A DNA stretch of 64,000 nt from Deferribacter autotrophicus (GTDB lineage: Bacteria > Chrysiogenota > Deferribacteres > Deferribacterales > Deferribacteraceae): contig NZ_VFJB01000003.1 of assembly GCF_008362905.1 (NCBI RefSeq), forward strand, positions 131,501-195,500, in the 5' to 3' direction. Position numbers and translations under genes: made by a program. Position 1 is the stretch's first letter, and every line of letters starts with the position of its first letter. Below the pieces are notes generated by a model. The model searched no databases. It was not told where the DNA came from and worked only from the letters and a program-made list of their open reading frames with translations. Shown in pieces: positions 1 through 64,000 of this stretch.

Positions 1-1877
1 TGTGCCATAATGGTGATAAGAGCCGTCATACGTAGATACGTACTTTTACCTGCCATATTTGGACCTGTGATTATCAAAAGCCTATTTTTATCAGTATTTA
101 GAAAGATATCGTTTGGAACAAAAGGCTCATCTGTTCTTTGCTCTATCACCGGATGACGACCTTCTATAATCTTTAATTCGTCCGTTTCATCAACAACCGG
201 GCGCACATAATTGTATTTTACGGCTGAATGAGCAAGGGAAAGGAGCATGTCAAGGTTTGCAATTAAAGAAGCTTGATTTCTCAGTCTTGCCACATTTTGT
301 TCTACTGTTTCTCTGATTTTTAAAAATTGTTCGTACTCCAGTTCATTTAATCTTGTGTCTGCTTCCATAATTTTTATTTCAAGCTCCTTTAATTCGTCGG
401 TGATGAAACGCTCCGCATTTACAAGAGTCTGTTTTCTAATAAAATATGGAGGCACTTTTGAAAGGTGTGATTTGGAGACTTCTATGTAGTAGCCAAAAAC
501 CTTATTATATTTTACCTTAAGATTGGTTATACCTGTTTTTTCTCTTTCTTTTTGCTCAAGTTTTGCAAGTAAAATGGTGCTGTTCTCTTTGATTTCGCGA
601 AATTCATCTATGAGGTTGTTAAATCCTTTTTTTATTAATCCACCGCTTGTAATGAGAAAGGGGGGATCATCCACAATACTTTTATCTATAAGATTGAAAA
701 TATCCTCCAGAGTATCAAATTGCTCGCCAAAATCTTTTAGAACAGGATGATTTGAAGAGAGCAAAGCCTCTTTTAAGGCGGGTAAAATTTCTATGGAATT
801 TTTTATCCAGATGAGATCTCTAGCATTGGATCTTTTTGCCGTTAGTCTTGATGCAATGCGCTCAAGGTCATAAACTTTTGATAATAACTCCTGCAGTTTT
901 GACTTTAATTCTTGGTTGAATATAAATGCTTCTATTATATCCTGTCGCCATCTAATCAGTTGAAGATTTTTTGAGGGGCGTAATATGGATAATTTCAGTA
1001 AACGTTCCCCCATGGCTGTTTTGCAGAAGTTTAACAGCTCAAAAAGGGTATTTTTTACAGAGCCATCTCTTTGATTTTTTACAAGCTCAAGTGTATTTAC
1101 TGCTACAGAATCAAGATAAAGTTCATCTTCTACTGTGAGTAAAACAGGTGGTTTTATGGTTACATCAAGAAGAAGTTCATCAAAATATTTGATCGCAAAA
1201 TAGATGGGTATAGCAAATTTTATGTTATCTAATCCGAGGGATGTTAAACTTCCTACTTTGAAGTGATCGCATAAGGTAGATTCAACTGTTTTTTCAAATA
1301 CAGAATAGTTGACTTTTTGCGAGTTAATTTTTGAATTATTTAAAAGTTCGTTGCCTATAATCTCTTTTGGAGACCACTTTTCTATAAGATTTTCCAGGTT
1401 ATTACCGAAAGTTATAAACAGATCACCGGTAGATGTATCTACAAGGGCAACATAGTAGTTATCTTTATCCTTATAAAAGGATAAAAGAAAATTGTAGTCG
1501 GCACTTTTTATTGATTCTTCTTCTATGACAGTGGCAGGGGTTACTACTCTGATGACACCTCGTTTTACAATCCCTTTTGCTGTTGCGGGATCTTCAAGCT
1601 GCTCACAAATGGCTACCTTTTTCCCTGCACTAATCAGTTTGTCGAGATAACTTTGATATGAGTGATATGGGATACCGCACATGGGAATGGGATTTTCATC
1701 ATTTTTGTTTCTGGATGTGAGGGCAATTCCAAGGATTTTTGATGCCTCTATGGCATCATCCTCAAACATTTCATAAAAGTCCCCCATCCTGAAAAACAGT
1801 ATGCAATCTGGATACTGTTCCTTTATCTCGTAGTATTGTTTCATCATTGGGGTAAGTTTTACGTTTTTTTTACTCAT
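1..1877 (-). CDS. mutS: DNA mismatch repair ATPase MutS (3' part off the window)
   Basis: MutS binds mismatches and starts methyl-independent or strand-directed repair. About 625 residues are present and the frame stays open to the left edge, so the distal ATPase part is missing. The N-terminal mismatch-binding domain is recognisable, with the Phe-X-Glu mismatch-reading motif (F34-Y-E36 in GDFYEMF). The connector, lever and clamp regions follow, and the Walker A motif (GPNMAGKST) lies at about residue 605, near positions 30-66. The ATG at 1877 is the only in-frame start before a stop; an AAAGGAG ribosome site lies rather far upstream (about 18 nt). It stands alone, with a repeat-rich spacer behind its start. 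Confidence 0.95.
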   Translation of the reverse strand, partial: MSKKNVKLTPMMKQYYEIKEQYPDCILFFRMGDFYEMFEDDAIEASKILGIALTSRNKNDENPIPMCGIPYHSYQSYLDKLISAGKKVAICEQLEDPATAKGIVKRGVIRVVTPATVIEEESIKSADYNFLLSFYKDKDNYYVALVDTSTGDLFITFGNNLENLIEKWSPKEIIGNELLNNSKINSQKVNYSVFEKTVESTLCDHFKVGSLTSLGLDNIKFAIPIYFAIKYFDELLLDVTIKPPVLLTVEDELYLDSVAVNTLELVKNQRDGSVKNTLFELLNFCKTAMGERLLKLSILRPSKNLQLIRWRQDIIEAFIFNQELKSKLQELLSKVYDLERIASRLTAKRSNARDLIWIKNSIEILPALKEALLSSNHPVLKDFGEQFDTLEDIFNLIDKSIVDDPPFLITSGGLIKKGFNNLIDEFREIKENSTILLAKLEQKEREKTGITNLKVKYNKVFGYYIEVSKSHLSKVPPYFIRKQTLVNAERFITDELKELEIKIMEADTRLNELEYEQFLKIRETVEQNVARLRNQASLIANLDMLLSLAHSAVKYNYVRPVVDETDELKIIEGRHPVIEQRTDEPFVPNDIFLNTDKNRLLIITGPNMAGKSTYLRMTALITIMA

Positions 1878-2281
1878 TGTTGTTGCTATTTGTACACTCC
1901 TTTCTTTGTAAGATGGTTTAAATTAACTGGCTTTTTATGAAAAATTCCTTTCTAAACAATAAGTTGGGGGTTACACCCTTGATCTCCACAAAGCATATTC
2001 AATATTTGACCTTAACAATTTTTAAGTTAAAAAATTAAACTAAATATTTTTATTCATTTATAATTCAACAGTATATATTGTCAAATTAAAATCTGGTGGT
2101 GTTACTCCATTTTTTGATTTCAAAGCTTGTAACAACTTGTTGATTAATATAAAATATATATTTTCTAATAAAAGAAAATGTCTAAACACCTTTAACAATG
2201 CTTTTTGCAAAAAATGGGGTGACACCAGAAAATCTGACAACTTTGAAATCATTTAAATAATTAGCGCTTTTTAAGTACTAA
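1878..2281. other. AT-rich intergenic spacer between lapB end and mutS start
   Basis: This 404-base stretch has no convincing gene. It must hold the mutS promoter on the minus strand and the end of the lapB transcript. Most of it is AT-rich. It includes an inverted-end repeat element (2093-2228). A 64-codon minus-strand open frame at 2058-2252 lies almost wholly within that element and is not believed to be a gene. Confidence 0.6.
2093..2228. repeat. MITE-like inverted-end element, copy A
   Basis: The left end reads CTGGTGGTGTTACTCC then ATTTTTT. The right end reads AAAAAATGGGGTGACACCAG, its near inverse complement. An 8-bp direct repeat AAAATCTG sits at both borders (2088-2095 and 2229-2236), as a target duplication might. 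Related ends recur at 19790-20021 and 49499-49580. There is no coding capacity. That it is a mobile non-autonomous element is inference. Confidence 0.45.
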
Positions 2282-3325
2282 TTATTTAAAGTATAATGTT
2301 TGGATTGAATTACATCTAGGACATATATCATAATATTCATTGAAAGGTTCGTTGCATTTATTGCAAATGTAAAGATATTCTTCAAACAGATTTGTTAAAA
2401 CTTCATCATCTTTTAGTAGAATATACTGTTTAGCCACAATGACTTTCTTTTTTTCTTTCAAAAAATCTTTTAAAATGGAAATGGCTTTTTGAGTATCCCC
2501 TGTTTTACTAAAATATTCGGATAAGAATATATAGTAAATAGGGTTTTCATTTTTAGTCGAAACTTTACCAATACATTTCTTTACAAATTCCTCAAGTTTT
2601 TCTTTGTCAAAATAGATATTTGAAACAAGGTTGATGTCCTCTTTTTTGAGGAAAATATCATTATCGATAATCCAACTCAGTTGGTTAAACAGAAGTTTAT
2701 CATTCTTAATTTCTTTGTAAATCTTAAGAAGTTCGTAATTTGCAAGTCTAAAATTTGAAAAGTAGTTTACGGATTTTTTCAGTTGTTTGATTTTCCCTTT
2801 AGGATCAGAGATTTTCTCTGCAATTTTAAAATAGCAATAAGCAATTTCTCTACTCACATTCTTCTTGGAAAGTTTTGCATATTTCAAATAAAATTTTATG
2901 GCATTTTCATATTCCCCTTTTTCGAAAAGAAGGGTAGCCATCAATTTATATAAAACTGGAGATTTGTCGATTTTTAAAAGTGTATTTAGATAATAAATGG
3001 CTTTTTCAAATTGTCCTGAAAGTTTATAATCCAAGACCAGTTCGTGCAAAATTTGTTTTTTTAAATCTTCTTTTAAATCTTTTTCACCCACAGCACTTTC
3101 GTGGATATGAATAGCTTTTAAATACTCCCCTTTGTTTCTAAAAAGGGTTCCTAAAGCAACATACATTTCCACCATATGGGTGTTGTTTTTGACAACCTCT
3201 TTTAGCTCATCTAAGGCTTTGTCATACTCTTGATTGATCAGGTATCCAAAGCCTTTTAAGAAAGATTTTTTGCTTTTATCATCCACTTTATTCCTCAAAC
3301 TTTTTAAAAAATTTTTTAAAATCAT
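2282..3325 (-). CDS. lapB: LapB/YciM-like TPR protein with C-terminal zinc ribbon
   Basis: In E. coli LapB regulates lipopolysaccharide synthesis by steering LpxC to FtsH proteolysis and coupling assembly steps. This 347-residue protein has the same design: a series of TPR helices from about residue 20 to 300, then a C-terminal rubredoxin-like metal site made of two CxxC pairs (CNKC and CPRC, about residues 322-340). The gene directly follows lapA, the E. coli order. Unlike E. coli LapB, it has no N-terminal membrane helix. It begins with a basic amphipathic stretch, and a TAA lies two codons upstream of the ATG, so no longer start is possible. Membrane recruitment would have to depend on LapA or another partner. 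Confidence 0.75.
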   Translation of the reverse strand: MILKNFLKSLRNKVDDKSKKSFLKGFGYLINQEYDKALDELKEVVKNNTHMVEMYVALGTLFRNKGEYLKAIHIHESAVGEKDLKEDLKKQILHELVLDYKLSGQFEKAIYYLNTLLKIDKSPVLYKLMATLLFEKGEYENAIKFYLKYAKLSKKNVSREIAYCYFKIAEKISDPKGKIKQLKKSVNYFSNFRLANYELLKIYKEIKNDKLLFNQLSWIIDNDIFLKKEDINLVSNIYFDKEKLEEFVKKCIGKVSTKNENPIYYIFLSEYFSKTGDTQKAISILKDFLKEKKKVIVAKQYILLKDDEVLTNLFEEYLYICNKCNEPFNEYYDICPRCNSIQTLYFK

Positions 3326-3337
3326 TATTTAAAGAAG

Positions 3338-3640
3338 TTACTCCTCTTCTTTTTTGCTTAAAGGCAGGTTTTTTAATCTAACAATCTCTTTTTCCAATTC
3401 TTTGTTCACTTTTTTTAAAGAGTTAATCTCTTTTTTCAATTTTAGCTTTTCAGTAAATGCTATAAAAGCCGAAATGACTACGCCAAGAATAAAAGCGGCA
3501 AGTACTACGAAGAAAAATGGTAATTGAATGGGAGGTTTGTTAAAAAAATACTTTATATCCACTGATTGCATATTGAAAGCAGCAAAGAGAGCAATTAATG
3601 CAATAATAACAGTTTTTATAATCGTGCTAAGTGTTTTCAT
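3338..3640 (-). CDS. lapA: LapA family inner-membrane protein (DUF1049)
   Basis: This 100-residue protein has two membrane helices (about residues 5-24 and 40-65), followed by a charged coiled-coil tail rich in Lys and Glu. That is the LapA layout of the lipopolysaccharide assembly pair LapA-LapB. The MQSVDIKYFF loop between the helices is typical of the DUF1049 family. The start overlaps the end of the HIT gene by 4 bases and the stop is 12 bases from lapB, so the three are probably co-transcribed. Function in LPS assembly is by family; nothing else is visible. Confidence 0.75.
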   Translation of the reverse strand: MKTLSTIIKTVIIALIALFAAFNMQSVDIKYFFNKPPIQLPFFFVVLAAFILGVVISAFIAFTEKLKLKKEINSLKKVNKELEKEIVRLKNLPLSKKEEE

Positions 3641-4128
3641 ATATCCTCCAAATGTATTTCTTTATAAATTTTATCATATGTATCAAGGATGTGCTCGGAA
3701 ATAACCTTGGTACCTGCCAATGTGGGCATAAAGTTGGTATCACCTACCCATCTTGGAACAATGTGAAAATGTACATGAGCTTCAATACCGGCTCCTGCAG
3801 CTCTACCAATATTAAATCCTGTATTAAAACCGTCCGGACGCATACATTTTTTTATGGCTTTTATACTTTTTTGAACCAAATGCATCATATCAAGAAGCTC
3901 ATTATCATCTAGATCCTCAATGTTGCCAGTATGTTTGTAAGGAGCTACCATAAGGTGTCCATTGTTGTATGGAAACAGATTCATCATAACAAATGCATGT
4001 TTACCACGATATAAAATAAGATTATCTCTATCATTATTTTCCTTTGGTTTTGTGCAAAATATGCATCCTTCATCTTTGTGTGCACCTGATATATATTTCA
4101 TTCTCCAGGGCGCCCAAAGTTTATCCAT
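3637..4128 (-). CDS. HIT family nucleotide hydrolase / Ap4A phosphorylase-like
   Basis: This is a histidine-triad protein of 163 residues. The triad is H118-V-H120-F-H122 followed by IVPRW. An N-terminal CIFC (C22, C25) suggests the zinc-binding branch of the family. These enzymes cleave or transfer nucleoside monophosphates from substrates such as Ap4A or ADP-linked compounds; the actual substrate is unknown. The N-terminal LWAPWRMKYI is typical of the bacterial ATP adenylyltransferase-like group. It overlaps the upstream sirtuin gene by 8 bases and the downstream lapA by 4, indicating one transcription unit. Confidence 0.85.
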   Translation of the reverse strand: MDKLWAPWRMKYISGAHKDEGCIFCTKPKENNDRDNLILYRGKHAFVMMNLFPYNNGHLMVAPYKHTGNIEDLDDNELLDMMHLVQKSIKAIKKCMRPDGFNTGFNIGRAAGAGIEAHVHFHIVPRWVGDTNFMPTLAGTKVISEHILDTYDKIYKEIHLEDI

Positions 4129-4870
4129 CCATCACCTCTTCCAGTTCTTTTACAATTTTACTTAATGTATCATTAATCACAATATCTGCAAGAGAATCGT
4201 AAGGTGTTGGAGTTTTATTAAGAATTACAACAGTTGCACCGGCTTCTTTGGCATAACCAGGTAAGAGGGCTGCAGGCATTACCACAAGAGAAGAGCCCAT
4301 TACTATGAAAAGATCACAGTTTTTTGAATAAGTTATGGATTCTTCTAGTATATCTGCTGGTAATGATTCGCCGAAAAACACCACGTTAGGTTTGATAATG
4401 CCGCCACATTGTGGACATTTTGGTGCTGCCTTTAATTTTTTAGCAATTTCAAACATTCTTCTTGTGGAAAACTGTACATTACAACTTAAACATATCGATT
4501 TTGTCAAATCACCGTGAAGTTGAAGGACATTTTTAGAGCCTGCCTTTTGATGTAGTCCATCGATATTCTGAGTAATTACTGCCTTGACTTTTCCTTTTTT
4601 TTCTAGGTTTGCTATAAAATAATGGGCATCATTAGGGTTTGCTTTAAATATTATATCGAAGGTTTCCAGAGCAAAATCGTAAAATTTATCAGGATTGCGT
4701 TTAAATCCATCAATGGTAATAAAATCTAGATCAGAATATTTATTCCATAGACCTGTTTTAGGCGATCTAAAATCAGGAATACCACTCTCTGTACTGATTC
4801 CAGCACCGGTAAAAACAACTATATTTTTTGAATTTTTTATTTTTTCGGCGAGTTTATTTATTTCGTTCAT
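4121..4870 (-). CDS. cobB: NAD-dependent protein deacylase, sirtuin (CobB/Sir2)
   Basis: Sirtuins remove acyl groups from lysines using NAD+, releasing O-acyl-ADP-ribose and nicotinamide. The 249-residue protein has the NAD-binding GAGISTESGIPDFR motif at about residues 22-35, TQNIDGLH and the catalytic His in LHGD (about 118). It also has a structural zinc site with two CxxC pairs (CLSC and CPQC) and the GSSLVV strand. Length is normal for the bacterial class. It is the first gene of the minus-strand run that continues through the HIT protein into lapA and lapB. Confidence 0.92.
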   Translation of the reverse strand: MNEINKLAEKIKNSKNIVVFTGAGISTESGIPDFRSPKTGLWNKYSDLDFITIDGFKRNPDKFYDFALETFDIIFKANPNDAHYFIANLEKKGKVKAVITQNIDGLHQKAGSKNVLQLHGDLTKSICLSCNVQFSTRRMFEIAKKLKAAPKCPQCGGIIKPNVVFFGESLPADILEESITYSKNCDLFIVMGSSLVVMPAALLPGYAKEAGATVVILNKTPTPYDSLADIVINDTLSKIVKELEEVMDG

Positions 4871-4925
4871 TTTTGAAATATATCAAATCATTTGATTTTT
4901 ATCAACTTTAAGATTGAATTAATGA

Positions 4926-4954
4926 AGAAAAAGGGGGAAGAGCCCCCTTTTTTC
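4926..4954 (-). terminator. Rho-independent terminator of the transketolase gene
   Basis: Read on the minus strand, the stem GGGGG-CTCTT-CCCCC is followed by TTTTT. It begins right after the tkt stop codon. An A-run on the other side means it could also act weakly in the plus direction. Confidence 0.8.
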
Positions 4955-6853
4955 TTAAAGATAAGATTTAATATCAGCAGCAATAGCTTTTGGTGATAAA
5001 CCTATTAGACTGAATATATTGTCGGGTTTGCCAGAGTAGGAGTAATTTTTTATACCAAATTTTACGAGCTTTATCCCTAATCCATTTGTAGCAATGAAAT
5101 CAGCAATAATGGCACCAAGCCCACTGTTTACATTATGATCTTCATATGTAAACCATATTTTTGAATCTTTGAATTTTAGCAAGGTGTCTTTGTCAAGATG
5201 AAATGGACAGGATACATTAAGAAGAGCAAGATTTAGTCCTTCATTTTTCAAAATTTCCACAACTTCTAAACCTCTCTGAAGCATGGAGCCATAGCTGAGA
5301 AGAGGGATTTCACCATCTCTGATTATATCTATTTTACCGTACTCAAAAACGTAATCTTCTCCAAAAAAGGGCTTTCCATTTTCATCAGGTATGACAGCTG
5401 TTTTTGATCTACCCATAGAAATGAGAAAGTTTCCATATTTGCTTGCAGCGTATCTTACTGCCCTATCTGTTTGATTTGGATCTGCTGGAACTATTACTTT
5501 GAAACCATATAAATTTCTCATTACTCCGATATAGTCGATACATTGGTGAGTTTTACCATCTTCACCAACATCTATTCCTACGTGAGTTGTTACAACTTTT
5601 AAGTTGGTATCATTTATATCGTTCAATCTTTGTTGATTATATGTTTCGTCAATTCCAAATACACCAAAATCGGCGAAAAAGGATACTATACCGTTGACAC
5701 TAGCAGCACCTGCACAGGTGGCTGTGTGATGCTCCTGAATTCCAGATTCATAGAAATACTCTTTAAAGTCGGCAGCTACTTTGTCTGTTTTTACTGAGCC
5801 AGCAAGGTCACAGTCAAACACTAAAATAGGATTTGAATCACTTTTTAAACTGTTTAATTGCACAAGGTCGGTGATGGCAGCACCAAAGGCACTTCTGTTA
5901 TCAGTTTTTACTTTTACTCCGTATGTTTTAGGAATACCTGTATCTATATTTATTTCATATCTGAAGATTTCATGTTTTGTTTCATCAAAGGAAAAATTTG
6001 CACGCATTTTTTTATATTTTTCTAGGTCATTTTCAATGCCAAGTTCTTTTAAAGCTTCATCTAGTTGTTCTTCTGATAAAGCTTTTCCATGGTAAACCTC
6101 TTTATTTTCCATGAAAGAAACGCCTTTACCCATAATGGTATGTGCTAAAATGAGTACTGGTCTTTCAATCTTGTTTGCTTCAATTATTGCCCTGGAAATT
6201 TCCTCGAAATTGTGTCCATCAATTTCTAATACAGCCCAACCATCGGCAATGTATTCATCCTTAATATTTTGAGGCATTACATCAGCAATATTTCCACTTA
6301 TTTGGAGCCTATTATAATCCACAAAAGCAATCAGGTTGTTAAGCCTATACTTAATTGCAAATCTTCTTGCCTCCGAAATTTGTCCTTTTTGCTGTTCTCC
6401 ATCCCCCATAAAGCAGTAAACATTGTAGCTTTTACTGAAATATTTTGCTGCAAGAGCCATTCCGCAGGCTGCAGATAAACCCTGACCTAAATTACCTGTT
6501 GTCCATTCAACTCCTGGCACCATCCTTTCAATGTGTCCTTCAAAGATGCTACCAGCAAGTCTGAAATAAGCTATTGCTTCATCGATATCAAAAAAACCAT
6601 TTCTGCCAAGGACAGAATAAACTCCAGGCGAGGTGTGGCCATGAGAAACTATTATTCTATCCCTGTCAAGTGACTTATAATTATCAGGAGATATATTGGC
6701 CATTTTATATACTGTAAGATACATATCTATGGATGACAGAGAACCACCTGGATGACCACTGCCTGCAAGGGTGGTCATTTTAAGAATATCACCTCTGCAA
6801 AGAATTGATAATTTTTCAAGTTCTTTTAGTTCGTTGATACTTAATTTCTCCAT
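4955..6853 (-). CDS. tkt: Transketolase
   Basis: This thiamine-diphosphate enzyme moves two-carbon units between ketose and aldose phosphates in the pentose phosphate or Calvin-type pathways. It is 632 residues, a single chain holding the pyrophosphate and pyrimidine domains. The first domain shows SGHPGGSLS, GHTSPGVY and the diphosphate/Mg motif GDGEQQKGQ with VDYN about 28 residues on. The pyrimidine domain shows the catalytic Glu region ESGIQEHH near residue 380. It is monocistronic, with its own terminator. The sequence resembles the shorter split-type transketolases joined end to end rather than the E. coli TktA type, but this is only an impression. Confidence 0.9.
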   Translation of the reverse strand: MEKLSINELKELEKLSILCRGDILKMTTLAGSGHPGGSLSSIDMYLTVYKMANISPDNYKSLDRDRIIVSHGHTSPGVYSVLGRNGFFDIDEAIAYFRLAGSIFEGHIERMVPGVEWTTGNLGQGLSAACGMALAAKYFSKSYNVYCFMGDGEQQKGQISEARRFAIKYRLNNLIAFVDYNRLQISGNIADVMPQNIKDEYIADGWAVLEIDGHNFEEISRAIIEANKIERPVLILAHTIMGKGVSFMENKEVYHGKALSEEQLDEALKELGIENDLEKYKKMRANFSFDETKHEIFRYEINIDTGIPKTYGVKVKTDNRSAFGAAITDLVQLNSLKSDSNPILVFDCDLAGSVKTDKVAADFKEYFYESGIQEHHTATCAGAASVNGIVSFFADFGVFGIDETYNQQRLNDINDTNLKVVTTHVGIDVGEDGKTHQCIDYIGVMRNLYGFKVIVPADPNQTDRAVRYAASKYGNFLISMGRSKTAVIPDENGKPFFGEDYVFEYGKIDIIRDGEIPLLSYGSMLQRGLEVVEILKNEGLNLALLNVSCPFHLDKDTLLKFKDSKIWFTYEDHNVNSGLGAIIADFIATNGLGIKLVKFGIKNYSYSGKPDNIFSLIGLSPKAIAADIKSYL

Positions 6854-7267
6854 ATTTCACCCCAATTTAAAGTTAGCTGATGTATTAACAAAGTAACCCC
6901 CTATTGTCAACAAGGATTGTAGGGATGGAAGTTCAAGGTTCAACGTTCAAGGTTAAGGCTTAGGTTAATAATAAAGAGGTAAGGCTCACCCTATTGATTA
7001 CGTGTCACGCCTACACCTACACTTACACGCTTTCCCCATCACGTTTCACGTTTTACGATTACCGATTCAAGATTTAAGAAAATGTTAGAACGTGCGAACG
7101 TGTAAACGTGAAAACTTTGAACTTTCCCTACTTCCCTATCTCCCTATTTTCTCTTTTACATCTTCAACCCATACTACCCATATAACCCATACTACTCTTA
7201 CTACCCTTTATTTACATTGGGGCGATGCCAGTTTAAAACGACCATTGAAATATATTTTATGGGAAGG
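6854..7267. repeat. Intergenic patchwork of short degenerate repeats
   Basis: No gene is seen in these 414 bases. From about 6925 the sequence is built of recurring short words: TTCAAGGTTCAACGTTCAAGG, then TACACCTACACTTACACGC, CACGTTTCACGTTTTACG, GAACGTGCGAACGTGTAAACG, CCCTACTTCCCTATCTCCC, and ACCCATACTACCCATATAAC. Similar words recur at 13141-13220 and 19600-19770. Near the right end, TGGGGCGATGCCAGTTTAAAAC resembles the border of the inverted-end element at 19777-20034. The transketolase promoter must lie in the first 60 bases or so. Confidence 0.6.
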
Positions 7268-8974
7268 TTAACGTTGGTTGCTTTTTTGCTTATTCATTAG
7301 GAGATAGTTTTTTTGTTGTGCTTTCTTTTTTAGATTCTTTTCTACATAGATTTTTTTCCCTGTGAATGGGTCTTTTTCAGTATAATACATGACAGATGAC
7401 CATGTGAGAGGTAAAGGGGTAAAGATTTGAATCTGCTCTGGGATTGTTCTTATTGTGGATAAAAGTTTATTTTTAAGTTTCTTTGTATTTGCAAAAGAGC
7501 ATCCAGGATGAGCCACAATGATGTAGTATGTCAGAAATTGTTTTTTACCAAGCTCTCTGTTTTTAGCGTAAAATTTTTTTACAAATTCTCCAAGGATTTT
7601 GTTTGAAGGTTTACCCATAAGAGCTAAGACATCATTTTCAAGATGTTCTGGAGCAATTTTTAGCTGTCCGGAGATATGATATCTGATTAGCTCTTCGAGA
7701 TATTTGTCACCGAAAAGTTTATCCTTTAAAATTAGATCATACCTAAGTCCTGATTGAATAAAAACCCTTTTTACCCCATCAATTTCTCTTACTTTTCGCA
7801 TGAGGGTGATTAGTTTTTCGTGTGATATGGTCATTTTGTCGCAAACATCTGGAAATATGCATCTTTTATGTTTGCATTTTCCAAATTTTTGTTTCTTATC
7901 ACATTCGTATCCATACATATTTGCAGTGGGGCCACCAAGATCATTTATAATCCCTTTGAAATAAGGTGTTTTTTTCAAACGCTCCACTTCTTTTATGATG
8001 GATGGTATGCTACGACTTACCACGCGAGTGCCCTGATGAACGGCAATTGCACAAAAGTTGCACTCACCAAAACAACCTCTATTTATGGTGATAGAATTTT
8101 TAATAGTATGAATAGCTTTTACTTCACCTTGTTTTTTTAGATAAGGGTGAACATCATATTCAAAATCAAGCTCATAATAAGAATCAAGTTCCTTTTCATT
8201 GGGTAGCCATTGTGGTGGATTGTGAATTAAAAGTCTGCTGTCATATTGCTGGATTAAACCATTTGCATTGACAGGATCCTGATTCTCATAAAATATTTTC
8301 ATCATCTCAATAAAGTGGTTTTTATTAGTGGTTACTTGTTCAAAGGAAGGTAATTTTGTAAAGTCATGGATAGTTTCTTTAGATATGTAACAGATTCCTC
8401 TTACATCTTTATAATCATCGTTTTTAGCAAATCGTTTTGCAAGCTCTAATATGGTCTTTTCTCCCATTCCGTATACTAGGATATCTGCCTTAGAATCAAA
8501 AAGTATGGAGCGTCTGATACTATCATCCCAGTAATCGTAGTGAGCTATTCTTCTTAGACTTGCTTCAATACCACCTATGACGATGGGCTTTTTTGTTTTA
8601 TCATACTGTTTAATAAGGTTTACATATCTAATGGTGGCTCTGTCAGGCCTTCTATTGTTTTTACCGCCAGGTGTGAAGTCATCCGACTTTCTTCTTTTTT
8701 TCAGAGGAGTGTAGTTTGCCACCATTGAATCAATACTTCCAGCAGTAACTCCCCAGAAAAGCCTTGGTGTACCAAGCCTTAAGATATCATGAGATGATTT
8801 TAAATCTGGTTGGGAGATAATTCCCACTTTGAATCCATTTTTAACAAGCAACTTTCCCAAGAGTGCCACACCAATATAAGGTGAATCAATATATGCATCA
8901 CCTGTGACAAATATGATATCAAGATTTTTCCAGCCAAGCTTTTTCAGCTCTTCTTTTGTAATAGGTAAAAACAT
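7268..8974 (-). CDS. YgiQ family radical SAM protein
   Basis: This belongs to the UPF0313/YgiQ group of radical S-adenosylmethionine enzymes, whose reaction is not established. An N-terminal cobalamin-binding-like domain (residues about 10-180) precedes the radical SAM core, where CFGECNFC supplies the CxxxCxxC iron-sulfur ligands. A second Cys-rich segment (CKHKRCIFPDVC) follows, as usual for the family. I start it at MFLPITKEE, the conserved family N-terminus. The frame opens earlier, at 9013, with a 13-residue hydrophobic stretch that looks like read-in from the AT-rich promoter area. Neither start has a good ribosome site. Confidence 0.88.
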   Translation of the reverse strand: MFLPITKEELKKLGWKNLDIIFVTGDAYIDSPYIGVALLGKLLVKNGFKVGIISQPDLKSSHDILRLGTPRLFWGVTAGSIDSMVANYTPLKKRRKSDDFTPGGKNNRRPDRATIRYVNLIKQYDKTKKPIVIGGIEASLRRIAHYDYWDDSIRRSILFDSKADILVYGMGEKTILELAKRFAKNDDYKDVRGICYISKETIHDFTKLPSFEQVTTNKNHFIEMMKIFYENQDPVNANGLIQQYDSRLLIHNPPQWLPNEKELDSYYELDFEYDVHPYLKKQGEVKAIHTIKNSITINRGCFGECNFCAIAVHQGTRVVSRSIPSIIKEVERLKKTPYFKGIINDLGGPTANMYGYECDKKQKFGKCKHKRCIFPDVCDKMTISHEKLITLMRKVREIDGVKRVFIQSGLRYDLILKDKLFGDKYLEELIRYHISGQLKIAPEHLENDVLALMGKPSNKILGEFVKKFYAKNRELGKKQFLTYYIIVAHPGCSFANTKKLKNKLLSTIRTIPEQIQIFTPLPLTWSSVMYYTEKDPFTGKKIYVEKNLKKKAQQKNYLLMNKQKSNQR

Positions 8975-9014
8975 GGATGCTAAGATAATAAAACTGATGA
9001 AAAAATAAATCATA

Positions 9015-9058
9015 TTTTACAAAATTTTTACAAAAAGTTGCAATTTTTCTAACAAAGA
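9015..9058 (+). promoter_or_regulatory. Putative PHO box upstream of pstS
   Basis: TTTTACAAAAT at 9015 is followed exactly 11 bases later by TTTTACAAAAA at 9026. Weaker matches lie in the same 11-base phase, the clearest being TCTAACA at 9048. Tandem 11-bp half sites are the layout bound by PhoB dimers. The same word in the same phase precedes pstC and phoU. PhoB binding is inference. Confidence 0.65.
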
Positions 9059-9099
9059 TTGTTTAATTAACGCTCAGGGAAAAAATTAGGGGGTAAATT

Positions 9100-10110
9100 A
9101 TGTTTAAGAAGCTATTTTTGAGTGTCTTGAGCTTTATGTTCATGGTATCTTTTGCTGTGGCAGGTGGAAAAACAATTAATGGTGCAGGAGCCACATTTCC
9201 ATATCCCGTGTATAGTGCTTGGGCTTACATGTACTACAAAACAACGGGTATCAAGCTAAACTATCAATCCATAGGCTCAGGTGGTGGAGTAAGACAAATA
9301 AAAAACAGGACAGTAGATTTTGGTGCTAGTGATGCTCCTTTGACTCCAGAAAAATTAGAAGAGTATAAGCTATATCAATTTCCAGCAATTATTGGTGGAG
9401 TTGTGCTTATTGTAAATATAAAGGGGGTAAAATCTGGACAGTTGAAAATTTCAAGGGAAGTTCTTGCTGATATTTTTCTTGGAAAAATAAAAAAGTGGAA
9501 TGCTCCTGAAATTCAGAAACTAAACCCTGGATTAAAATTACCGGATGCTGGTATAACAGTGATTCATAGGTCAGATGGTTCAGGTACTACTGCAATTTTT
9601 ACAAAATTTCTTTCCACTGTTTCAAAAGAGTGGCAAGAGAAAGTGGGGGATGGTAAATCGGTAAACTGGCCTGTTGGTATTGGTGGTAAAGGGAATGAAG
9701 GTGTGGCAAACTATGTGAAAAGAGTTAGAAATTCTATAGGATATGTTGAGTTTGCCTACGCAAAAAATAATAAATTAACTTACGTTTTATTGGAAAACAG
9801 AGAAGGTAATTTTGTAATACCATCTTTTGAATCTTTCAAAGCGGCGGCAGCTTTTGCGAACTGGGATAAAGACAAAGGTTTTTATTTATGGCTTGTGGAT
9901 GCCCCTGGCAAAGAATCTTGGCCAATAGCCGGTGCATCTTTCATTCTTCTTGCAAAAGAAAAAACAGAGTCAAATAAAAAAGTTGTGCAGTTTTACGATT
10001 GGACATTTAAAAAAGGTGACGAAGTGGCAAAAAGACTCATATATGTACCTTTGCCTGAAAACTTAAAAAGTAGTATAAGAGCATACTGGAAAGAGATAGG
10101 GATTTATTAA
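9100..10110 (+). CDS. pstS: Phosphate ABC transporter, periplasmic binding protein PstS
   Basis: This is the high-affinity phosphate-binding subunit, exported to the periplasm. It is 336 residues with a clear signal peptide ending near AVAGG (residue about 22). The mature part begins with the PstS signature INGAGATFPYPVYSAW. It also has the phosphate-loop motifs IGSGGGVRQI, DFGASDAPL and HRSDGSGTTAIFTKFL. An AGGGGG ribosome site lies before the ATG. It is separated from pstC by over 300 bases, with a second PHO-box-like array before pstC, so pstS and pstCAB may be separately initiated. Confidence 0.95.
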   Translation: MFKKLFLSVLSFMFMVSFAVAGGKTINGAGATFPYPVYSAWAYMYYKTTGIKLNYQSIGSGGGVRQIKNRTVDFGASDAPLTPEKLEEYKLYQFPAIIGGVVLIVNIKGVKSGQLKISREVLADIFLGKIKKWNAPEIQKLNPGLKLPDAGITVIHRSDGSGTTAIFTKFLSTVSKEWQEKVGDGKSVNWPVGIGGKGNEGVANYVKRVRNSIGYVEFAYAKNNKLTYVLLENREGNFVIPSFESFKAAAAFANWDKDKGFYLWLVDAPGKESWPIAGASFILLAKEKTESNKKVVQFYDWTFKKGDEVAKRLIYVPLPENLKSSIRAYWKEIGIY

Positions 10111-10451
10111 ATAACGTAGAAAAAGCTCTTTCCATAAAAGAGGGGGTTATCCCCTCCTACCCTTAACCTCCGACAAATTTAGCTTATGCTTATCATGCAA
10201 ATAATAATCTTAAATAATGTAAAGTCTATCTAGCGATTTAATACCATATAGATATAAGCAGATGTTTTTTTCGGAAGTTTTGCTTGTGAAACTTTCGAAT
10301 ACATATTTGAGTGTTACATTATAATCAGTTTGCCACAATTTTTAAAGAATATATAGATAAGAGTTTTTTACAAAAATTTTACAAAAATTTCAAATTTTCT
10401 TCAAATTAATTCCATACTGTTCTGCTGCAATTTCAATAGATGAAGGTTTGT
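10111..10451. other. pstS-pstC spacer with hairpins and PHO-box array
   Basis: No gene is seen. After pstS comes a small GC hairpin (AGGGGGTTATCCCCT, about 10140-10155) without a clear T-run. Further on is an inverted repeat around GAAGTTTTGCTTGTGAAACTTTC (10272-10296). The last 90 bases hold the four-unit 11-bp array described separately and the likely pstC promoter. Confidence 0.55.
10366..10409 (+). promoter_or_regulatory. Putative four-unit PHO box upstream of pstC
   Basis: Four consecutive 11-base units lie in exact phase: TTTTACAAAAA (10366), TTTTACAAAAA (10377), TTTCAAATTTT (10388) and CTTCAAATTAA (10399). This matches the tandem half-site arrangement of PhoB operators. It lies 43-86 bases upstream of the pstC start. 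Confidence 0.7.
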
Positions 10452-11378
10452 ATGGAGAACAGTAAAAAAGCTTTTGATAATTTATTTAAATTTATAACGT
10501 TTGCGGGTACTATCACACTGTTTTTAACTGTTCTTGGAATATTTATTTCTCTTGTGGTGGAATCAAAACAGGCGATTGGAAGTTTTGGAATTATAAAGTT
10601 TCTCACAACTACTACCTGGGATCCTGTGAAAGAGATTTTTGGTTCAGCTACAATGCTTTCAGGAACTGTAATTATCACATTGATTGCTCTTTTGATGGCA
10701 GTTCCTGTGGCAATTGGTATCGCTATTTTTCTGGTAGAGCTTTGTCCTGATTTTTTAAAAGGTGCTTTTGGTACTACCATTGAAATGCTTGCTTCAATAC
10801 CAAGTATTATTTATGGGATGTGGGGGTTATTCACAGTTGCCCCAATTATGGGAAACTATATTGAACCTTTTTTACAAAGATTTTTTGCCCCTATTCCTTT
10901 TTTCAGCATTTTGTTTCGAGGTACCCCTCTTGGGATTGATATTCTTACCGCAAGTTTGGTGTTGAGTATTATGCTTATCCCTTTTATTGCAAGTATTACA
11001 AGGGATACTCTGAATTTGACGCCAGTAGTATTGAAAGAGTCAGCTTACGGAATGGGAGCTACAAAATGGGAAGTGATAAAGGATATTATGTTACCCCATG
11101 CGAAATATGGTATTTATGGCAGCATAGTTATTGCGATGGGGAGAGCGCTTGGGGAGACGATGGCTGTGGCCTTTGTCCTTGGAAACAATCATAAAATACC
11201 GTCATCTCTTCTGGATGCTGCAGCTACCATTACAGTGACCCTTGCCAATGAATTTACAGAAGCTGATTCAGATCTCTATTTATCATCTTTATTTTATCTC
11301 GCTTTAATTCTTTTTGTGTTAAGTTTTTTCATCCTTGCTATTGCAAAGTATATACTGAGGAGAGGTAGTGCAAAATAA
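10452..11378 (+). CDS. pstC: Phosphate ABC transporter permease PstC
   Basis: This is one of the two membrane subunits of the phosphate importer. About 308 residues hold six predicted membrane helices, and the permease EAA-type loop reads ESAYGMGATKWEVIKDIMLPHAKYGI near residues 195-220. The GTVIITLIALLMAVPVAIGIAIFL helix is typical of PstC. I start at MENSKKAF because GAAGG lies 5 bases upstream. An in-frame ATG four codons earlier (10440) has no ribosome site. The stop overlaps the pstA start by 11 bases. Confidence 0.93.
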   Translation: MENSKKAFDNLFKFITFAGTITLFLTVLGIFISLVVESKQAIGSFGIIKFLTTTTWDPVKEIFGSATMLSGTVIITLIALLMAVPVAIGIAIFLVELCPDFLKGAFGTTIEMLASIPSIIYGMWGLFTVAPIMGNYIEPFLQRFFAPIPFFSILFRGTPLGIDILTASLVLSIMLIPFIASITRDTLNLTPVVLKESAYGMGATKWEVIKDIMLPHAKYGIYGSIVIAMGRALGETMAVAFVLGNNHKIPSSLLDAAATITVTLANEFTEADSDLYLSSLFYLALILFVLSFFILAIAKYILRRGSAK

Positions 11379-12213
11379 CATAAAAAGAAGAAAAATAAAA
11401 AACTTTGTTGCCCTTTCTATTGCTTTTTTGAGTGCTTTGCTAGGATTGTTTTGGTTAGTTTTTATCCTTTTTGATCTTTTAAGAGAAGGAATTCAATATA
11501 TTAGACCTGAACTTTTTTTAGAAGATCCGGCACCTCCTGGTCTTGAAGGTGGTGGCTTGAGAAATGCTTTTGTGGGACAGATTTTAATTGTCATTGTGGC
11601 GGTTGTGGTAGGTGTTCCTCTTGGGATTCTTGGTGGGACATATCTTGCAGAGTATGGTAGGAATAAGAGAATTGCTCATTTTATCAGTACTCTTGCTGAT
11701 ATAATGATTAGTATCCCAGCCATTGTGGTGGGGACATTTGTTTATGCAGTTATGGTTCGTCCTCTTGGGCATTTCAACGGATGGGCAGGTGGTGTATCTC
11801 TTGCCATAATAATGCTTCCAATTGTGGTGAGAACCACAGAAGATATGCTAAAGTTAATTCCTGATGAGTTGAGGGAAGCTGCCTTTGCCCTTGGAGCACC
11901 TTATTACAAGGTGATAATGCAGGTGGTTTACAGGGGTGCAGCAACAGGTATTTTAACAGGTGTTCTTCTTGCCATAGCAAGGGTGGCAGGTGAAGCAGCG
12001 CCATTACTTTTTACATCATTCAACAATTCCTTTTTTACAACAAACCTAAATGAACCTATGCCATCTCTTACTGTAACTATATTTCAGTATGCCATGGGTC
12101 CATATGAAGATTGGCACAAAATTGCCTGGGCAGCATCTTTTGTCATCACATTTGCAATTCTAGTTGTAACTATTCTTGGAAGATTACTAATAAAATGGAG
12201 ATACAGAAAATGA
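11368..12213 (+). CDS. pstA: Phosphate ABC transporter permease PstA
   Basis: This is the second membrane subunit of the phosphate importer, 281 residues with about six membrane helices. The cytoplasmic coupling loop reads [25 protein letters not shown] (about residues 168-192), and [12 protein letters not shown] is characteristic of PstA. It starts with GTG, preceded by GAGGAGAGG, and overlaps pstC by 11 bases. Its TGA stop overlaps the pstB ATG (ATGA). This points to translational coupling of pstC, pstA and pstB. Confidence 0.93.
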
Positions 12214-12968
12214 GTGAGACAATTATTAGTGTAAGAAACCTAAATTTTTATTACGGAAATGTTCACATTTTAAAAAATATCAATATGGAGATCAAAAAGA
12301 ATAAAGTTACTGCTTTGATCGGGCCATCTGGTTGTGGTAAGACTACTTATCTTAGGTGTTTTAACAGAATGCATGATCTATACAGTGCAAACAGGTATGA
12401 AGGGGAAATACTTTTTGGTGGGAGAAACATCCTTTCAAAGGAAATTGATACAATAGAGCTACGCAGCAAAATTGGAATGGTTTTTCAAAAGCCTACACCT
12501 TTTCCCATGTCCATATTTGATAATGTAGCCTATGGTTTAAAATTGAAAGGGATTAAAAATAAAAATGAGTTGCAAGACAGGGTGGAAAAGGCTTTAAAAG
12601 ATGCAGCTCTATGGGATGAGGTGAAGGATAGATTAAACAGCACTGCAAGCGGTATGTCTGGTGGACAACAGCAAAGACTTTGTATTGCAAGAGCACTGGC
12701 GGTGGAGCCTGAAGTGCTTTTATTTGATGAGCCAACAAGTGCGCTTGACCCCATTGCCACATCTAGGATTGAGGAGCTTGTTCATTCATTGAAGGAGATG
12801 GTTACCATAATGATTGTTACTCACAACATGCAGCAAGCTGCGAGGGTGTCTGACTACACAGCTTTTATGTATATGGGTGAACTAATTGAGTATGATGAAA
12901 CATCAGTGATTTTTACCAACCCGAGAGAGAAAATGACAGAGGATTATATAACTGGAAGGTTTGGATAA
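12210..12968 (+). CDS. pstB: Phosphate ABC transporter ATPase PstB
   Basis: This is the ATP-hydrolysing subunit of the phosphate importer, 252 residues from [10 protein letters not shown]. Visible motifs are Walker [10 protein letters not shown] (about residue 36), the Q-loop [18 protein letters not shown] diagnostic of PstB, signature SGGQQQRL, Walker [14 protein letters not shown] and the switch His in VTHN. The open frame extends 33 codons upstream inside pstA, but those codons are just pstA read in another frame. The chosen ATG overlaps the pstA stop and has GGAG upstream. No pho regulator follows on this strand; phoU-phoB-phoR converge from the other side. Confidence 0.95.
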
Positions 12969-13414
12969 TATTTTCATTAAAAGATTCTGTTGGTTGTTTG
13001 TTCTCATGTTATTAACATAATTTTTCTTTGTTGGTAATGTTTCAAATTCTTCATTTTGAAGTAAGGGTGTTGTACGGTTATATCTTTACAAGATGTAATT
13101 TGTTGATAATTTTGGGATACACAGCTATCGCTCAGAATGACTAAAACCTGTAACGCGTGAAGCATGAAACATAAAGCGTAAAATGAAAATCTCGCATTAC
13201 GCGTTACGATTTACGGCATTTGAGGGCGTTAGCCTAAAGAATCTCTTACGTATCAATTAATGGAGTGTTTTAAATTCCTCTCTACTATGCAATACTCTCA
13301 TTGAGATTGGTTAAAATTTTTTTATTTCCATTGGATTTAAACCTAAAGAGTAAAATGGGATTAATGTTTGCAGTGAAGATGATTGTTTCTTATATGCCCA
13401 AAACACTGAGAATC
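12969..13414. repeat. Spacer after pstB with shuffled short words
   Basis: No gene is seen in this part of the pstB-phoR spacer. At 13151-13209 lies another patch of the degenerate vocabulary: GTAACGCGTGAAGCATGAAAC, AAAGCGTAAAATGAAAATC, and ACGCGTTACGATTTACGG. It includes a 9-bp perfect inverse pair, GTAACGCGT and ACGCGTTAC. No clear terminator with a T-run follows pstB. Confidence 0.5.
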
Positions 13415-13626
13415 TTTAAGAGGATGTTGCACAATAACAAAAGACTAATCTTGTAACTTTTTAGTAAATAAGAGATTGCTTCGTCGCTGCCGCTCCTCGC
13501 AATGACAGAACAGCCGAATCCTCACCAGCGAGCGTAAGCGAAGCAATCTTTTTGTTATAAATATGTTACAGATTAAATTGAAATTTTGCAGCTTTTCAAT
13601 TTTTATATTATGCAACATCCTCTTTA
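13415..13626. mobile_element. Candidate MITE with GAGGATGTTGCA inverted ends
   Basis: Positions 13415-13437 read TTTAAGAGGATGTTGCACAATA. The inverse complement of 13604-13626 reads TTTAAAGAGGATGTTGCATAATA, near-perfect terminal inverted repeats bounding about 212 bases. Inside is a second palindrome, AGATTGCTTCGTCGCT against AGCGAAGCAATCT, plus CGCTCCTCGCAATGAC. The latter is a word set I recall from intergenic repeats of many unrelated bacteria. There is no coding capacity. The right end abuts the phoR stop codon. Mobility is inferred from form only. Confidence 0.5.
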
Positions 13627-13630
13627 AAAA

Positions 13631-14650
13631 TTAATTTTTAGCTTTTTTCTCAATCAGCTTTATTTCAAATGTGTTTCCGTGGTATTGGTTTGTTGTTAAT
13701 GTTATAGAACCGCCATAAAGGGTGGTGATATGCTTTACTATGGACAATCCAAGCCCTGTGCCGGTTATTTGTTTATTTCTTGATTTAGAACGAGTATAAA
13801 ATCTTTCAAAAATACGTTCCCTTTCTTCTTCAGGAATTATAGGTCCTTCATCTTCGACTTTTATAATTATTTGTTTTTTAGCTTTTGAAATTGAAACGTA
13901 AATATTATTTCCATCAGAATATTTGAGTGCATTATCAATAAGATTGGTAAGTATACTGATTAAATGTTCCTCTTTAATAAATACGGATTTTTTTGAGAAA
14001 TTTAAAATCAATTTTTTATTAGAATTTTCAAAAATGGTTTTTAAATTTTCTTCTATTTTTTGCAAAGATACTGCTTCTTCTACTTGAAAGTTTGGTTCAA
14101 GGTTTTCAAGAGAGTGTAATGAAATAATATCTTTGATTAAAGCATCGAAACGTTTTGTGGATTCATAAATCATTTCCAGAAATTTTTTTCTTTTATCCTC
14201 GGGAATATTTTCATTAATTAGCAAAGTTTCAGCATATCCCATAATTAACGACAGCGGAGTTTTTAATTCGTGAGCAATATTACCCACGAGTTCGGTTTTA
14301 AAAGTTTTGTACTGTATGTGAGGGGTTACATCTTTAATGAAGATAAATAAAAAATCTTTTATCAATTTTTTAGTTATCTTTACATATCTATTTTTAAACT
14401 TTTTTGTTTCACCATTGCAATCGTTGTGAATTATATAATCAAAAAGATTTATTGAATCTAAGTCTTTTAAAAGTATAAAGAGATTATTATCTGAAAGTGG
14501 AGAATTAAAAAAAGTCTTAGAATAAGGATTTGAATAGATTATATTCTGATTATTATCTAAAATTAGAATGGCATCATCTATTTCATCAAAGATACTATGC
14601 AAAAATTGTTTGTTGATAATAAATCTTTTTAATGACTTTTTGACAGGCAT
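13631..14650 (-). CDS. phoR: PhoR-type phosphate sensor histidine kinase, without membrane helices
   Basis: This is the histidine kinase of the phosphate two-component system, 339 residues. A PAS-like domain (about residues 15-110) leads to the HisKA dimerisation helix, with phospho-acceptor H127 in NIAHELKTP. The ATPase domain follows: N-box LTNLIDNALKYS, G1 DEGPIIPEEE, the F-box FERFY and G2 GTGLGLS. Most PhoR proteins carry N-terminal membrane helices; none is visible here, so it should be cytoplasmic and depend on PhoU/Pst contact for its signal. It starts 4 bases after phoB. The phoR name rests on the phoU-phoB-pst context. Confidence 0.82.
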   Translation of the reverse strand: MPVKKSLKRFIINKQFLHSIFDEIDDAILILDNNQNIIYSNPYSKTFFNSPLSDNNLFILLKDLDSINLFDYIIHNDCNGETKKFKNRYVKITKKLIKDFLFIFIKDVTPHIQYKTFKTELVGNIAHELKTPLSLIMGYAETLLINENIPEDKRKKFLEMIYESTKRFDALIKDIISLHSLENLEPNFQVEEAVSLQKIEENLKTIFENSNKKLILNFSKKSVFIKEEHLISILTNLIDNALKYSDGNNIYVSISKAKKQIIIKVEDEGPIIPEEERERIFERFYTRSKSRNKQITGTGLGLSIVKHITTLYGGSITLTTNQYHGNTFEIKLIEKKAKN

Positions 14651-14654
14651 GAAT

Positions 14655-15323
14655 TTACTCTGCTTTATAGCCTATTTTGGGAACAGTTTTTATTAGCGAA
14701 CTTTTTTCACCCAACTTCTTTCTTAAAGATGAAATATGTGCATCAACCGTTCTTGTGTATACGTCAGAGTCATATCCCCAAATATTGCTAAGTAGCTGGT
14801 TTCTAGTATAAACTCTTCCTGGATGTTTTAAAAGTAATTTTAACAGTTCAAACTCTTTATGAGTTAGTATGAGTTCTTTTCCTTCCAGAAAGGTTTTGTG
14901 ATTTTCTTCATCCAAAACTATTCCTTTATATTCAACTGTCCTGCTATATTTTCCTTGTTTTGCATTAATCTGTTGCTTTATCTTCGTAATTAATACTCTT
15001 ATACTAAAGGGTTTTGTTAAATAATCTTTGGCTCCAAGCTCCAGATGTTTGACAATCATATCTTCTTCATCTCTAGCTGAGATAATAATTATTGGGATTG
15101 ATGCTGTTTTTGGAGTAGATTTAAGAATATTTAAGAGCTGTGTACCTTTTAACCCTGGTAGCATTATATCAAGTAGAATTAAATCGGGTTCTATCTCTTC
15201 TAAAAACATGAGAGCCTCATTTGCATCTGAGGCTTCTACTGTTTTAAAACCTTCCGATTGTAAATTGAAAGCTATTAATTCTCTTAAAGAGTTTTCGTCC
15301 TCTACAATTAAGATAGTAGCCAT
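14655..15323 (-). CDS. phoB: PhoB-type response regulator (OmpR family)
   Basis: This is the DNA-binding response regulator of the phosphate regulon, 222 residues. The receiver domain has the acidic pocket (E8, D9), phospho-acceptor D52 in LILLDIMLPG, and K in YLTKPFS. The C-terminal winged helix ends with the OmpR-family pattern TRTVDAHISSLRKKLG near residues 190-207. It overlaps phoU by one base (TAATG) and precedes phoR by 4 bases. It would be the protein reading the 11-bp TTTTACA repeats before pstS, pstC and phoU. Confidence 0.88.
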   Translation of the reverse strand: MATILIVEDENSLRELIAFNLQSEGFKTVEASDANEALMFLEEIEPDLILLDIMLPGLKGTQLLNILKSTPKTASIPIIIISARDEEDMIVKHLELGAKDYLTKPFSIRVLITKIKQQINAKQGKYSRTVEYKGIVLDEENHKTFLEGKELILTHKEFELLKLLLKHPGRVYTRNQLLSNIWGYDSDVYTRTVDAHISSLRKKLGEKSSLIKTVPKIGYKAE

Positions 15324-15991
15324 TATTTACCAAGTTCTTCAATTCTTGTGTGTCTGATTACTTTTCCTGTTGCCATAAAGTATACAACTTCAGCAAGGTT
15401 TGTGGCATGATCGGCAATCCTTTCAATACTTCTGGTAACAAACATCAGGGAGATAGCACCTTTGGTTTTTCTTATATCTTCAACAATATATGTCAATAAT
15501 TCCCTTAATATTTGGGTGTGTAAATTATCAATATAATCATCCCTTTTGATAACTGATAAAGCCTTCTTTGTATCAATTTCAAAATACGCATTTATTGCTT
15601 CTTTGATCATTATACCTGCAGATTCTGCCATTTTTGGTAAATCAAGGTAAGGTTTTATAGGTGGTATTTCATTAATTTTTATTATTTCTTTTGCGATATC
15701 TACACAATGATCTCCAATTCTTTCTAGGTCAACTATTAATCTGGAAGCAGTAACTATATACCTTAAATCTATTGCTTTTGGATCATAAAGTGCTAAGACT
15801 TTCAAACATAATTCATCAAGTTCTACATCAAGTTTATCCACTTCGTTATCCGTTTCTATAACCTGTTTTGCAAGATCAGAATTTCTTTCAACCAACGCAG
15901 TGATATCATTATTCAACATCTCTATCACTATTTGAGACATGCGTGCTATTCCGGTTTTTAAGGTTATTAATTCTTGTTCTAAAGCTTTCAT
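15323..15991 (-). CDS. phoU: Phosphate transport system regulator PhoU
   Basis: PhoU links the Pst transporter to the PhoR kinase and restrains the response when phosphate is plentiful. The 222-residue protein shows the duplicated three-helix PhoU repeats, each with the metal-binding pattern: IVDLERIGDHCVDIA (about residue 90) and RSIERIADHATNLAE (about residue 190). It is the first gene of a phoU-phoB-phoR unit, with a PHO-box-like repeat pair 42-63 bases upstream of its ATG. Confidence 0.95.
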   Translation of the reverse strand: MKALEQELITLKTGIARMSQIVIEMLNNDITALVERNSDLAKQVIETDNEVDKLDVELDELCLKVLALYDPKAIDLRYIVTASRLIVDLERIGDHCVDIAKEIIKINEIPPIKPYLDLPKMAESAGIMIKEAINAYFEIDTKKALSVIKRDDYIDNLHTQILRELLTYIVEDIRKTKGAISLMFVTRSIERIADHATNLAEVVYFMATGKVIRHTRIEELGK

Positions 15992-16032
15992 AATAATTTT
16001 AAATAATTTTAAAATGTTAAGACGATTTTAAA

Positions 16033-16054
16033 AAAATGTAAAAAAAATGTAAAA
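16033..16054 (-). promoter_or_regulatory. Putative PHO box upstream of phoU
   Basis: On the minus strand two identical 11-base units, TTTTACATTTT, stand in tandem between the stop of the small upstream gene and phoU. The core TTTTACA and the 11-base spacing match the arrays before pstS and pstC. This would place the regulator operon under its own control. Confidence 0.65.
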
Positions 16055-16336
16055 TTAAAATTCTTCTTTATAACACTCCTCAAGTTTCATTTTTAATAAT
16101 ACAAACTCAGATTGAGTTATTTTACCATCGCTTTTCAGTTTTTTTTCAAGTTTATTGATTTCATCTAGTAAATCCATTTTAAAAGAGTTTTCACAAACTT
16201 CTTTATCTTTCAAAATAGCTTTTTCTTCAGCCTGCCCTATAGATAAATTTGCGCAAAGTATTGTATAAAGGGAAAGAATACCTAAAAGGACAAAAGCTTG
16301 AATTATAAACTTTGATTTTGGCGAGCTTTTTTCCAT
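16055..16336 (-). CDS. Small membrane-anchored or secreted protein of unknown function
   Basis: This 93-residue protein is not recognised. It has one hydrophobic helix (about residues 11-30, FIIQAFVLLGILSLYTILCA), a short linker and a charged helical tail ending KMKLEECYKEEF. Two Cys residues (C43 and C88) lie in the outer part. A textbook ribosome site, AAAGGAGGTG, lies before the ATG, which supports real translation. It lies on the same strand just upstream of phoU, but the PHO-box repeats between them suggest separate promoters. No function is proposed. Confidence 0.6.
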   Translation of the reverse strand: MEKSSPKSKFIIQAFVLLGILSLYTILCANLSIGQAEEKAILKDKEVCENSFKMDLLDEINKLEKKLKSDGKITQSEFVLLKMKLEECYKEEF

Positions 16337-16494
16337 TTTGCACCTCCTTTAGATATATTTTAGTGAAAATTATTTTAAATTCAACAAATATAAATGCCTA
16401 TAAAAGATTCTTTGAATTTTAGGTATTTTATATAAATCATTTCGCATAAAATTAAGATGAAAACATAATATTAAAAATGTTTCTTGAAGAAGGA

Positions 16495-16525
16495 AACCAT
16501 TGACAAAGTAAGCTCGTCAATGGTT
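16495..16525. repeat. Hairpin downstream of the DUF2202 gene
   Basis: The perfect 10-bp inverted repeat AACCATTGAC / GTCAATGGTT has an 11-base loop. It lies just past the end of the minus-strand gene and could end its transcript, although only a weak pyrimidine tract follows. Confidence 0.4.
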
Positions 16526-16546
16526 ACTTAGAGGTAAGAGTATTTT

Positions 16547-17199
16547 TTACCACCTTTTCATTGGAGTGGGCATTGATACAATTTCGTTGAAAGCATTTTC
16601 TGAAATGTATTGAGGTTTATAATCACCGCCATACATTTTAAGCATTCTGTAAAAACTTCTTAAATGGTTGTAAGAACCGCGTCTAATGTTTGTATAAACG
16701 AACTTTATATCCTGATTATCAGCATTTTTAAGGGCTTTATCCAAACTAGATCTTCTATGGTACATCCGACAATAAGGGCTTCTATGACTGATTTTTTCCC
16801 CTTATTTACAAGTTTTTCATAAAGCTTCTGTAATTCAGGATTGTTAAATTTACCAGGTGGATTAATTGTGGAATTTGGCAAATTATATTTTTCTACAAGA
16901 GATTTAACAAGGTTCATATGTTTTTGCTCACTTTTTGCAATGTTACCGAAAACAGGTAGCTTCCATGCTTCATAAAGCTTTTGATAGACGTCTCTTGCGA
17001 GTTTCTCCTCTTCAACCATATGTAGAATCGTATTTTTTTCAACATTGCTTAATGGCTCTGCAGGCAAAGATTTTACATAAATGATACCTTGGGAACTATT
17101 CATAAAATTTCTACTCATCCATTTTCCCCGTTGTTTGGCCATTGCCATTCCAACTAGTAATGTCACTATCACTACAACACCTATTATTATTTTTTTCAT
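16547..17199 (-). pseudogene. DUF2202 ferritin-like secreted protein, frameshifted
   Basis: Two overlapping frames together make one DUF2202 protein of about 215 residues. Frame one (from 17199) has a signal peptide and the family stretch EEEKLARDVYQKLYEAW with FGNIAKSEQKHM, metal-ligand-like Glu/His positions of a ferritin-like fold. It runs to GCTIEDL near 16750 and then goes out of frame. The other frame supplies the expected continuation SLDKALKNADNQDI ... GSYNHLRSFYRML to the end at 16547. One missing base near 16745-16752 explains it. AGGAGGT lies before the ATG. A sequencing indel or a real decayed gene are equally possible. Confidence 0.75.
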
Positions 17200-17370
17200 T
17201 TTTACCTCCTACGAGTTATATATTAAATATAATTCATCGATTAATAATGTGTACAACTAATGTTGAAATTACTTCAGAAATATTTTTTACGAAGGAAGTA
17301 AGAAGTTTGAATTTGATTTCTATTGAAAAAGTATTAAAATATATTTGCGAAAAAAATGAGGAGGATGTCT

Positions 17371-18363
17371 ATGAAGGCAGTTATCTGTGATGGTTTTGGT
17401 GGGGTTGATGTTTTAAAAGTTGTGGATGTGGATATTCCAAAGCCAAAAGAAAATCAGGTTTTGATTAAAGTTGCAGCCACATCGATAAACAGACCTGATC
17501 TTGTTCAAAGGGAAGGAAAATACCCTCCCCCTCCAGGAGAGTCTGAAATACTGGGACTTGAGGTTGCCGGTGTCATTGAGGAATTGGGTAGTAATGTAAA
17601 AGGTTGGAAAAAAGGGGACAGAGTTGTTGCTCTTGTGGGCGGTGGTGGTTATGCTGAATATGCGGTTGCCTATGCAGATCATTTAATTCCTATTCCTGAT
17701 TCAATGACATATGAAGAAGCTGCTTGTATATGTGAATCTTATATTACTGCATTTTTGAATGTCTTTCTTTTAGGTGAGTTGAAGGATGGTAATTATGCCA
17801 TTTTTCATGGTGGTGGTGGCGGAGTAAATACTGCTGCTATTCAGATTACAAAAGCTCTTACTCCAAATGTTAAAATCATTGTAACTGTGGCACCTGAAAA
17901 GATGGAAAAGGTGAAAGAGCTTGGTGTCGATTTACTGATAAATTACAAAGAAAATCCTGATTTTTCTCCAATTGTAAGAGAGTACACAAATAAAAGAGGT
18001 GTGGATGTTATTCTTGACCATATTGGTGCAGCCTATCTTGAGCCTAATATAAAATCGTTGGCTTATGCCGGAAGGCTTGTAATTATTGGAGTTACAAGTG
18101 GAATTAAAGCTGAAATAAATCTCGGATTGGTTATGGTAAAAAGGCACAAGATAATCGGCTCTGTTTTGCGTTCAAGACCTGTGGAAGAGAAATCTGAAAT
18201 TATCAAAGCCTTTCGTGAAAGAGTTATGCCAAAATTTGCTGATAGAACAATCGTTCCAATTATTTATAAAGTATTTTCTTTAGATGATGTTAGAGAAGCT
18301 CATCAAACCATGGAAGATGACAAGCACTTTGGCAAAATCGTTCTTAAGATTGCAGATTTATAA
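17371..18363 (+). CDS. NAD(P)H:quinone oxidoreductase, PIG3/QOR type
   Basis: This is a zinc-independent medium-chain dehydrogenase/reductase of about 330 residues. The N-terminal GroES-like fold includes SINRPDLVQREGKYPPPPG and GLEVAGVIEELG, typical of the TP53I3/PIG3 quinone reductase group. The Rossmann part has a glycine-rich HGGGGGVNTAAIQ loop near residue 145 and no structural-zinc Cys cluster. I start at MKAVICDGF, with GAGGAGG 7-8 bases upstream, rather than at the ATG five codons earlier. The usual reaction is NADPH-dependent reduction of quinones; the true substrate is unknown. Confidence 0.85.
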   Translation: MKAVICDGFGGVDVLKVVDVDIPKPKENQVLIKVAATSINRPDLVQREGKYPPPPGESEILGLEVAGVIEELGSNVKGWKKGDRVVALVGGGGYAEYAVAYADHLIPIPDSMTYEEAACICESYITAFLNVFLLGELKDGNYAIFHGGGGGVNTAAIQITKALTPNVKIIVTVAPEKMEKVKELGVDLLINYKENPDFSPIVREYTNKRGVDVILDHIGAAYLEPNIKSLAYAGRLVIIGVTSGIKAEINLGLVMVKRHKIIGSVLRSRPVEEKSEIIKAFRERVMPKFADRTIVPIIYKVFSLDDVREAHQTMEDDKHFGKIVLKIADL

Positions 18364-18373
18364 AGAAGCAATG

Positions 18374-18392
18374 AAGGGGGATTTCCCCCTTT
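18374..18392. terminator. Bidirectional terminator between convergent genes
   Basis: Stem AAGGGGGA-TT-TCCCCCTT lies between the quinone reductase and the aminotransferase ends. T-rich sequence follows on the plus side and A/T on the other. Confidence 0.75.
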
Positions 18393-18393
18393 A

Positions 18394-19506
18394 TTATTTT
18401 AATAAGTATTCTTTTAATCGTTCTATACCGATTTTCATATGGTTTATTTCTCTTGTAAAGGCAAAGCGGATATAATGATTTGTCTTATTTTTTCCAAAGT
18501 CTATTCCCGGTGTTATTGCCACTCTTGTATCCTTTAAAATCTTTTGACAGAGACTAAAAGAATCATCAGAATATCTGGATGAATTTACCCAGATATAAAA
18601 ACCACCTTGGGGAACGGTTTTTATATCAAAAATCTCTTTAAGCTCATTGTATAGGAAATCTCTTCTTTTTTCATAAACTGTTTTTACATAATTCAGATAT
18701 TCGTAATCAAAAGCAGCAATTCCTGCGTACTGGCTGATTGTGGGTGCAGAGATAAACATATTTTGTTGGAGTATCTCCCCTCTTCTTACCAAATGTTTTG
18801 GCAGTATAATCCATCCTGCTCTGATTCCCGGCATACAAAAATATTTTGAAAAGCCATTTATCACAATTGCATTGTCAGAAAATTGCAAAGCTGAATATTC
18901 TTGGAAATTTTCATAAACAAGCCCGTGATAGATTTCGTCTGAAATAAGATAAATACCGTTTTTCTCACAGTAAGCTATTAAATCTTTTAAATTTTCTTTA
19001 TCATAAATTGTGCCTGTGGGATTTGCTGGGGATGAAATTAATAAACCTTTTATTTTTTTACCCTTTAACATATCAGGCACAATTTGATAATTGGTTGATT
19101 CATCAACAGGGATACTCAAATGATCTATTTTGAAGATTTTTGCTATGTTTTTATAACATGGATATGTGGGGTCACTAAAAGCAAGTACTTCTTTTTTTTC
19201 AATAAGTAGGTTAAAGGCTAAATTAAAAGCACCGGATGTTCCTACTGTAACTATGATTCTATCAGGATCAACTTTCACGTTATACTTTTTTTTGTAAAAT
19301 TCGGCTATTTTTTCTCTAAGAGGTAGTATCCCCTTTGATTCTGTGTATCCAAATGATTCGGCTACTTTTTCTTTTATAGTTTCAATTACTTTGGGTGACG
19401 GTTTTAAGTCAGGCTCTCCAACTTCAAAATGTATGGCATCATCAAACTTTCTTGATTCTCTTATTATATCCATCACAATAAAAGGATCGATGTCAAAGTT
19501 GCTCAT
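18394..19506 (-). CDS. Class I/II pyridoxal-phosphate aminotransferase
   Basis: This fold-type I aminotransferase has 370 residues. Visible are FEVGEPDLKPSP near the N-terminus, the FSDPTYPCY and SSPANPTGTIY segments, the PLP-phenol-binding DEIYHGLVY, the Schiff-base lysine in NGFSKYFCMPGIRAGW, and a late Arg in HYIRFAFTR. The family includes aspartate, alanine and aromatic aminotransferases; the amino-acid substrate cannot be read from sequence alone. It is monocistronic, with a shared terminator at its end. Confidence 0.88.
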   Translation of the reverse strand: MSNFDIDPFIVMDIIRESRKFDDAIHFEVGEPDLKPSPKVIETIKEKVAESFGYTESKGILPLREKIAEFYKKKYNVKVDPDRIIVTVGTSGAFNLAFNLLIEKKEVLAFSDPTYPCYKNIAKIFKIDHLSIPVDESTNYQIVPDMLKGKKIKGLLISSPANPTGTIYDKENLKDLIAYCEKNGIYLISDEIYHGLVYENFQEYSALQFSDNAIVINGFSKYFCMPGIRAGWIILPKHLVRRGEILQQNMFISAPTISQYAGIAAFDYEYLNYVKTVYEKRRDFLYNELKEIFDIKTVPQGGFYIWVNSSRYSDDSFSLCQKILKDTRVAITPGIDFGKNKTNHYIRFAFTREINHMKIGIERLKEYLLK

Positions 19507-20082
19507 TGATTTACTCCTTTTGTTTTTGCAATTATATTGTATATCTTTTTGTCTGTAAAGGAGCTTTTATTTGGAGTTACCTCAATAAAGGCTGTGAATG
19601 TAGTGAAGGTTGTAAGAGTTGAAGTAAAAAGAGAAATAGGGAGATAGGGAAATAGAAGAATTAAAATTCGATTTTCGATTTATGCCAAAATCTAGAGCTT
19701 GCATTTTACATTTTTTCTACTTCCCCTATCTTTCTAATTTACTACTTCCCTACTTTCCTTAACTTGTGTGAAGCCAGTATCTAAAACTGGAGTCACCCCA
19801 TTTTTACTAAGACTGTTTTGAATTATGCTTATATGTCAATAAGTTATGTGGAATTGTTTATGGGAAAACATTTTGCTCATTCTCGCCAAACGTCCAGTTT
19901 GGCTCCGAGGTAAGTTCCTCTAAAACCGCCATCCATGGCGGTTTTATGGGAACTTAAACCCGCAAACTGTTTTCCCATAAACCTATAAAACAACCTTTTG
20001 CAAAAAATGGGGTGATGCAAGGTATCTAAAACTGTTGAAAAAAATATTCTGAAAATGTATTATCCTTGTGCGGGGGTGTGAA
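19507..20082. repeat. Intergenic region: shuffled words plus nested inverted-end element
   Basis: No gene is seen. Positions 19620-19760 carry the same vocabulary as 6925-7210 (AAATAGGGAGATAGGGAAATAG, CTACTTCCCCTATCTTTC, CTACTTCCCTACTTTCC). An inverted-end element (19777-20034) follows, and then about 45 bases before the flavoprotein start. Confidence 0.55.
19777..20034. repeat. MITE-like element, copy B, flanked by 13-bp direct repeats
   Basis: The perfect direct repeats GTATCTAAAACTG stand at 19777-19789 and 20022-20034. Between them the ends GAGTCACCCCATTTT and AAAATGGGGTGATGC are inverse. Inside are nested palindromes: GTTTATGGGAAAACA against TGTTTTCCCATAAAC, and AAAACCGCCATCCATGGCGGTTTT. 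The right end TTTTGCAAAAAATGGGGTGA is nearly identical to copy A at 2204-2222. There is no coding capacity. Confidence 0.5.
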
Positions 20083-20619
20083 ATGAATGTTTTTATTGTA
20101 AATGGAAGTCCGAGAAAAGAAGGAAATTCTGCTTTTATCGCAAAAGCACTTTTGGAAAAATATCCTGATGCGACCCTTTTGAATCTTAATGAGATGAATT
20201 ATAAAGGGTGTCAGTCCTGTTATACCTGTAGAAAAGAGAATACTTTTTGTGTGGTTAATGATGATTTAAAGAATGTTTTCGAATCATTAGCAGAAGCCGA
20301 TTTAATCATACTTATTTCACCAAATTATTACGGTTTTGTTACCGGGCAAATGAAGCTTTTTCTTGACAGATGGTATTGCCTCAAAGATGCAAACAGAATG
20401 AGTAAAATGAAAAAAGGTGCAAAGCTCTTTTTTGTGGTTACGCAGGGTGCTCAAAACAGAGACTATGCGTCAAATACGACAAGTTGGGCTAAAAAGGTTT
20501 TTGAAAGTTTTAATCTGAAATTTTATTCTTATATTGTCCCTGGATGTAAGAGTGATTCTTTAGATATGGTAAAGATGAAAATAGATGATTTGAAAATGCA
20601 TCTTAATATGTTTGTTTAG
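20083..20619 (+). CDS. Flavodoxin-fold NAD(P)H-dependent FMN reductase
   Basis: This 178-residue protein has the flavodoxin-like FMN-binding start MNVFIVNGSPRKEGNSAFIA and a loop with Cys residues CQSCYTCRKENTFC (about residues 44-57), followed by PNYYGFVTGQMKLFLDRW. This resembles iron-sulfur flavoprotein/NADPH-dependent FMN reductase relatives; whether the Cys residues bind a cluster is uncertain. I start at the ATG preceded by GGGGGTGTGAA, not the GTG five codons earlier. It ends 7 bases before the next gene. Confidence 0.8.
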   Translation: MNVFIVNGSPRKEGNSAFIAKALLEKYPDATLLNLNEMNYKGCQSCYTCRKENTFCVVNDDLKNVFESLAEADLIILISPNYYGFVTGQMKLFLDRWYCLKDANRMSKMKKGAKLFFVVTQGAQNRDYASNTTSWAKKVFESFNLKFYSYIVPGCKSDSLDMVKMKIDDLKMHLNMFV

Positions 20620-20626
20620 GTGGGAT

Positions 20627-21634
20627 ATGCTTGAGCCAATTATTTGGGAAAAAGACAATTTAAAGCTTTTGGATCAAAGGGTTTTACCCCATAAAAAAGA
20701 ATATATGGTATGCAAGACAGTTAATGATGTGGCCTTTGCCATAAAAGAGATGGTGGTTAGAGGTGCACCTGCCATAGGAGTGTCAGCTGCCTTTGGAGTG
20801 GTTCTTGGTCTAAAAGAAGGAAAATCTATCAATGAAATATATGAGCTGTTAAAGAATACTCGTCCAACCGCTGTCAATCTGATTTGGGCTCTTGATAAGA
20901 TGAAAGGTGCATATGAGTATTGTGATGGTGATATAAATTATATTGAAAAAGTGGCCATAAAGCTTTTCGAAAGAGACATAGAATATAATAGAATGATTGG
21001 TAAGAACGGTGTAACTGTTTTGAATGATGGAGATAATATTCTCACGCACTGTAATGCCGGAGCTCTCGCTACTGCGGGATATGGAACAGCTCTTGGTGTT
21101 TTTAAAGCTGCGAAGGAAGCAGGTTTAAATATTCATGTGTATGTAGATGAAACAAGACCGTATTTACAGGGGGCAAGATTGACAGCTTTTGAATTGATGG
21201 AGGAAGATATCCCCTGTACTTTAATTTGCGATAATATGCCTGGATTTTTAATGAGTCAAAAAAAGATAGACAAAATTATTGTGGGAGCTGATAGAATTGC
21301 AAAAAATGGAGATACGGCAAATAAAATAGGGACTTATCAACTTGCCGTTCTTGCCTATTATCATGATATCCCATTTTATATAGCTGCTCCACTTTCCACC
21401 TTTGATTTTACCATAGAAGATGGAAGTCAGATAAAAATTGAAATGAGAAATGGGGATGAAATCAGAAAAATCAAAGATATTTTTATCTCACCAAAAAATG
21501 TTCCTGTTTATAATCCGGCCTTTGATGTTACACCAAGCCATTTGATAACTGGGTATATAACCGAATTTGGCGTTTTCAGTAGTGTAAATGAACTGCTTAA
21601 CAAAATAAATGAAGGAGGCGAAAATGGGAATTAG
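20627..21634 (+). CDS. mtnA: S-methyl-5-thioribose-1-phosphate isomerase
   Basis: MtnA converts methylthioribose-1-phosphate to methylthioribulose-1-phosphate in methionine salvage. It is 335 residues. It shows VRGAPAIGVSAAFG near residue 48, HCNAGALATAGYGTALG with the catalytic Cys near residue 143, DETRPYLQGARLTA, and VGADRIAKNGDTANKIGTY with the catalytic Asp. I start at MLEPIIWEKD, preceded by AGGTGGG, rather than five codons upstream. It overlaps the aldolase start by 11 bases. Pairing of mtnA with a class II aldolase is notable because some organisms use an aldolase in methylthioribose or 5-deoxyribose salvage, though this aldolase looks like an ordinary FBP aldolase. Confidence 0.93.
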   Translation: MLEPIIWEKDNLKLLDQRVLPHKKEYMVCKTVNDVAFAIKEMVVRGAPAIGVSAAFGVVLGLKEGKSINEIYELLKNTRPTAVNLIWALDKMKGAYEYCDGDINYIEKVAIKLFERDIEYNRMIGKNGVTVLNDGDNILTHCNAGALATAGYGTALGVFKAAKEAGLNIHVYVDETRPYLQGARLTAFELMEEDIPCTLICDNMPGFLMSQKKIDKIIVGADRIAKNGDTANKIGTYQLAVLAYYHDIPFYIAAPLSTFDFTIEDGSQIKIEMRNGDEIRKIKDIFISPKNVPVYNPAFDVTPSHLITGYITEFGVFSSVNELLNKINEGGENGN

Positions 21635-22598
21635 TTACAAAGAGCTCGGCCTTGTGAACACAAGAGAAATGTTTAAAAAAGCAATGGAGGGGAAATACGC
21701 AATTCCGGCTTACAACTTCAATAATCTTGAGCAACTACAGGCCATAATTCAGGCATGTGTTGAGACAAAATCTCCTGTGATACTGCAAGTATCAAAAGGT
21801 GCAAGACAATATGCCAATGCTACCATGTTAAGATATATGGCTATGGGTGCTGTGGAATATGCTAAGGAGCTTGGCTACGAGATACCTATAGCATTACATC
21901 TTGATCATGGAGATACTTTCGAGCTTTGTAAAGCTTGTGTGGATAATGGTTTTTCCTCTGTTATGATTGATGGATCTCATCTACCTTTTGAGGAAAATAT
22001 TGAGCTTACCAGAAAAGTTGTAGAGTATGCACATCAATTTGATGTGACCGTTGAAGGGGAGCTTGGTGTTCTTGCAGGTATTGAGGAGGATGTGCAGGCT
22101 GAAAAATCTCATTATACAAATCCTGATGAAGTGGAAGAGTTTGTTGAAAGGACAGGCGTGGATTCACTTGCTATTTCCATTGGAACTTCTCATGGTGCAT
22201 ATAAATTCAAAGTAAAACCTGGTGAGCCAATTCCGCCTCTTAGATTTGATATTCTTGAAGAAATTGAAAAAAGATTACCAGGATTTCCTATAGTGTTACA
22301 TGGTGCATCATCCGTAATTCCTGAATATGTTGAATTGATAAACAAATATGGCGGTAATTTGGAAGGAGCTGTTGGTATCCCTGAAGATCAATTAAGAAAA
22401 GCGGCAACAAGTGCTGTGTGCAAGATAAACATCGATAGCGATGGCAGACTTGCCTTCACTGCTAAAGTCAGGGAATTTTTATGGAATAACCCTAAAGAAT
22501 TTGATCCAAGAAAATATTTGAAACCTGCCAGAGAAGAGCTTGTAAAGATGTATAAGCATAAAAATATAAATGTTTTAGGAAGTGCCAATAAAGCTTAA
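21624..22598 (+). CDS. fba: Class II fructose-bisphosphate aldolase
   Basis: This zinc-dependent aldolase cleaves or forms fructose-1,6-bisphosphate. It is 324 residues. Motifs are AIPAYNFNNLEQ, the zinc-ligand LHLDHGDTFE (His near residue 80), SSVMIDGSHLPFEENI, EGELGVLAGIEED, ISIGTSHGAYKF and VLHGASSVI with further zinc and phosphate ligands. The start is chosen at MGISYKELG, with GGAGG 6 bases before it. It overlaps the end of mtnA by 11 bases and is followed by a clear terminator. Confidence 0.93.
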   Translation: MGISYKELGLVNTREMFKKAMEGKYAIPAYNFNNLEQLQAIIQACVETKSPVILQVSKGARQYANATMLRYMAMGAVEYAKELGYEIPIALHLDHGDTFELCKACVDNGFSSVMIDGSHLPFEENIELTRKVVEYAHQFDVTVEGELGVLAGIEEDVQAEKSHYTNPDEVEEFVERTGVDSLAISIGTSHGAYKFKVKPGEPIPPLRFDILEEIEKRLPGFPIVLHGASSVIPEYVELINKYGGNLEGAVGIPEDQLRKAATSAVCKINIDSDGRLAFTAKVREFLWNNPKEFDPRKYLKPAREELVKMYKHKNINVLGSANKA

Positions 22599-22613
22599 TA
22601 TAAATCTGAATTT

Positions 22614-22637
22614 AAGCCCCCATCTTTGGGGGCTTTT
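22614..22637 (+). terminator. Rho-independent terminator after the aldolase
   Basis: Stem AAGCCCCC-ATCTTT-GGGGGCTT is followed by TTATGATTT. It lies between convergent fba and ccmD and may serve both. Confidence 0.85.
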
Positions 22638-22642
22638 ATGAT

Positions 22643-22780
22643 TTATTCTTTGATTTCAGATTCCAGAGAATCCACTTTTAAAGTCAGTGACTTGAGCTTT
22701 GAGTTTATTTTTAATAGATAACCAAAAATTAATATCCAGATTACCATGTATGCGGAAAAAAGATACCATAAATTTTTCAT
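22643..22780 (-). CDS. ccmD: CcmD-like small heme exporter protein
   Basis: This 45-residue gene is too short for a routine ORF list. It reads MKNLWYLFSAYMVIWILIFG, one membrane helix, then a basic and acidic helical tail (KINSKLKSLTLKVDSLESEIKE in two parts). CcmD holds holo-CcmE release from the CcmABC complex. Position (13 bases after ccmC in a ccmABC-D order), size and the aromatic-rich N-terminus fit the CcmD family. A GGGAGG ribosome site lies 6 bases before the ATG. Confidence 0.85.
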   Translation of the reverse strand: MKNLWYLFSAYMVIWILIFGYLLKINSKLKSLTLKVDSLESEIKE

Positions 22781-22793
22781 TAATTGCCTCCCG

Positions 22794-23477
22794 TTAATTT
22801 CTGATTTTATTTTCTAAGTATTTAATTTTATCTTCAAGAAGCCCCACTTTAACTCTTTTAAAAAGCATAGATAGATAGAGAAAAGTAAATGCTATAACAG
22901 CGATGATCAAAGCTTTTAGCATATCCGGATGCAGTCCACCGCCACCTTTTTGCAAGACATTTGGATGAATTGTTCTCCACCATCTTATGGACATAAAAAC
23001 TATTGGAACATCAATAAACCCTATTATACCTACTACTGCAGAAAATTTTGCCTTTTTATCATCTTCCTCAACAAACTTTCTAAGCATCAGATAACCCACA
23101 TAAATAAACCAGAGCACAAGGGTGGTAGTGAGTCTAGGATCCCATGTCCACCAGACTCCCCAAACGGGTTTTGCCCAAATAGGACCTGTAATTAAAACTA
23201 TAGTACAGAAAATTATACCGATTTCTGCAGAGGATGAAGCAATCTCATCATAAATTTTCTTTTCGTTGATCAATACAATTATTGAAAACAAAAACGTGAT
23301 AAAAAAAGCAAAGAAAGCTATCCACGCACTTGCCACATGGAAGTAAAAGATTTTCTGGATTGCTCCCATCACCTTTTCCAAAGGTGCGTAAATGAATGCA
23401 AAATACAAAGCAATGGAGATGAGGATAAGGGTTAAATAATCAATAATTTTTTCAATCTTTTTTTCATTAGAGTTCAT
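22794..23477 (-). CDS. ccmC: Heme exporter protein CcmC
   Basis: CcmC presents heme to CcmE at the outer face of the inner membrane. It is 227 residues with six predicted helices. The tryptophan-rich WWD signature reads GPIWAKPVWGVWWTWDPRLTT near residues 105-125, and flanking heme-ligand His residues lie in FYFHVASAW and RTIHPNV. It abuts ccmB, its start directly following the ccmB stop, and continues into ccmD. Confidence 0.93.
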   Translation of the reverse strand: MNSNEKKIEKIIDYLTLILISIALYFAFIYAPLEKVMGAIQKIFYFHVASAWIAFFAFFITFLFSIIVLINEKKIYDEIASSSAEIGIIFCTIVLITGPIWAKPVWGVWWTWDPRLTTTLVLWFIYVGYLMLRKFVEEDDKKAKFSAVVGIIGFIDVPIVFMSIRWWRTIHPNVLQKGGGGLHPDMLKALIIAVIAFTFLYLSMLFKRVKVGLLEDKIKYLENKIRN

Positions 23478-24161
23478 TTATTCCTCCACTACAAAGTCGA
23501 AGATTATGTAAATTACACATGTAAAAACAATATCAAAGACACCGATAAGCTTCAACCATTTAGATGCGTTTTCAAAAGAACCGCTGAAGTAAAAAATATT
23601 CAGGGATTGAATGGAAGCAAGAATGATTGGTACCAACAAAGGCAATAGTAAAAGTGGTAGCATTAATTCTCTTGTTTTTGATTTGACAGAAATAAGAGAA
23701 AAAAGTGTCCCCAACACTGAAAAACCGTAACTGCCGGCAATGAAAACGAGAAGAGTGCCAATAAACTGTTTCTCAAAAAGGTTTATATTGTAAAAGACCA
23801 TGAAAATCGGTACGGTCATCAACTCCATGAGCATTAAAAATAGAAAATTTGAAAAAACCTTACCGAAGAAAATGGCACTTCTGTCCACAGGTGCCAATAA
23901 AAGTGCATTTAAGTTTCCACCATTTATTTCGTTTATCATTGATTTATTGAGTCCTAAAACTCCAGAGAATGTAATTGCCATCCAGAGGATACCTGCTGCA
24001 ATTTCATCTTTATATTCAGCGCCCGGTTCAAAGATAAAACTGAAAACAATAACCACGAGGAGAGAAAAGATTAGCATGGAATTTATAACTTCTTTTGATT
24101 TGAGTTCTAAAATTAAGTCTTTTTCTACTATTTTGAATATTGTTTTAATGTAATTTTTCAT
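23478..24161 (-). CDS. ccmB: Heme exporter membrane subunit CcmB
   Basis: This is the membrane subunit of the CcmAB ATPase, which drives release of holo-CcmE from CcmC. It is 227 residues with six hydrophobic segments. The N-terminal ILELKSKE and the segment GGNLNALLLAPVDRSAIFFGK are typical of CcmB. It overlaps ccmA by 4 bases and abuts ccmC. Confidence 0.92.
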   Translation of the reverse strand: MKNYIKTIFKIVEKDLILELKSKEVINSMLIFSLLVVIVFSFIFEPGAEYKDEIAAGILWMAITFSGVLGLNKSMINEINGGNLNALLLAPVDRSAIFFGKVFSNFLFLMLMELMTVPIFMVFYNINLFEKQFIGTLLVFIAGSYGFSVLGTLFSLISVKSKTRELMLPLLLLPLLVPIILASIQSLNIFYFSGSFENASKWLKLIGVFDIVFTCVIYIIFDFVVEE

Positions 24162-24865
24162 TTTCCACTCACAACGGATAAATAAATGTCTTCAAATTCA
24201 TGTTCTGGGATAACAGATTTATTCTCATTGTAAACAATTTTTCCTTTTTTCATAACCATAATTTTTGTAGCAAGTTCATATCCCTTTGAAAGATTGTGTG
24301 TAATCATAAGAATCGTTTTATTTTTACCAAACTGCTCTTTTAGAATATTCGTTAAAATGTGGGATGCGTGCTGATCAAGTCCTGTGTATGGTTCATCCAA
24401 TAAGATTATTTCTGGGTCATGAAGCAAGGCTCTTGCAATGGATAACCTTTGTAGCATTCCTCTGGAATAATTTCTTACGTAATCATCCTTTCTTTGATAT
24501 AGCTCTACACTCTTAAGCAAAGAGATGATTTTATTATCCAAATTCTGAACATTGTATAAACCACCATAAAATTTAAGATTTTCATATGCTGTCAGGTTTT
24601 CATAGAGAAACGGTTGGTGTGAAATTACTCCGAAATAATTTCTAAAATCATCGGGCAGGTCTTTAAGTGCTACTCCGTTGTAAAATATATTTCCGGCAGT
24701 TGGTTTTATTTGTGTGGAAATAATTTTTAAAAGGGTTGTTTTTCCTGCACCATTTGGTCCGAAAATTGAGACAAAGTCCCCCTTTTCGATATTAAATGAT
24801 ACACCTTTCAATGCGTAATTATTGCCAAACTTCTTTTCAAGATTGGTGACCTTAATTAGTGTCAA
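24158..24865 (-). CDS. ccmA: Heme exporter ATPase CcmA
   Basis: This is the ABC ATPase of the CcmAB complex, 235 residues. Motifs are Walker A GPNGAGKTTLL (about residue 36), signature YSRGMLQRLSIARAL, Walker B IILLDEPYTGLD and the switch His in ITHN. It heads the ccmA-ccmB-ccmC-ccmD run and lies about 200 bases downstream of ccmF on the same strand, with hairpins in between. Confidence 0.9.
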   Translation of the reverse strand: MTLIKVTNLEKKFGNNYALKGVSFNIEKGDFVSIFGPNGAGKTTLLKIISTQIKPTAGNIFYNGVALKDLPDDFRNYFGVISHQPFLYENLTAYENLKFYGGLYNVQNLDNKIISLLKSVELYQRKDDYVRNYSRGMLQRLSIARALLHDPEIILLDEPYTGLDQHASHILTNILKEQFGKNKTILMITHNLSKGYELATKIMVMKKGKIVYNENKSVIPEHEFEDIYLSVVSGK

Positions 24866-24892
24866 ATTAATAGCTCCTTTCGCACAAAACTT

Positions 24893-24912
24893 GGGGGCTT
24901 TGCCTTGCCCCC
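24893..24912 (-). terminator. Hairpin between ccmF and ccmA, possible terminator
   Basis: GGGGGC-8-GCCCCC stem. Read on the minus strand it is followed by AAGTTTTG, a weak T tract. It could end or attenuate transcription from ccmE/ccmF into ccmABCD. Confidence 0.35.
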
Positions 24913-25028
24913 TCGATTTAGTATCCTTGCTATTAAAAGGCTCTTATTTTAACTATCTTCCTCAATTTTATTATAAAATTATGAAAAATGTCGAGTTTTT
25001 TTATGTTTATACATAAAATTTTTTATCA

Positions 25029-25066
25029 CAAGTTAGTCAACGCCTTTTATAGCGTTGACTAACTTG
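25029..25066. repeat. Perfect 15-bp hairpin after ccmF
   Basis: CAAGTTAGTCAACGC is inverted as GCGTTGACTAACTTG with an 8-base loop, 4 bases beyond the ccmF stop. No T-run follows on either strand. It has the same build as the hairpins at 28511 and 28739, which also have TTAGT near the base of the stem. Confidence 0.6.
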
Positions 25067-25070
25067 AGGG

Positions 25071-26978
25071 TTATCCATTCTCCGTCCTGTGTGATAGTGA
25101 GTAGATACCACCAAGGACCATAACGAAACATCCTATCCATATCCAAACTACAAGTGGGTGATAAATAGCCTGAATTCCCACAATTCCTTCATTTTTATCA
25201 TAACTTGCTAAAATCAAGTACAAATCACCTAAAGGTGTTGTATATATTGCAACTTCAGCGTAAGCATTTTCGTTGTTTTTGTAAAATCTACGTTCAGGCT
25301 TCATTGTGACAATGTATTTTTCATTTTTATATACCTTAACAGGGACGAATGCAGATATATAATTTTTGACTTTTTCAAATCTTAAATCTTTTACATGTAA
25401 TCTGTATTCATTAAAAATAATGTCAGAGTTTTCTTTTATCACTTCATCTGTTGAGGTTTTATAAAAGGCAGAGCCGATGACACCAAAAGCTATCATACAT
25501 AAACCTAAATGAATAATCATAGAACCATAAAATCTTCTGTTTTTGATTAGGGCAGATAACCCAGCATTTTTAAGATTGTTAATAACCTGTATGACAATTG
25601 CAAAAAAAGCAAATGTTGTAACAATAAAAAGAATAAGAGGAATGATTTTGTTATAACCTAATAAATATAGAATAATCCCAACAACTATGGATAAAATTCC
25701 AGATAACCATACCTTTTTTATTACGTTTACAATAGATGCTTTTTTATAAGGGATTAAAGGACAGATTCCTGCAAGAAAGAGAAGTGCTATAAAAAATGGA
25801 GTGGATACGCGATTATAATATGATATATTTACACTACTTTTGCTGCTGGAGAAAATTTCAGAAATAATAGGAAGAGTTGTTCCAAAAAGAATTACTAACA
25901 TTAGTGCTACGAAAAGCCAGTTTGTTATAAAAAATAAACCTTCTCTAGAAAGGAGGTAAAAGTTCTCATCTTCTTTTAAGGATTTTTTTGTGGTGAAAAG
26001 TAAGATTAGAAAGGCTATAGTAGTAAGAATTATAAACCAGATAAAAAATATCCCTAAAGGTGATTTTCCAAAACTGTGCACTGAATCAATTACGCCGCTC
26101 CTTGTTAAAAATGTACTGAATATGCAAAGCTCAAAGGTTATTAAAGCAAGCATGTATGTCCAAAGCTTTAATCTGTTTATTCTTTCGTACATTATGGCAC
26201 TATGTAATAGAGCTGTACCTGTTAGCCATGGTAAAAGGGAAGCATTTTCTACGGGGTCCCATGCCCAGTATCCGCCCCACCCTAGTTCCACGTAAGCCCA
26301 CTGAGCACCTAAAACAATTCCTATAGTGAGAAAAATCCAGGCTATCATATTCCACATTCTTGAATATTTTAGCCATTTGCTAGAATAATCTTTGGTTACT
26401 AATGAGGCTACGGCGTATGCAAAAGGTAGAGTGTAAACGACATAACCGATGTAAAGGGTTGGAGGGTGATAGAGCATTCCTGGATTTTGTAGTAGAGGGT
26501 TCATCCCTAGCCCATCAGCTGGGATGAAGTCTAATTCTTTGAAAGGATTTGACACAAAGGATGTGATTAAGAAGAAAAAAGATGATGTTATAGTTATTAC
26601 AAGCATAATACTGCTTCTATATTTATTGCTAAACTTTTTATTCCTTGAAAGCTCGATTAACCCTGCTATTGTAATTAACCACCCCCAGAAAAGGAGTGAT
26701 CCAGCTTGACCTGCCCAAAAGGCACTGATTTTATAGATAAATGGAAGTGCCCTATCGGTATACTGTGCTACATATTCCATTTTAAAATAGCTTGTGGCAA
26801 GGGCATATACAAGAATAACCGAAGCTAAAGTAGCTAATAAGGTTTGCGAAATAAATGCAATATTACCAATTTTGTTGCTCTGCTCATCATCTTTCATGAT
26901 AGCATTTAAATAGAAAAATATGGCGATGCCACCCGCTAAAAGAGCAATGATTTCAATCAATAAACCAAGATTACCCAT
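25071..26978 (-). CDS. ccmF: Cytochrome c heme lyase CcmF
   Basis: CcmF attaches heme from holo-CcmE to CXXCH motifs of exported apocytochromes. It is 635 residues with about 15 hydrophobic helices. The WWD-like signature is GWGGYWAWDPVENASLLPWL near residue 235, and the periplasmic His segments include NPGMLYHPPTLYIGY. It is followed by ccmA and preceded by ccmE on the same strand. No ccmG, ccmH or ccmI is present in the neighbourhood. Confidence 0.95.
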   Translation of the reverse strand: MGNLGLLIEIIALLAGGIAIFFYLNAIMKDDEQSNKIGNIAFISQTLLATLASVILVYALATSYFKMEYVAQYTDRALPFIYKISAFWAGQAGSLLFWGWLITIAGLIELSRNKKFSNKYRSSIMLVITITSSFFFLITSFVSNPFKELDFIPADGLGMNPLLQNPGMLYHPPTLYIGYVVYTLPFAYAVASLVTKDYSSKWLKYSRMWNMIAWIFLTIGIVLGAQWAYVELGWGGYWAWDPVENASLLPWLTGTALLHSAIMYERINRLKLWTYMLALITFELCIFSTFLTRSGVIDSVHSFGKSPLGIFFIWFIILTTIAFLILLFTTKKSLKEDENFYLLSREGLFFITNWLFVALMLVILFGTTLPIISEIFSSSKSSVNISYYNRVSTPFFIALLFLAGICPLIPYKKASIVNVIKKVWLSGILSIVVGIILYLLGYNKIIPLILFIVTTFAFFAIVIQVINNLKNAGLSALIKNRRFYGSMIIHLGLCMIAFGVIGSAFYKTSTDEVIKENSDIIFNEYRLHVKDLRFEKVKNYISAFVPVKVYKNEKYIVTMKPERRFYKNNENAYAEVAIYTTPLGDLYLILASYDKNEGIVGIQAIYHPLVVWIWIGCFVMVLGGIYSLSHRTENG

Positions 26979-27060
26979 TTAATCCTCCATAATATACTAC
27001 TAAATTAAACAATTAAACACTTATTCGATTAGTATATTTTAATTTAGTTCAATCAAAAAA

Positions 27061-27465
27061 TTAATTCTCTTCTTTTACTTCTGCTTCATATTTAGATGGA
27101 CATTTTGCCAACAATGTTTTAGCTCTAAAAATATTACTTTTATCTAGTTTTCCTTCTACTATTACTCCTACGTCTTCTTTGAATGCGTCGGGAATTATAC
27201 CTTTATAAACAACCCTTAATTTGGCACCTGAATCATCTACTAGATTGAATTCTAAATATTTCTCTATAGCTTTTTTAGTTACAGAACCTGTTTCTACAAG
27301 GCCACTTACTCTTAATCCCTTACCGTAATACTGCGAAGGATTTTTCATCAATTCACTTACTTCGAGATAATAAACGCCAGTATCTTTAAAACTAGTAAAA
27401 ATAAGATAAGTGATTACAGCCAATATGATTAGCCCAGGAATGATAATTTTTAAACTTTTTTTCAT
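27061..27465 (-). CDS. ccmE: Heme chaperone CcmE, Cys (CxxxY) variant
   Basis: CcmE carries heme covalently between CcmC and CcmF in the periplasm. It is 134 residues with an N-terminal membrane helix (about 6-25) and the OB-fold core with YYGKGLRVSGLV and GAKLRVVYKG. In the usual protein the heme-attaching residue is the His of an HxxxY motif after LLAK. Here LLAK is followed by C122-P-S-K-Y126, so Cys replaces His. Such Cys-type CcmE proteins are known from archaea and Desulfovibrio, in systems without CcmH. It lies about 80 bases upstream of ccmF. Confidence 0.9.
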   Translation of the reverse strand: MKKSLKIIIPGLIILAVITYLIFTSFKDTGVYYLEVSELMKNPSQYYGKGLRVSGLVETGSVTKKAIEKYLEFNLVDDSGAKLRVVYKGIIPDAFKEDVGVIVEGKLDKSNIFRAKTLLAKCPSKYEAEVKEEN

Positions 27466-27536
27466 ACAACCCTCACTTGACTTTGTTTCCCTTTTTTATA
27501 TAGTAGATGTTCTAAAAAAGAAAAGGTTTTTTTGAA

Positions 27537-28274
27537 ATGGAAAAAATTAATTTTTTGACGGCATTTGTAGCAGGAATCCTTTCCTTTTTATCTCCTTGTG
27601 TTTTACCATTAATTCCTGGATATATGTCTTTTATATCCGGAGAGAGCATTGAATCTTTGACAAGTAATGAGAAAATGTCTCCTAGAGCAAAAGCTATAAT
27701 AGGTGCAATGTTTTTTGGGCTTGGTTTTACTCTAGTTTTTATGATTTTAGGTGCCAGTGCAACTTCAATAGGTAAGTTGATAAATAACAATAGAGCTATT
27801 TTAGAGAAAATTGCAGGTATAGTTGTGATTGTATTAGGTTTACATTTGCTAGGTGTTATTAAGATTAAAAAACTCCTCAGTCAAAAAAAATGGAATTATC
27901 AGAAAAAAAATTATCCGTTTTTTATTGAAGCATTTTTACTTGGTGTAGCCTTTGTTTTTGGTTGGACACCATGTATTGGACCAATATTAGCAGGTATTTT
28001 AGCTCTTGCTTCCCAAGAAAGTACCATAACGCAGGGAGTTACACTACTATTTGTTTACTCATTGGGATTGTGGATACCATTTTTACTTGCAGCTGTTACA
28101 TTAGGATTTGTACTTTCTGCTATGAGAAAAGCTGGAAAGCTGCTTGTAATTATAGAAAAGATTTCAGGAGCACTTTTAGTCTTTATAGGCGTGCTTATAC
28201 TTTCTGGTTCTATGACAACAATGATAACCTATATGCTGAAAATTTTCCCTTTTCTTGGTAAACTTAACTTTTGA
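27537..28274 (+). CDS. ccdA: CcdA-type thiol-disulfide transporter
   Basis: This is a membrane carrier of electrons from cytoplasmic thioredoxin to periplasmic thiol proteins, needed to keep apocytochrome Cys residues reduced. It is 245 residues with six helices. The two redox Cys lie in FLSPCVLPLIPGY (about residue 21) and GWTPCIGPILAG (about residue 145), each with the Pro-flanked pattern of the DsbD/CcdA family. It is transcribed divergently from ccmE with 71 bases between, so both probably share a regulatory region. It is the only thiol-handling component visible in this ccm locus. Confidence 0.92.
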   Translation: MEKINFLTAFVAGILSFLSPCVLPLIPGYMSFISGESIESLTSNEKMSPRAKAIIGAMFFGLGFTLVFMILGASATSIGKLINNNRAILEKIAGIVVIVLGLHLLGVIKIKKLLSQKKWNYQKKNYPFFIEAFLLGVAFVFGWTPCIGPILAGILALASQESTITQGVTLLFVYSLGLWIPFLLAAVTLGFVLSAMRKAGKLLVIIEKISGALLVFIGVLILSGSMTTMITYMLKIFPFLGKLNF

Positions 28275-28510
28275 AACCAGGATTTCTTTCAGAATCTATG
28301 GAAATATAAGTTTAATGAAGAGATTGCTTTAATACGGACACCTTACATGAGTCTTGATATCTTTTTAAACCTGTCTTAGCAAACTATGACAAAAAATATT
28401 TTGAATTATTACAACAATGTATTCGTTCCACACAAAACATAGAAGTTAGTCATTGCGGTCCAACTAAGTGCGAACATGCAATCTTTTTTCAACAGTTTTT
28501 CCACATATTT

Positions 28511-28547
28511 TAAATTAGTTGCCACTAAAAAAGTGGCAACTAATTTA
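28511..28547. repeat. Perfect 16-bp hairpin, loop 5
   Basis: TAAATTAGTTGCCACT is inverted exactly as AGTGGCAACTAATTTA. It may end the ccdA transcript although no T-run follows. Confidence 0.65.
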
Positions 28548-28583
28548 TAATAATTGATTTATTTCAATTTCCCCATAAAAATT

Positions 28584-28621
28584 CCCCCAGTTTTTTGGTA
28601 ATTTACACAAAAAACTGGGGG
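28584..28621. repeat. 13-bp inverted repeat CCCCCAGTTTTTT
   Basis: CCCCCAGTTTTTT pairs with AAAAAACTGGGGG across 12 bases. The run of T inside the arm makes a simple terminator unlikely. Confidence 0.6.
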
Positions 28622-28738
28622 ATAAAAGTTATAATATTACCTTATTTCTGGGGTTTTAGAAGTGGATCATTCCTCTTTAAAGTTTTTGCTAGAAATCTAA
28701 TTTAAAAATTATTAAAATGATAAAAATTTTATTTAATA

Positions 28739-28769
28739 ATTAGTTCTTACTTTTTCAGTGAGAACTAAT
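28739..28769. repeat. 12-bp imperfect hairpin near the secA end
   Basis: ATTAGTTCTTAC pairs with GTGAGAACTAAT (11 of 12). It lies 37 bases past the secA stop on its strand and is a possible transcript end. Confidence 0.5.
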
Positions 28770-28805
28770 AAATAGCCAAAAATTTAAAGCAGTTTGATCC
28801 TATTA

Positions 28806-31382
28806 CTAGTGATTGGCCCCGCAGCATTTTTTGTACTTTTTACCACTACCGCAAGGACATGGATCATTTCTGCCAATCTTAGGTTGAGTTCTTTTTATGG
28901 GCTTCTTTTTTTCTTTCTCTTCCGTGCTATCTCCAAATATATCTCTTCGTTCTTCCCTAATATCTTGTTGCTCTCTTTTTAAATTTATATCTTCTTCTAC
29001 TTCCACTTTTATGTGGGTTAGAAATTCCATGAATTCGTAAGATATTCTGTTCATCATATCCATAAACAGATTATAAGATTCTTTTTTATATTCAATGAGT
29101 GGGTCCTTTTGACCGTATCCTCTTAGCCCCACGGAATCTCTTAAATAGTCCATATTGAGAAGGTGTTCTTTCCATCGATTATCAAGGATATTAATAAGGA
29201 GAAATCTTACAAATCCATAAAAATGCTCACCTATTTCTTTCTTTTTCTCAGCAATTTTTTCATTAATTTTTGCTAAGATTTCTTTCTTTTCTTCATCTAT
29301 TGATTTTTTGGTTACGGTTTCATCTAAATCAAGTTTTATGTCGAATATTTTTTCGAGAGCAGCTGATAAACCTTTTACGTCAGGATGATCAGGAGTATCT
29401 ATAAAATTTTTAATAAGATCATCTACTACGTTCTCAGTGTGTTCGGCAATTATTTCATCAAGGTCTTTCCCCTCTAAAATTGTTCTTCTGAGAGCATATA
29501 CAACCTGACGTTGCTGATTCATTACATTATCATATTCCAAAAGGTGTTTTCTTATTTCAAAATGCATTGCTTCTACTTTTTTCTGAGCATTTTCAATTGC
29601 TTTAGAAATAAGAGGGTGTTCTATTGGTTCCCCTTCTTTCATACCAAGTCTATTCATAATGGCAGAGATTTTATCTGAACCAAATATTCTTAGAAGGTCG
29701 TCTTCCAAGCTCAAGAAAAATCTTGATGAACCAGGGTCTCCTTGCCTTCCCGAACGACCTCTTAACTGATTATCAATTCTTCTGGATTCATGTCTTTCTG
29801 TACCAAGGATGTGTAAACCACCGAGCTCTGCCACACCTGGACCAAGTTTAATATCGGTACCGCGACCTGCCATATTTGTGGCAATTGTGACGGCATATTT
29901 CTGACCTGCACGTGCTACAATATGAGCTTCTCTTTCATGATATTTTGCATTCAATACTTCATGGGGTATCCCTTTTTTCTTAAGCAATTTGCTTAAGTAT
30001 TCAGATTTTTCTATGGATGTGGTCCCTACCAGTACCGGTCTGCCGATACTGTGCATTTCTACTATTTCTTTTACAATGGCATCATATTTTTCTTTTACAG
30101 TTCTATAGATGACATCAGGATAATCCTTTCTTATCATAGGTTTATGTGTTGGGATTACGATTACATCAAGGCCATAAATTTCTCTAAATTCCTGTGCTTC
30201 TGTTGCGGCAGTACCTGTCATCCCTGCAAGTTTTTCATACATTCTGAAATAGTTTTGGAATGTAATAGATGCAAGAGTCTGATTTTCACTCTCAATCTCA
30301 ACCCCTTCCTTAGCTTCAAGAGCTTGATGTAACCCTTCGGAAAATCTTCTTCCTGGCATAAGCCTTCCGGTAAATTCATCCACGATGATTACTTTTCCAT
30401 CTTGTACCACATAATCTACATCGCGTTTGAAAAGAGCGTGAGCTTTTAATGCATTATTTACAAAATGTAGGGTATCCATGTTTTTGATATCAAAAAGGTT
30501 GTCAATTTTAAGAGCGGATTCTATTTTGTTAATTCCAGATTCAGTTAGTTTTACAGTTCTGCTTTTTTCGTCTACAGTGTAATCTTCGTCTTTTTTTAAC
30601 TGTCTTACAATTCGGTCAATTTCGTAGTATTTATCAGTAGATTCGTCAGTAGGACCGCTTATAATAAGTGGAGTTCTTGCTTCATCGATTAATATGCTAT
30701 CAACCTCGTCTACAATGGCATAATGGAGGTCTCTTTGTACATATTCCTCAAGGTCATATTTCATATTGTCTCTTAAATAATCAAAACCAAATTCATTATT
30801 GGTTCCATAAGTTATATCTGCTAAATAAGCAGTTTTTCTATCGCATTCGACGAGTTTTGTGGTAAATTTCTCTTTGTTATCCCATTCTACAAGATAAGAT
30901 GTTTCATGCTGAATTACTCCCACGCTAAGCCCTAAAAATAGATAAATTGGTCCCATCCATAGGGCATCTCTTCTGGCAAGGTAATCGTTTACGGTGACAA
31001 GGTGAGCACCTTTTCCAGGTAATGCATTTAAATAAAGAGCTAGTGTAGCGACAAGGGTTTTACCTTCACCAGTTTTCATTTCAGCGATTTTGCCCTTGTG
31101 TAGGACATATCCACCCATTAGCTGGACGTCAAAATGGCGCATATTGAGTGTTCTTTTACTTACTTCTCTGACTACTGCAAATACATCCACTAAAATATCA
31201 TCTAGTGTTTTTCCTTCTTCTAATTTTGCTTTAAATTCGGCAGTTTTTTGGCTTAACTGTTCGTTTGTTAAACTTTTCACTTCATCTTCTTTTGCATTAA
31301 TTTCACTTACAATGGGTTTTATTTTTTTTAGATATCTATCGTTGTAAGAGCCAAAGATTTTTTTTGTTAACAGTTTTATCAT
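28806..31382 (-). CDS. secA: Preprotein translocase ATPase SecA
   Basis: SecA drives unfolded preproteins through SecYEG. It is 858 residues. Visible are the nucleotide-binding [13 protein letters not shown] near residue 100, the DEAD-like [17 protein letters not shown], the second nucleotide domain with [13 protein letters not shown] and [10 protein letters not shown], and the C-terminal SEC-C zinc tail [13 protein letters not shown], which binds SecB or ribosomes. Its ATG overlaps the stop of the upstream globin-PsiE gene by one base, so the two are co-transcribed. Confidence 0.97.
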
Positions 31383-32290
31383 TAACCTCTCCTTTTAGCG
31401 TTGTCCATTTTTTCCATTCTTGCAATAAGCCAATATATTAATCCTAAAATAAGTATTGATGCAAGTACAAAGTAAATACCTTCGCCGCTTGCTTCATGCT
31501 TTAAAGTGAGTATCAGAAGATCTCTTATGAAAGCAATTAAAGCTACTCCAATAAAAACACTGATTTTGAATTTCCCACCTTTTAATAGCTGTATTTCAGT
31601 ATGAAGAAGCTCAATTAAAACCCATAATATTAAAAGGGAGCCCAATGCAGTGATAAGGAGTTTGCCACTTCCATGTTGATAGGTATCAGCAAGTTCCATA
31701 AAAAACATGTAAGCTGCATTAATTGTCAATAAAACAAGAATTAATACAAGTATGGAGTTCATAAAAAACATAAATCGTTCGCTGAAAGATACAACAAGTT
31801 CGCGTAATGAAAAGATAGATGTAAATTTCTTAATTTGTTCATCATGATATGCACTGCTCATGACAGCAGCATTTATATCCACAAATTTATGAACACTTAC
31901 TAAAATTTCCTTTCTTTTGTAGTCATCATTTATTATTAAAAATATTTTTTCGTGAAACCATCTTCTTACGAAACTAAACATTGTATTTATGGCACTTTCA
32001 TCAATTCTTAAATCAACATGTTTTTTGCTAGCATTTATTAAAAACTGGTAAAATGCGTTGTTGAAACTTGCTTCAAAAAACTTTTCATACCATATTCCAA
32101 GCTTTTCCTTGTGTACAAGGAAACGTTCGAATGGAATTTGTTCTGTAAAGTCAAACTTTCTTTCAAGATATTCGTAAAAAGCATCAACGAATTCTTTTTT
32201 GTACTGAAGCATTGAGTCTTTGAGTGAGCGAATATTCTGTTTGTCTTTATCACTGATTTCATAAAGGGGTGCTATTTTTCTTAGATTCAT
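31382..32290 (-). CDS. Sensor-globin domain fused to PsiE-type membrane domain
   Basis: This is a 302-residue two-part protein. Residues about 10-150 match the globin-coupled-sensor/protoglobin pattern: [16 protein letters not shown], then H91 in [23 protein letters not shown], the expected proximal heme His followed by the family's helix. After a linker, residues about 175-295 carry four hydrophobic segments, with [34 protein letters not shown] resembling the phosphate-starvation-inducible PsiE family (given here as family resemblance). The layout suggests a heme gas sensor coupled to a membrane module. Output is unknown. It lies directly upstream of secA and shares a base with it; no PHO-box-like repeat lies upstream. 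Confidence 0.7.
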
Positions 32291-32400
32291 AAGTTCTCCA
32301 AAAAAGAATATTTATTTTTTAAATTTTTAGTGTAGAATTTATATAATATCATAGCGAATTTTACGCAAGGATATATTTCAAATATAAAAAAGGGGATAAA

Positions 32401-32982
32401 ATGAGGCGAAAAACTATAACAAGGAGTACAGGTGAAACAACAGTGGAAATCGATATTAACCTGGATGGCAATGGGGAATATGAAATTAGTACACCTGTTG
32501 GTTTTTTCAATCATATGCTTGAGCTTTTTGCCCATCATGCAAAGATTGACTTAAAGATTAAAGCCGATGGTGATATTGATGTTGATTATCACCACCTTGT
32601 TGAAGATATTGGTATAACGCTTGGTAAATGTTTTTATGAAGCTCTTGGTGACAAAAGGGGGATAGAACGCTATGGTTTCTTCCTGTTACCTATGGATGAG
32701 ACATTGGTGGAGGTATCACTCGATTTTTCAGGTAGAGGATATTTAAATTTCGATGTGGAATTTTTTACTGAAAAAATTGGTGAATTTCCAAGCGAGCTAG
32801 TTGAAGAATTTTTTAAAGCTTTTGCTGAAAATGCAAAATGCACACTGCATATAGTGAAGAGATATGGGAAAAATAGCCACCATATCTCTGAGGCAATATT
32901 TAAAGGCGTGGCAAGAGCTATTAAATTTGCTATAGCAAAAACAGGTGATACAATAAATTCTACTAAAGGAGTACTTGAATAG
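32401..32982 (+). CDS. hisB: Imidazoleglycerol-phosphate dehydratase
   Basis: This carries out the seventh step of histidine biosynthesis, dehydrating imidazoleglycerol phosphate to imidazoleacetol phosphate. It is 193 residues, the monofunctional form. The metal-binding motifs are FFNHMLELFAHHAKID and DYHHLVEDIGITLG, duplicated as FFKAFAENAKCTLH and NSHHISEAIFKGVARA. The stop abuts the hisH ATG. It opens the long plus-strand operon-like run. Confidence 0.95.
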   Translation: MRRKTITRSTGETTVEIDINLDGNGEYEISTPVGFFNHMLELFAHHAKIDLKIKADGDIDVDYHHLVEDIGITLGKCFYEALGDKRGIERYGFFLLPMDETLVEVSLDFSGRGYLNFDVEFFTEKIGEFPSELVEEFFKAFAENAKCTLHIVKRYGKNSHHISEAIFKGVARAIKFAIAKTGDTINSTKGVLE

Positions 32983-33600
32983 ATGATTGCCATAATAGAT
33001 TATGGTGCAGGTAATATAAGAAGCGTACAGAAAGCCTTTGAGTTTGTGGGGTTTGAAGCTGTGGTAACATCGCAAAAAGAGGCGATAGATAATGCTTCAC
33101 ATCTTGTTTTACCTGGGGTTGGGGCATTTGGAGATTGTTTGAAAGGGATTGTTAACCTCGGCCTTGTGGAGGTAATACACGAAAACATCAGAAAAGGGAA
33201 ACCATTCTTAGGGATTTGTGTTGGGATGCAGCTTCTGTTTGAGAAAAGTTTCGAATTTGGAATACACGATGGGTTTGGGTATTTTAAAGGGAGTATTAAA
33301 AGATTTCCTGAAGAGATAGTATCAAAGGGGATGAAGATTCCACATATGGGTTGGAATAACGTAAATTTCTGTTCAGATCACCCAGTAATAAAAGGTATTG
33401 AGAATGAATCTTTTTTCTATTTTGTTCACTCTTACTTTGCTCCAGTGGTGGAAGGTGAGACTATTGGGGTGTGTGAGTATGGAGTAGAGTTTTCAGCAAT
33501 AGTAGGTAGAGATAATGTGATAGCAACTCAATTTCACCCTGAAAAAAGCCATATGAACGGGTTAAAAATTATAAAAAATTTTGGAGAGTGGAAATGCTGA
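32983..33600 (+). CDS. hisH: Imidazole glycerol phosphate synthase, glutaminase subunit HisH
   Basis: This is a class I glutamine amidotransferase supplying ammonia to HisF. It is 205 residues. The nucleophile elbow is GICVGMQLLFE (Cys near residue 81); the catalytic His and Glu lie in QFHPEKSH near residue 185. LPGVGAFGDC forms the oxyanion region. It directly follows hisB and overlaps hisA by 7 bases. Its partner hisF is not in this window. Confidence 0.95.
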   Translation: MIAIIDYGAGNIRSVQKAFEFVGFEAVVTSQKEAIDNASHLVLPGVGAFGDCLKGIVNLGLVEVIHENIRKGKPFLGICVGMQLLFEKSFEFGIHDGFGYFKGSIKRFPEEIVSKGMKIPHMGWNNVNFCSDHPVIKGIENESFFYFVHSYFAPVVEGETIGVCEYGVEFSAIVGRDNVIATQFHPEKSHMNGLKIIKNFGEWKC

Positions 33601-34310
33601 TAATCCCTGCCATAGACATTTTGGAAGGAAAAGTTGTTAGATTAAAACAAGGGATAATGGAAGAATCAAAAAGCTATTTTGATAATCCTTTAGATGTGGC
33701 AATGATGTTTGAAGATTTTGGCGCAAAACGGATTCATATAGTGGATCTGGATGGTGCAAAATATGGAGATACAATCAACTTTGATATTATTAGCAAAATA
33801 GTTACAAAAACAGATCTTGAAGTTGAAGTGGGAGGTGGAATAAGGGATTTTGATAAGCTAAAAGTTTATTTTGAGATTGGAGTGAACTATCCAATTATTG
33901 GGACGGCTGCAGTTAAAAATAGAGAGTTTACCGTAGAAGCGTTAGAGGAGTATCCTGATAAAATTATTCTTGGTTTTGACTGCAAAGGTGAGTATGTAGC
34001 TACGGATGGATGGTATGAGAAAAGTGATGTTACAATATTTGACATCTTAGATTACTATGGAAAATATAGACCATCTGCCATAATTTATACTGATATAGAA
34101 AGGGATGGAATGTTGACAGGTTATAATGTTGATATGTTGAATAGAGTATCAAAACATTCTAAGCAACCTGTAATTGCTTCTGGTGGTTTAAAGGGGATTG
34201 AAGATATTGAGGCTGCATCAAAAATAGAAAACATCTTTGGCTGTATTGTGGGTAAAGCATTTTATGAAGGTAAGATTGATTTGAAGCAGGCATTTAAATT
34301 TCAAAAGTAA
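33594..34310 (+). CDS. hisA: Phosphoribosylformimino-AICAR-phosphate isomerase HisA
   Basis: This (beta/alpha)8 isomerase of histidine synthesis has 238 residues from MLIIPAIDILEGK. It has the two phosphate-binding half-barrel motifs (EVGGGIRDF near residue 80, IASGGLKGIED near residue 200), and the catalytic Asp residues in PAIDI and TDIERDGML. The ATG at 33594 has GGAG 8 bases upstream and overlaps hisH. hisF and hisI, the usual next genes, do not follow; the run goes straight into pgpA. Confidence 0.93.
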   Translation: MLIIPAIDILEGKVVRLKQGIMEESKSYFDNPLDVAMMFEDFGAKRIHIVDLDGAKYGDTINFDIISKIVTKTDLEVEVGGGIRDFDKLKVYFEIGVNYPIIGTAAVKNREFTVEALEEYPDKIILGFDCKGEYVATDGWYEKSDVTIFDILDYYGKYRPSAIIYTDIERDGMLTGYNVDMLNRVSKHSKQPVIASGGLKGIEDIEAASKIENIFGCIVGKAFYEGKIDLKQAFKFQK

Positions 34311-34322
34311 GGGGTAATTATT

Positions 34323-34772
34323 ATGCACAAATTTTTAAAATGGACAGCCACAGGACTCAATGTAGGATTCATTGAGTATATGCCTGGTACTTTTGGGACA
34401 CTTGTGGCTATTCCACTTATTTTTTTGACAGGTGTTTTTTCCATTTTTTTCAAGTTTCTTTTTTTTATAATTTTGTTCATACTTGGAATTATAGCCAGTG
34501 AATATTATCAGCACTATTATGAAAAAGAAGATCCTTCTGAAGTGGTAATTGATGAGATTGCTGCTTTCTATTTCATTATGATTTTTTTCCCTGCAACCCT
34601 TTTAAATTTGATACTATCTTTTTTCATATTCAGAATATTTGATATATGGAAGCCTTATCCCATAAAGCAGATTGAAAAAAGTGTGAGTGGTGGTGTAGGT
34701 ATTATGATTGATGATATTGTTGCTGCCATATATACACTTATTGTAATGCTAATATTTAAGGTATTTATATGA
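34323..34772 (+). CDS. pgpA: Phosphatidylglycerophosphatase A
   Basis: This membrane phosphatase makes phosphatidylglycerol from its phosphate. It is 149 residues with four hydrophobic segments. The family pattern is GFIEYMPGTFGTL at the N-terminus, then VVIDEIAAFY and the acidic GGVGIMIDDIVAA near residue 125. It overlaps the cinA start by 4 bases (ATGA). Confidence 0.9.
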   Translation: MHKFLKWTATGLNVGFIEYMPGTFGTLVAIPLIFLTGVFSIFFKFLFFIILFILGIIASEYYQHYYEKEDPSEVVIDEIAAFYFIMIFFPATLLNLILSFFIFRIFDIWKPYPIKQIEKSVSGGVGIMIDDIVAAIYTLIVMLIFKVFI

Positions 34773-35986
34773 AAGGTGCAATTTACGCCATTGGAAATGA
34801 GATTTTAGAAGGGAGCATTGTTGATACAAATTCTGCATATATTGCTAAAGTTCTATCAGATTTTGGTATAAAGATAATGGAAATCAAAGCATTGCCTGAT
34901 GATAAGGAGTTGCTCGTTCATCAATTTATGTACGCTTTGAGCAACTATGATATCACAATTACTACAGGCGGTTTGGGGCCAACCTTTGATGATTTAACTG
35001 CGGAAGCTGTTTCTGAAGCTGCTGGGGAAGAATTCGTTTTTTATGAAAATGTATATTCATCAATAGTTGAGAAGTTGAGCAGTAGAGGGGTAGCAATCAA
35101 AGAGACTCACAAGAGGCAGGCCTATTTACCGAAAAATGCCACCCTTTTTGAAAATAAAAAAGGCACGGCATACGGTTTTGGTGTGGAGAAAGATAAAAAG
35201 TGGATAATTTCTATGCCTGGTATTCCTTATGAAATGAAATATATGTTTGAAGACTATGTAATCCCTTTTTTAAAGCAACAATTTCAGTTAAAGCAATTTT
35301 TCAAAAAAGACTTGAAATTCATGGGGATACCAGAATCTGATGTGGATGATGTGATAACAAAACTAAATAAGCCTGATGATGTGGAAATCATAATAAATGT
35401 ATCAAAAGGGATGATTATTGTTAGACTTAGAAGTTATAATTACGAAAATTTAGTGCTACTAGCTGATTCTTTAAAAAAGGAGTTGAGAAGTTTCTACTTC
35501 GGTGAAGATGATGATACAATAGAATCGGTGGTATTGAGAAAATTATTTGAAAGAGGCTATACCGTAGCTACAGCTGAAAGTTGTACGGGGGGATTAATTG
35601 CAAAGAAAATCACTGATATTCCAGGTAGTTCAAAGACTTTTAAAGGTTCGGTTGTTGCTTATAGTAATGAAATAAAAGAGAGATTGTTAAACGTGCAAAG
35701 TGAAACACTGGAAAAATTTGGTGCTGTTAGTGAAGAGTGTTGCAAAGAGATGGTTTATGGGTGTTATGAGCAGTTTAAAACGGATGTTGCAATTGCTACC
35801 ACGGGTATTGCAGGCCCGGATGGTGGTAGCAAGGATAAGCCTGTGGGGACAATTTTTATAGGGGTAAAGATTAAGGATGATTTACTAATTAATAAATATC
35901 AATTTAGTGGTGATAGAGATACTGTAAGAGAAAGAACTGCAAATATGGCTTTTAAGCTTCTATTAGAGAAACTTAAAGAGGATTGA
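34769..35986 (+). CDS. cinA: CinA, competence/damage-inducible protein with NMN deamidase domain
   Basis: It is 405 residues in two domains. The N-terminal molybdopterin-binding-like COG1058 domain carries GNEILEGSIVDTNS and TTGGLGPTFDDLT; the C-terminal domain carries ESCTGGLIAKKITDIPGSS and ATTGIAGPDGGS. The C-terminal domain deamidates nicotinamide mononucleotide in pyridine nucleotide recycling, while the N-terminal domain acts on ADP-ribose-like compounds. It lies near recA, a frequent neighbour. Confidence 0.93.
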   Translation: MKGAIYAIGNEILEGSIVDTNSAYIAKVLSDFGIKIMEIKALPDDKELLVHQFMYALSNYDITITTGGLGPTFDDLTAEAVSEAAGEEFVFYENVYSSIVEKLSSRGVAIKETHKRQAYLPKNATLFENKKGTAYGFGVEKDKKWIISMPGIPYEMKYMFEDYVIPFLKQQFQLKQFFKKDLKFMGIPESDVDDVITKLNKPDDVEIIINVSKGMIIVRLRSYNYENLVLLADSLKKELRSFYFGEDDDTIESVVLRKLFERGYTVATAESCTGGLIAKKITDIPGSSKTFKGSVVAYSNEIKERLLNVQSETLEKFGAVSEECCKEMVYGCYEQFKTDVAIATTGIAGPDGGSKDKPVGTIFIGVKIKDDLLINKYQFSGDRDTVRERTANMAFKLLLEKLKED

Positions 35987-35990
35987 TTTT

Positions 35991-36545
35991 ATGCGTCTTT
36001 TTATTGCTGTTAAATGCGATGATAAATTGAATAGCTTAGTTTTTAAATCTGGGAATTTCTTAAAAAATTTTGGTGCAGTAAAACCTGTGGAGCTTGAAAA
36101 TTTACATATTACACTTGCTTTTTTAGGTGATCAAAAAGAGGAAAGTTTAAAAAGTATTATAGATTGCATTGATGCGGTAGAACCGCAAGAAATTATCTCT
36201 ATAAATTTTAAGAAGTTTAATTTTTTTGAAAGAAACGGAATGCCTGTGGTTTTTTTTCTGGAAGGTGAATCCGATAACTTGACTGTTTTTACAAATAATC
36301 TTAGGAAGAAATTGAAGGAAAAAAGAATATCTTTTGATGACAAGAAAAAATTTATAATTCATTTGACTGCTGCAAGAATTAAGAGATTAGCGGATAAAAA
36401 AGGATTTAAAGAGTATGTTGCACGTTTAAATGAGAATTTTAAACCATATAAAACTTACATTAAAACTGTTTATCTGTTTAAGAGTACATTAACTCAACAT
36501 GGTCCTGTGTATGAACAAATTTATGCGAAAGAATTAAAAAGTTGA
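35991..36545 (+). CDS. thpR: RNA 2',3'-cyclic phosphodiesterase (2H family, ThpR/LigT)
   Basis: This 2H phosphoesterase of 184 residues has the paired HxTx motifs HITLAFLG (His near residue 42) and HLTAARI (His near residue 122). It hydrolyses RNA 2',3'-cyclic phosphates and was historically called 2'-5' RNA ligase. It sits between cinA and recA, 14 bases before the latter; cinA-thpR-recA is a common order in bacteria. Confidence 0.9.
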   Translation: MRLFIAVKCDDKLNSLVFKSGNFLKNFGAVKPVELENLHITLAFLGDQKEESLKSIIDCIDAVEPQEIISINFKKFNFFERNGMPVVFFLEGESDNLTVFTNNLRKKLKEKRISFDDKKKFIIHLTAARIKRLADKKGFKEYVARLNENFKPYKTYIKTVYLFKSTLTQHGPVYEQIYAKELKS

Positions 36546-36559
36546 GGAGGTAGTAATTT

Positions 36560-37573
36560 ATGGATGAGAACAAAAAGAAAGCTTTAGAGCTAGCAATGAG
36601 TAAGATTGAAAGGGATTTTGGTAAGGGTGCTGTAATGCGCCTTGGAGATAAAGCCATTGAAAAGCCACCTGTGATCCCTACAGGGTCCCTTTCATTAGAT
36701 ATTGCTTTGGGTATAGGAGGAATTCCAAGGGGGAGAATTATAGAGATTTATGGCAGTGAGTCTAGTGGAAAAACCACTATTGCATTACATGTGATTGCTG
36801 AAGCACAGAAGATGGGTGGTGTAGCCGCATTTATTGATGCTGAACATGCTATGGATCCAGTTTATGCTGATGCAATTGGTGTGGATATAGAAAATTTACT
36901 GGTTAGCCAGCCTGACAGTGGTGAGGCTGCTTTAGAAATAGCTGAGACCCTTGTAAGAAGTGGTGCTGTGGATGTTATTGTGATAGATTCTGTGGCTGCT
37001 TTAACTCCTAAAGCTGAGATTGAAGGGGATATGGGTGATGCTCATATGGGATTGCAGGCAAGACTGATGAGTCAAGCACTCAGAAAACTTACAGCAATAG
37101 TTAATAAATCAAAGACTGCTCTGATTTTCATAAACCAGACGAGACAAAAAATAGGGGTAATGTTTGGTAATCCAGAAACCACTACCGGAGGGAATGCTCT
37201 GAAATTTTATTCAACCATAAGAATTGAGGTAAGAAGGACATCAGCTTTGAAAGAAAAAGACCAGGTAGTGGGTAATCAGGTGATATGTAAGGTGGTGAAA
37301 AATAAAGTGGCTCCACCTTTTAAACAAGCAGAATTTGATATACTTTTTGGAGAAGGGATTTCCAAAGAAGGTATTTTAATTGATATGGGAGTAAAAGAAG
37401 GTTTTGTGACAAAATCAGGGGCTTGGTTTAGCTATGGAGATATTAGGCTTGGACAGGGTAAAGAAAATGCCAGAACTTATTTGAAAGAGCATCCAGAAAT
37501 TGCAGAAGAAATAGAGCAAAAGATTCGAGAAAAGTATGGGTTAAATAAAGAAAGTGAAAACAGGGAGGAATAA
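36560..37573 (+). CDS. recA: Recombinase RecA
   Basis: RecA is the strand-exchange and SOS coprotease protein. It is 337 residues. Walker A is GSESSGKTT (usually GPESSGKTT), Walker B is [12 protein letters not shown], the L1 and L2 DNA loops are [17 protein letters not shown] and [16 protein letters not shown], and the C-terminal acidic tail ends SENREE. GAGGAGG precedes the ATG. pilT follows with no gap. No SOS box was identified upstream because transcription probably comes from further up the operon. Confidence 0.97.
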
Positions 37574-38689
37574 TTGCTTCCATTAAATGAGATTTTAAAA
37601 AAAGCACTTGCTAAAAGGGCTTCAGATATACACCTGAAGCCAGGTAAACCTCCGGTTTTTAGAATAGATGGAGAATTGATGCCTCAGCCTGACTTTGAGA
37701 AAATTACTCCAGAAGATACGTTAAAAACAGTAGCTGCAATTATGCCAAATCAGATAAAAAATAGATTTAAGGAGAGCTTTGAAGCAGATTTTTCATACAG
37801 CGCAAAGGGGCTTGGTAGATTCAGGGTAAATGCGTATATACAGAGAGGTTCTGTTTGTATCGTTATGAGAGCGATACCTATTGAGATACCTGATATTGAC
37901 TCGTTGCATCTTCCTGAGATATTGAAAAAAATAGCTCTTGAAGATAGAGGGTTGATACTCGTTACTGGAACAACTGGTAGTGGAAAATCTACTACTTTGG
38001 CATCAATGATAAGACATATTAATGAAACAAAAAATGTTAATATTATTACAATTGAAGATCCCATTGAGTTTTTGCATCGAGATCTTAAGGCAATAATATC
38101 ACAAAGAGAGGTGGGAACTGATACTACGTCTTTTTATGAAGCCTTAAAGAGATCTTTGAGACAGGATCCCGATGTTATTTTAGTGGGTGAGATGAGAGAT
38201 CTTGAGACCATAGAAACAGCAGTTTTAGCTGCTGAGACAGGTCACTTGGTGATGTCTACACTGCATACTATAGATGCTCCAGAGACGATAAACAGGATTA
38301 TTTCAGTTTTTCCGCCATATCACCAGAGACAAGTGAGAATGCAACTTGCATCGGTTTTGAAAGCGGTTATTTCCATGAGACTTGTTCCTAGGGCAGATGG
38401 TAAAGGAAGGGTTCCAGCAGTAGAGATTATGATAAATACACCTACAATTAGAGAATGTATAATTGATAAGGAGAAAACTCATTTGATTAATGACTATATA
38501 GAAAAAGGTAGAGAAGTCTATGGATCACAATCTTTTGATCAATCACTGTACGATCTTTATACTCAAGGGCTCATTACATTTGAAGAAGCAATTAAGAGAG
38601 CTAAACGTCCTGATGATTTTAGACTTAGAGTAAAAGGGATTACAAACGCTTCTGGTCTTGATTGGGATGAGGAGAATGAAAAAAAATAA
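37574..38689 (+). CDS. pilT: Type IV pilus retraction ATPase PilT-like
   Basis: This hexameric ATPase powers pilus retraction and twitching. It is 371 residues and starts with TTG, preceded by GGGAGG. It has Walker A GTTGSGKSTT near residue 137, the Asp box IITIEDPIEFLH, Walker B DVILVGEMRDLET and the His box TGHLVMSTLHT. The C-terminal NTPTIRECIIDKE replaces the classic AIRNLIRE, so a PilU-type paralogue is possible. It lies between recA and recX. No other pilus gene lies in this window. Confidence 0.9.
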   Translation: MLPLNEILKKALAKRASDIHLKPGKPPVFRIDGELMPQPDFEKITPEDTLKTVAAIMPNQIKNRFKESFEADFSYSAKGLGRFRVNAYIQRGSVCIVMRAIPIEIPDIDSLHLPEILKKIALEDRGLILVTGTTGSGKSTTLASMIRHINETKNVNIITIEDPIEFLHRDLKAIISQREVGTDTTSFYEALKRSLRQDPDVILVGEMRDLETIETAVLAAETGHLVMSTLHTIDAPETINRIISVFPPYHQRQVRMQLASVLKAVISMRLVPRADGKGRVPAVEIMINTPTIRECIIDKEKTHLINDYIEKGREVYGSQSFDQSLYDLYTQGLITFEEAIKRAKRPDDFRLRVKGITNASGLDWDEENEKK

Positions 38690-39080
38690 AAATCCTGAAA
38701 GCTATCTTTTAAGATTGTTGACAAAAAAAGATTATACCAGCTTTGAGATAAGAGGCAAATTAAAAGAGAAATTTCAACTTGAGGAAAAGGATATTGAAGA
38801 GATTTTAGAAAAATATAAAGATTTTGGTTATGTGGATGATAATCGATATAAGTATAGTTTCATTGTGAGTAAGCTTTTGTCTAAAGAGGGGCCTTATCTT
38901 ATCGTTCAAAAATTGAAACTGAAAGGTATAGATATAAACATTGATGAAATATATGAAGTGGCAGAAAAAAATGATATTAGTATTACAGAAAATGCAAGAA
39001 TGTTAGCAAAAAAGAAAATAAGACAATACTTAGGAAGGTCTCAAAGAATAGAGATAAAAAAAAACTTTTTGAATTTTTAG
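38667..39080 (+). CDS. recX: RecX-like regulator of RecA, apparent frameshift near C-terminus
   Basis: RecX binds RecA filaments and limits their activity. About 137 residues show three-helix RecX repeats: YLLRLLTKKDYTSFEIRGKL, then FGYVDDNRYKYSFI and GPYLIVQKLKLKGI. The frame stops at NFLNF just after a run of nine A (39056-39064). One extra A would open the expected ending KKKLFEFLVRKGYDYF ... [10 protein letters not shown], stopping at 39154 inside rplI. So this is either an indel or slippage on the A-run. The start is uncertain (38658, 38667 or 38676) and lies inside pilT. Confidence 0.72.
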   Translation: MRRMKKNKNPESYLLRLLTKKDYTSFEIRGKLKEKFQLEEKDIEEILEKYKDFGYVDDNRYKYSFIVSKLLSKEGPYLIVQKLKLKGIDINIDEIYEVAEKNDISITENARMLAKKKIRQYLGRSQRIEIKKNFLNF

Positions 39081-39134
39081 TAAGAAAAGGTTATGACTAT
39101 TTTTTAGTAGAAAAAACGGTTGCGGAGGTTTTGG

Positions 39135-39578
39135 ATGAAAGTAATTTTTCTTAAAGATGTAAAAGGGGTTGCAAAAGCTGGAGAGATAAAAAATGTTAAG
39201 GATGGATATGCAAGAAATTTTTTATTTAAAAAGAATCTTGCAGTGGAAGCCACTCCTGCAAATATAAAAAAGCTTGAAGAAAGAAAGCTTCAAATGCAAG
39301 AGGCCGAATTGCAAAAAGTGAATGATGCTAAAAATCTTGCTGAGAAGCTTAAAAATATTACAGTAAAGCTTGTGAAAAAGGCTGGAGAAAATGGCAAACT
39401 GTTTGGAGCTGTAACTGCGGCTGAGCTTGAGGAAGCCCTTAAAAAAGAAGGAGTAGATATTGACAAAAAACAGATTGAACTTCCTGAACCAATCAAAAAT
39501 ACTGGAACATATAATGTGAAAGTAAATCTTTACAAAGAGATTAAAGGAGAATTTAAGGTAGTTGTAGATGCAGAGTAG
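39135..39578 (+). CDS. rplI: 50S ribosomal protein L9
   Basis: L9 binds the L1-stalk base of the large subunit. It is 147 residues: N-terminal [29 protein letters not shown] in two parts, the long connecting helix (about 41-75), and the C-terminal domain with [16 protein letters not shown]. The ATG with GGAGG 6 bases upstream is chosen over one five codons earlier. It overlaps dnaB by 11 bases. rplI-dnaB is a common pair. Confidence 0.96.
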
Positions 39579-40899
39579 TAAGATTAGAACCCCACCTCAC
39601 AATTTGGAAGCAGAGCAAGGTGTTCTTGCATCCATATTGCTGGATGAAAAAGCTCTTGATAAAGTAATTCATTTATTACAACCAGATGATTTTTATCATC
39701 CTGCACATAAAGTGATATATTCAACCCTTTTAAAGCTTTCTCAGGGGAATAAGCCCCTTGATGTAGTTACACTAATTTCAAAACTTACTGATTTGAATCT
39801 TATTGATGAAGCTGGTGGGATTGATTATATCACCACCCTTACTGATATTATTCCGAACTCTTCCAATGTGGCTTATTATGCAGCCATTGTTAAAGATAAG
39901 GCATTGCTTAGAAATCTTATTGAAATAAGTAGTAATATTTCTTCTAAGGCTTACGAATTTACTGGTGATATAACAGAATTGCTTGATGAGACAGAAAAGG
40001 CGATTTTTCAGCTGGCAGAGTTTAAGTTAAAAGGGGATGTAAGGCCAATATCGGATCTTTTATCAGAGAGCTTTGAACTTCTTCAGAAACTTTATGAAAA
40101 GAAAGAGGATTTAACTGGCGTTCCTTCCGGATTTGTGGATCTTGATAGACTCACAAATGGTTTTCAGAATTCTGACCTAATTATTGTGGCTGGAAGACCA
40201 GGGATGGGTAAAACGGCCTTTTCACTTAATATTGCACTTAATGCGAGTTACAAGTTTGATAAGTCTGTAGCCATATTCTCTCTTGAAATGTCTGCTAATC
40301 AGCTTGTTCAGAGGTTGCTCGCAGCTGAGGCAAAAATTGAATCTACCAAACTAAGGAATGGAAAACTTAATTTGGAGGAATGGAATAGGCTTGCTGCTGT
40401 GGGTAGTGAGTTGAATGAGATTAGATTGTTTATAGATGATACTCCTGCGATTTCCGTAATGGAGCTCAGGGCAAAATGTAGGCGATTGAAAAAAGAGCAC
40501 GGCTTAGATCTTGTGATAGTGGACTATCTTCAGCTAATGACGGGTAGCAATAGTGATTCAAGGGAGCAGCAGATTTCTGAAATTTCAAGATCTTTAAAGG
40601 CGCTTGCTAAAGAACTTAATATCCCTGTGATAGCTCTTTCTCAGTTAAATAGAAGTGTGGAAAACAGAAGTGATAAAAGACCTCAACCTTCTGACTTGAG
40701 AGAATCTGGAGCAATCGAGCAGGATGCGGATATAATCATATTTCTTTACAGGGACGAGGTTTATCATAAAGATAGTAAGTATCAAGGATTATGTGAGGTT
40801 ATTCTTGCAAAACACAGAAGTGGACCTACGGGCAGTGTTTATTTAGCATTTCTTAAAGAGTTTACACGTTTTGAAAATGCTGACCTTAGAACTGTATGA
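39568..40899 (+). CDS. dnaB: Replicative DNA helicase DnaB
   Basis: This hexameric fork helicase has 443 residues. The N-terminal domain begins [18 protein letters not shown]. The RecA-like core has Walker [13 protein letters not shown] near residue 213, [14 protein letters not shown], Walker [11 protein letters not shown] and the motif H4 region [20 protein letters not shown]. No intein is present. The length is normal. It is the last gene of the hisB-dnaB run; no terminator hairpin follows directly. Confidence 0.97.
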
Positions 40900-41072
40900 T
40901 TTTGTATACACATTATAATCGAGAGTGTTGAATTGTTTAAACATTATGTGTTTGTATATTTTAGGTGGTTAAATAAAATATATATTTACAAGTAAGTTAC
41001 CGGTTGATAATTTAATGATTGATTATGGTATAGCTTTTGCTATATTATATGTTGGTTTTGGAGGTAAACACA

Positions 41073-41981
41073 ATGTATCAGACAACTATAAATGATAAGT
41101 TGATTTTTAGTGGTAGAGGGCTTCATTCGGGAGAATTTGTTAAGGCAGAGCTTTTCCCCGCTCTTCCTGATAATGGAATTACAATACGCAGGGCTGATAT
41201 CCCTGGCACAAAGCCTGTAAAGCTCACTCCATTTAACGTTATATCTACTGTTCTTGCTACTACAGTTTATTGTGGCAATTACAAGGTTTCCACTGTAGAA
41301 CATCTGTTATCTGCACTTTATGGATTAGGTATAGATAATGTTCATATAGATGTTTATGGTGAAGAGTTACCTATTCTTGATGGTAGTGCTTCAGCTTATG
41401 TGGATCAGATAAAAAATGTAGGTGTAAAACAGCTTAAGAAAAAAAGAAAATACCTAAAGTTCACGAAAAAAATAAGGCTTGAAAAAGGGGATAAATGGAT
41501 TGAGATAATACCTTCAAGATATTTTAAAGTGACTTTTGGGATAAATTTTGAAAATAGTATTATTAATGAGCAGAAAAAATTTATAACAGTTACTCCTAAT
41601 ACTTATCTAAAAGAAATTTCAAGAGCTAGGACTTTTGGCTTTAAGGAAGAAGTAGAGCAACTCTGGAAAATGGGGCTTGCAAGGGGTGGCTCATTGGAGA
41701 ATGCTGTAGTTATTGATAGAAACAGGATTTTGAATGAAGATGGTTTGAGATATGATGATGAATTTGTTAGACACAAGATTTTGGATTTAATAGGTGATAT
41801 TGCTCTTTTAGGTTATAGGTTCTATGGACATATTAGAGCTTATAAATCTGGTCATGAGCTAAATAATGCTTTTGCAAGAACCTTGCTTGAGTCAAAAAGC
41901 TGTTACAAGGTAATAGAATTGAGTGATCAGTTTAGTTTTAATCCATATGAAACTCTTGTTTTTGAACCACAGGGGACATAA
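41073..41981 (+). CDS. lpxC: UDP-3-O-acyl-N-acetylglucosamine deacetylase LpxC
   Basis: This carries out the committed step of lipid A synthesis and proves a lipopolysaccharide-type outer membrane. It is 302 residues from MYQTTINDKL. The zinc ligands and catalytic residues lie in STVEHLLSALYGLGID (His near residue 76), and in RHKILDLIGDIALLGY and GHIRAYKSGHELNN. LDGSA is also present. GGAGG lies 8 bases before this ATG; an earlier in-frame ATG 12 codons upstream lacks a ribosome site. A strong terminator follows. Confidence 0.95.
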   Translation: MYQTTINDKLIFSGRGLHSGEFVKAELFPALPDNGITIRRADIPGTKPVKLTPFNVISTVLATTVYCGNYKVSTVEHLLSALYGLGIDNVHIDVYGEELPILDGSASAYVDQIKNVGVKQLKKKRKYLKFTKKIRLEKGDKWIEIIPSRYFKVTFGINFENSIINEQKKFITVTPNTYLKEISRARTFGFKEEVEQLWKMGLARGGSLENAVVIDRNRILNEDGLRYDDEFVRHKILDLIGDIALLGYRFYGHIRAYKSGHELNNAFARTLLESKSCYKVIELSDQFSFNPYETLVFEPQGT

Positions 41982-42011
41982 AAATAAGACTGCGATGCAG
42001 TCAAATATTTT

Positions 42012-42037
42012 AGGGGGGCTTATGCCCCCCTTTTTTT
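42012..42037 (+). terminator. Strong rho-independent terminator after lpxC
   Basis: AGGGGGGC-TTAT-GCCCCCCT is followed by seven T. A second small perfect hairpin, GACTGC-GAT-GCAGTC, lies just before it (41988-42002). Confidence 0.95.
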
Positions 42038-42115
42038 ATATTCTGCTATAATAGTATTTATAGATTGACTAAGGTTTAATTTCCTTTTATATAGCGTTTT
42101 GTGCGGAGGTGATCT

Positions 42116-42460
42116 ATGCCATTTGATATAATAGAAAAAAAAGATGATATTGTAGTAATTGTAATTCCTACAAGGCTCGATGCTTCAAATTCCCAGGATC
42201 TGAAAGATATTATTGCTCAAAAAGTGGGTGAGAAAAAATTTAAATTTATAATCGATTTGAGTAATACAGAGTTTGTTGATTCAAGTGGATTAGGAGCAAT
42301 GGTATCAAAAATTGCGCATTGTAGGGCAAATGGTGGGGATGTGAAGATTGTTGTTACCAATGATAGAATTAAAGAGATTTTTCAAATTACACATCTTGAT
42401 AAGGTGTTAAAAGAGTATACAAATGCTGATGAAGCAGTAGCTGCTTTTAATGAAAGTTGA
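42116..42460 (+). CDS. STAS-domain anti-sigma factor antagonist
   Basis: This is a single STAS domain of 114 residues like SpoIIAA/RsbV. The phosphorylation loop reads FVDSSGLGAM with the likely target Ser57. Such proteins bind or release a switch kinase/anti-sigma factor depending on phosphorylation. No kinase or sigma partner is encoded next to it. GGAGGTGA precedes the ATG. Its last 11 bases overlap the glycoside hydrolase family gene, an unusual partner. Confidence 0.88.
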   Translation: MPFDIIEKKDDIVVIVIPTRLDASNSQDLKDIIAQKVGEKKFKFIIDLSNTEFVDSSGLGAMVSKIAHCRANGGDVKIVVTNDRIKEIFQITHLDKVLKEYTNADEAVAAFNES

Positions 42461-44321
42461 GCAAAGATTTGAAATGCATAAAAATTTTGATCCTTCGCAA
42501 TTCCACCTTTTAGAAGCAGATTACTCAAAACCGCTACTTGAAGTTCCTGTAGAAATAAAAAAGAAAATAATAAACAGACTTGCTTTGCTTTATGATTCAT
42601 TAACTGCCAAAAAGTGGTATCCTGAAATTGAAAGGTTAATGAAAGTTTATTATGCCTATAAAACTGACTTGATGAAAGAATGGGAAAGCTGTTTTGATCC
42701 TAAAAACAGATTTACTGAAAAAGATATCGTATTAATTACATATGGGGATATTATTATAAATCATTATAAAAAACCTATAAAAATTCTTTCAAGTTTTGCT
42801 AAAGAATATTTAAAAGGTGTTTTTAATACTATACATCTTCTTCCATTTTTTCCATATTCATCAGATAGAGGATTTTCAGTAATTGATTTTGAACAGGTTG
42901 ATCCTAGGATAGGTGATTGGGAAGATATTTTAGAGTTAAAAAGAGATTTTAGGTTGATGTTTGACGGAGTGTTCAATCATGTTTCATCAAAAAGCAGGTG
43001 GTTTCAAGAATTTTTGAATGGCAATCCTGATTTTAAAGATTTTTTTATTGTACTTTCAACTAAAGAGATGATATCTGAAGATCATTTAAAATTAATTCTT
43101 AGGCCAAGAACCACACATCTTTTCACAGAATTTAATACAATAAATGGGAAAAAGCTGGTATGGACAACTTTTAGTCCGGATCAAATTGATTTAAATTACA
43201 GAAATCCTAAAGTTTTAGCCAAAGTGATTGATATCCTGCTATATTATGTAAGACGGGGCGCTGATATTATCAGACTTGATGCTGTGACATATTTATGGGA
43301 AGAACTTGGAACAGATTGTGCCCATTTAAAACAGACTCATGAGACAATAAAGCTTTTTAGGGATATCTTGAATCTAGTGGCGCCACATGTGGCTCTGATT
43401 ACTGAAACTAATGTGCCCCACGAACAAAATATAAGATATTTTGGTAATGGTTACGATGAAGCACAAATGGTATATAATTTTGCTCTGCCACCTTTAGTAT
43501 TGTATACCTATTATACTGAAAACTCTGAGAAACTTACTAACTGGGCAAGGTCAATTAAAAAAGTTTCAGATGAAACTACCTTTTTTAATTTTTTAGATTC
43601 TCATGATGGGATCGGTGTTCTCCCTACAAAAGGGATTTTGGATGAGAAAGATGTAGAGATGATGGTATTAAAGACTCTTGAACATGGTGGTTTTATTTCT
43701 TATAGGGCAGAGGAAGATGGGAGTGAGGTCCCTTATGAACTGAATATTACATGGTATAGTGCCTTAAATAATGAGGATGAAAAAGAGGATGAAGAGATAC
43801 GGATAAAACGCTTTATATCTTCCAGAGTGATAGCGTTATCTTTTATGGGAGTGCCTGGTGTTTATATTCATAGTCTTTTTGCTTCCAAAAATGATGCTGA
43901 GGCTGTGCTAAATGAGAGACAAACAAGGAGTATAAATAGAAAAGTTCTTAGTGAAAAAGTTCTAAAGGATATTCTGAGCGATAAAAATTCTCATAGTTAT
44001 AAAGTATTAAATATACTGTTGGATATTATTCAAATAAGGACCAGGGAAAAATGTTTTCATCCGAATGCAGAACAAATTATCCTTGATCTTGATAAAAGAG
44101 TATTTGCACTTATAAGAAAATATGAAGAAGAAGCTGTTTTAGTAATTGTTAATATATCAAAAAAAAGTTTTATTTTAAAATGTGCCTTAAATGATTTTTT
44201 TAGGGAAAATTCTAGGTTGTTTGATCTTTTATCAGGGAAGAAATTCCATCTGAAAAATGGCAAATTATCAATAAAAATTTCTCCTTACGATTATTTTTGG
44301 TTGAAAGTTAGCAATATATAG
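42450..44321 (+). CDS. GH13 sucrose/glucosylglycerate phosphorylase-like enzyme
   Basis: This alpha-amylase-superfamily protein of 623 residues resembles the GH13_18 phosphorylases. The barrel shows HLLPFFPYSSDRGFSVIDF, FDGVFNHVSSKS, the nucleophile in IIRLDAVTYLW (D277), the acid/base in LITETNVPHEQN (E319) and NFLDSHDGIGVLPTKG. The ETNVPH pattern suggests the glucosylglycerate phosphorylase branch rather than sucrose phosphorylase, by recollection of the family. Such enzymes release glucose-1-phosphate, perhaps from a compatible solute. The start at 42450 has no clear ribosome site, consistent with coupling to the STAS gene it overlaps; M9 at 42474 is an alternative. Confidence 0.8.
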   Translation: MKVEQRFEMHKNFDPSQFHLLEADYSKPLLEVPVEIKKKIINRLALLYDSLTAKKWYPEIERLMKVYYAYKTDLMKEWESCFDPKNRFTEKDIVLITYGDIIINHYKKPIKILSSFAKEYLKGVFNTIHLLPFFPYSSDRGFSVIDFEQVDPRIGDWEDILELKRDFRLMFDGVFNHVSSKSRWFQEFLNGNPDFKDFFIVLSTKEMISEDHLKLILRPRTTHLFTEFNTINGKKLVWTTFSPDQIDLNYRNPKVLAKVIDILLYYVRRGADIIRLDAVTYLWEELGTDCAHLKQTHETIKLFRDILNLVAPHVALITETNVPHEQNIRYFGNGYDEAQMVYNFALPPLVLYTYYTENSEKLTNWARSIKKVSDETTFFNFLDSHDGIGVLPTKGILDEKDVEMMVLKTLEHGGFISYRAEEDGSEVPYELNITWYSALNNEDEKEDEEIRIKRFISSRVIALSFMGVPGVYIHSLFASKNDAEAVLNERQTRSINRKVLSEKVLKDILSDKNSHSYKVLNILLDIIQIRTREKCFHPNAEQIILDLDKRVFALIRKYEEEAVLVIVNISKKSFILKCALNDFFRENSRLFDLLSGKKFHLKNGKLSIKISPYDYFWLKVSNI

Positions 44322-44446
44322 ATATCGCAATATTCGAATAATCAAATAATATTAATAGTTATTATCAAGTTTTTAAATAAAAAAGTGTTGAATTTTTTTT
44401 AATCATATGTCAAGATTTATTAGAACAAAAGAGGGAGGTTTTATTC

Positions 44447-45538
44447 ATGGGCAAACTTGATAATATCTTGAAAGAGTACGGGGTTAGCAGAAGGGAATTT
44501 CTAAAATATTGCACAGCTCTCTCAGGTACACTTGCGCTGTCTCCAGCTTTTGCACCTAAAATTGCAGAGGCTATAGAGGATGATAACAGACCCCCGGTTA
44601 TCTGGCTTGAATTTCAGGATTGTGCAGGTGATTCTGAATCACTCTTGAGGGCAAACAGACCTACTGTGGCTGAGTTAGTTCTTGACTATTTATCCATTGA
44701 CTATCATGAGACAATAATGGCTGCAGCAGGTCATCAAGCTGAAGCTGCTAGAGATGAAACCGTTAAAAAGTATAAAAACAAATATATTTGTGTTGTTGAA
44801 GGCTCTATTCCGACAGCAGATGACGGTATTTATTGCTGTATTGGCGGTAGATCAGCAGTTGACATATTAAAAGAAGTTGGTGGTAATGCTGCTTTTGTAA
44901 TAGCAGTGGGTACATGTGCTGCTTATGGTGGCTTACCTGCAGCTTATCCAAATCCTACAGGGGCAAAGTCGGTAAAAGAGATCTTGGGTAATAAAACGGT
45001 GATTAATTTACCAGGTTGTCCAATGAATGTGGATAATTTGACAGCTACGGTGGTTCATTATCTTCTTTTTGGAGCACCACCTGCCCTTGATAAGTTTCTT
45101 AGACCAAAATTTGCTTATGGTAAAAGAATTCATGATAATTGCGAAAGAAGAGCCCATTTCGATGCCGGACAGTTTGTGGAAAAGTGGGGAGATGAAGGAC
45201 ATAGACAAGGATGGTGTTTATATAAAATGGGTTGTAAAGGTCCTGAAACATTTCATAATTGCCCGACAGTTCGTTGGAATGAGGGTTTAAGCTGGCCGGT
45301 TATGGCAGGGCATGGTTGCGTAGGATGTAGTGAGCCTGGATTTTGGGACACTATGACTCCAATTTATAGAAGGTTACCAAATATTCCTGGTTTTGGAGTA
45401 GAGGCAACTGCTACGAAAATAGGAACAACTATTGTGGGTATCTCTGCTGTTGTTTTTGGTGTTCACGGTATCGTTACTGCAATTAGAAACCGTGGACTTG
45501 TAAGAAAAGTTGAAAACGAATTTGAAGATAATGAATAA
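44447..45538 (+). CDS. hyaA: [NiFe] hydrogenase small subunit, membrane-anchored, Asp at proximal cluster
   Basis: This is the electron-transfer subunit of a periplasmic uptake hydrogenase, 363 residues. It has a Tat signal RREFLKY (about residue 15) ending near AEAIED, and a C-terminal membrane helix (IGTTIVGISAVVFGVHGIV, about 328-346). The proximal-cluster motif is QDC59-AGD62-SES; the family normally has CxxC, so the second Cys is Asp (codon GAT). The other ligands are present: GTCAAYGG, LPGCPMN, HDNCERRAHFD, CLYKMGCKGP, NCPTVRW and HGCVGCSEP. GGGAGG precedes the ATG. It opens a four-gene hydrogenase cluster. Confidence 0.93.
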   Translation: MGKLDNILKEYGVSRREFLKYCTALSGTLALSPAFAPKIAEAIEDDNRPPVIWLEFQDCAGDSESLLRANRPTVAELVLDYLSIDYHETIMAAAGHQAEAARDETVKKYKNKYICVVEGSIPTADDGIYCCIGGRSAVDILKEVGGNAAFVIAVGTCAAYGGLPAAYPNPTGAKSVKEILGNKTVINLPGCPMNVDNLTATVVHYLLFGAPPALDKFLRPKFAYGKRIHDNCERRAHFDAGQFVEKWGDEGHRQGWCLYKMGCKGPETFHNCPTVRWNEGLSWPVMAGHGCVGCSEPGFWDTMTPIYRRLPNIPGFGVEATATKIGTTIVGISAVVFGVHGIVTAIRNRGLVRKVENEFEDNE

Positions 45539-45560
45539 AAATTATAGAGGGGTGTAGGCT

Positions 45561-47273
45561 ATGGCAGATAGAATAGTAGTTGACCCAATTACAAGAATTG
45601 AGGGTCATTTAAGAATAGAGGCAAAAGTTGAGAATGGTAAGATTGTGGATGCTTGGTCAAGTTCTACAATGTTTAGAGGTGTAGAAAAAATTTTGCAAGG
45701 AAGAGATCCTAGAGATGCGTGGTATTTTACACAGAGATTTTGCGGTGTGTGTACTACTGTTCATTCTATTGCTTCGATAAGAGCTGTAGAAAATGCCCTT
45801 GGGATCAAAGTTCCTTTTAATGCTGAAATGATCAGAAACATTATAATTGGTATTCAAAATGTACAAGATCATGTAATACATTTTTATCACCTTCATGCTC
45901 TTGACTGGGTGGATATTGTTTCAGCATTAAAAGCTGATCCTAAAAAAACTGCACAGTTGCAACAGTCAATTTCAGACTGGAAATATTCTAGTGAAGATTA
46001 TTTCAGAAGTGTTCAGAACAAGATAGCAGCGTTTGTAAAAACCGGCAGGCTGGGTCCATTTGGTAATGCTTATTGGGGGCATCCTGCGTATAAACTTCCT
46101 CCTGAGGCAAATCTTATGGCGGTGGCTCACTATTTAGAGGCACTTCATCTTCAAAAAGAGATTATTAAAATACATGCAATTTTAGGGTCAAAAAACCCAC
46201 ATCCTCAAACATTTCTGGTAGGTGGTATGTCTATTCCTGTGGATCCTAATAGCCAAAATGCATTAAATGCTGATAGAATTGCTCAGATAAAAGAGTTTGT
46301 AAACTTGGCTAAGGAATTTGTAGAGCAGGTTTATATCCCTGATTTACTTGCAGTAGCTAGTTTTTATCCAGAATGGACAAAAATTGGAGCTGGTCATAAA
46401 AACTTTTTATCTTATGGAGAGTATCCTGAAGATCAAACAGGTTATCCAAATGGATTATGGATTCCAGCAGGAATAGTTTTAAATGGTGATATAACCAAAG
46501 TGTTCGATGTGGATCAAAATAAGATAACAGAGTATGTGACTCATTCATGGTATGAGTATAAAGCTGGAGATGATAGAGGGAAACACCCTTTTGATGGTGA
46601 AACGAACTGGAAGTATACCGGTCCAAAACCACCTTATGAATATCTCGATGTGGATACTAAATATTCTTGGGTTAAGGCACCCAGATATGATGATAAACCT
46701 ATGGAGGTAGGGCCTCTTGCTAGAATGGTTATCGGATATGCAAAAGGGCATAAGGAAATTAAAGAAGCAGTGGACTGGGCATTAAAACAGCTAAATGCTG
46801 ATGCTAGCATTCTTTTCTCAACACTTGGTAGAACTGCAGCAAGAGGTATTGAAACATTAATTACTGTAAAGAGGCTAAACAAATGGATTGATATGCTTGT
46901 GGCAAATATAAAAACTGGTGACCTAACTGTTCATAATAGTGAAAAATGGGATCCAGAGACATGGCCAAAATCAGCAAAAGGCTATGGATGGCATGAGGCA
47001 CCGAGAGGAGCTCTTGGACACTGGATCATTATAGAAAATAAAGAAATTAAAAATTACCAAGCTGTAGTTCCGTCTACTTGGAATGCTGGTCCTAGGGATG
47101 CTAAAGGTCAAAGAGGTCCATATGAGGAATCATTGATTGGTACTCCAGTTGCTGACCCTGAGAAGCCTCTGGAGATTTTGAGAACAATACACTCTTTTGA
47201 CCCATGTCTTGCATGTGCTGTTCATGTTTATGATGAAAAAGGTAAGTTGCGTGCAAAAGTTAAAGTGCTTTAG
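45561..47273 (+). CDS. hyaB: [NiFe] hydrogenase large subunit
   Basis: This is the catalytic subunit that splits H2 at the Ni-Fe(CN)2CO centre, 570 residues. The nickel ligands are RFC61-GVC64-TTVHS near the N-terminus and DPC549-LAC552-AVH at the C-terminus. A 15-residue tail after His555 (VYDEKGKLRAKVKVL) is the part removed by the maturation protease after nickel insertion. It is exported as a complex with the Tat-tagged small subunit. No Sec replaces Cys, so this is not a NiFeSe enzyme. It lies 22 bases after the small subunit. Confidence 0.96.
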   Translation: MADRIVVDPITRIEGHLRIEAKVENGKIVDAWSSSTMFRGVEKILQGRDPRDAWYFTQRFCGVCTTVHSIASIRAVENALGIKVPFNAEMIRNIIIGIQNVQDHVIHFYHLHALDWVDIVSALKADPKKTAQLQQSISDWKYSSEDYFRSVQNKIAAFVKTGRLGPFGNAYWGHPAYKLPPEANLMAVAHYLEALHLQKEIIKIHAILGSKNPHPQTFLVGGMSIPVDPNSQNALNADRIAQIKEFVNLAKEFVEQVYIPDLLAVASFYPEWTKIGAGHKNFLSYGEYPEDQTGYPNGLWIPAGIVLNGDITKVFDVDQNKITEYVTHSWYEYKAGDDRGKHPFDGETNWKYTGPKPPYEYLDVDTKYSWVKAPRYDDKPMEVGPLARMVIGYAKGHKEIKEAVDWALKQLNADASILFSTLGRTAARGIETLITVKRLNKWIDMLVANIKTGDLTVHNSEKWDPETWPKSAKGYGWHEAPRGALGHWIIIENKEIKNYQAVVPSTWNAGPRDAKGQRGPYEESLIGTPVADPEKPLEILRTIHSFDPCLACAVHVYDEKGKLRAKVKVL

Positions 47274-47282
47274 GAGGGCAGC

Positions 47283-47966
47283 ATGAAAAACAATGATAAT
47301 ATAAAGTGTGCTGCCAAACGTTATATTTATGTTTGGGAGGCACCTGTAAGAATAAGTCATTGGCTGAATTTTTTGTGTATAATAACTTTGTCGATAACTG
47401 GATATTACATTCATAACCCATTCATCCATGCTAGTGATATTATCGAAACAACGTATATCATGGGTATGATGAGGTATTTGCATTACTTAGTAGGTGTAAT
47501 TTTTGCTTTTAGTGTAATGCTAAGGTTATTTTGGTTGTTTGTGGGTAATAGGTATGCAAGTTGGCACTCCTTTTCGAACCCATTTAGAAAAGAAGATCGA
47601 AAGACCTTTTTTGCATACATAAAATACTATACATTTTTAGAGAAGAATCCTCCACATACATTAGGTCACAACCCTGTGGCTCTTGTTGCTTATATTGTGC
47701 TGTTTAATCTGTTTATATTGCAAATAATTACAGGGTTTGCTTTGTGGGCACAGGCTGACCCTAACTCCACACTTTATGCTCTTACCTCATGGGTTTTCAG
47801 TATTGCTAGCAATCAATGGGTGAGATTTTTTCATTATCTTATGATGTTTTTGATTGCAGGCTTTGTTATAAATCATCTTTACTCTGCCATTTTATTTGAT
47901 TTTAAAACACAATCAGGAGAGATTAGTTCAATTTTTTCTGGATGGAAGCCTGAGAGGAATAGTTAA
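47283..47966 (+). CDS. hyaC: Hydrogenase b-type cytochrome subunit
   Basis: This is the membrane di-heme cytochrome b that passes electrons from the small subunit to the quinone pool. It is 227 residues with four hydrophobic segments. Heme-ligand His candidates occur in RISHWLNF, RYLHYLVGV, FFHYLMMFLIAG and INHLYSAI. This matches the HyaC/HupC family. It starts 9 bases after the large subunit and is followed by a terminator before the protease gene. Confidence 0.92.
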   Translation: MKNNDNIKCAAKRYIYVWEAPVRISHWLNFLCIITLSITGYYIHNPFIHASDIIETTYIMGMMRYLHYLVGVIFAFSVMLRLFWLFVGNRYASWHSFSNPFRKEDRKTFFAYIKYYTFLEKNPPHTLGHNPVALVAYIVLFNLFILQIITGFALWAQADPNSTLYALTSWVFSIASNQWVRFFHYLMMFLIAGFVINHLYSAILFDFKTQSGEISSIFSGWKPERNS

Positions 47967-47996
47967 GTTTTATAATTAAAAAATTTACAGTTTATG

Positions 47997-48020
47997 AAGG
48001 GGGTTAAATCCCCCTTTTTT
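47997..48020 (+). terminator. Rho-independent terminator between hyaC and hyaD
   Basis: AAGGGGG-TTAAAT-CCCCCTT is followed by TTTT. It lies 30 bases after hyaC and 17 before hyaD, so the protease gene would be expressed only by read-through. Confidence 0.85.
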
Positions 48021-48036
48021 ATTTGTAGGAGTGGAA

Positions 48037-48510
48037 ATGAGAATTTTAGTTTTAGGACTGGGTAACCTTTTAATGAATGATGATGCTGCGGGATTAAAGG
48101 CAGTATATCGATTAAAAAAAATTTATGAAGGTAAATTTCAGGATAAACTAAAAATTATGGATGGAGGTACACTAGGGCTTGATTTATTACCTTATATTGA
48201 AGAAGCTACTCATCTGATAATTGTTGATGCAGTGGATCTTGATTTATCTCCTGGAACAGTTATAAAAATTGAAGGTGATGATATTGATTCTGTTTTTGAA
48301 AACAAACTTTCTCCTCATCAAATGGGATTGAAAGATATTCTGTTTGCAGCAGATATTATTGGGGTTAAACCTGAGTATGTGGTGATGTATGGGATTCAAA
48401 TAGGAAATGTAAATATGGAAAACCAACTATCGCTAGAAGTTATGAAAAGCCTTGATCATTTAGTAAAAAATGTGCAGTTAGAAATAGAAAAGTTATTAAA
48501 ATTGTTATGA
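48037..48510 (+). CDS. hyaD: Hydrogenase maturation protease
   Basis: This endopeptidase trims the large-subunit C-terminus after nickel insertion. It is 157 residues from MRILVLGLGNLLMNDD. The nickel-sensing acidic residues are in NDDAAG (Asp near residue 16), VDAVDLDL (near 65) and the His in SPHQMGLKD (near 90), as in HycI/HybD proteins. GGAG is 7 bases upstream of this ATG, better than the GTG two codons earlier. The end overlaps the convergent GGDEF gene by 6 bases. Confidence 0.92.
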   Translation: MRILVLGLGNLLMNDDAAGLKAVYRLKKIYEGKFQDKLKIMDGGTLGLDLLPYIEEATHLIIVDAVDLDLSPGTVIKIEGDDIDSVFENKLSPHQMGLKDILFAADIIGVKPEYVVMYGIQIGNVNMENQLSLEVMKSLDHLVKNVQLEIEKLLKLL

Positions 48511-49398
48511 TGCAATTATAGTTTTGTTTTTTCCACTTTTCTTTGCGTTATATAGCGCTTTATCAGCAGCTTCTAATGCATCATTAAGATTTTCGTATTT
48601 TTTTACAGAAGAGACACCTAAACTTACTGTGATTTTTAATTCTAAGTTGCCTATATGGAAGGAGTTGTTTTCTATGTTTTTTCTTATACGTTCAGCTATT
48701 TTATAAGATTCGTTTATGTTCAGATAAGGTAAAATAACTAAAAACTCTTCACCACCGTATCTCCCCACAAAGTCTGTTTTGCGTAATGTTTGTGAAATAA
48801 TTCTAGATATGTCTTTTAGAACTTCATCTCCTACCAAATGGCCATAAGTATCGTTAATTTTTTTGAAGTTATCGATATCAATAATAATAAGGCCTATTTC
48901 AACTTCTGGTTGTCGATAAAGATTGTTCAATTCATTTATGATACTTCTTCTATTCAATATTCCAGTTAGAAAGTCATGAATTGTTTCGTTATAGAGCTTT
49001 TCGTATGCTTCTTTTAGTTTGTTTTCAAGTTTTATAATTCTTTCAGCACTAAAAAGCCTAACTTTTAATTCTTTAAAAGAGAAAGGTTTTACAATATAAT
49101 CATCAGCGCCTTTGTGGAGGGCTTCTAAAGTATCGTCTTTGTCGGACTTTCCCGTTACAATTATGACATATACATAATGATTTAGGTTAAGTTCTCTTAT
49201 TTTTTGGCATAGATCGACACCGTTTAGTCCTGGCATTATCCAATCTATTAAAGCAATAGAAATATTATTATTTTTTATTAATTCGAAAGCGTCTAAGCCG
49301 TTTGAAGCTTCATAAACTTTATAATTTAATTTAGATAAAAAAGCACTTAATACTTCCCTAGCATCTTTGTCGTCATCGGCTACTAATACTTTGTACAT
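48505..49398 (-). CDS. Response regulator with GGDEF diguanylate cyclase output
   Basis: This makes cyclic di-GMP on receiver phosphorylation, as PleD/WspR-like proteins do. It is 297 residues. The receiver has D52 in IALIDWIMPG and the Lys in YIVKPFS. The GGDEF domain from about residue 135 has G215-GEEF and the inhibitory I-site RKTD (R206-D209) exactly five residues before it, so product feedback is expected. No sensor kinase is adjacent. It converges on and overlaps hyaD. Confidence 0.9.
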   Translation of the reverse strand: MYKVLVADDDKDAREVLSAFLSKLNYKVYEASNGLDAFELIKNNNISIALIDWIMPGLNGVDLCQKIRELNLNHYVYVIIVTGKSDKDDTLEALHKGADDYIVKPFSFKELKVRLFSAERIIKLENKLKEAYEKLYNETIHDFLTGILNRRSIINELNNLYRQPEVEIGLIIIDIDNFKKINDTYGHLVGDEVLKDISRIISQTLRKTDFVGRYGGEEFLVILPYLNINESYKIAERIRKNIENNSFHIGNLELKITVSLGVSSVKKYENLNDALEAADKALYNAKKSGKNKTIIAS

Positions 49399-49498
49399 AG
49401 TTTTACTCTAATAAGATATTTGATTAAATAAGCATATTTTCATTATTTAAAATTTAAAACTATAGTAAATTAATTGTTTTTGCAAGAGAAATTTTTTT

Positions 49499-49580
49499 CT
49501 GGGGTCTCCCCATTTTTTTATTATTAGTTCTATTTGTCTGTATATATCAAATAATGTTTTACAAAAAATGGGTATACTAC
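49499..49580. repeat. MITE-like inverted-end element, copy C (short)
   Basis: Left end CTGGGGTCTCCCCATTTTTT and right end TTTTACAAAAAATGGGTATAC match the ends of copies A and B with changes. Only about 82 bases lie between the outer limits and no clear direct repeat borders it, so it looks decayed. Confidence 0.35.
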
Positions 49581-49857
49581 ATAATTTTATTTCATTCTTT
49601 TTTCTAGTTGTGAGTATAATTTGTGCTTATATTGAAAAATGGTGTTGTTGCTAGGCTTTAAATAGTAGTTATAGATAAAACAAATAAACATGTTTGTGTT
49701 CTAACATATTTGTAATAAATACATTAATTAAGATATATAAATAAATCAAAGATAATATATATTAAAAATTGCATATATTATTAGTAGATATAATATACTT
49801 TGACGGTAGGAAAAGTATGCTTTGAAAAAACTTTTAAGTAATAAGTATTTGCAAAAC

Positions 49858-49873
49858 TGGCATGTGTTTTGCT
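49858..49873 (+). promoter_or_regulatory. Sigma-54 promoter of the 10-heme cytochrome operon
   Basis: TGGCATGTGTTTTGCT fits the sigma-54 consensus TGGCAYRNNNNTTGCW at every defined position, with GG and GC in the -24 and -12 places. Expected transcription start is about 49884, only about 3 bases before the ATG at 49887. Confidence 0.75.
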
Positions 49874-49886
49874 TAAAATTTGCATT

Positions 49887-50879
49887 ATGAAAAAGCTTAT
49901 AATGATTTATTTGATTTTTTTTAGTACAGTTTGTTTTGGTTTTGAGAAAGATATTACTGATAATAGGTTATCAATCAATAATTGTGTAAGTTGCCATAGT
50001 GATACAATTATATCTAATTTTTGTGATAAAAATGTCAAATGTGTCAATTGTCACAGTGGTAAAATCAAAAAATTAGGTTTTTTAGGTGTAGATTATATTA
50101 ATAGTTTTATCTTGGAAAAAAAAGATCCGCATAACTCGAAATATTTATGTTTAGTATGTCATGAAGATAGAGGTTCAGAAAATTCAATAAATTTAAAATT
50201 TGATGGGAATGATGTGGCTTTATGTGAGCAATGTCATAATGAAGCCACTGTAGGGATTGAGGCTCATAGCGTTAATTTTACATATAAACCTAGTGATGAA
50301 GTGAAGATACCAGATAATTTTCCTCTAAAAGATGGTAAAGTTACATGCATGACCTGCCATGTCTTTGATTGTCTAGAAGGTAATCATAGTGAAAAATATT
50401 TAAGAGGGGAATATATAAGAAGAGAAAAGTTTTGCTATAACTGTCATAATGCAACTCATTTTAAGAAATATAATCCGCATAAACAAGTGGATGAAAATGG
50501 AAACTTGATAGTGGAGTCATGTGTTATTTGCCATAAGAAACAACCTGATATTTCAAAAGATAGAGGTATAGAAACTGTAGTGTTGAAGGGGGATATTAAT
50601 GAGTTATGTAACGGATGTCATCAAATAAAAGGGGTTCATCCTACAGGAATAAATCATTTAAGAGTGCCAAATGAGGATATAAAGAAAAGAATTAAACGTT
50701 TTTTAAGAAAAGAAAAAATTTATGTTCCATTTGGTGAAAATTTTAAAATATTGTGTGTTACGTGTCACCTTCCTCATCAGTATGAGATGTTAAAAAATCA
50801 AGCAACAGGAAAATATGCTAAGAGGACAAGATTTAGTTCAGGATATGAGCTTTGTATAATGTGTCATTTAAAAGATTAA
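49887..50879 (+). CDS. Decaheme c-type cytochrome, exported
   Basis: About 330 residues with a signal peptide (MKKLIMIYLIFFSTVCFG) and ten CXXCH heme motifs, the first CVSCH and the last CIMCH six residues from the end. Between them are frequent extra His residues suited to bis-His ligation. There is no membrane anchor after the signal, so it should be periplasmic or exported further. The open frame begins at a TTG (49869), but that codon lies inside the sigma-54 -12 element. The ATG at 49887 is therefore the earliest usable start, giving an almost leaderless message; M6 at 49902 is possible. It is the first gene of the cytochrome run. Confidence 0.88.
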   Translation: MKKLIMIYLIFFSTVCFGFEKDITDNRLSINNCVSCHSDTIISNFCDKNVKCVNCHSGKIKKLGFLGVDYINSFILEKKDPHNSKYLCLVCHEDRGSENSINLKFDGNDVALCEQCHNEATVGIEAHSVNFTYKPSDEVKIPDNFPLKDGKVTCMTCHVFDCLEGNHSEKYLRGEYIRREKFCYNCHNATHFKKYNPHKQVDENGNLIVESCVICHKKQPDISKDRGIETVVLKGDINELCNGCHQIKGVHPTGINHLRVPNEDIKKRIKRFLRKEKIYVPFGENFKILCVTCHLPHQYEMLKNQATGKYAKRTRFSSGYELCIMCHLKD

Positions 50880-50907
50880 TATTTTAAAACAATAAAAGGA
50901 GGGATGG

Positions 50908-51933
50908 ATGAAAAGTTTTTTTGTATTATTTTTTATCTTACTTTTTAATAGTTTTCTTTATGCAGTAGATGATGAGAATTGCTTATTATGTCACAAATAC
51001 CGTACTCTTTCTCGCATTGATGAGAACGGTAAGACAAGACTTTACTATGTTAATGATGAGTTGTTTCATAAGTCAGTTCATGGAAAAATCAAATGTAAAG
51101 AATGTCACTCTCAGATAACTAAAATACCACATGAGGAAAATACCAAAGTAAACTGTTTAAATGAATGTCACATAGTGGAGCCATCTTCCGAAAAAAGATT
51201 TTCACATAAAAAGGTACAAGAAGTTTTAATGAACAGTATACATAATCCAAAAAACAAATATGTGAATTACAGAGATGAGAGAGATTTTCCTGATTGTATT
51301 GATTGTCATAATAACCCTTTATTTAGACCAATACAAATTTTTAAAGATGTTACAGAGGAAGGATTGAGTGAAAAAGCACTAGCAAGGTGTCGTTTATGTC
51401 ATAAAGAGGAAAAGTTTGTAAAATATTTTTATAATCATGTTAGTCATAGACTGCATAACAGTAAAAACAGTGCTGAAATAGTTAGAATGTGTAACAAATG
51501 TCATGGTAAAGAGGAAATGGCTACTAAACATAAATTGGTGAATGCGGTAGCAACCTATTCTGACACTTTTCATGGTAAGGCTGTAACTTTTGGATATGAT
51601 AGCGCTCCAGATTGTATTGATTGTCACGTAAAAGAAAATGAGTCAGCACATGCAATTAGGAGTTATGAAGATCCAAAAAGTGCAGTATATGAAAAAAACA
51701 GATGGAAAACTTGTGCAAAAAAGATGTGTCATCCCGATGCAACACCTGGATTAGGAGAAGTGAGGATGCATGTTGTAATAAACAAAGACTTATATAAACC
51801 TGAATATTATACAGCTTTAGGATTTACATGTCTGACACTTGGGGCTTATTTACCTCTTGCTTTGATATTAGTTTTGGAGCTCATTAGAGAAATATTTCCT
51901 AATTTAAGTTTTAGAAGAAAGAGGAGGAAATAA
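50908..51933 (+). CDS. Octaheme c-type cytochrome with C-terminal membrane anchor
   Basis: It is 341 residues with a signal peptide, six standard CXXCH motifs and two non-standard ones: CLNECH (CX3CH, near residue 91) and CAKKMCH (CX4CH, near residue 274). A single C-terminal helix (about 303-327, FTCLTLGAYLPLALILVLEL) and a basic tail RRKRRK anchor it in the inner membrane with hemes outside. It overlaps the cytochrome b gene by one base. Together with the two next genes this resembles the cytochrome b/c quinol-oxidising complexes of Geobacter (Cbc type); that comparison is from memory. Confidence 0.88.
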   Translation: MKSFFVLFFILLFNSFLYAVDDENCLLCHKYRTLSRIDENGKTRLYYVNDELFHKSVHGKIKCKECHSQITKIPHEENTKVNCLNECHIVEPSSEKRFSHKKVQEVLMNSIHNPKNKYVNYRDERDFPDCIDCHNNPLFRPIQIFKDVTEEGLSEKALARCRLCHKEEKFVKYFYNHVSHRLHNSKNSAEIVRMCNKCHGKEEMATKHKLVNAVATYSDTFHGKAVTFGYDSAPDCIDCHVKENESAHAIRSYEDPKSAVYEKNRWKTCAKKMCHPDATPGLGEVRMHVVINKDLYKPEYYTALGFTCLTLGAYLPLALILVLELIREIFPNLSFRRKRRK

Positions 51934-52826
51934 TGATGAAAAAATATCCATTAATTAAAATAGTGAGGGGTAAAAAATATTACTTAAAATTGACTCCTGC
52001 GCAAAGATATCAACATTTTATTTTAATGACTACATTCATATTTTTAATACTTACGGGATTCCCATTAAAATTTCACTATTATCCATGGGCCAAAGTGATG
52101 ATTAATATGTTTGGAGGATTACAAGTTACTACAGTTATTCATAGAATTTGTGGTGTTACAATGGTTGGTTTGTTCTTTTTTCACTGGTATTATCTGTTTA
52201 GAAATCTGTATGTTTATTATATTAGACCAAGTATTAGGAGTAACTCTTTCTCTTTTAGAGGATTGTTTAAATTTATTTATCATTCACCAATGTTTCCAAG
52301 AGGTAAAGATCTGAAGGATGTGGTTGATTTTCTAAAATATGCCTTTTTTATTACTGATGAGAAACCAAAGCATGAAAGGTTTCATTGGAGGGAAAAATTT
52401 GATTATTGGGCAGTTTTTTGGGGGATTCCATTACTAGGATTAACAGGTTTAATTTTATGGTTTGAAACTGAAGCCACGAAGATTTTACCAGGTTGGGCAT
52501 TGAATATTAGTTTTATAGCGCATTCAGATGAGGCTCTTTTAGCAGCATCGGTTATTTTAATTTGGCATATGTATAATGCACATGTGAATTATGATAAATT
52601 TCCTATGTCACCTCTGTTCTTAACGGGGTATTTACCTGAAGAAATTATGAAACATGAATATTATTTAGAATGGCAAAGATTAAATGAGTTGGCTGAAAAG
52701 CATCCTGAATTAGTTTTGGATATAGATAGTTATAAAATCAAAAAGGAAAGGGAAATTGAAGAACAATATAAAGCTTATATGGAATATCTCGATGTTGAAA
52801 TAAAAAAAGATACAAGTGAAGCTTAA
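51933..52826 (+). CDS. Membrane cytochrome b subunit of a b/c quinol oxidoreductase
   Basis: It is 297 residues with four main hydrophobic helices and His residues placed for b-heme ligation: RYQHFILM, TVIHRICG, FFFHWYYL, FIAHSDEAL and IWHMYNAHVNYDKFP. This matches the formate dehydrogenase gamma/thiosulfate reductase cytochrome b superfamily (NarI-like). Flanked by membrane-anchored multiheme cytochromes, it probably passes electrons between menaquinone and the periplasmic hemes. A charged helical tail of about 60 residues lies at the C-terminus. GGAGG precedes the ATG; a second ATG follows directly. Confidence 0.85.
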   Translation: MMKKYPLIKIVRGKKYYLKLTPAQRYQHFILMTTFIFLILTGFPLKFHYYPWAKVMINMFGGLQVTTVIHRICGVTMVGLFFFHWYYLFRNLYVYYIRPSIRSNSFSFRGLFKFIYHSPMFPRGKDLKDVVDFLKYAFFITDEKPKHERFHWREKFDYWAVFWGIPLLGLTGLILWFETEATKILPGWALNISFIAHSDEALLAASVILIWHMYNAHVNYDKFPMSPLFLTGYLPEEIMKHEYYLEWQRLNELAEKHPELVLDIDSYKIKKEREIEEQYKAYMEYLDVEIKKDTSEA

Positions 52827-52840
52827 ATTGGGAGGTTTGA

Positions 52841-53665
52841 ATGAGCAGACGAGAATTGAGTTTTTTAAAAAAAATATATGCTGTAATAGGTATAATTTTT
52901 ATTATTTATTCCTCTTATTTGGTTGTAAAGCTTGTTATGCACATATGGCATAAGGAAGGGAAACGTGAAGAGGCAAAGATTGATGAAGGTGATTTATTTA
53001 AGATGATGATGAGTGAAGAGAAAAAAGTTACATATGATCTTGGTTATAAAGTTATTAAAGAAGAGGAGCTAGAAAGACACTTCCATCATGTGGGAGAGGG
53101 TGTTGTTCATGATGAAATAAATTTGTGTATAAGATGTCATGGAGATATTCCCCATGATAAAAATAAATCAATTAGAGCTTTTTTGAATATGCATAGCGAT
53201 TTTCTTGCATGTGAGACTTGTCATATTAGACTCAAAGATTCTAAGAGATTTGTGTGGTATAATAAAGTGAATGGGGATCAGGTTAATAAATTAGCGATTT
53301 CTAAATATCTAAGCAATCCAACAATGAAGCTGATACCTTTAGTAAAAATAGAAGGTAACTATGTAAGACCAGATACAGATGAGCTTAAAGCTTTTGTAGA
53401 GAGGTTTAGAGAAGCCGTGATTCAATTGCCTCCTGCAAAAAAAAGTCAAGGGCTAAAAATAATACATAAGATGGTTGATAAAAGGCCTGTTCAGTGTGAT
53501 GAATGTCATGCCCCTACGTTGGATGACAGTTATTTACCATTATTGGATGTAGGGTATAAAAAGGAAAGAGTTCTTCAGATTTTAAGTAATGAAGTTGTTG
53601 GTATGGTTAATAAATATAAAAAATTTTATATTCCAAAATTCTTAGAGCCGGGAAACAATGAATGA
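52841..53665 (+). CDS. Membrane-anchored triheme c-type cytochrome
   Basis: It is 274 residues. The N-terminal basic stretch and helix (about 10-33) are not followed by an obvious cleavage site, so it is probably a signal anchor. Three CXXCH motifs follow: CIRCH near residue 95, CETCH near 122 and CDECH near 220. His-rich segments such as RHFHHVGEG lie before the first heme and may supply axial ligands. It lies 14 bases after the cytochrome b gene and overlaps the next gene by 4 bases, supporting a common complex. Confidence 0.83.
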   Translation: MSRRELSFLKKIYAVIGIIFIIYSSYLVVKLVMHIWHKEGKREEAKIDEGDLFKMMMSEEKKVTYDLGYKVIKEEELERHFHHVGEGVVHDEINLCIRCHGDIPHDKNKSIRAFLNMHSDFLACETCHIRLKDSKRFVWYNKVNGDQVNKLAISKYLSNPTMKLIPLVKIEGNYVRPDTDELKAFVERFREAVIQLPPAKKSQGLKIIHKMVDKRPVQCDECHAPTLDDSYLPLLDVGYKKERVLQILSNEVVGMVNKYKKFYIPKFLEPGNNE

Positions 53666-54534
53666 AAAAAGTATATATAATTTGTTTTATATTATTTATT
53701 TTTTCAAGTAATTATGCTGCGAACATTTTAAATGTTCGCATTTTTTATTCAATTCAGTTTAAAGATAACGAATTTCCAGCAGATGTGATTTTTATTGATG
53801 GTAATCTGTATATATTGGAGTCCAAATCAGGAAAACTGATAAAAATTGATTTGAAAAAAAAGGAAATTGTAAAGAAATACCACTTAATAGATAGTGAGGG
53901 ATCAATAGGAGTTACTTTTTATAAGGAAAAACTTTTTGTTCCAATCCCTAATAAGAACAAAATTAATGTCTATTCTTTCAAGAATTTGAAAAAGCTAAAA
54001 GAAATTTATGTTACAGACCCAACAGATATTGAGTTTTATAGAGATAAAGGGTTTGTTGTGAGTAATGATAAACACAAATTGATAATTTTAGATGCAAAAA
54101 CATTAAAAAGAATAGGTGATTTTGGTAAAGTGGGGTATTATGAGAGGGAATTTAGATATCCTTTTGACTTGGAAATTGATAAAAATGGAGATTTATATAT
54201 TTCAGAAGTTATCAATACTAGAGTGCAAATATTGGATAACAAATTGAGATTTGTTAATTTTGTGGGTAAATGGGGGGTGAAGAGCGGTACTTTTTACAGA
54301 CCAAAAGGTATAGATATCTATAATAATTATCTAATAGTTGCTGATGGCTATATTGGGGTTATTCAATTTTTTAACAAAAATAATGGTGATATTGTTTATC
54401 TATTAGGAGTTGATGGGAAACTGTATAAGTTTTTGTCTCCTGTTAGGGTTAGAGTTTTTAATGGTTTTTTGGGCGTTGTTGATTATTACCAGAAAAAAGT
54501 TCTAATTTTTAAATTGGGAGATATCTCCAGATGA
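53662..54534 (+). CDS. Exported NHL-repeat beta-propeller protein
   Basis: It is 290 residues with a signal peptide (MKKVYIICFILFIFSSNYAA). The rest is a series of about 40-residue beta-propeller blades with NHL-like patterns, for example YPFDLEIDKNGDLYISEVINTRVQIL and PKGIDIYNNYLIVADGYIGVIQFF. It has no heme motif. NHL propellers are often encoded beside multiheme cytochromes and may act as scaffolds or docking partners; that role is inference. It overlaps both neighbours by 4 bases, so it is translated with them. Confidence 0.82.
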   Translation: MKKVYIICFILFIFSSNYAANILNVRIFYSIQFKDNEFPADVIFIDGNLYILESKSGKLIKIDLKKKEIVKKYHLIDSEGSIGVTFYKEKLFVPIPNKNKINVYSFKNLKKLKEIYVTDPTDIEFYRDKGFVVSNDKHKLIILDAKTLKRIGDFGKVGYYEREFRYPFDLEIDKNGDLYISEVINTRVQILDNKLRFVNFVGKWGVKSGTFYRPKGIDIYNNYLIVADGYIGVIQFFNKNNGDIVYLLGVDGKLYKFLSPVRVRVFNGFLGVVDYYQKKVLIFKLGDISR

Positions 54535-57494
54535 AAGGTTCTATAGCGTTTATTTTCGTATTCTTATTGTACTCTTATCTATTTGCCGCACCAACTGGCC
54601 AGGAACCTGCAAAAGAATGTGCACTTTGTCATTTTAGTTGGATGGAAGTGTTTATGTTTGAACATAAAGATACAGATATTGCTTCTTTTCCTAAAAAAAG
54701 AGTAGTAGCAACTGAAAGGATTTGTTTTTCTTGCCATGATGGTACTGTCGTGGATAGTAGATTAAGAGTGTGGACAGAAGATAAACATAAGGTTGGTATT
54801 ATTCCTTCAAAAGAGGTGTCTGTACCTAAAGAGTTCCCCCTTGAAGATGGAAAAATACAGTGTAAAACATGCCATACTGCACATGGAACAGGTGAGCCGG
54901 AAAAAGAAGGGTATGAGAGAAGCATTTTTCTTAGAATAGATAATAAAAATTCAGAGTTATGTAAAGCTTGTCATATCAATAAAGTTGGTAGAAACAATCA
55001 CCCATCATCTAAGATGAACATGTTGATAAATAATGATTTTTTTTCTGCAGGAGGAGTGCTTGGTGTAGACAATCAGGTTATATGTGAGAGTTGTCATACT
55101 CCACATGGACCAAAGGAAAAAAAACTTTTGCTTGGGAAATATGTTGATTCTGAATTGTGTTCTTATTGTCATACAGATAAGCTGACTCCTGGAAAATTCT
55201 ATAAAAAAGGCTTGTTGAATCATCCTGTAAATATTGAATTTACAGATGATAAAAAAATAGAAAAATTGAAGCTAAAAGGAGCCTACTTTTCAAATAATCG
55301 AGAAATTGTATGTCTTACATGTCATAATACTCATAAAGGTGTCAATAAAAACCTTTTGATAATGAATAATCGTAATGATGAATTGTGCTTAAATTGTCAT
55401 GAGGATAAAAGATATATTTATTATACAAAGCATAATCTAAAAAAAATGAAGAATTTTAAAAATAGATTTGGGAAATCGCCCTTTGAGCATGGAGTTTGTT
55501 CTGTATGTCATGATCCTCATGGTTGGGCCTTAAAATTGCCAGAAACAGATGACGATCTTTTATCAAAAGCTTGCTTTTCATGCCATTTGGATAAAAATAT
55601 TGTAAAAAACAAAGTTATTGATAAGCAAAAATATAATCATCCTGTTTATGTGAAAACTAAATTTGATACATCACTACCTGTTTTTGGAAAAACAGTTGCG
55701 TACTTTAGTGAGTTTTACTTCGATACAAAAAAGAGAGAATATATAACATGTGCTACTTGCCACAATTCACATATTAAAAGTAAAAACTTTTTAAGAGAAG
55801 ATGTGAAAAACAGCAGTTTGTGTCTTGATTGCCATAAGGATAAAAATTCTGTTGTAAACAGTAGTCATGGTAAAAATGATTTGAATTGTTTATCGTGCCA
55901 CAAAGTGCATAATTCGAAAAATAAAAATTTATTGATAGATAAAGTTGATAATATCTGTTTGGATTGTCATAAAAGCGGGGGGGTAGCAGAAAAAAAACTT
56001 GTAGGTAAAAATAGTCACCCTGTAGATATATTGCCAAAAATAAAAATTCCAAAAGATATGAAGTTAGTAAACGGTAAAATAGAGTGTATTACATGTCACG
56101 AACCCCATAAAGCAGGAACTAAAAATAAATTCTTGAGAACGGATCCTAAAAATCTTGATATTTTCTGTTATAAATGCCATGGGGATAAGCAAGAAATAAT
56201 TGATAGTGAGCATGATTTTAGAGACAGTAAACAGAGTGAGCTTTGTAGTAATTGTCATGTTCCTCACAATGCAAAAAACACAAAATTTTTATTCAGTAAG
56301 GAAATAGCTGAAAATAATGCAAATAGTTTTTGTATTATATGTCATGAAAAGAATGGAATAGCCAAAGAAAAAGTTGTTGTTATGATTCATCCTATAGGTG
56401 AGGTAAAAACTAAAAAAGATATTCTAAATGAATTAACATGTATCTCATGCCATGATCCCCATAAAAATGGCAATAGAAGGAAGTCTGAGTCTGTATTTAA
56501 TAACAGTTTCTTAAAGTTTAATGCGAAAAAGTTTTGTATAACTTGTCATAAAGATAAGAGTGGATTTGTGAACTCTCCTCATAATATAAAGAATTTTGAG
56601 AATATAAGAAGAGTAAAAAGTTTAATAAAAGAATCTGATTTTTGTGGATTTTGCCACGGTGTCCATTTTAATAAAAATAAAAACGTGACATCACAAAATG
56701 TCTTGGATATATGTATAGAATGTCATAAGAAAAAAAATGTAGTAGATGAAAAACTTATTACAACAAGCCATCCTTTTGTAAATTTACATAAAGAAAAATA
56801 TAAAGGTATGTTGCTTTTCAATGAAAAAATTCATTGTGCAACATGTCATAATCCGCATTCAGAATATAAAAATATGCTTGTGGAAGGTATTCAAAAATCT
56901 GATAAGTTATGTATTAGATGTCATGATGATAAAAAATATGTTTTCTATTCTGAGCATAATTTAAATAATATTTTTTCAAGAAAACTGAATTTTGTTTGTG
57001 GTGAGTGTCATAAAGCTCATAATTATCCAGAAGGTAACCGCTTATTGTGGCCAAAGGAAAAGAAAGATGATGAAATGATAAAAGAAATATGTTTAAGTTG
57101 TCATAGTGAATCAGGGGTGGCAAAAAAGAAAATTGTGAAATATTTTGGACATCCAAAAATACCTATGACTTTTAAATATAAAAGTAACGATGTTTTACCT
57201 ATTTATAATGAAGAGGGGGAAAAAGATATAAATGGAGCTATAACATGCGCTACATGTCATAATGCTCACAGTTGGAGTGAGAAAGAGGAATATAGATATT
57301 CTTCAAAAAATAGTGAAGGGAATGCACTGACGAGTTTTTTAAAATATCGTAATGTAATTAATCTATGTAATACCTGTCATGGTATTGAAGGCTTGTTGCG
57401 TTACAAATATTATCATACCAATAAGTATAGGAAGATAAAAGAAGAAAAAAAGTTGAGGAAGAGAGGTTTTTTAGATATACTTATAGGGAAGTAG
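54531..57494 (+). CDS. Giant 28-heme c-type cytochrome
   Basis: It is 987 residues with a signal peptide (MKGSIAFIFVFLLYSYLFAA) and 28 CXXCH motifs, about one per 34 residues from CALCH near residue 30 to CNTCH near 954. Many come in the doubled-CXXCH pattern: an ITCHxPH or ATCHNxH type heme followed 20-30 residues later by an LCxxCHxDK type heme. This indicates tandem duplication of a two-heme unit. No membrane helix or lipobox follows the signal. The C-terminus is basic. No domain other than heme repeats is seen. It is the last gene before the second sigma-54 promoter. Its size suits long-range electron transfer in the periplasm or outside the cell. Confidence 0.9.
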   Translation: MKGSIAFIFVFLLYSYLFAAPTGQEPAKECALCHFSWMEVFMFEHKDTDIASFPKKRVVATERICFSCHDGTVVDSRLRVWTEDKHKVGIIPSKEVSVPKEFPLEDGKIQCKTCHTAHGTGEPEKEGYERSIFLRIDNKNSELCKACHINKVGRNNHPSSKMNMLINNDFFSAGGVLGVDNQVICESCHTPHGPKEKKLLLGKYVDSELCSYCHTDKLTPGKFYKKGLLNHPVNIEFTDDKKIEKLKLKGAYFSNNREIVCLTCHNTHKGVNKNLLIMNNRNDELCLNCHEDKRYIYYTKHNLKKMKNFKNRFGKSPFEHGVCSVCHDPHGWALKLPETDDDLLSKACFSCHLDKNIVKNKVIDKQKYNHPVYVKTKFDTSLPVFGKTVAYFSEFYFDTKKREYITCATCHNSHIKSKNFLREDVKNSSLCLDCHKDKNSVVNSSHGKNDLNCLSCHKVHNSKNKNLLIDKVDNICLDCHKSGGVAEKKLVGKNSHPVDILPKIKIPKDMKLVNGKIECITCHEPHKAGTKNKFLRTDPKNLDIFCYKCHGDKQEIIDSEHDFRDSKQSELCSNCHVPHNAKNTKFLFSKEIAENNANSFCIICHEKNGIAKEKVVVMIHPIGEVKTKKDILNELTCISCHDPHKNGNRRKSESVFNNSFLKFNAKKFCITCHKDKSGFVNSPHNIKNFENIRRVKSLIKESDFCGFCHGVHFNKNKNVTSQNVLDICIECHKKKNVVDEKLITTSHPFVNLHKEKYKGMLLFNEKIHCATCHNPHSEYKNMLVEGIQKSDKLCIRCHDDKKYVFYSEHNLNNIFSRKLNFVCGECHKAHNYPEGNRLLWPKEKKDDEMIKEICLSCHSESGVAKKKIVKYFGHPKIPMTFKYKSNDVLPIYNEEGEKDINGAITCATCHNAHSWSEKEEYRYSSKNSEGNALTSFLKYRNVINLCNTCHGIEGLLRYKYYHTNKYRKIKEEKKLRKRGFLDILIGK

Positions 57495-57511
57495 ATAGAT
57501 AAAAGTTAGAT

Positions 57512-57527
57512 TGGCACATAATTTGCA
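57512..57527 (+). promoter_or_regulatory. Sigma-54 promoter of the 15-heme cytochrome operon
   Basis: TGGCACATAATTTGCA is an exact match to TGGCACRNNNNTTGCW. Expected start is about 57539, leaving a 22-base leader with AGGAGG before the ATG at 57561. It lies 17 bases after the preceding stop codon. Confidence 0.88.
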
Positions 57528-57560
57528 TGCTCTTGATTAAAAAAACAGGAGGTCTAGTTT

Positions 57561-58865
57561 ATGAAGAAGTTTTTTCTTATTATTTTTTTGCTATCAATAA
57601 GTTATAGTCTGTATGCTTTTAACTGTACTACTTCTAAGTGTCATAATGATATCAAAAATTATGAATTTGCTCATGGTCCTGTTGCTGCAGAGCAATGTTT
57701 AGTATGTCATAATGCTAGTGATGCAGATTTGAAAAAACATATTAACAGGCCTAAAAGTTTTATCGATTTTAAATCTCCAACAGGTGATGAGCCTGTTTGT
57801 ATAATGTGTCATGATAATAAGGTTGAAGGCAAGTTTGTTCATGAGCCTATAAATACAGGAGATTGTACAGCTTGTCATAATCCTCATGGAGGAAATAATA
57901 AGTTTTTTATAAAAGGTAAGAGTGAGTCTGAAACATGTTTTGAGTGTCATGAGAACAATAAAACAGTTAAAAAATTTTTACATGGTCCTGTGGCGGCAGG
58001 AGAATGTACATCATGTCACGATCCTCATTCTTCAAACTTTCAGTTCCAATTAAAGGCTAAGAAAGATGAACTATGTTTTATTTGTCATAATGATAAAAAA
58101 GATGGGTTTCATAAAGCAGTGGTGCATAAACCTGTGAAAGAAGGTTGTACTCAATGCCATGATCCTCATAATTCTGATACAAAATTTCACTTAAAGGCAA
58201 AATCAGAAAAAGATCTTTGTATGAAGTGTCATGGTAAAAATAAAAAGTTTGCTGACGTGTTAAATAATTCAAAGTATAAACATAAACCAGTGGATGAAGG
58301 TGCATGTGGAGATTGTCATAATCCTCATGCTTCAGATTTTGGTAAGCTGCTAGTTAGTGATGCTAAAAATGTATGTTTTGAATGTCATAATGATATAGGT
58401 GAAAGGGTTAAAAATTCAAAATTTGTCCATGGTCCTGTAGAAACTGATGGCTGTACTGCGTGCCATAGCGTACATGGCTCTAATAATGCATTTATTTTAA
58501 AAATGGCTTTTCCGAAAAAGTTTTATAATCAATATAGAAAAGGCTTATACGATTTATGTTTTAATTGCCATAATGAAGAAATTTTGCAGTATGCATCTAC
58601 AACTAAATATACAGGTTTTAGAAATGGAGATAGAAACTTACATTATTTACATGTTAGAATAAAGGGTAAAGGAAGAAGCTGTAAGGCATGTCACGAAGTT
58701 CATGCTTCCAATCAACCAAAACATGTTAGAAAGTCAGTTCCTTTTGGATCAGGCGGATGGGAATTGCCTATTACTTTTACTAAAACAAAAACAGGTGGGA
58801 AGTGTATAGTAGGTTGTCATAAACCGAAGACTTATGATAGAGTACGTCCCGTTAAATATAATTAA
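57561..58865 (+). CDS. 15-heme c-type cytochrome of repeated two-heme units
   Basis: It is 434 residues with a signal peptide (to about SLYA). It has 13 CXXCH motifs plus CTTSKCH (CX4CH) as the very first and CIVGCH (CX3CH) as the very last, making 15 likely hemes. The body is a clear tandem repeat of about 45 residues: F-x-HGPV-x4-CTxCHxPH, then F-x-LKAK-x4-LCFxCH. This matches the doubled CXXCH family. The first product from its own sigma-54 promoter, it is likely the most abundant one of the second operon. Confidence 0.9.
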   Translation: MKKFFLIIFLLSISYSLYAFNCTTSKCHNDIKNYEFAHGPVAAEQCLVCHNASDADLKKHINRPKSFIDFKSPTGDEPVCIMCHDNKVEGKFVHEPINTGDCTACHNPHGGNNKFFIKGKSESETCFECHENNKTVKKFLHGPVAAGECTSCHDPHSSNFQFQLKAKKDELCFICHNDKKDGFHKAVVHKPVKEGCTQCHDPHNSDTKFHLKAKSEKDLCMKCHGKNKKFADVLNNSKYKHKPVDEGACGDCHNPHASDFGKLLVSDAKNVCFECHNDIGERVKNSKFVHGPVETDGCTACHSVHGSNNAFILKMAFPKKFYNQYRKGLYDLCFNCHNEEILQYASTTKYTGFRNGDRNLHYLHVRIKGKGRSCKACHEVHASNQPKHVRKSVPFGSGGWELPITFTKTKTGGKCIVGCHKPKTYDRVRPVKYN

Positions 58866-58876
58866 AGGGGGATGTA

Positions 58877-59818
58877 ATGAAAATTATTAGGTTTTTATTT
58901 ATATTTTGTTTTGTTGCTAGCACGGTGTTATCTTTCCCTTTAAAAGGAGTAAAAAAAGGAGACGTAATTGATTTTAGCAAATTTGAGTCTTCTCATCCAA
59001 AATTTGAGCAGTCTGTAAAGGATAAAAAACTGAAGTTAATATTGTTTTGGAGAAGTGATAAAGGCTTAAGTGTAAAGGTAGCTAAGACTTTTGTAAGACT
59101 ATGTTCTAGAAAAGATTTAGATTGCTATTCTTTGGATTTAAAAGGGGCCCAAAAAGAGGAAATCTTAAAAATTTTAGGTAAAGTTAACAATAATTTTTTT
59201 ATTGTAAATTATAAGGGAGATGCTATTTTGGATTTTGGGATTTACACATTGCCAGTTACAGTTTTTTTGGATAAAAATGATAAGGTCTTAAATGCTATAG
59301 GGTATGAAGGACAATATTTTGTTAAAGTGGGAAGGTATATAAAGTATTTAACAGGAGAGATTAGTAAAGAAGAGTATGAAAAATTTCAAAATGTAACAAA
59401 AATAGTTAGAAAAAAGAGTATCTTGCCAGATATTAACTTTATTAAAAAGTTGATAAAAGATGGTCAAAAGGATGATGCCCTACAAAAGCTTGAATCTTTG
59501 AATAAAAAAGGGATAAATGACTTTGAAAAGGTAAAGTTAGCAGAGGTGTTGATTTTATTAGGAAAAAATCAGGAAGCTTTTGAACTTCTTAAACCTATTT
59601 CAAACAAATTTATTGATGCAAAATTTTATATTGGTTTAGCTTTATATAATTTAGACAACTTGGATAAAGCTCTTGACTACCTTGTGTCGATTGAGAAAAT
59701 TTATCCTAATAAAGGAAGATTGTATTACTTGTTGGGTAAAATATACAAGAAAAAAGGTGATTATGAGAAAGCATGTGGATATTTTGAAAAAGCTTGTGAT
59801 AAAGAGTTTATTAATTAG
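58877..59818 (+). CDS. Exported thioredoxin-fold protein with TPR tail, no CxxC
   Basis: It is 313 residues with a signal peptide (to about VLSF). Residues about 25-165 look like a TlpA-type thioredoxin fold: KLILFWRSDKGLSVKVAK where the redox CxxC would be, then YTLPVTVFLDKNDKVLNAIGY with the cis-Pro. The active-site Cys pair is absent. Residues about 190-310 form TPR helices (DDALQKLESLNKK, EAFELLKPISN, DKALDYLVSIEK, GDYEKACGYFEKAC). It may chaperone apocytochromes or organise their assembly; that is inference from context. It overlaps the next gene by 56 bases. Confidence 0.75.
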   Translation: MKIIRFLFIFCFVASTVLSFPLKGVKKGDVIDFSKFESSHPKFEQSVKDKKLKLILFWRSDKGLSVKVAKTFVRLCSRKDLDCYSLDLKGAQKEEILKILGKVNNNFFIVNYKGDAILDFGIYTLPVTVFLDKNDKVLNAIGYEGQYFVKVGRYIKYLTGEISKEEYEKFQNVTKIVRKKSILPDINFIKKLIKDGQKDDALQKLESLNKKGINDFEKVKLAEVLILLGKNQEAFELLKPISNKFIDAKFYIGLALYNLDNLDKALDYLVSIEKIYPNKGRLYYLLGKIYKKKGDYEKACGYFEKACDKEFIN

Positions 59819-60716
59819 TTTACTGCTGATTTTTACCTGTACTGTGTATGCTAAGGATATTGTAATCGTTTACCCCAATGATGGAACTATAGTTAATAGT
59901 GATAAAATTCATATAATTGGGTATGTTAATGTGGGCAAGAAATTGGATATTATAATTCAGGATAGAGTTTATAAAGTTAATAGTTTTCAGAAGTTAAAAA
60001 CTAAGGATGGTATGAAATATGTTTTTATGAAAAGGGTTTTGCTAAATAAAGGTGAAAATAATATAAGAATTGTTTTTAAAGATATTGAAAAAAAAGTAAA
60101 AGTTAAATATGTGACGACTACTATAGCCTATAGAGATAAAATAAAGAGAAAGACTTATTTTCATATGGATGATAATAAATCGTTGTGTACGAGTTGTCAT
60201 AGTTTTGTTGAGGTGAAAGATTGTCAGATATGTCATAGTAATAAAATGAACTATAAATATGTTCATGGGCCGGTGGCTGCTTGGCAGTGTTTTCAATGTC
60301 ACGATAAAAATAATTATTATTCATCTAAACAACCTATTTCTAGTAAATGCTTACAATGTCATGAAGAATTTCAAAATTCAATGTTTAATGCACCATATGC
60401 ACATGGACCTACAGTAGCAGGATATTGTAATATATGTCATGACCCACATGGTTCTAATAGAAAATATTTATTAATGGATGATGTGAATAATTTATGCTTA
60501 AATTGCCATACAGATAAAAAAAGTGGTACCCATGTACTTGCGAATTTTACTTCAGCTTCACATCCTACCAGTGGTAAATTAATTCCAGATACAAATGAAG
60601 AAATAAGTTGTATATCATGTCATAATCCACACTATGGACAAACTAGACAGCTTTTTCAGAATAACAGTAAAGATTTTATGTCTCTTTGTATTAGTTGTCA
60701 TAAAGATAAGGTTTAG
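59763..60716 (+). CDS. Octaheme c-type cytochrome with N-terminal Ig-like domain
   Basis: It is 317 residues from MRKHVDILKK. The start has AAGGTG just upstream and lies inside the end of the previous gene; the open frame extends 30 codons further but without export signal. A signal sequence or anchor (about 10-30, LLISLLLIFTCTVYA) is followed by about 90 residues of beta-strand-like sequence (IVYPNDGTIVNSDKIHIIGY ... NNIRIVFKDIEKKVKVKYV), resembling an Ig/FixG-type fold. Eight CXXCH motifs follow in doubled pattern (CTSCH to the final CISCH). HGPVAAWQC mirrors the 15-heme protein's repeat. Confidence 0.84.
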   Translation: MRKHVDILKKLVIKSLLISLLLIFTCTVYAKDIVIVYPNDGTIVNSDKIHIIGYVNVGKKLDIIIQDRVYKVNSFQKLKTKDGMKYVFMKRVLLNKGENNIRIVFKDIEKKVKVKYVTTTIAYRDKIKRKTYFHMDDNKSLCTSCHSFVEVKDCQICHSNKMNYKYVHGPVAAWQCFQCHDKNNYYSSKQPISSKCLQCHEEFQNSMFNAPYAHGPTVAGYCNICHDPHGSNRKYLLMDDVNNLCLNCHTDKKSGTHVLANFTSASHPTSGKLIPDTNEEISCISCHNPHYGQTRQLFQNNSKDFMSLCISCHKDKV

Positions 60717-60727
60717 GGGGGTGTTTT

Positions 60728-61828
60728 ATGCGAAGATTTCATATTTTATTGTTAATTGCTACGATATTTTTAACTATAAGCTGTGCAACAAAACAACCTG
60801 TGTTTAAAATAGATGAGTATGTATGGCCAAAAGAGTCGGCTAACCCAAAATTTAAGGCTGTACGTGTAATAGCTAATTCTGATGAGTTTCCAAACAAGGC
60901 ATCGAAAAAAAGCAAGCTTTTAAAAGAGCTTGTGGGTGATATCAATGTTAAATGGATTGATTATAGAGCAATAAGGCTAGCTACTGATGGTCGAGGGAGA
61001 GTATATATAGCAGTACCTATAGCGTTTAAAATACAGATAATTGATTTTATAAAACAAGAAATTAGAGAAATTAAGTTTGGCAGTATTATGCCATGTGCTA
61101 TTGATGTTACAAAAGATGGGAGAATTTTTATAGGAGATAGAGCTTCAGGTAGTGTAATGGAGATAACTGAGAATAAGAAGGTTTTGTGGGCCTATGGAAG
61201 AAAAGTCAATGATAAAGATTTTGATAGAATGAAGAAAAAAAAGAATTTTGATATGGAAGGAGTTTATAAGGATATCTCTGATGTCTTCGTTTATAAAAAT
61301 AAAATTTATGTTACTGATCAAATATTGGGAAGAATTGATGTCTTAACCCTTGATGGAAAGTTGATAAAAAGTATAAAGAATGCTCCTGCACCAACAGCTA
61401 TTACTGTTGATCCGCAATCAGAAGATATATATTTAGTTTCTAAATTTATAGGAAAAGTTTTTATCTTTGACAAAGAAGGTAACTATAAAGGTGAGTTGTT
61501 AGAACCAGGAGATAACATATGGGCATTAAATTTCCCCAATGGTATAGACTTTGATTCTGAAGGTCATATTTATATTGTGGATATTGCCTCTCATGGATTT
61601 AAAGTTTATGATAAAAAAGGTACTTTTTTATATTATATGGGTGATCAAAAGCCTTCAGTTTATTTGGGTGGCTTCAACAATCCTAAAGATTTAATAATTG
61701 ATGATAAAGATAGAATTTATATTCTTGATGCTCCAAATAAAAGACTTGTTGTTTTACAATATTTGGGAGAATTGTATAAAAAAGGCAGAAGAAATATGAG
61801 TGTTGATGAACCGATGTTGAGGTGGTGA
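60728..61828 (+). CDS. NHL-repeat beta-propeller lipoprotein
   Basis: It is 366 residues. The signal ends in a lipobox, LTISC (Cys near residue 19), so it should be lipid-anchored. Five or six propeller blades follow, with NHL-type segments such as AIRLATDGRGRVYIAV, AIDVTKDGRIFIGD, GIDFDSEGHIYIVDIASHGF and LIIDDKDRIYILDAPNKRL. There is no heme motif. A propeller gene accompanies each of the two cytochrome operons, so the pairing is probably meaningful. GGGGGG precedes the ATG. The kinase gene follows within 5 bases. Confidence 0.83.
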   Translation: MRRFHILLLIATIFLTISCATKQPVFKIDEYVWPKESANPKFKAVRVIANSDEFPNKASKKSKLLKELVGDINVKWIDYRAIRLATDGRGRVYIAVPIAFKIQIIDFIKQEIREIKFGSIMPCAIDVTKDGRIFIGDRASGSVMEITENKKVLWAYGRKVNDKDFDRMKKKKNFDMEGVYKDISDVFVYKNKIYVTDQILGRIDVLTLDGKLIKSIKNAPAPTAITVDPQSEDIYLVSKFIGKVFIFDKEGNYKGELLEPGDNIWALNFPNGIDFDSEGHIYIVDIASHGFKVYDKKGTFLYYMGDQKPSVYLGGFNNPKDLIIDDKDRIYILDAPNKRLVVLQYLGELYKKGRRNMSVDEPMLRW

Positions 61829-61832
61829 TGAG

Positions 61833-63194
61833 TTGAAAGACAGAATAGATAAGATAAGAAAAAAGTTTGGTGAGTTTCCTTTAACTGTTAAGTTTTTAAT
61901 TTCATCGGTTTTAGTAATATTTTTTGTATTGATAGTTTTAAATGTTTTGATTTATTTTGATTTTAAAAATTTTTTTATAGCAGTTGATAGAAAAGATTTT
62001 GAAAAGAGATTTAAAAAATCCTTATTTTCTGCTACTTCATATTATGTGTTTAGAAATAATTGGAATGAAAATATGGATTTTAGTCCGATACTTAACATTT
62101 TGAGTAATGAACCTAATTTAATTGAAGTTATTATTTTTTCCCCTGAAGGTAAAAGGCTGAGTGTTTTGTATAATAAAAATTTATTGAAAAATAAAGCGAA
62201 AAATGAAGGTTTGAGTAAAGCATTGTCTGGTGAAATAAGTTATTCTATCAAGAAAGTTTTTGATGTAGAAAGTTTTGGTGATATTAAAATACCTGAAGGC
62301 ACAGAATATGTTCAAGAAATATATTATCCAGTTGTGTTTGGTGGTGAAGTAAAGGGGGTTGTGGAGATATATAAAGATTTTTCTGAGATTATGAGTAATA
62401 TTGATAGTGTTCGTTATAGAGCAAGTGTTTTTTCGCTATTTGGTTTTATAATTTATGTGTTATTGTTGTATTATATAGTCAGAAAAATTGATGAAAAAGA
62501 AAAGGCTTTAAAAGAGAAAGTTGTGTATTATGAAAAGTTGTCAATATTGGGACAGTTTGCCTCAAAAATGGCACATGAAATTGGGACGCCAATGCATGTA
62601 ATAATGGGTAACATTGATTTGATTCAAGATGTGTACGATGATGATTTTATTAAAAAGCGCTGTGATAATATTGCTAGACAGATTAATAAAATCCAAAATA
62701 TTATTAGAAATTATCTTTATGTTTCAAAAAAGCCAGAGCCTTCTTATGAAAGTGTAAGATTAAAAGATTTGGTTTCTGATATTTTATCTGATATGAGTTT
62801 TATGGTGTCAGAAAATATTAGTCTTGAAGCTGATGTTGATGATATTGTTGTTTTTACAGATAAAGGTTTTGTAGAACAAATATTATACAATTTTATAAAA
62901 AATTCAGCTGATAGCATAGGTGAAAGTGATGGTAGAATTAAAGTGAAAAGTAAAGTTGATGGAGATTTTGTAATAATTTATGTGATTGATAATGGTAAGG
63001 GTGTTGATGGAAAATTAAAAGATAAAATTTTTGATCCTTTTTTTTCTACAAAAAAAACAGGAAAAGGGACAGGTTTGGGTCTTGCCGTATGTAAAGAGTT
63101 GGTTGAGGTTTTAGGAGGGACTATTTTTTGTGAAAGCAAGAATGGTGAAACAATTTTTGGTATAAAAATACCGTTGAAAGGTAAAGATGCTTAA
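61833..63194 (+). CDS. Membrane sensor histidine kinase paired with NtrC-type regulator
   Basis: It is 453 residues starting at TTG, with GAGGTGG upstream. Two helices (about 19-42 and 200-217) bracket an extracytoplasmic sensor domain of about 155 residues. A cytoplasmic HisKA has H248 in [10 protein letters not shown], and the ATPase domain shows [26 protein letters not shown] and [16 protein letters not shown]. The EIGTPM motif is typical of kinases working with NtrC-family regulators. It is in the same run as the cytochrome genes and overlaps the regulator by 8 bases. The signal is unknown; a periplasmic redox or acceptor cue is plausible. Confidence 0.9.
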
Positions 63195-64000
63195 AGTTTT
63201 AATTGTTGATGATGATAAGAATTCAAGAGAAGTAATAAAACTTGCTCTTGAACGAATTTATGAAGTTGAGGTTGCTCTTAATGGTGTGCATGCATTGGAG
63301 TTGATGAAAAAAAACAGTTATGATGTAGTGATATGTGATTATGTAATGAATGAAGTGGATGGTATAGAAGTTCTTAAAAAGATGCGTAAATCTGGGAATA
63401 ATGCAGTTTTTATACTGATTACGGCATTTGGCTCTAGTGATACAGCCATAAAAGCAATACAAGAGGGTGCTTTTGAATACCTCAGTAAACCTTTTAAAAT
63501 GAGTAAATTAAAACAAATTTTGGCTGAAATTGAAAAAAGTCTTTCAGAGAAGAAGAAAGAGGAAGCTGTTGAAACGAATAAAGATTTTGAGGATGAGCAA
63601 ATTATAGCTGATTCACCGGTCTTTTTGGAAGTTTTGAAACAAATGGCTAGAATAGCTTCATCTGATGTGCCTGTTTTAATTACAGGGGAAAGTGGAGTGG
63701 GAAAAGAAGTAGTTGCAAAAAGTATACATAAATATAGTAAAAGAAAAAAAGGCCCTTTTGTGGCTGTAAATTGCAATGCTATTCCACCATCGCTTCTTGA
63801 GTCAGAGCTTTTTGGTTATGAAAAAGGTGCTTTTACTGGAGCAGATAAAAGTAAGCCAGGTTATTTTGAACAGGCACAGAAGGGGACACTTTTTTTAGAT
63901 GAAATAGGTGATTTAGAATTTGACTTACAGGTAAAACTTTTGAGGGTATTACAAGAAAATTGTGTTAGAAGAGTTGGTGGCATGAAGGATATTAAATTAG
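63187..64000 (+). CDS. NtrC-family sigma-54-dependent response regulator (C-terminus off the window)
   Basis: 271 residues are present and the frame runs through the right edge. The receiver domain has D51 in [13 protein letters not shown] and Lys in YLSKPFK. The AAA+ domain has Walker A GESGVGKE, the sigma-54-contacting GAFTGA loop and Walker [11 protein letters not shown]. The DNA-binding Fis-type domain must lie beyond 64000. It overlaps the kinase gene by 8 bases. It is the natural candidate to activate the two sigma-54 promoters at 49858 and 57512. Confidence 0.95.

Follow-up and report, generated by a model that had tools for sequence, protein, structure and literature searches.

The 64,000-nucleotide stretch of Deferribacter autotrophicus DNA analysed here (the window) is, taken as a whole, best explained as carrying the operon of a group 1f [NiFe] uptake hydrogenase with an inherited Asp/Asn trait at its proximal iron–sulphur cluster, a reading to which we give a probability of about 0.88. 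The exchange of a cluster cysteine for aspartate is real, yet it is the already published usual state of group 1f, and it is no special invention of this genome. The assignment of the D. autotrophicus hydrogenase to group 1f is likewise in print, in the genome paper (PMC6896113). The position of the aspartate, the operon, the conservation and phylogenetic spread of the residue and the class by phylogeny are established by sequence, the class resting on the tree together with the literature and gene order. The window gene is one further member of a known group 1f clade.

The small subunit, a group 1f-like HyaA/HyoS protein of 363 amino acids, is encoded on the forward strand at 44447–45538 and matches TIGR00391 with 488.6 bits (cut-off 179.5) as well as PF14720 and PF01058. 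Nucleotides 44618–44638 of the same strand read GATTGTGCAGGTGATTCTGAA and translate into D58-C59-A60-G61-D62-S63-E64, where C59 is the first cysteine of the usual CxxC and the first ligand of the proximal cluster, and Asp62 (codon GAT, 44630–44632) replaces the second cysteine. A multiple alignment places Asp62 in the column of the second CxxC cysteine of E. coli HyaA and HybO, Cupriavidus necator HoxK and Alteromonas HynS; this column holds an aspartate in C. necator HofK and in a group 1h-like protein from Kitasatospora. Translation and alignment thus bear out an earlier note on this DNA in its reading of the motif and codon, and in its remark that the aspartate sits where group 1h enzymes carry theirs. 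The note had said that an alignment with another cysteine in the ligand position would overturn its claim; no cysteine takes the place of Asp62. All other ligand positions are conventional. Cys157 (44915–44917) and Cys191 (45017–45019), the third ligand and the fourth cysteine position of the proximal cluster, are invariant among relatives; the distal cluster has His229, Cys232, Cys257 and Cys263 (45131–45235), and the medial cluster follows the three-Cys pattern with Cys272, Cys291 and Cys294 (45260–45328). The protein carries a twin-arginine (Tat) motif, S-R-R-E-F-L-K (44486–44506, TIGR01409 TAT_signal_seq above cut-off), and a C-terminal hydrophobic helix (45425–45481), which lines up with the C-terminal part of HyaA and of HoxK and resembles the membrane anchor of Hyd-1 and HoxK.

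As explanations of Asp62, sequencing error, an isolated mutation and a loss offset by another cysteine have practically no probability left, and nothing was found in their favour. The closest genome in the set belongs to the same genus, and its small subunit, 94% identical, carries Asp, as does every other distinct Deferribacterota orthologue read; a sequencing error can therefore be dismissed, and the conservation, which extends to many other relatives, rules out chance as well. Compensation fares no better: comparison with the aligned relatives gave no compensating Cys column for Asp62 in the window protein, whose non-ligand cysteines are either common in Cys-keeping relatives too or missing from most Asp members. 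At the column of Gly145 (44879–44881), Cys is present in more than half of the relatives with Asp or Asn and in no relative that keeps the ordinary Cys. For the window protein, which is without it, we rejected this cysteine as a compensating residue; the comparisons that are independent number only two.

The small subunit is followed on the same strand by the 570-residue large subunit (45561–47273; PF00374, 809.6 bits), with RFCGVC and DPCLACAVH motifs, by a HyaC-type cytochrome b as membrane electron acceptor (47283–47966; TIGR02125, 158.8 bits, cut-off 121.5) and by a maturation protease of the HyaD/HupD type (48031–48510; TIGR00072, 126.9 bits, cut-off 47.45; PF01750). The matches to TIGR01409 and TIGR02125 and the C-terminal helix agree with the earlier description of a Tat-exported, membrane-anchored enzyme with a cytochrome b partner. 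The arrangement also corresponds to that published for D. autotrophicus, in which HyoS, HyoL, HyoE and a protease, classified as group 1f by HydDB, lie beside a multihaem cytochrome cluster, while a second hydrogenase cluster is of the group 1c HybOABC type (Slobodkin et al. 2019, PMC6896113). That paper gives the HyoSLE subunits 84–93% identity with their D. desulfuricans counterparts, and its description shows no difference from the window in gene order, protease, adjacent multihaem cytochromes or second HybO-type hydrogenase; its passages on this operon make no remark on the Asp.

Among the Deferribacterota, 25 of 51 genomes contain an orthologue of the small subunit (at least 64% identity), and Asp occupies the position in every distinct one read. 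Close relatives are found in 111 of the 141 Geobacter-order genomes, where the loci fetched, some 65 in number, have Asp in most cases and Asn in some. Taken from all sources, the distinct relatives above 52.5% identity (n = 155) comprise 99 sequences with Asp, 40 with Asn and 16 with Cys, counts that reflect the choice of fetched loci and are not population frequencies. A maximum-likelihood tree was built from 91 small subunits, Roseiflexus not being represented among its rows, with the ligand column removed beforehand. It places the window protein in an all-Asp clade of 11 rows from Deferribacterota and Desulfuromonadota (support 100/99), the nearest relatives beyond its own phylum being Desulfuromonadales. 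The enclosing clade of 64 rows (support 97/96; 34 Asp, 19 Asn and 11 Cys) takes in Geobacter (Geobacter sp. Bin_37_8) and Parafrankia, while HofK (group 1h), HoxK and HyaA (1d) and HybO (1c) all fall outside it. Within these 64 rows at least seven changes are needed between Asp and Asn against two between Cys and Asp/Asn, so that Asp and Asn look interchangeable while Cys is rarely swapped in or out. The numbers are partly a matter of mutation, since Asp to Asn takes one base change and either residue to Cys takes two.

The supported clade with Geobacter and Parafrankia and the presence of Asp at the second proximal cysteine position both place the protein in group 1f. Substitution of the proximal cysteine by Asn or Asp has been described for the group 1f enzymes of Roseiflexus, Geobacter and Frankia (Mohammadi et al. 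2017, PMC5364354), and before that a Cys to Asp change at proximal position 2 in Geobacter and a Cys to Asn change in Nostoc (Yonemoto et al. 2014, PMC4070099), where the engineered Alteromonas counterparts C81D/N were functional. The Geobacterales and Frankia rows are about 57–68% identical to the window protein and share the loss of this cysteine, although some group 1f members have Asn. The rarity that the earlier note had implied for the exchange is not upheld, Asp or Asn being the usual state of group 1f and published as such in 2014 and 2017. The note had also held that its point would fall if Asp were the ordinary state of a well-studied group; tree and literature show that this largely applies, Asp or Asn being ordinary in group 1f, although group 1f is little studied biochemically, and the D. 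autotrophicus paper calls it polyphyletic and poorly studied (PMC6896113). A non-Cys proximal ligand is accordingly not limited to group 1h; it is the norm across a large class of exported uptake hydrogenases that has received little study.

Membership in the other candidate groups was rejected. The actinobacterial-type, group 1h HofK of C. necator (5AA5) has Asp in the same column, within CDGD as compared with CAGD in the window, and so shares the proximal Asp of CxGD. However, it is only about 30% identical, lacks both a Tat signal and a C-terminal anchor, and lies far outside the clade of the window protein, which has both. The suspicion voiced in the earlier note that the class differs from group 1h was thus justified; its comparison with that group holds for the position of the residue and fails for the family. 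The oxygen-tolerant, six-Cys enzymes of group 1d, E. coli Hyd-1 and C. necator HoxK, share with the window the Tat signal, the C-terminal anchor and the cytochrome b partner, but they have Cys at the Asp62 position and two extra cysteines, whereas the alignment shows Gly at both supernumerary positions of the window protein; a search of the genome (2.54 Mb, 10 contigs) gave no match to a HyaE homologue. Group 1c (Hyd-2), with HybO-like small subunits, a CTGC motif and HybA/HybB partners, does not fit an enzyme with a cytochrome b partner, and the HybO-like small subunit of this genome, with an ordinary CTGC, is a separate protein encoded on contig 6 (169401–170279).

Most likely, then, the group 1f enzyme is a periplasmic, membrane-anchored uptake hydrogenase that delivers electrons to quinone through a predicted 3Cys-1Asp proximal cluster and the cytochrome b. 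The Tat system would export it in folded form, and it would be held in the membrane by its anchor; H2 would be oxidised in the periplasm, and the electrons would pass from the proximal to the medial and distal Fe–S clusters, to haem b and on to menaquinone. In the proximal cluster three cysteines would be joined by Asp62 as the fourth, most likely oxygen, ligand, as in group 1h, where Asp is reported to coordinate a [4Fe–4S] proximal cluster in several papers (including PMC5364354). Asp or Asn probably tunes this cluster and may suit micro-oxic or aerotolerant use. We infer the ligation of iron by Asp, the cluster potential, the electron path and the behaviour towards oxygen; the putative 3Cys-1Asp ligation and oxygen insensitivity are both extrapolated from group 1h. 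A literature search with the exact term '3Cys1Asp' found nothing.

A non-Cys residue at the fourth position need not imply a ligated [4Fe–4S] cluster, since Huc, a group 2a enzyme, has three [3Fe–4S] clusters, the proximal one included, and group 2a carries Asn at the position of Asp62 (PMC5364354). It is conceivable along these lines that Asp62 holds no fourth iron and that the proximal cluster is, or readily becomes, a [3Fe–4S] cluster of raised potential as in Huc. The excess of Asp/Asn interchanges over changes to or from Cys in the 64-row clade suggests that being 'not Cys' outweighs being a strong ligand, and Asp-ligated clusters can have labile iron, with [3Fe–4S] clusters arising from such substitutions (PMC4070099). 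We nevertheless consider this unlikely, because the group 1h Asp is described as a ligand of a [4Fe–4S] cluster and the counts of changes are in part mutational. A literature search for the group 2a Asn together with [3Fe–4S] found nothing. Broader still, and in our opinion distinctly doubtful, is the idea that the trait conserved throughout group 1f is 'no Cys' at the fourth proximal position, not 'Asp', and that the cluster is labile or a high-potential [3Fe–4S]. If true, Tat-exported hydrogenases would have a second route to an unusual proximal cluster, distinct from the six-Cys [4Fe–3S].

The exchange might also belong to a hydrogenase for oxygen defence, as proposed for Hya of Geobacter sulfurreducens, with H2 driving the removal of O2 or peroxide. 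Two papers refer to a part played by the G. sulfurreducens Hya in defence against oxidative stress and bring up such a role for the present hydrogenase (PMC6896113, PMC13186404), and the genome encodes both a cytochrome bd and a haem-copper oxidase, the latter resembling CcoN by eye. This explanation is possible, though we think it rather improbable, as the same large clade also holds Cys-bearing relatives and we see no evident link between Asp and aerobic life: Asp is found in Deferribacterota and Desulfuromonadota, both largely anaerobic, and Asn in many rows from Chloroflexi and Acidobacteriota. Group 1f has been linked to the uptake of sub-atmospheric H2 in Acidobacterium. With Asp, Asn and Cys versions side by side, the 64-row clade would lend itself naturally to a comparison of the effect of the ligand on oxygen tolerance and catalytic bias.

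The surroundings of the operon, in the window and in relatives, offer some further observations. The hydrogenase genes adjoin a cluster at 49869–57494 that combines multihaem c-type cytochromes with a membrane protein of the cytochrome b type. One of its products has 987 residues and numerous CxxCH motifs, and the cluster corresponds to the published D. autotrophicus cytochrome cluster. Between the operon and this cluster, on the reverse strand at 48505–49398, lies a gene which by the appearance of its sequence encodes a response regulator with a GGDEF (diguanylate cyclase) domain. The electron acceptor may differ in some relatives: two loci (L011 and L013) gave no cytochrome b match, and at a third (L012, 5980–9338) small subunit, large subunit and protease genes follow one another with no cytochrome b gene between them. 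At the locus of a Cys-bearing relative from the Anaerolineae (L048, 5977–10252), also without a cytochrome b there, the small subunit is followed by a large subunit, a protease and a ferredoxin-like Tat protein that is HybA-like by appearance.
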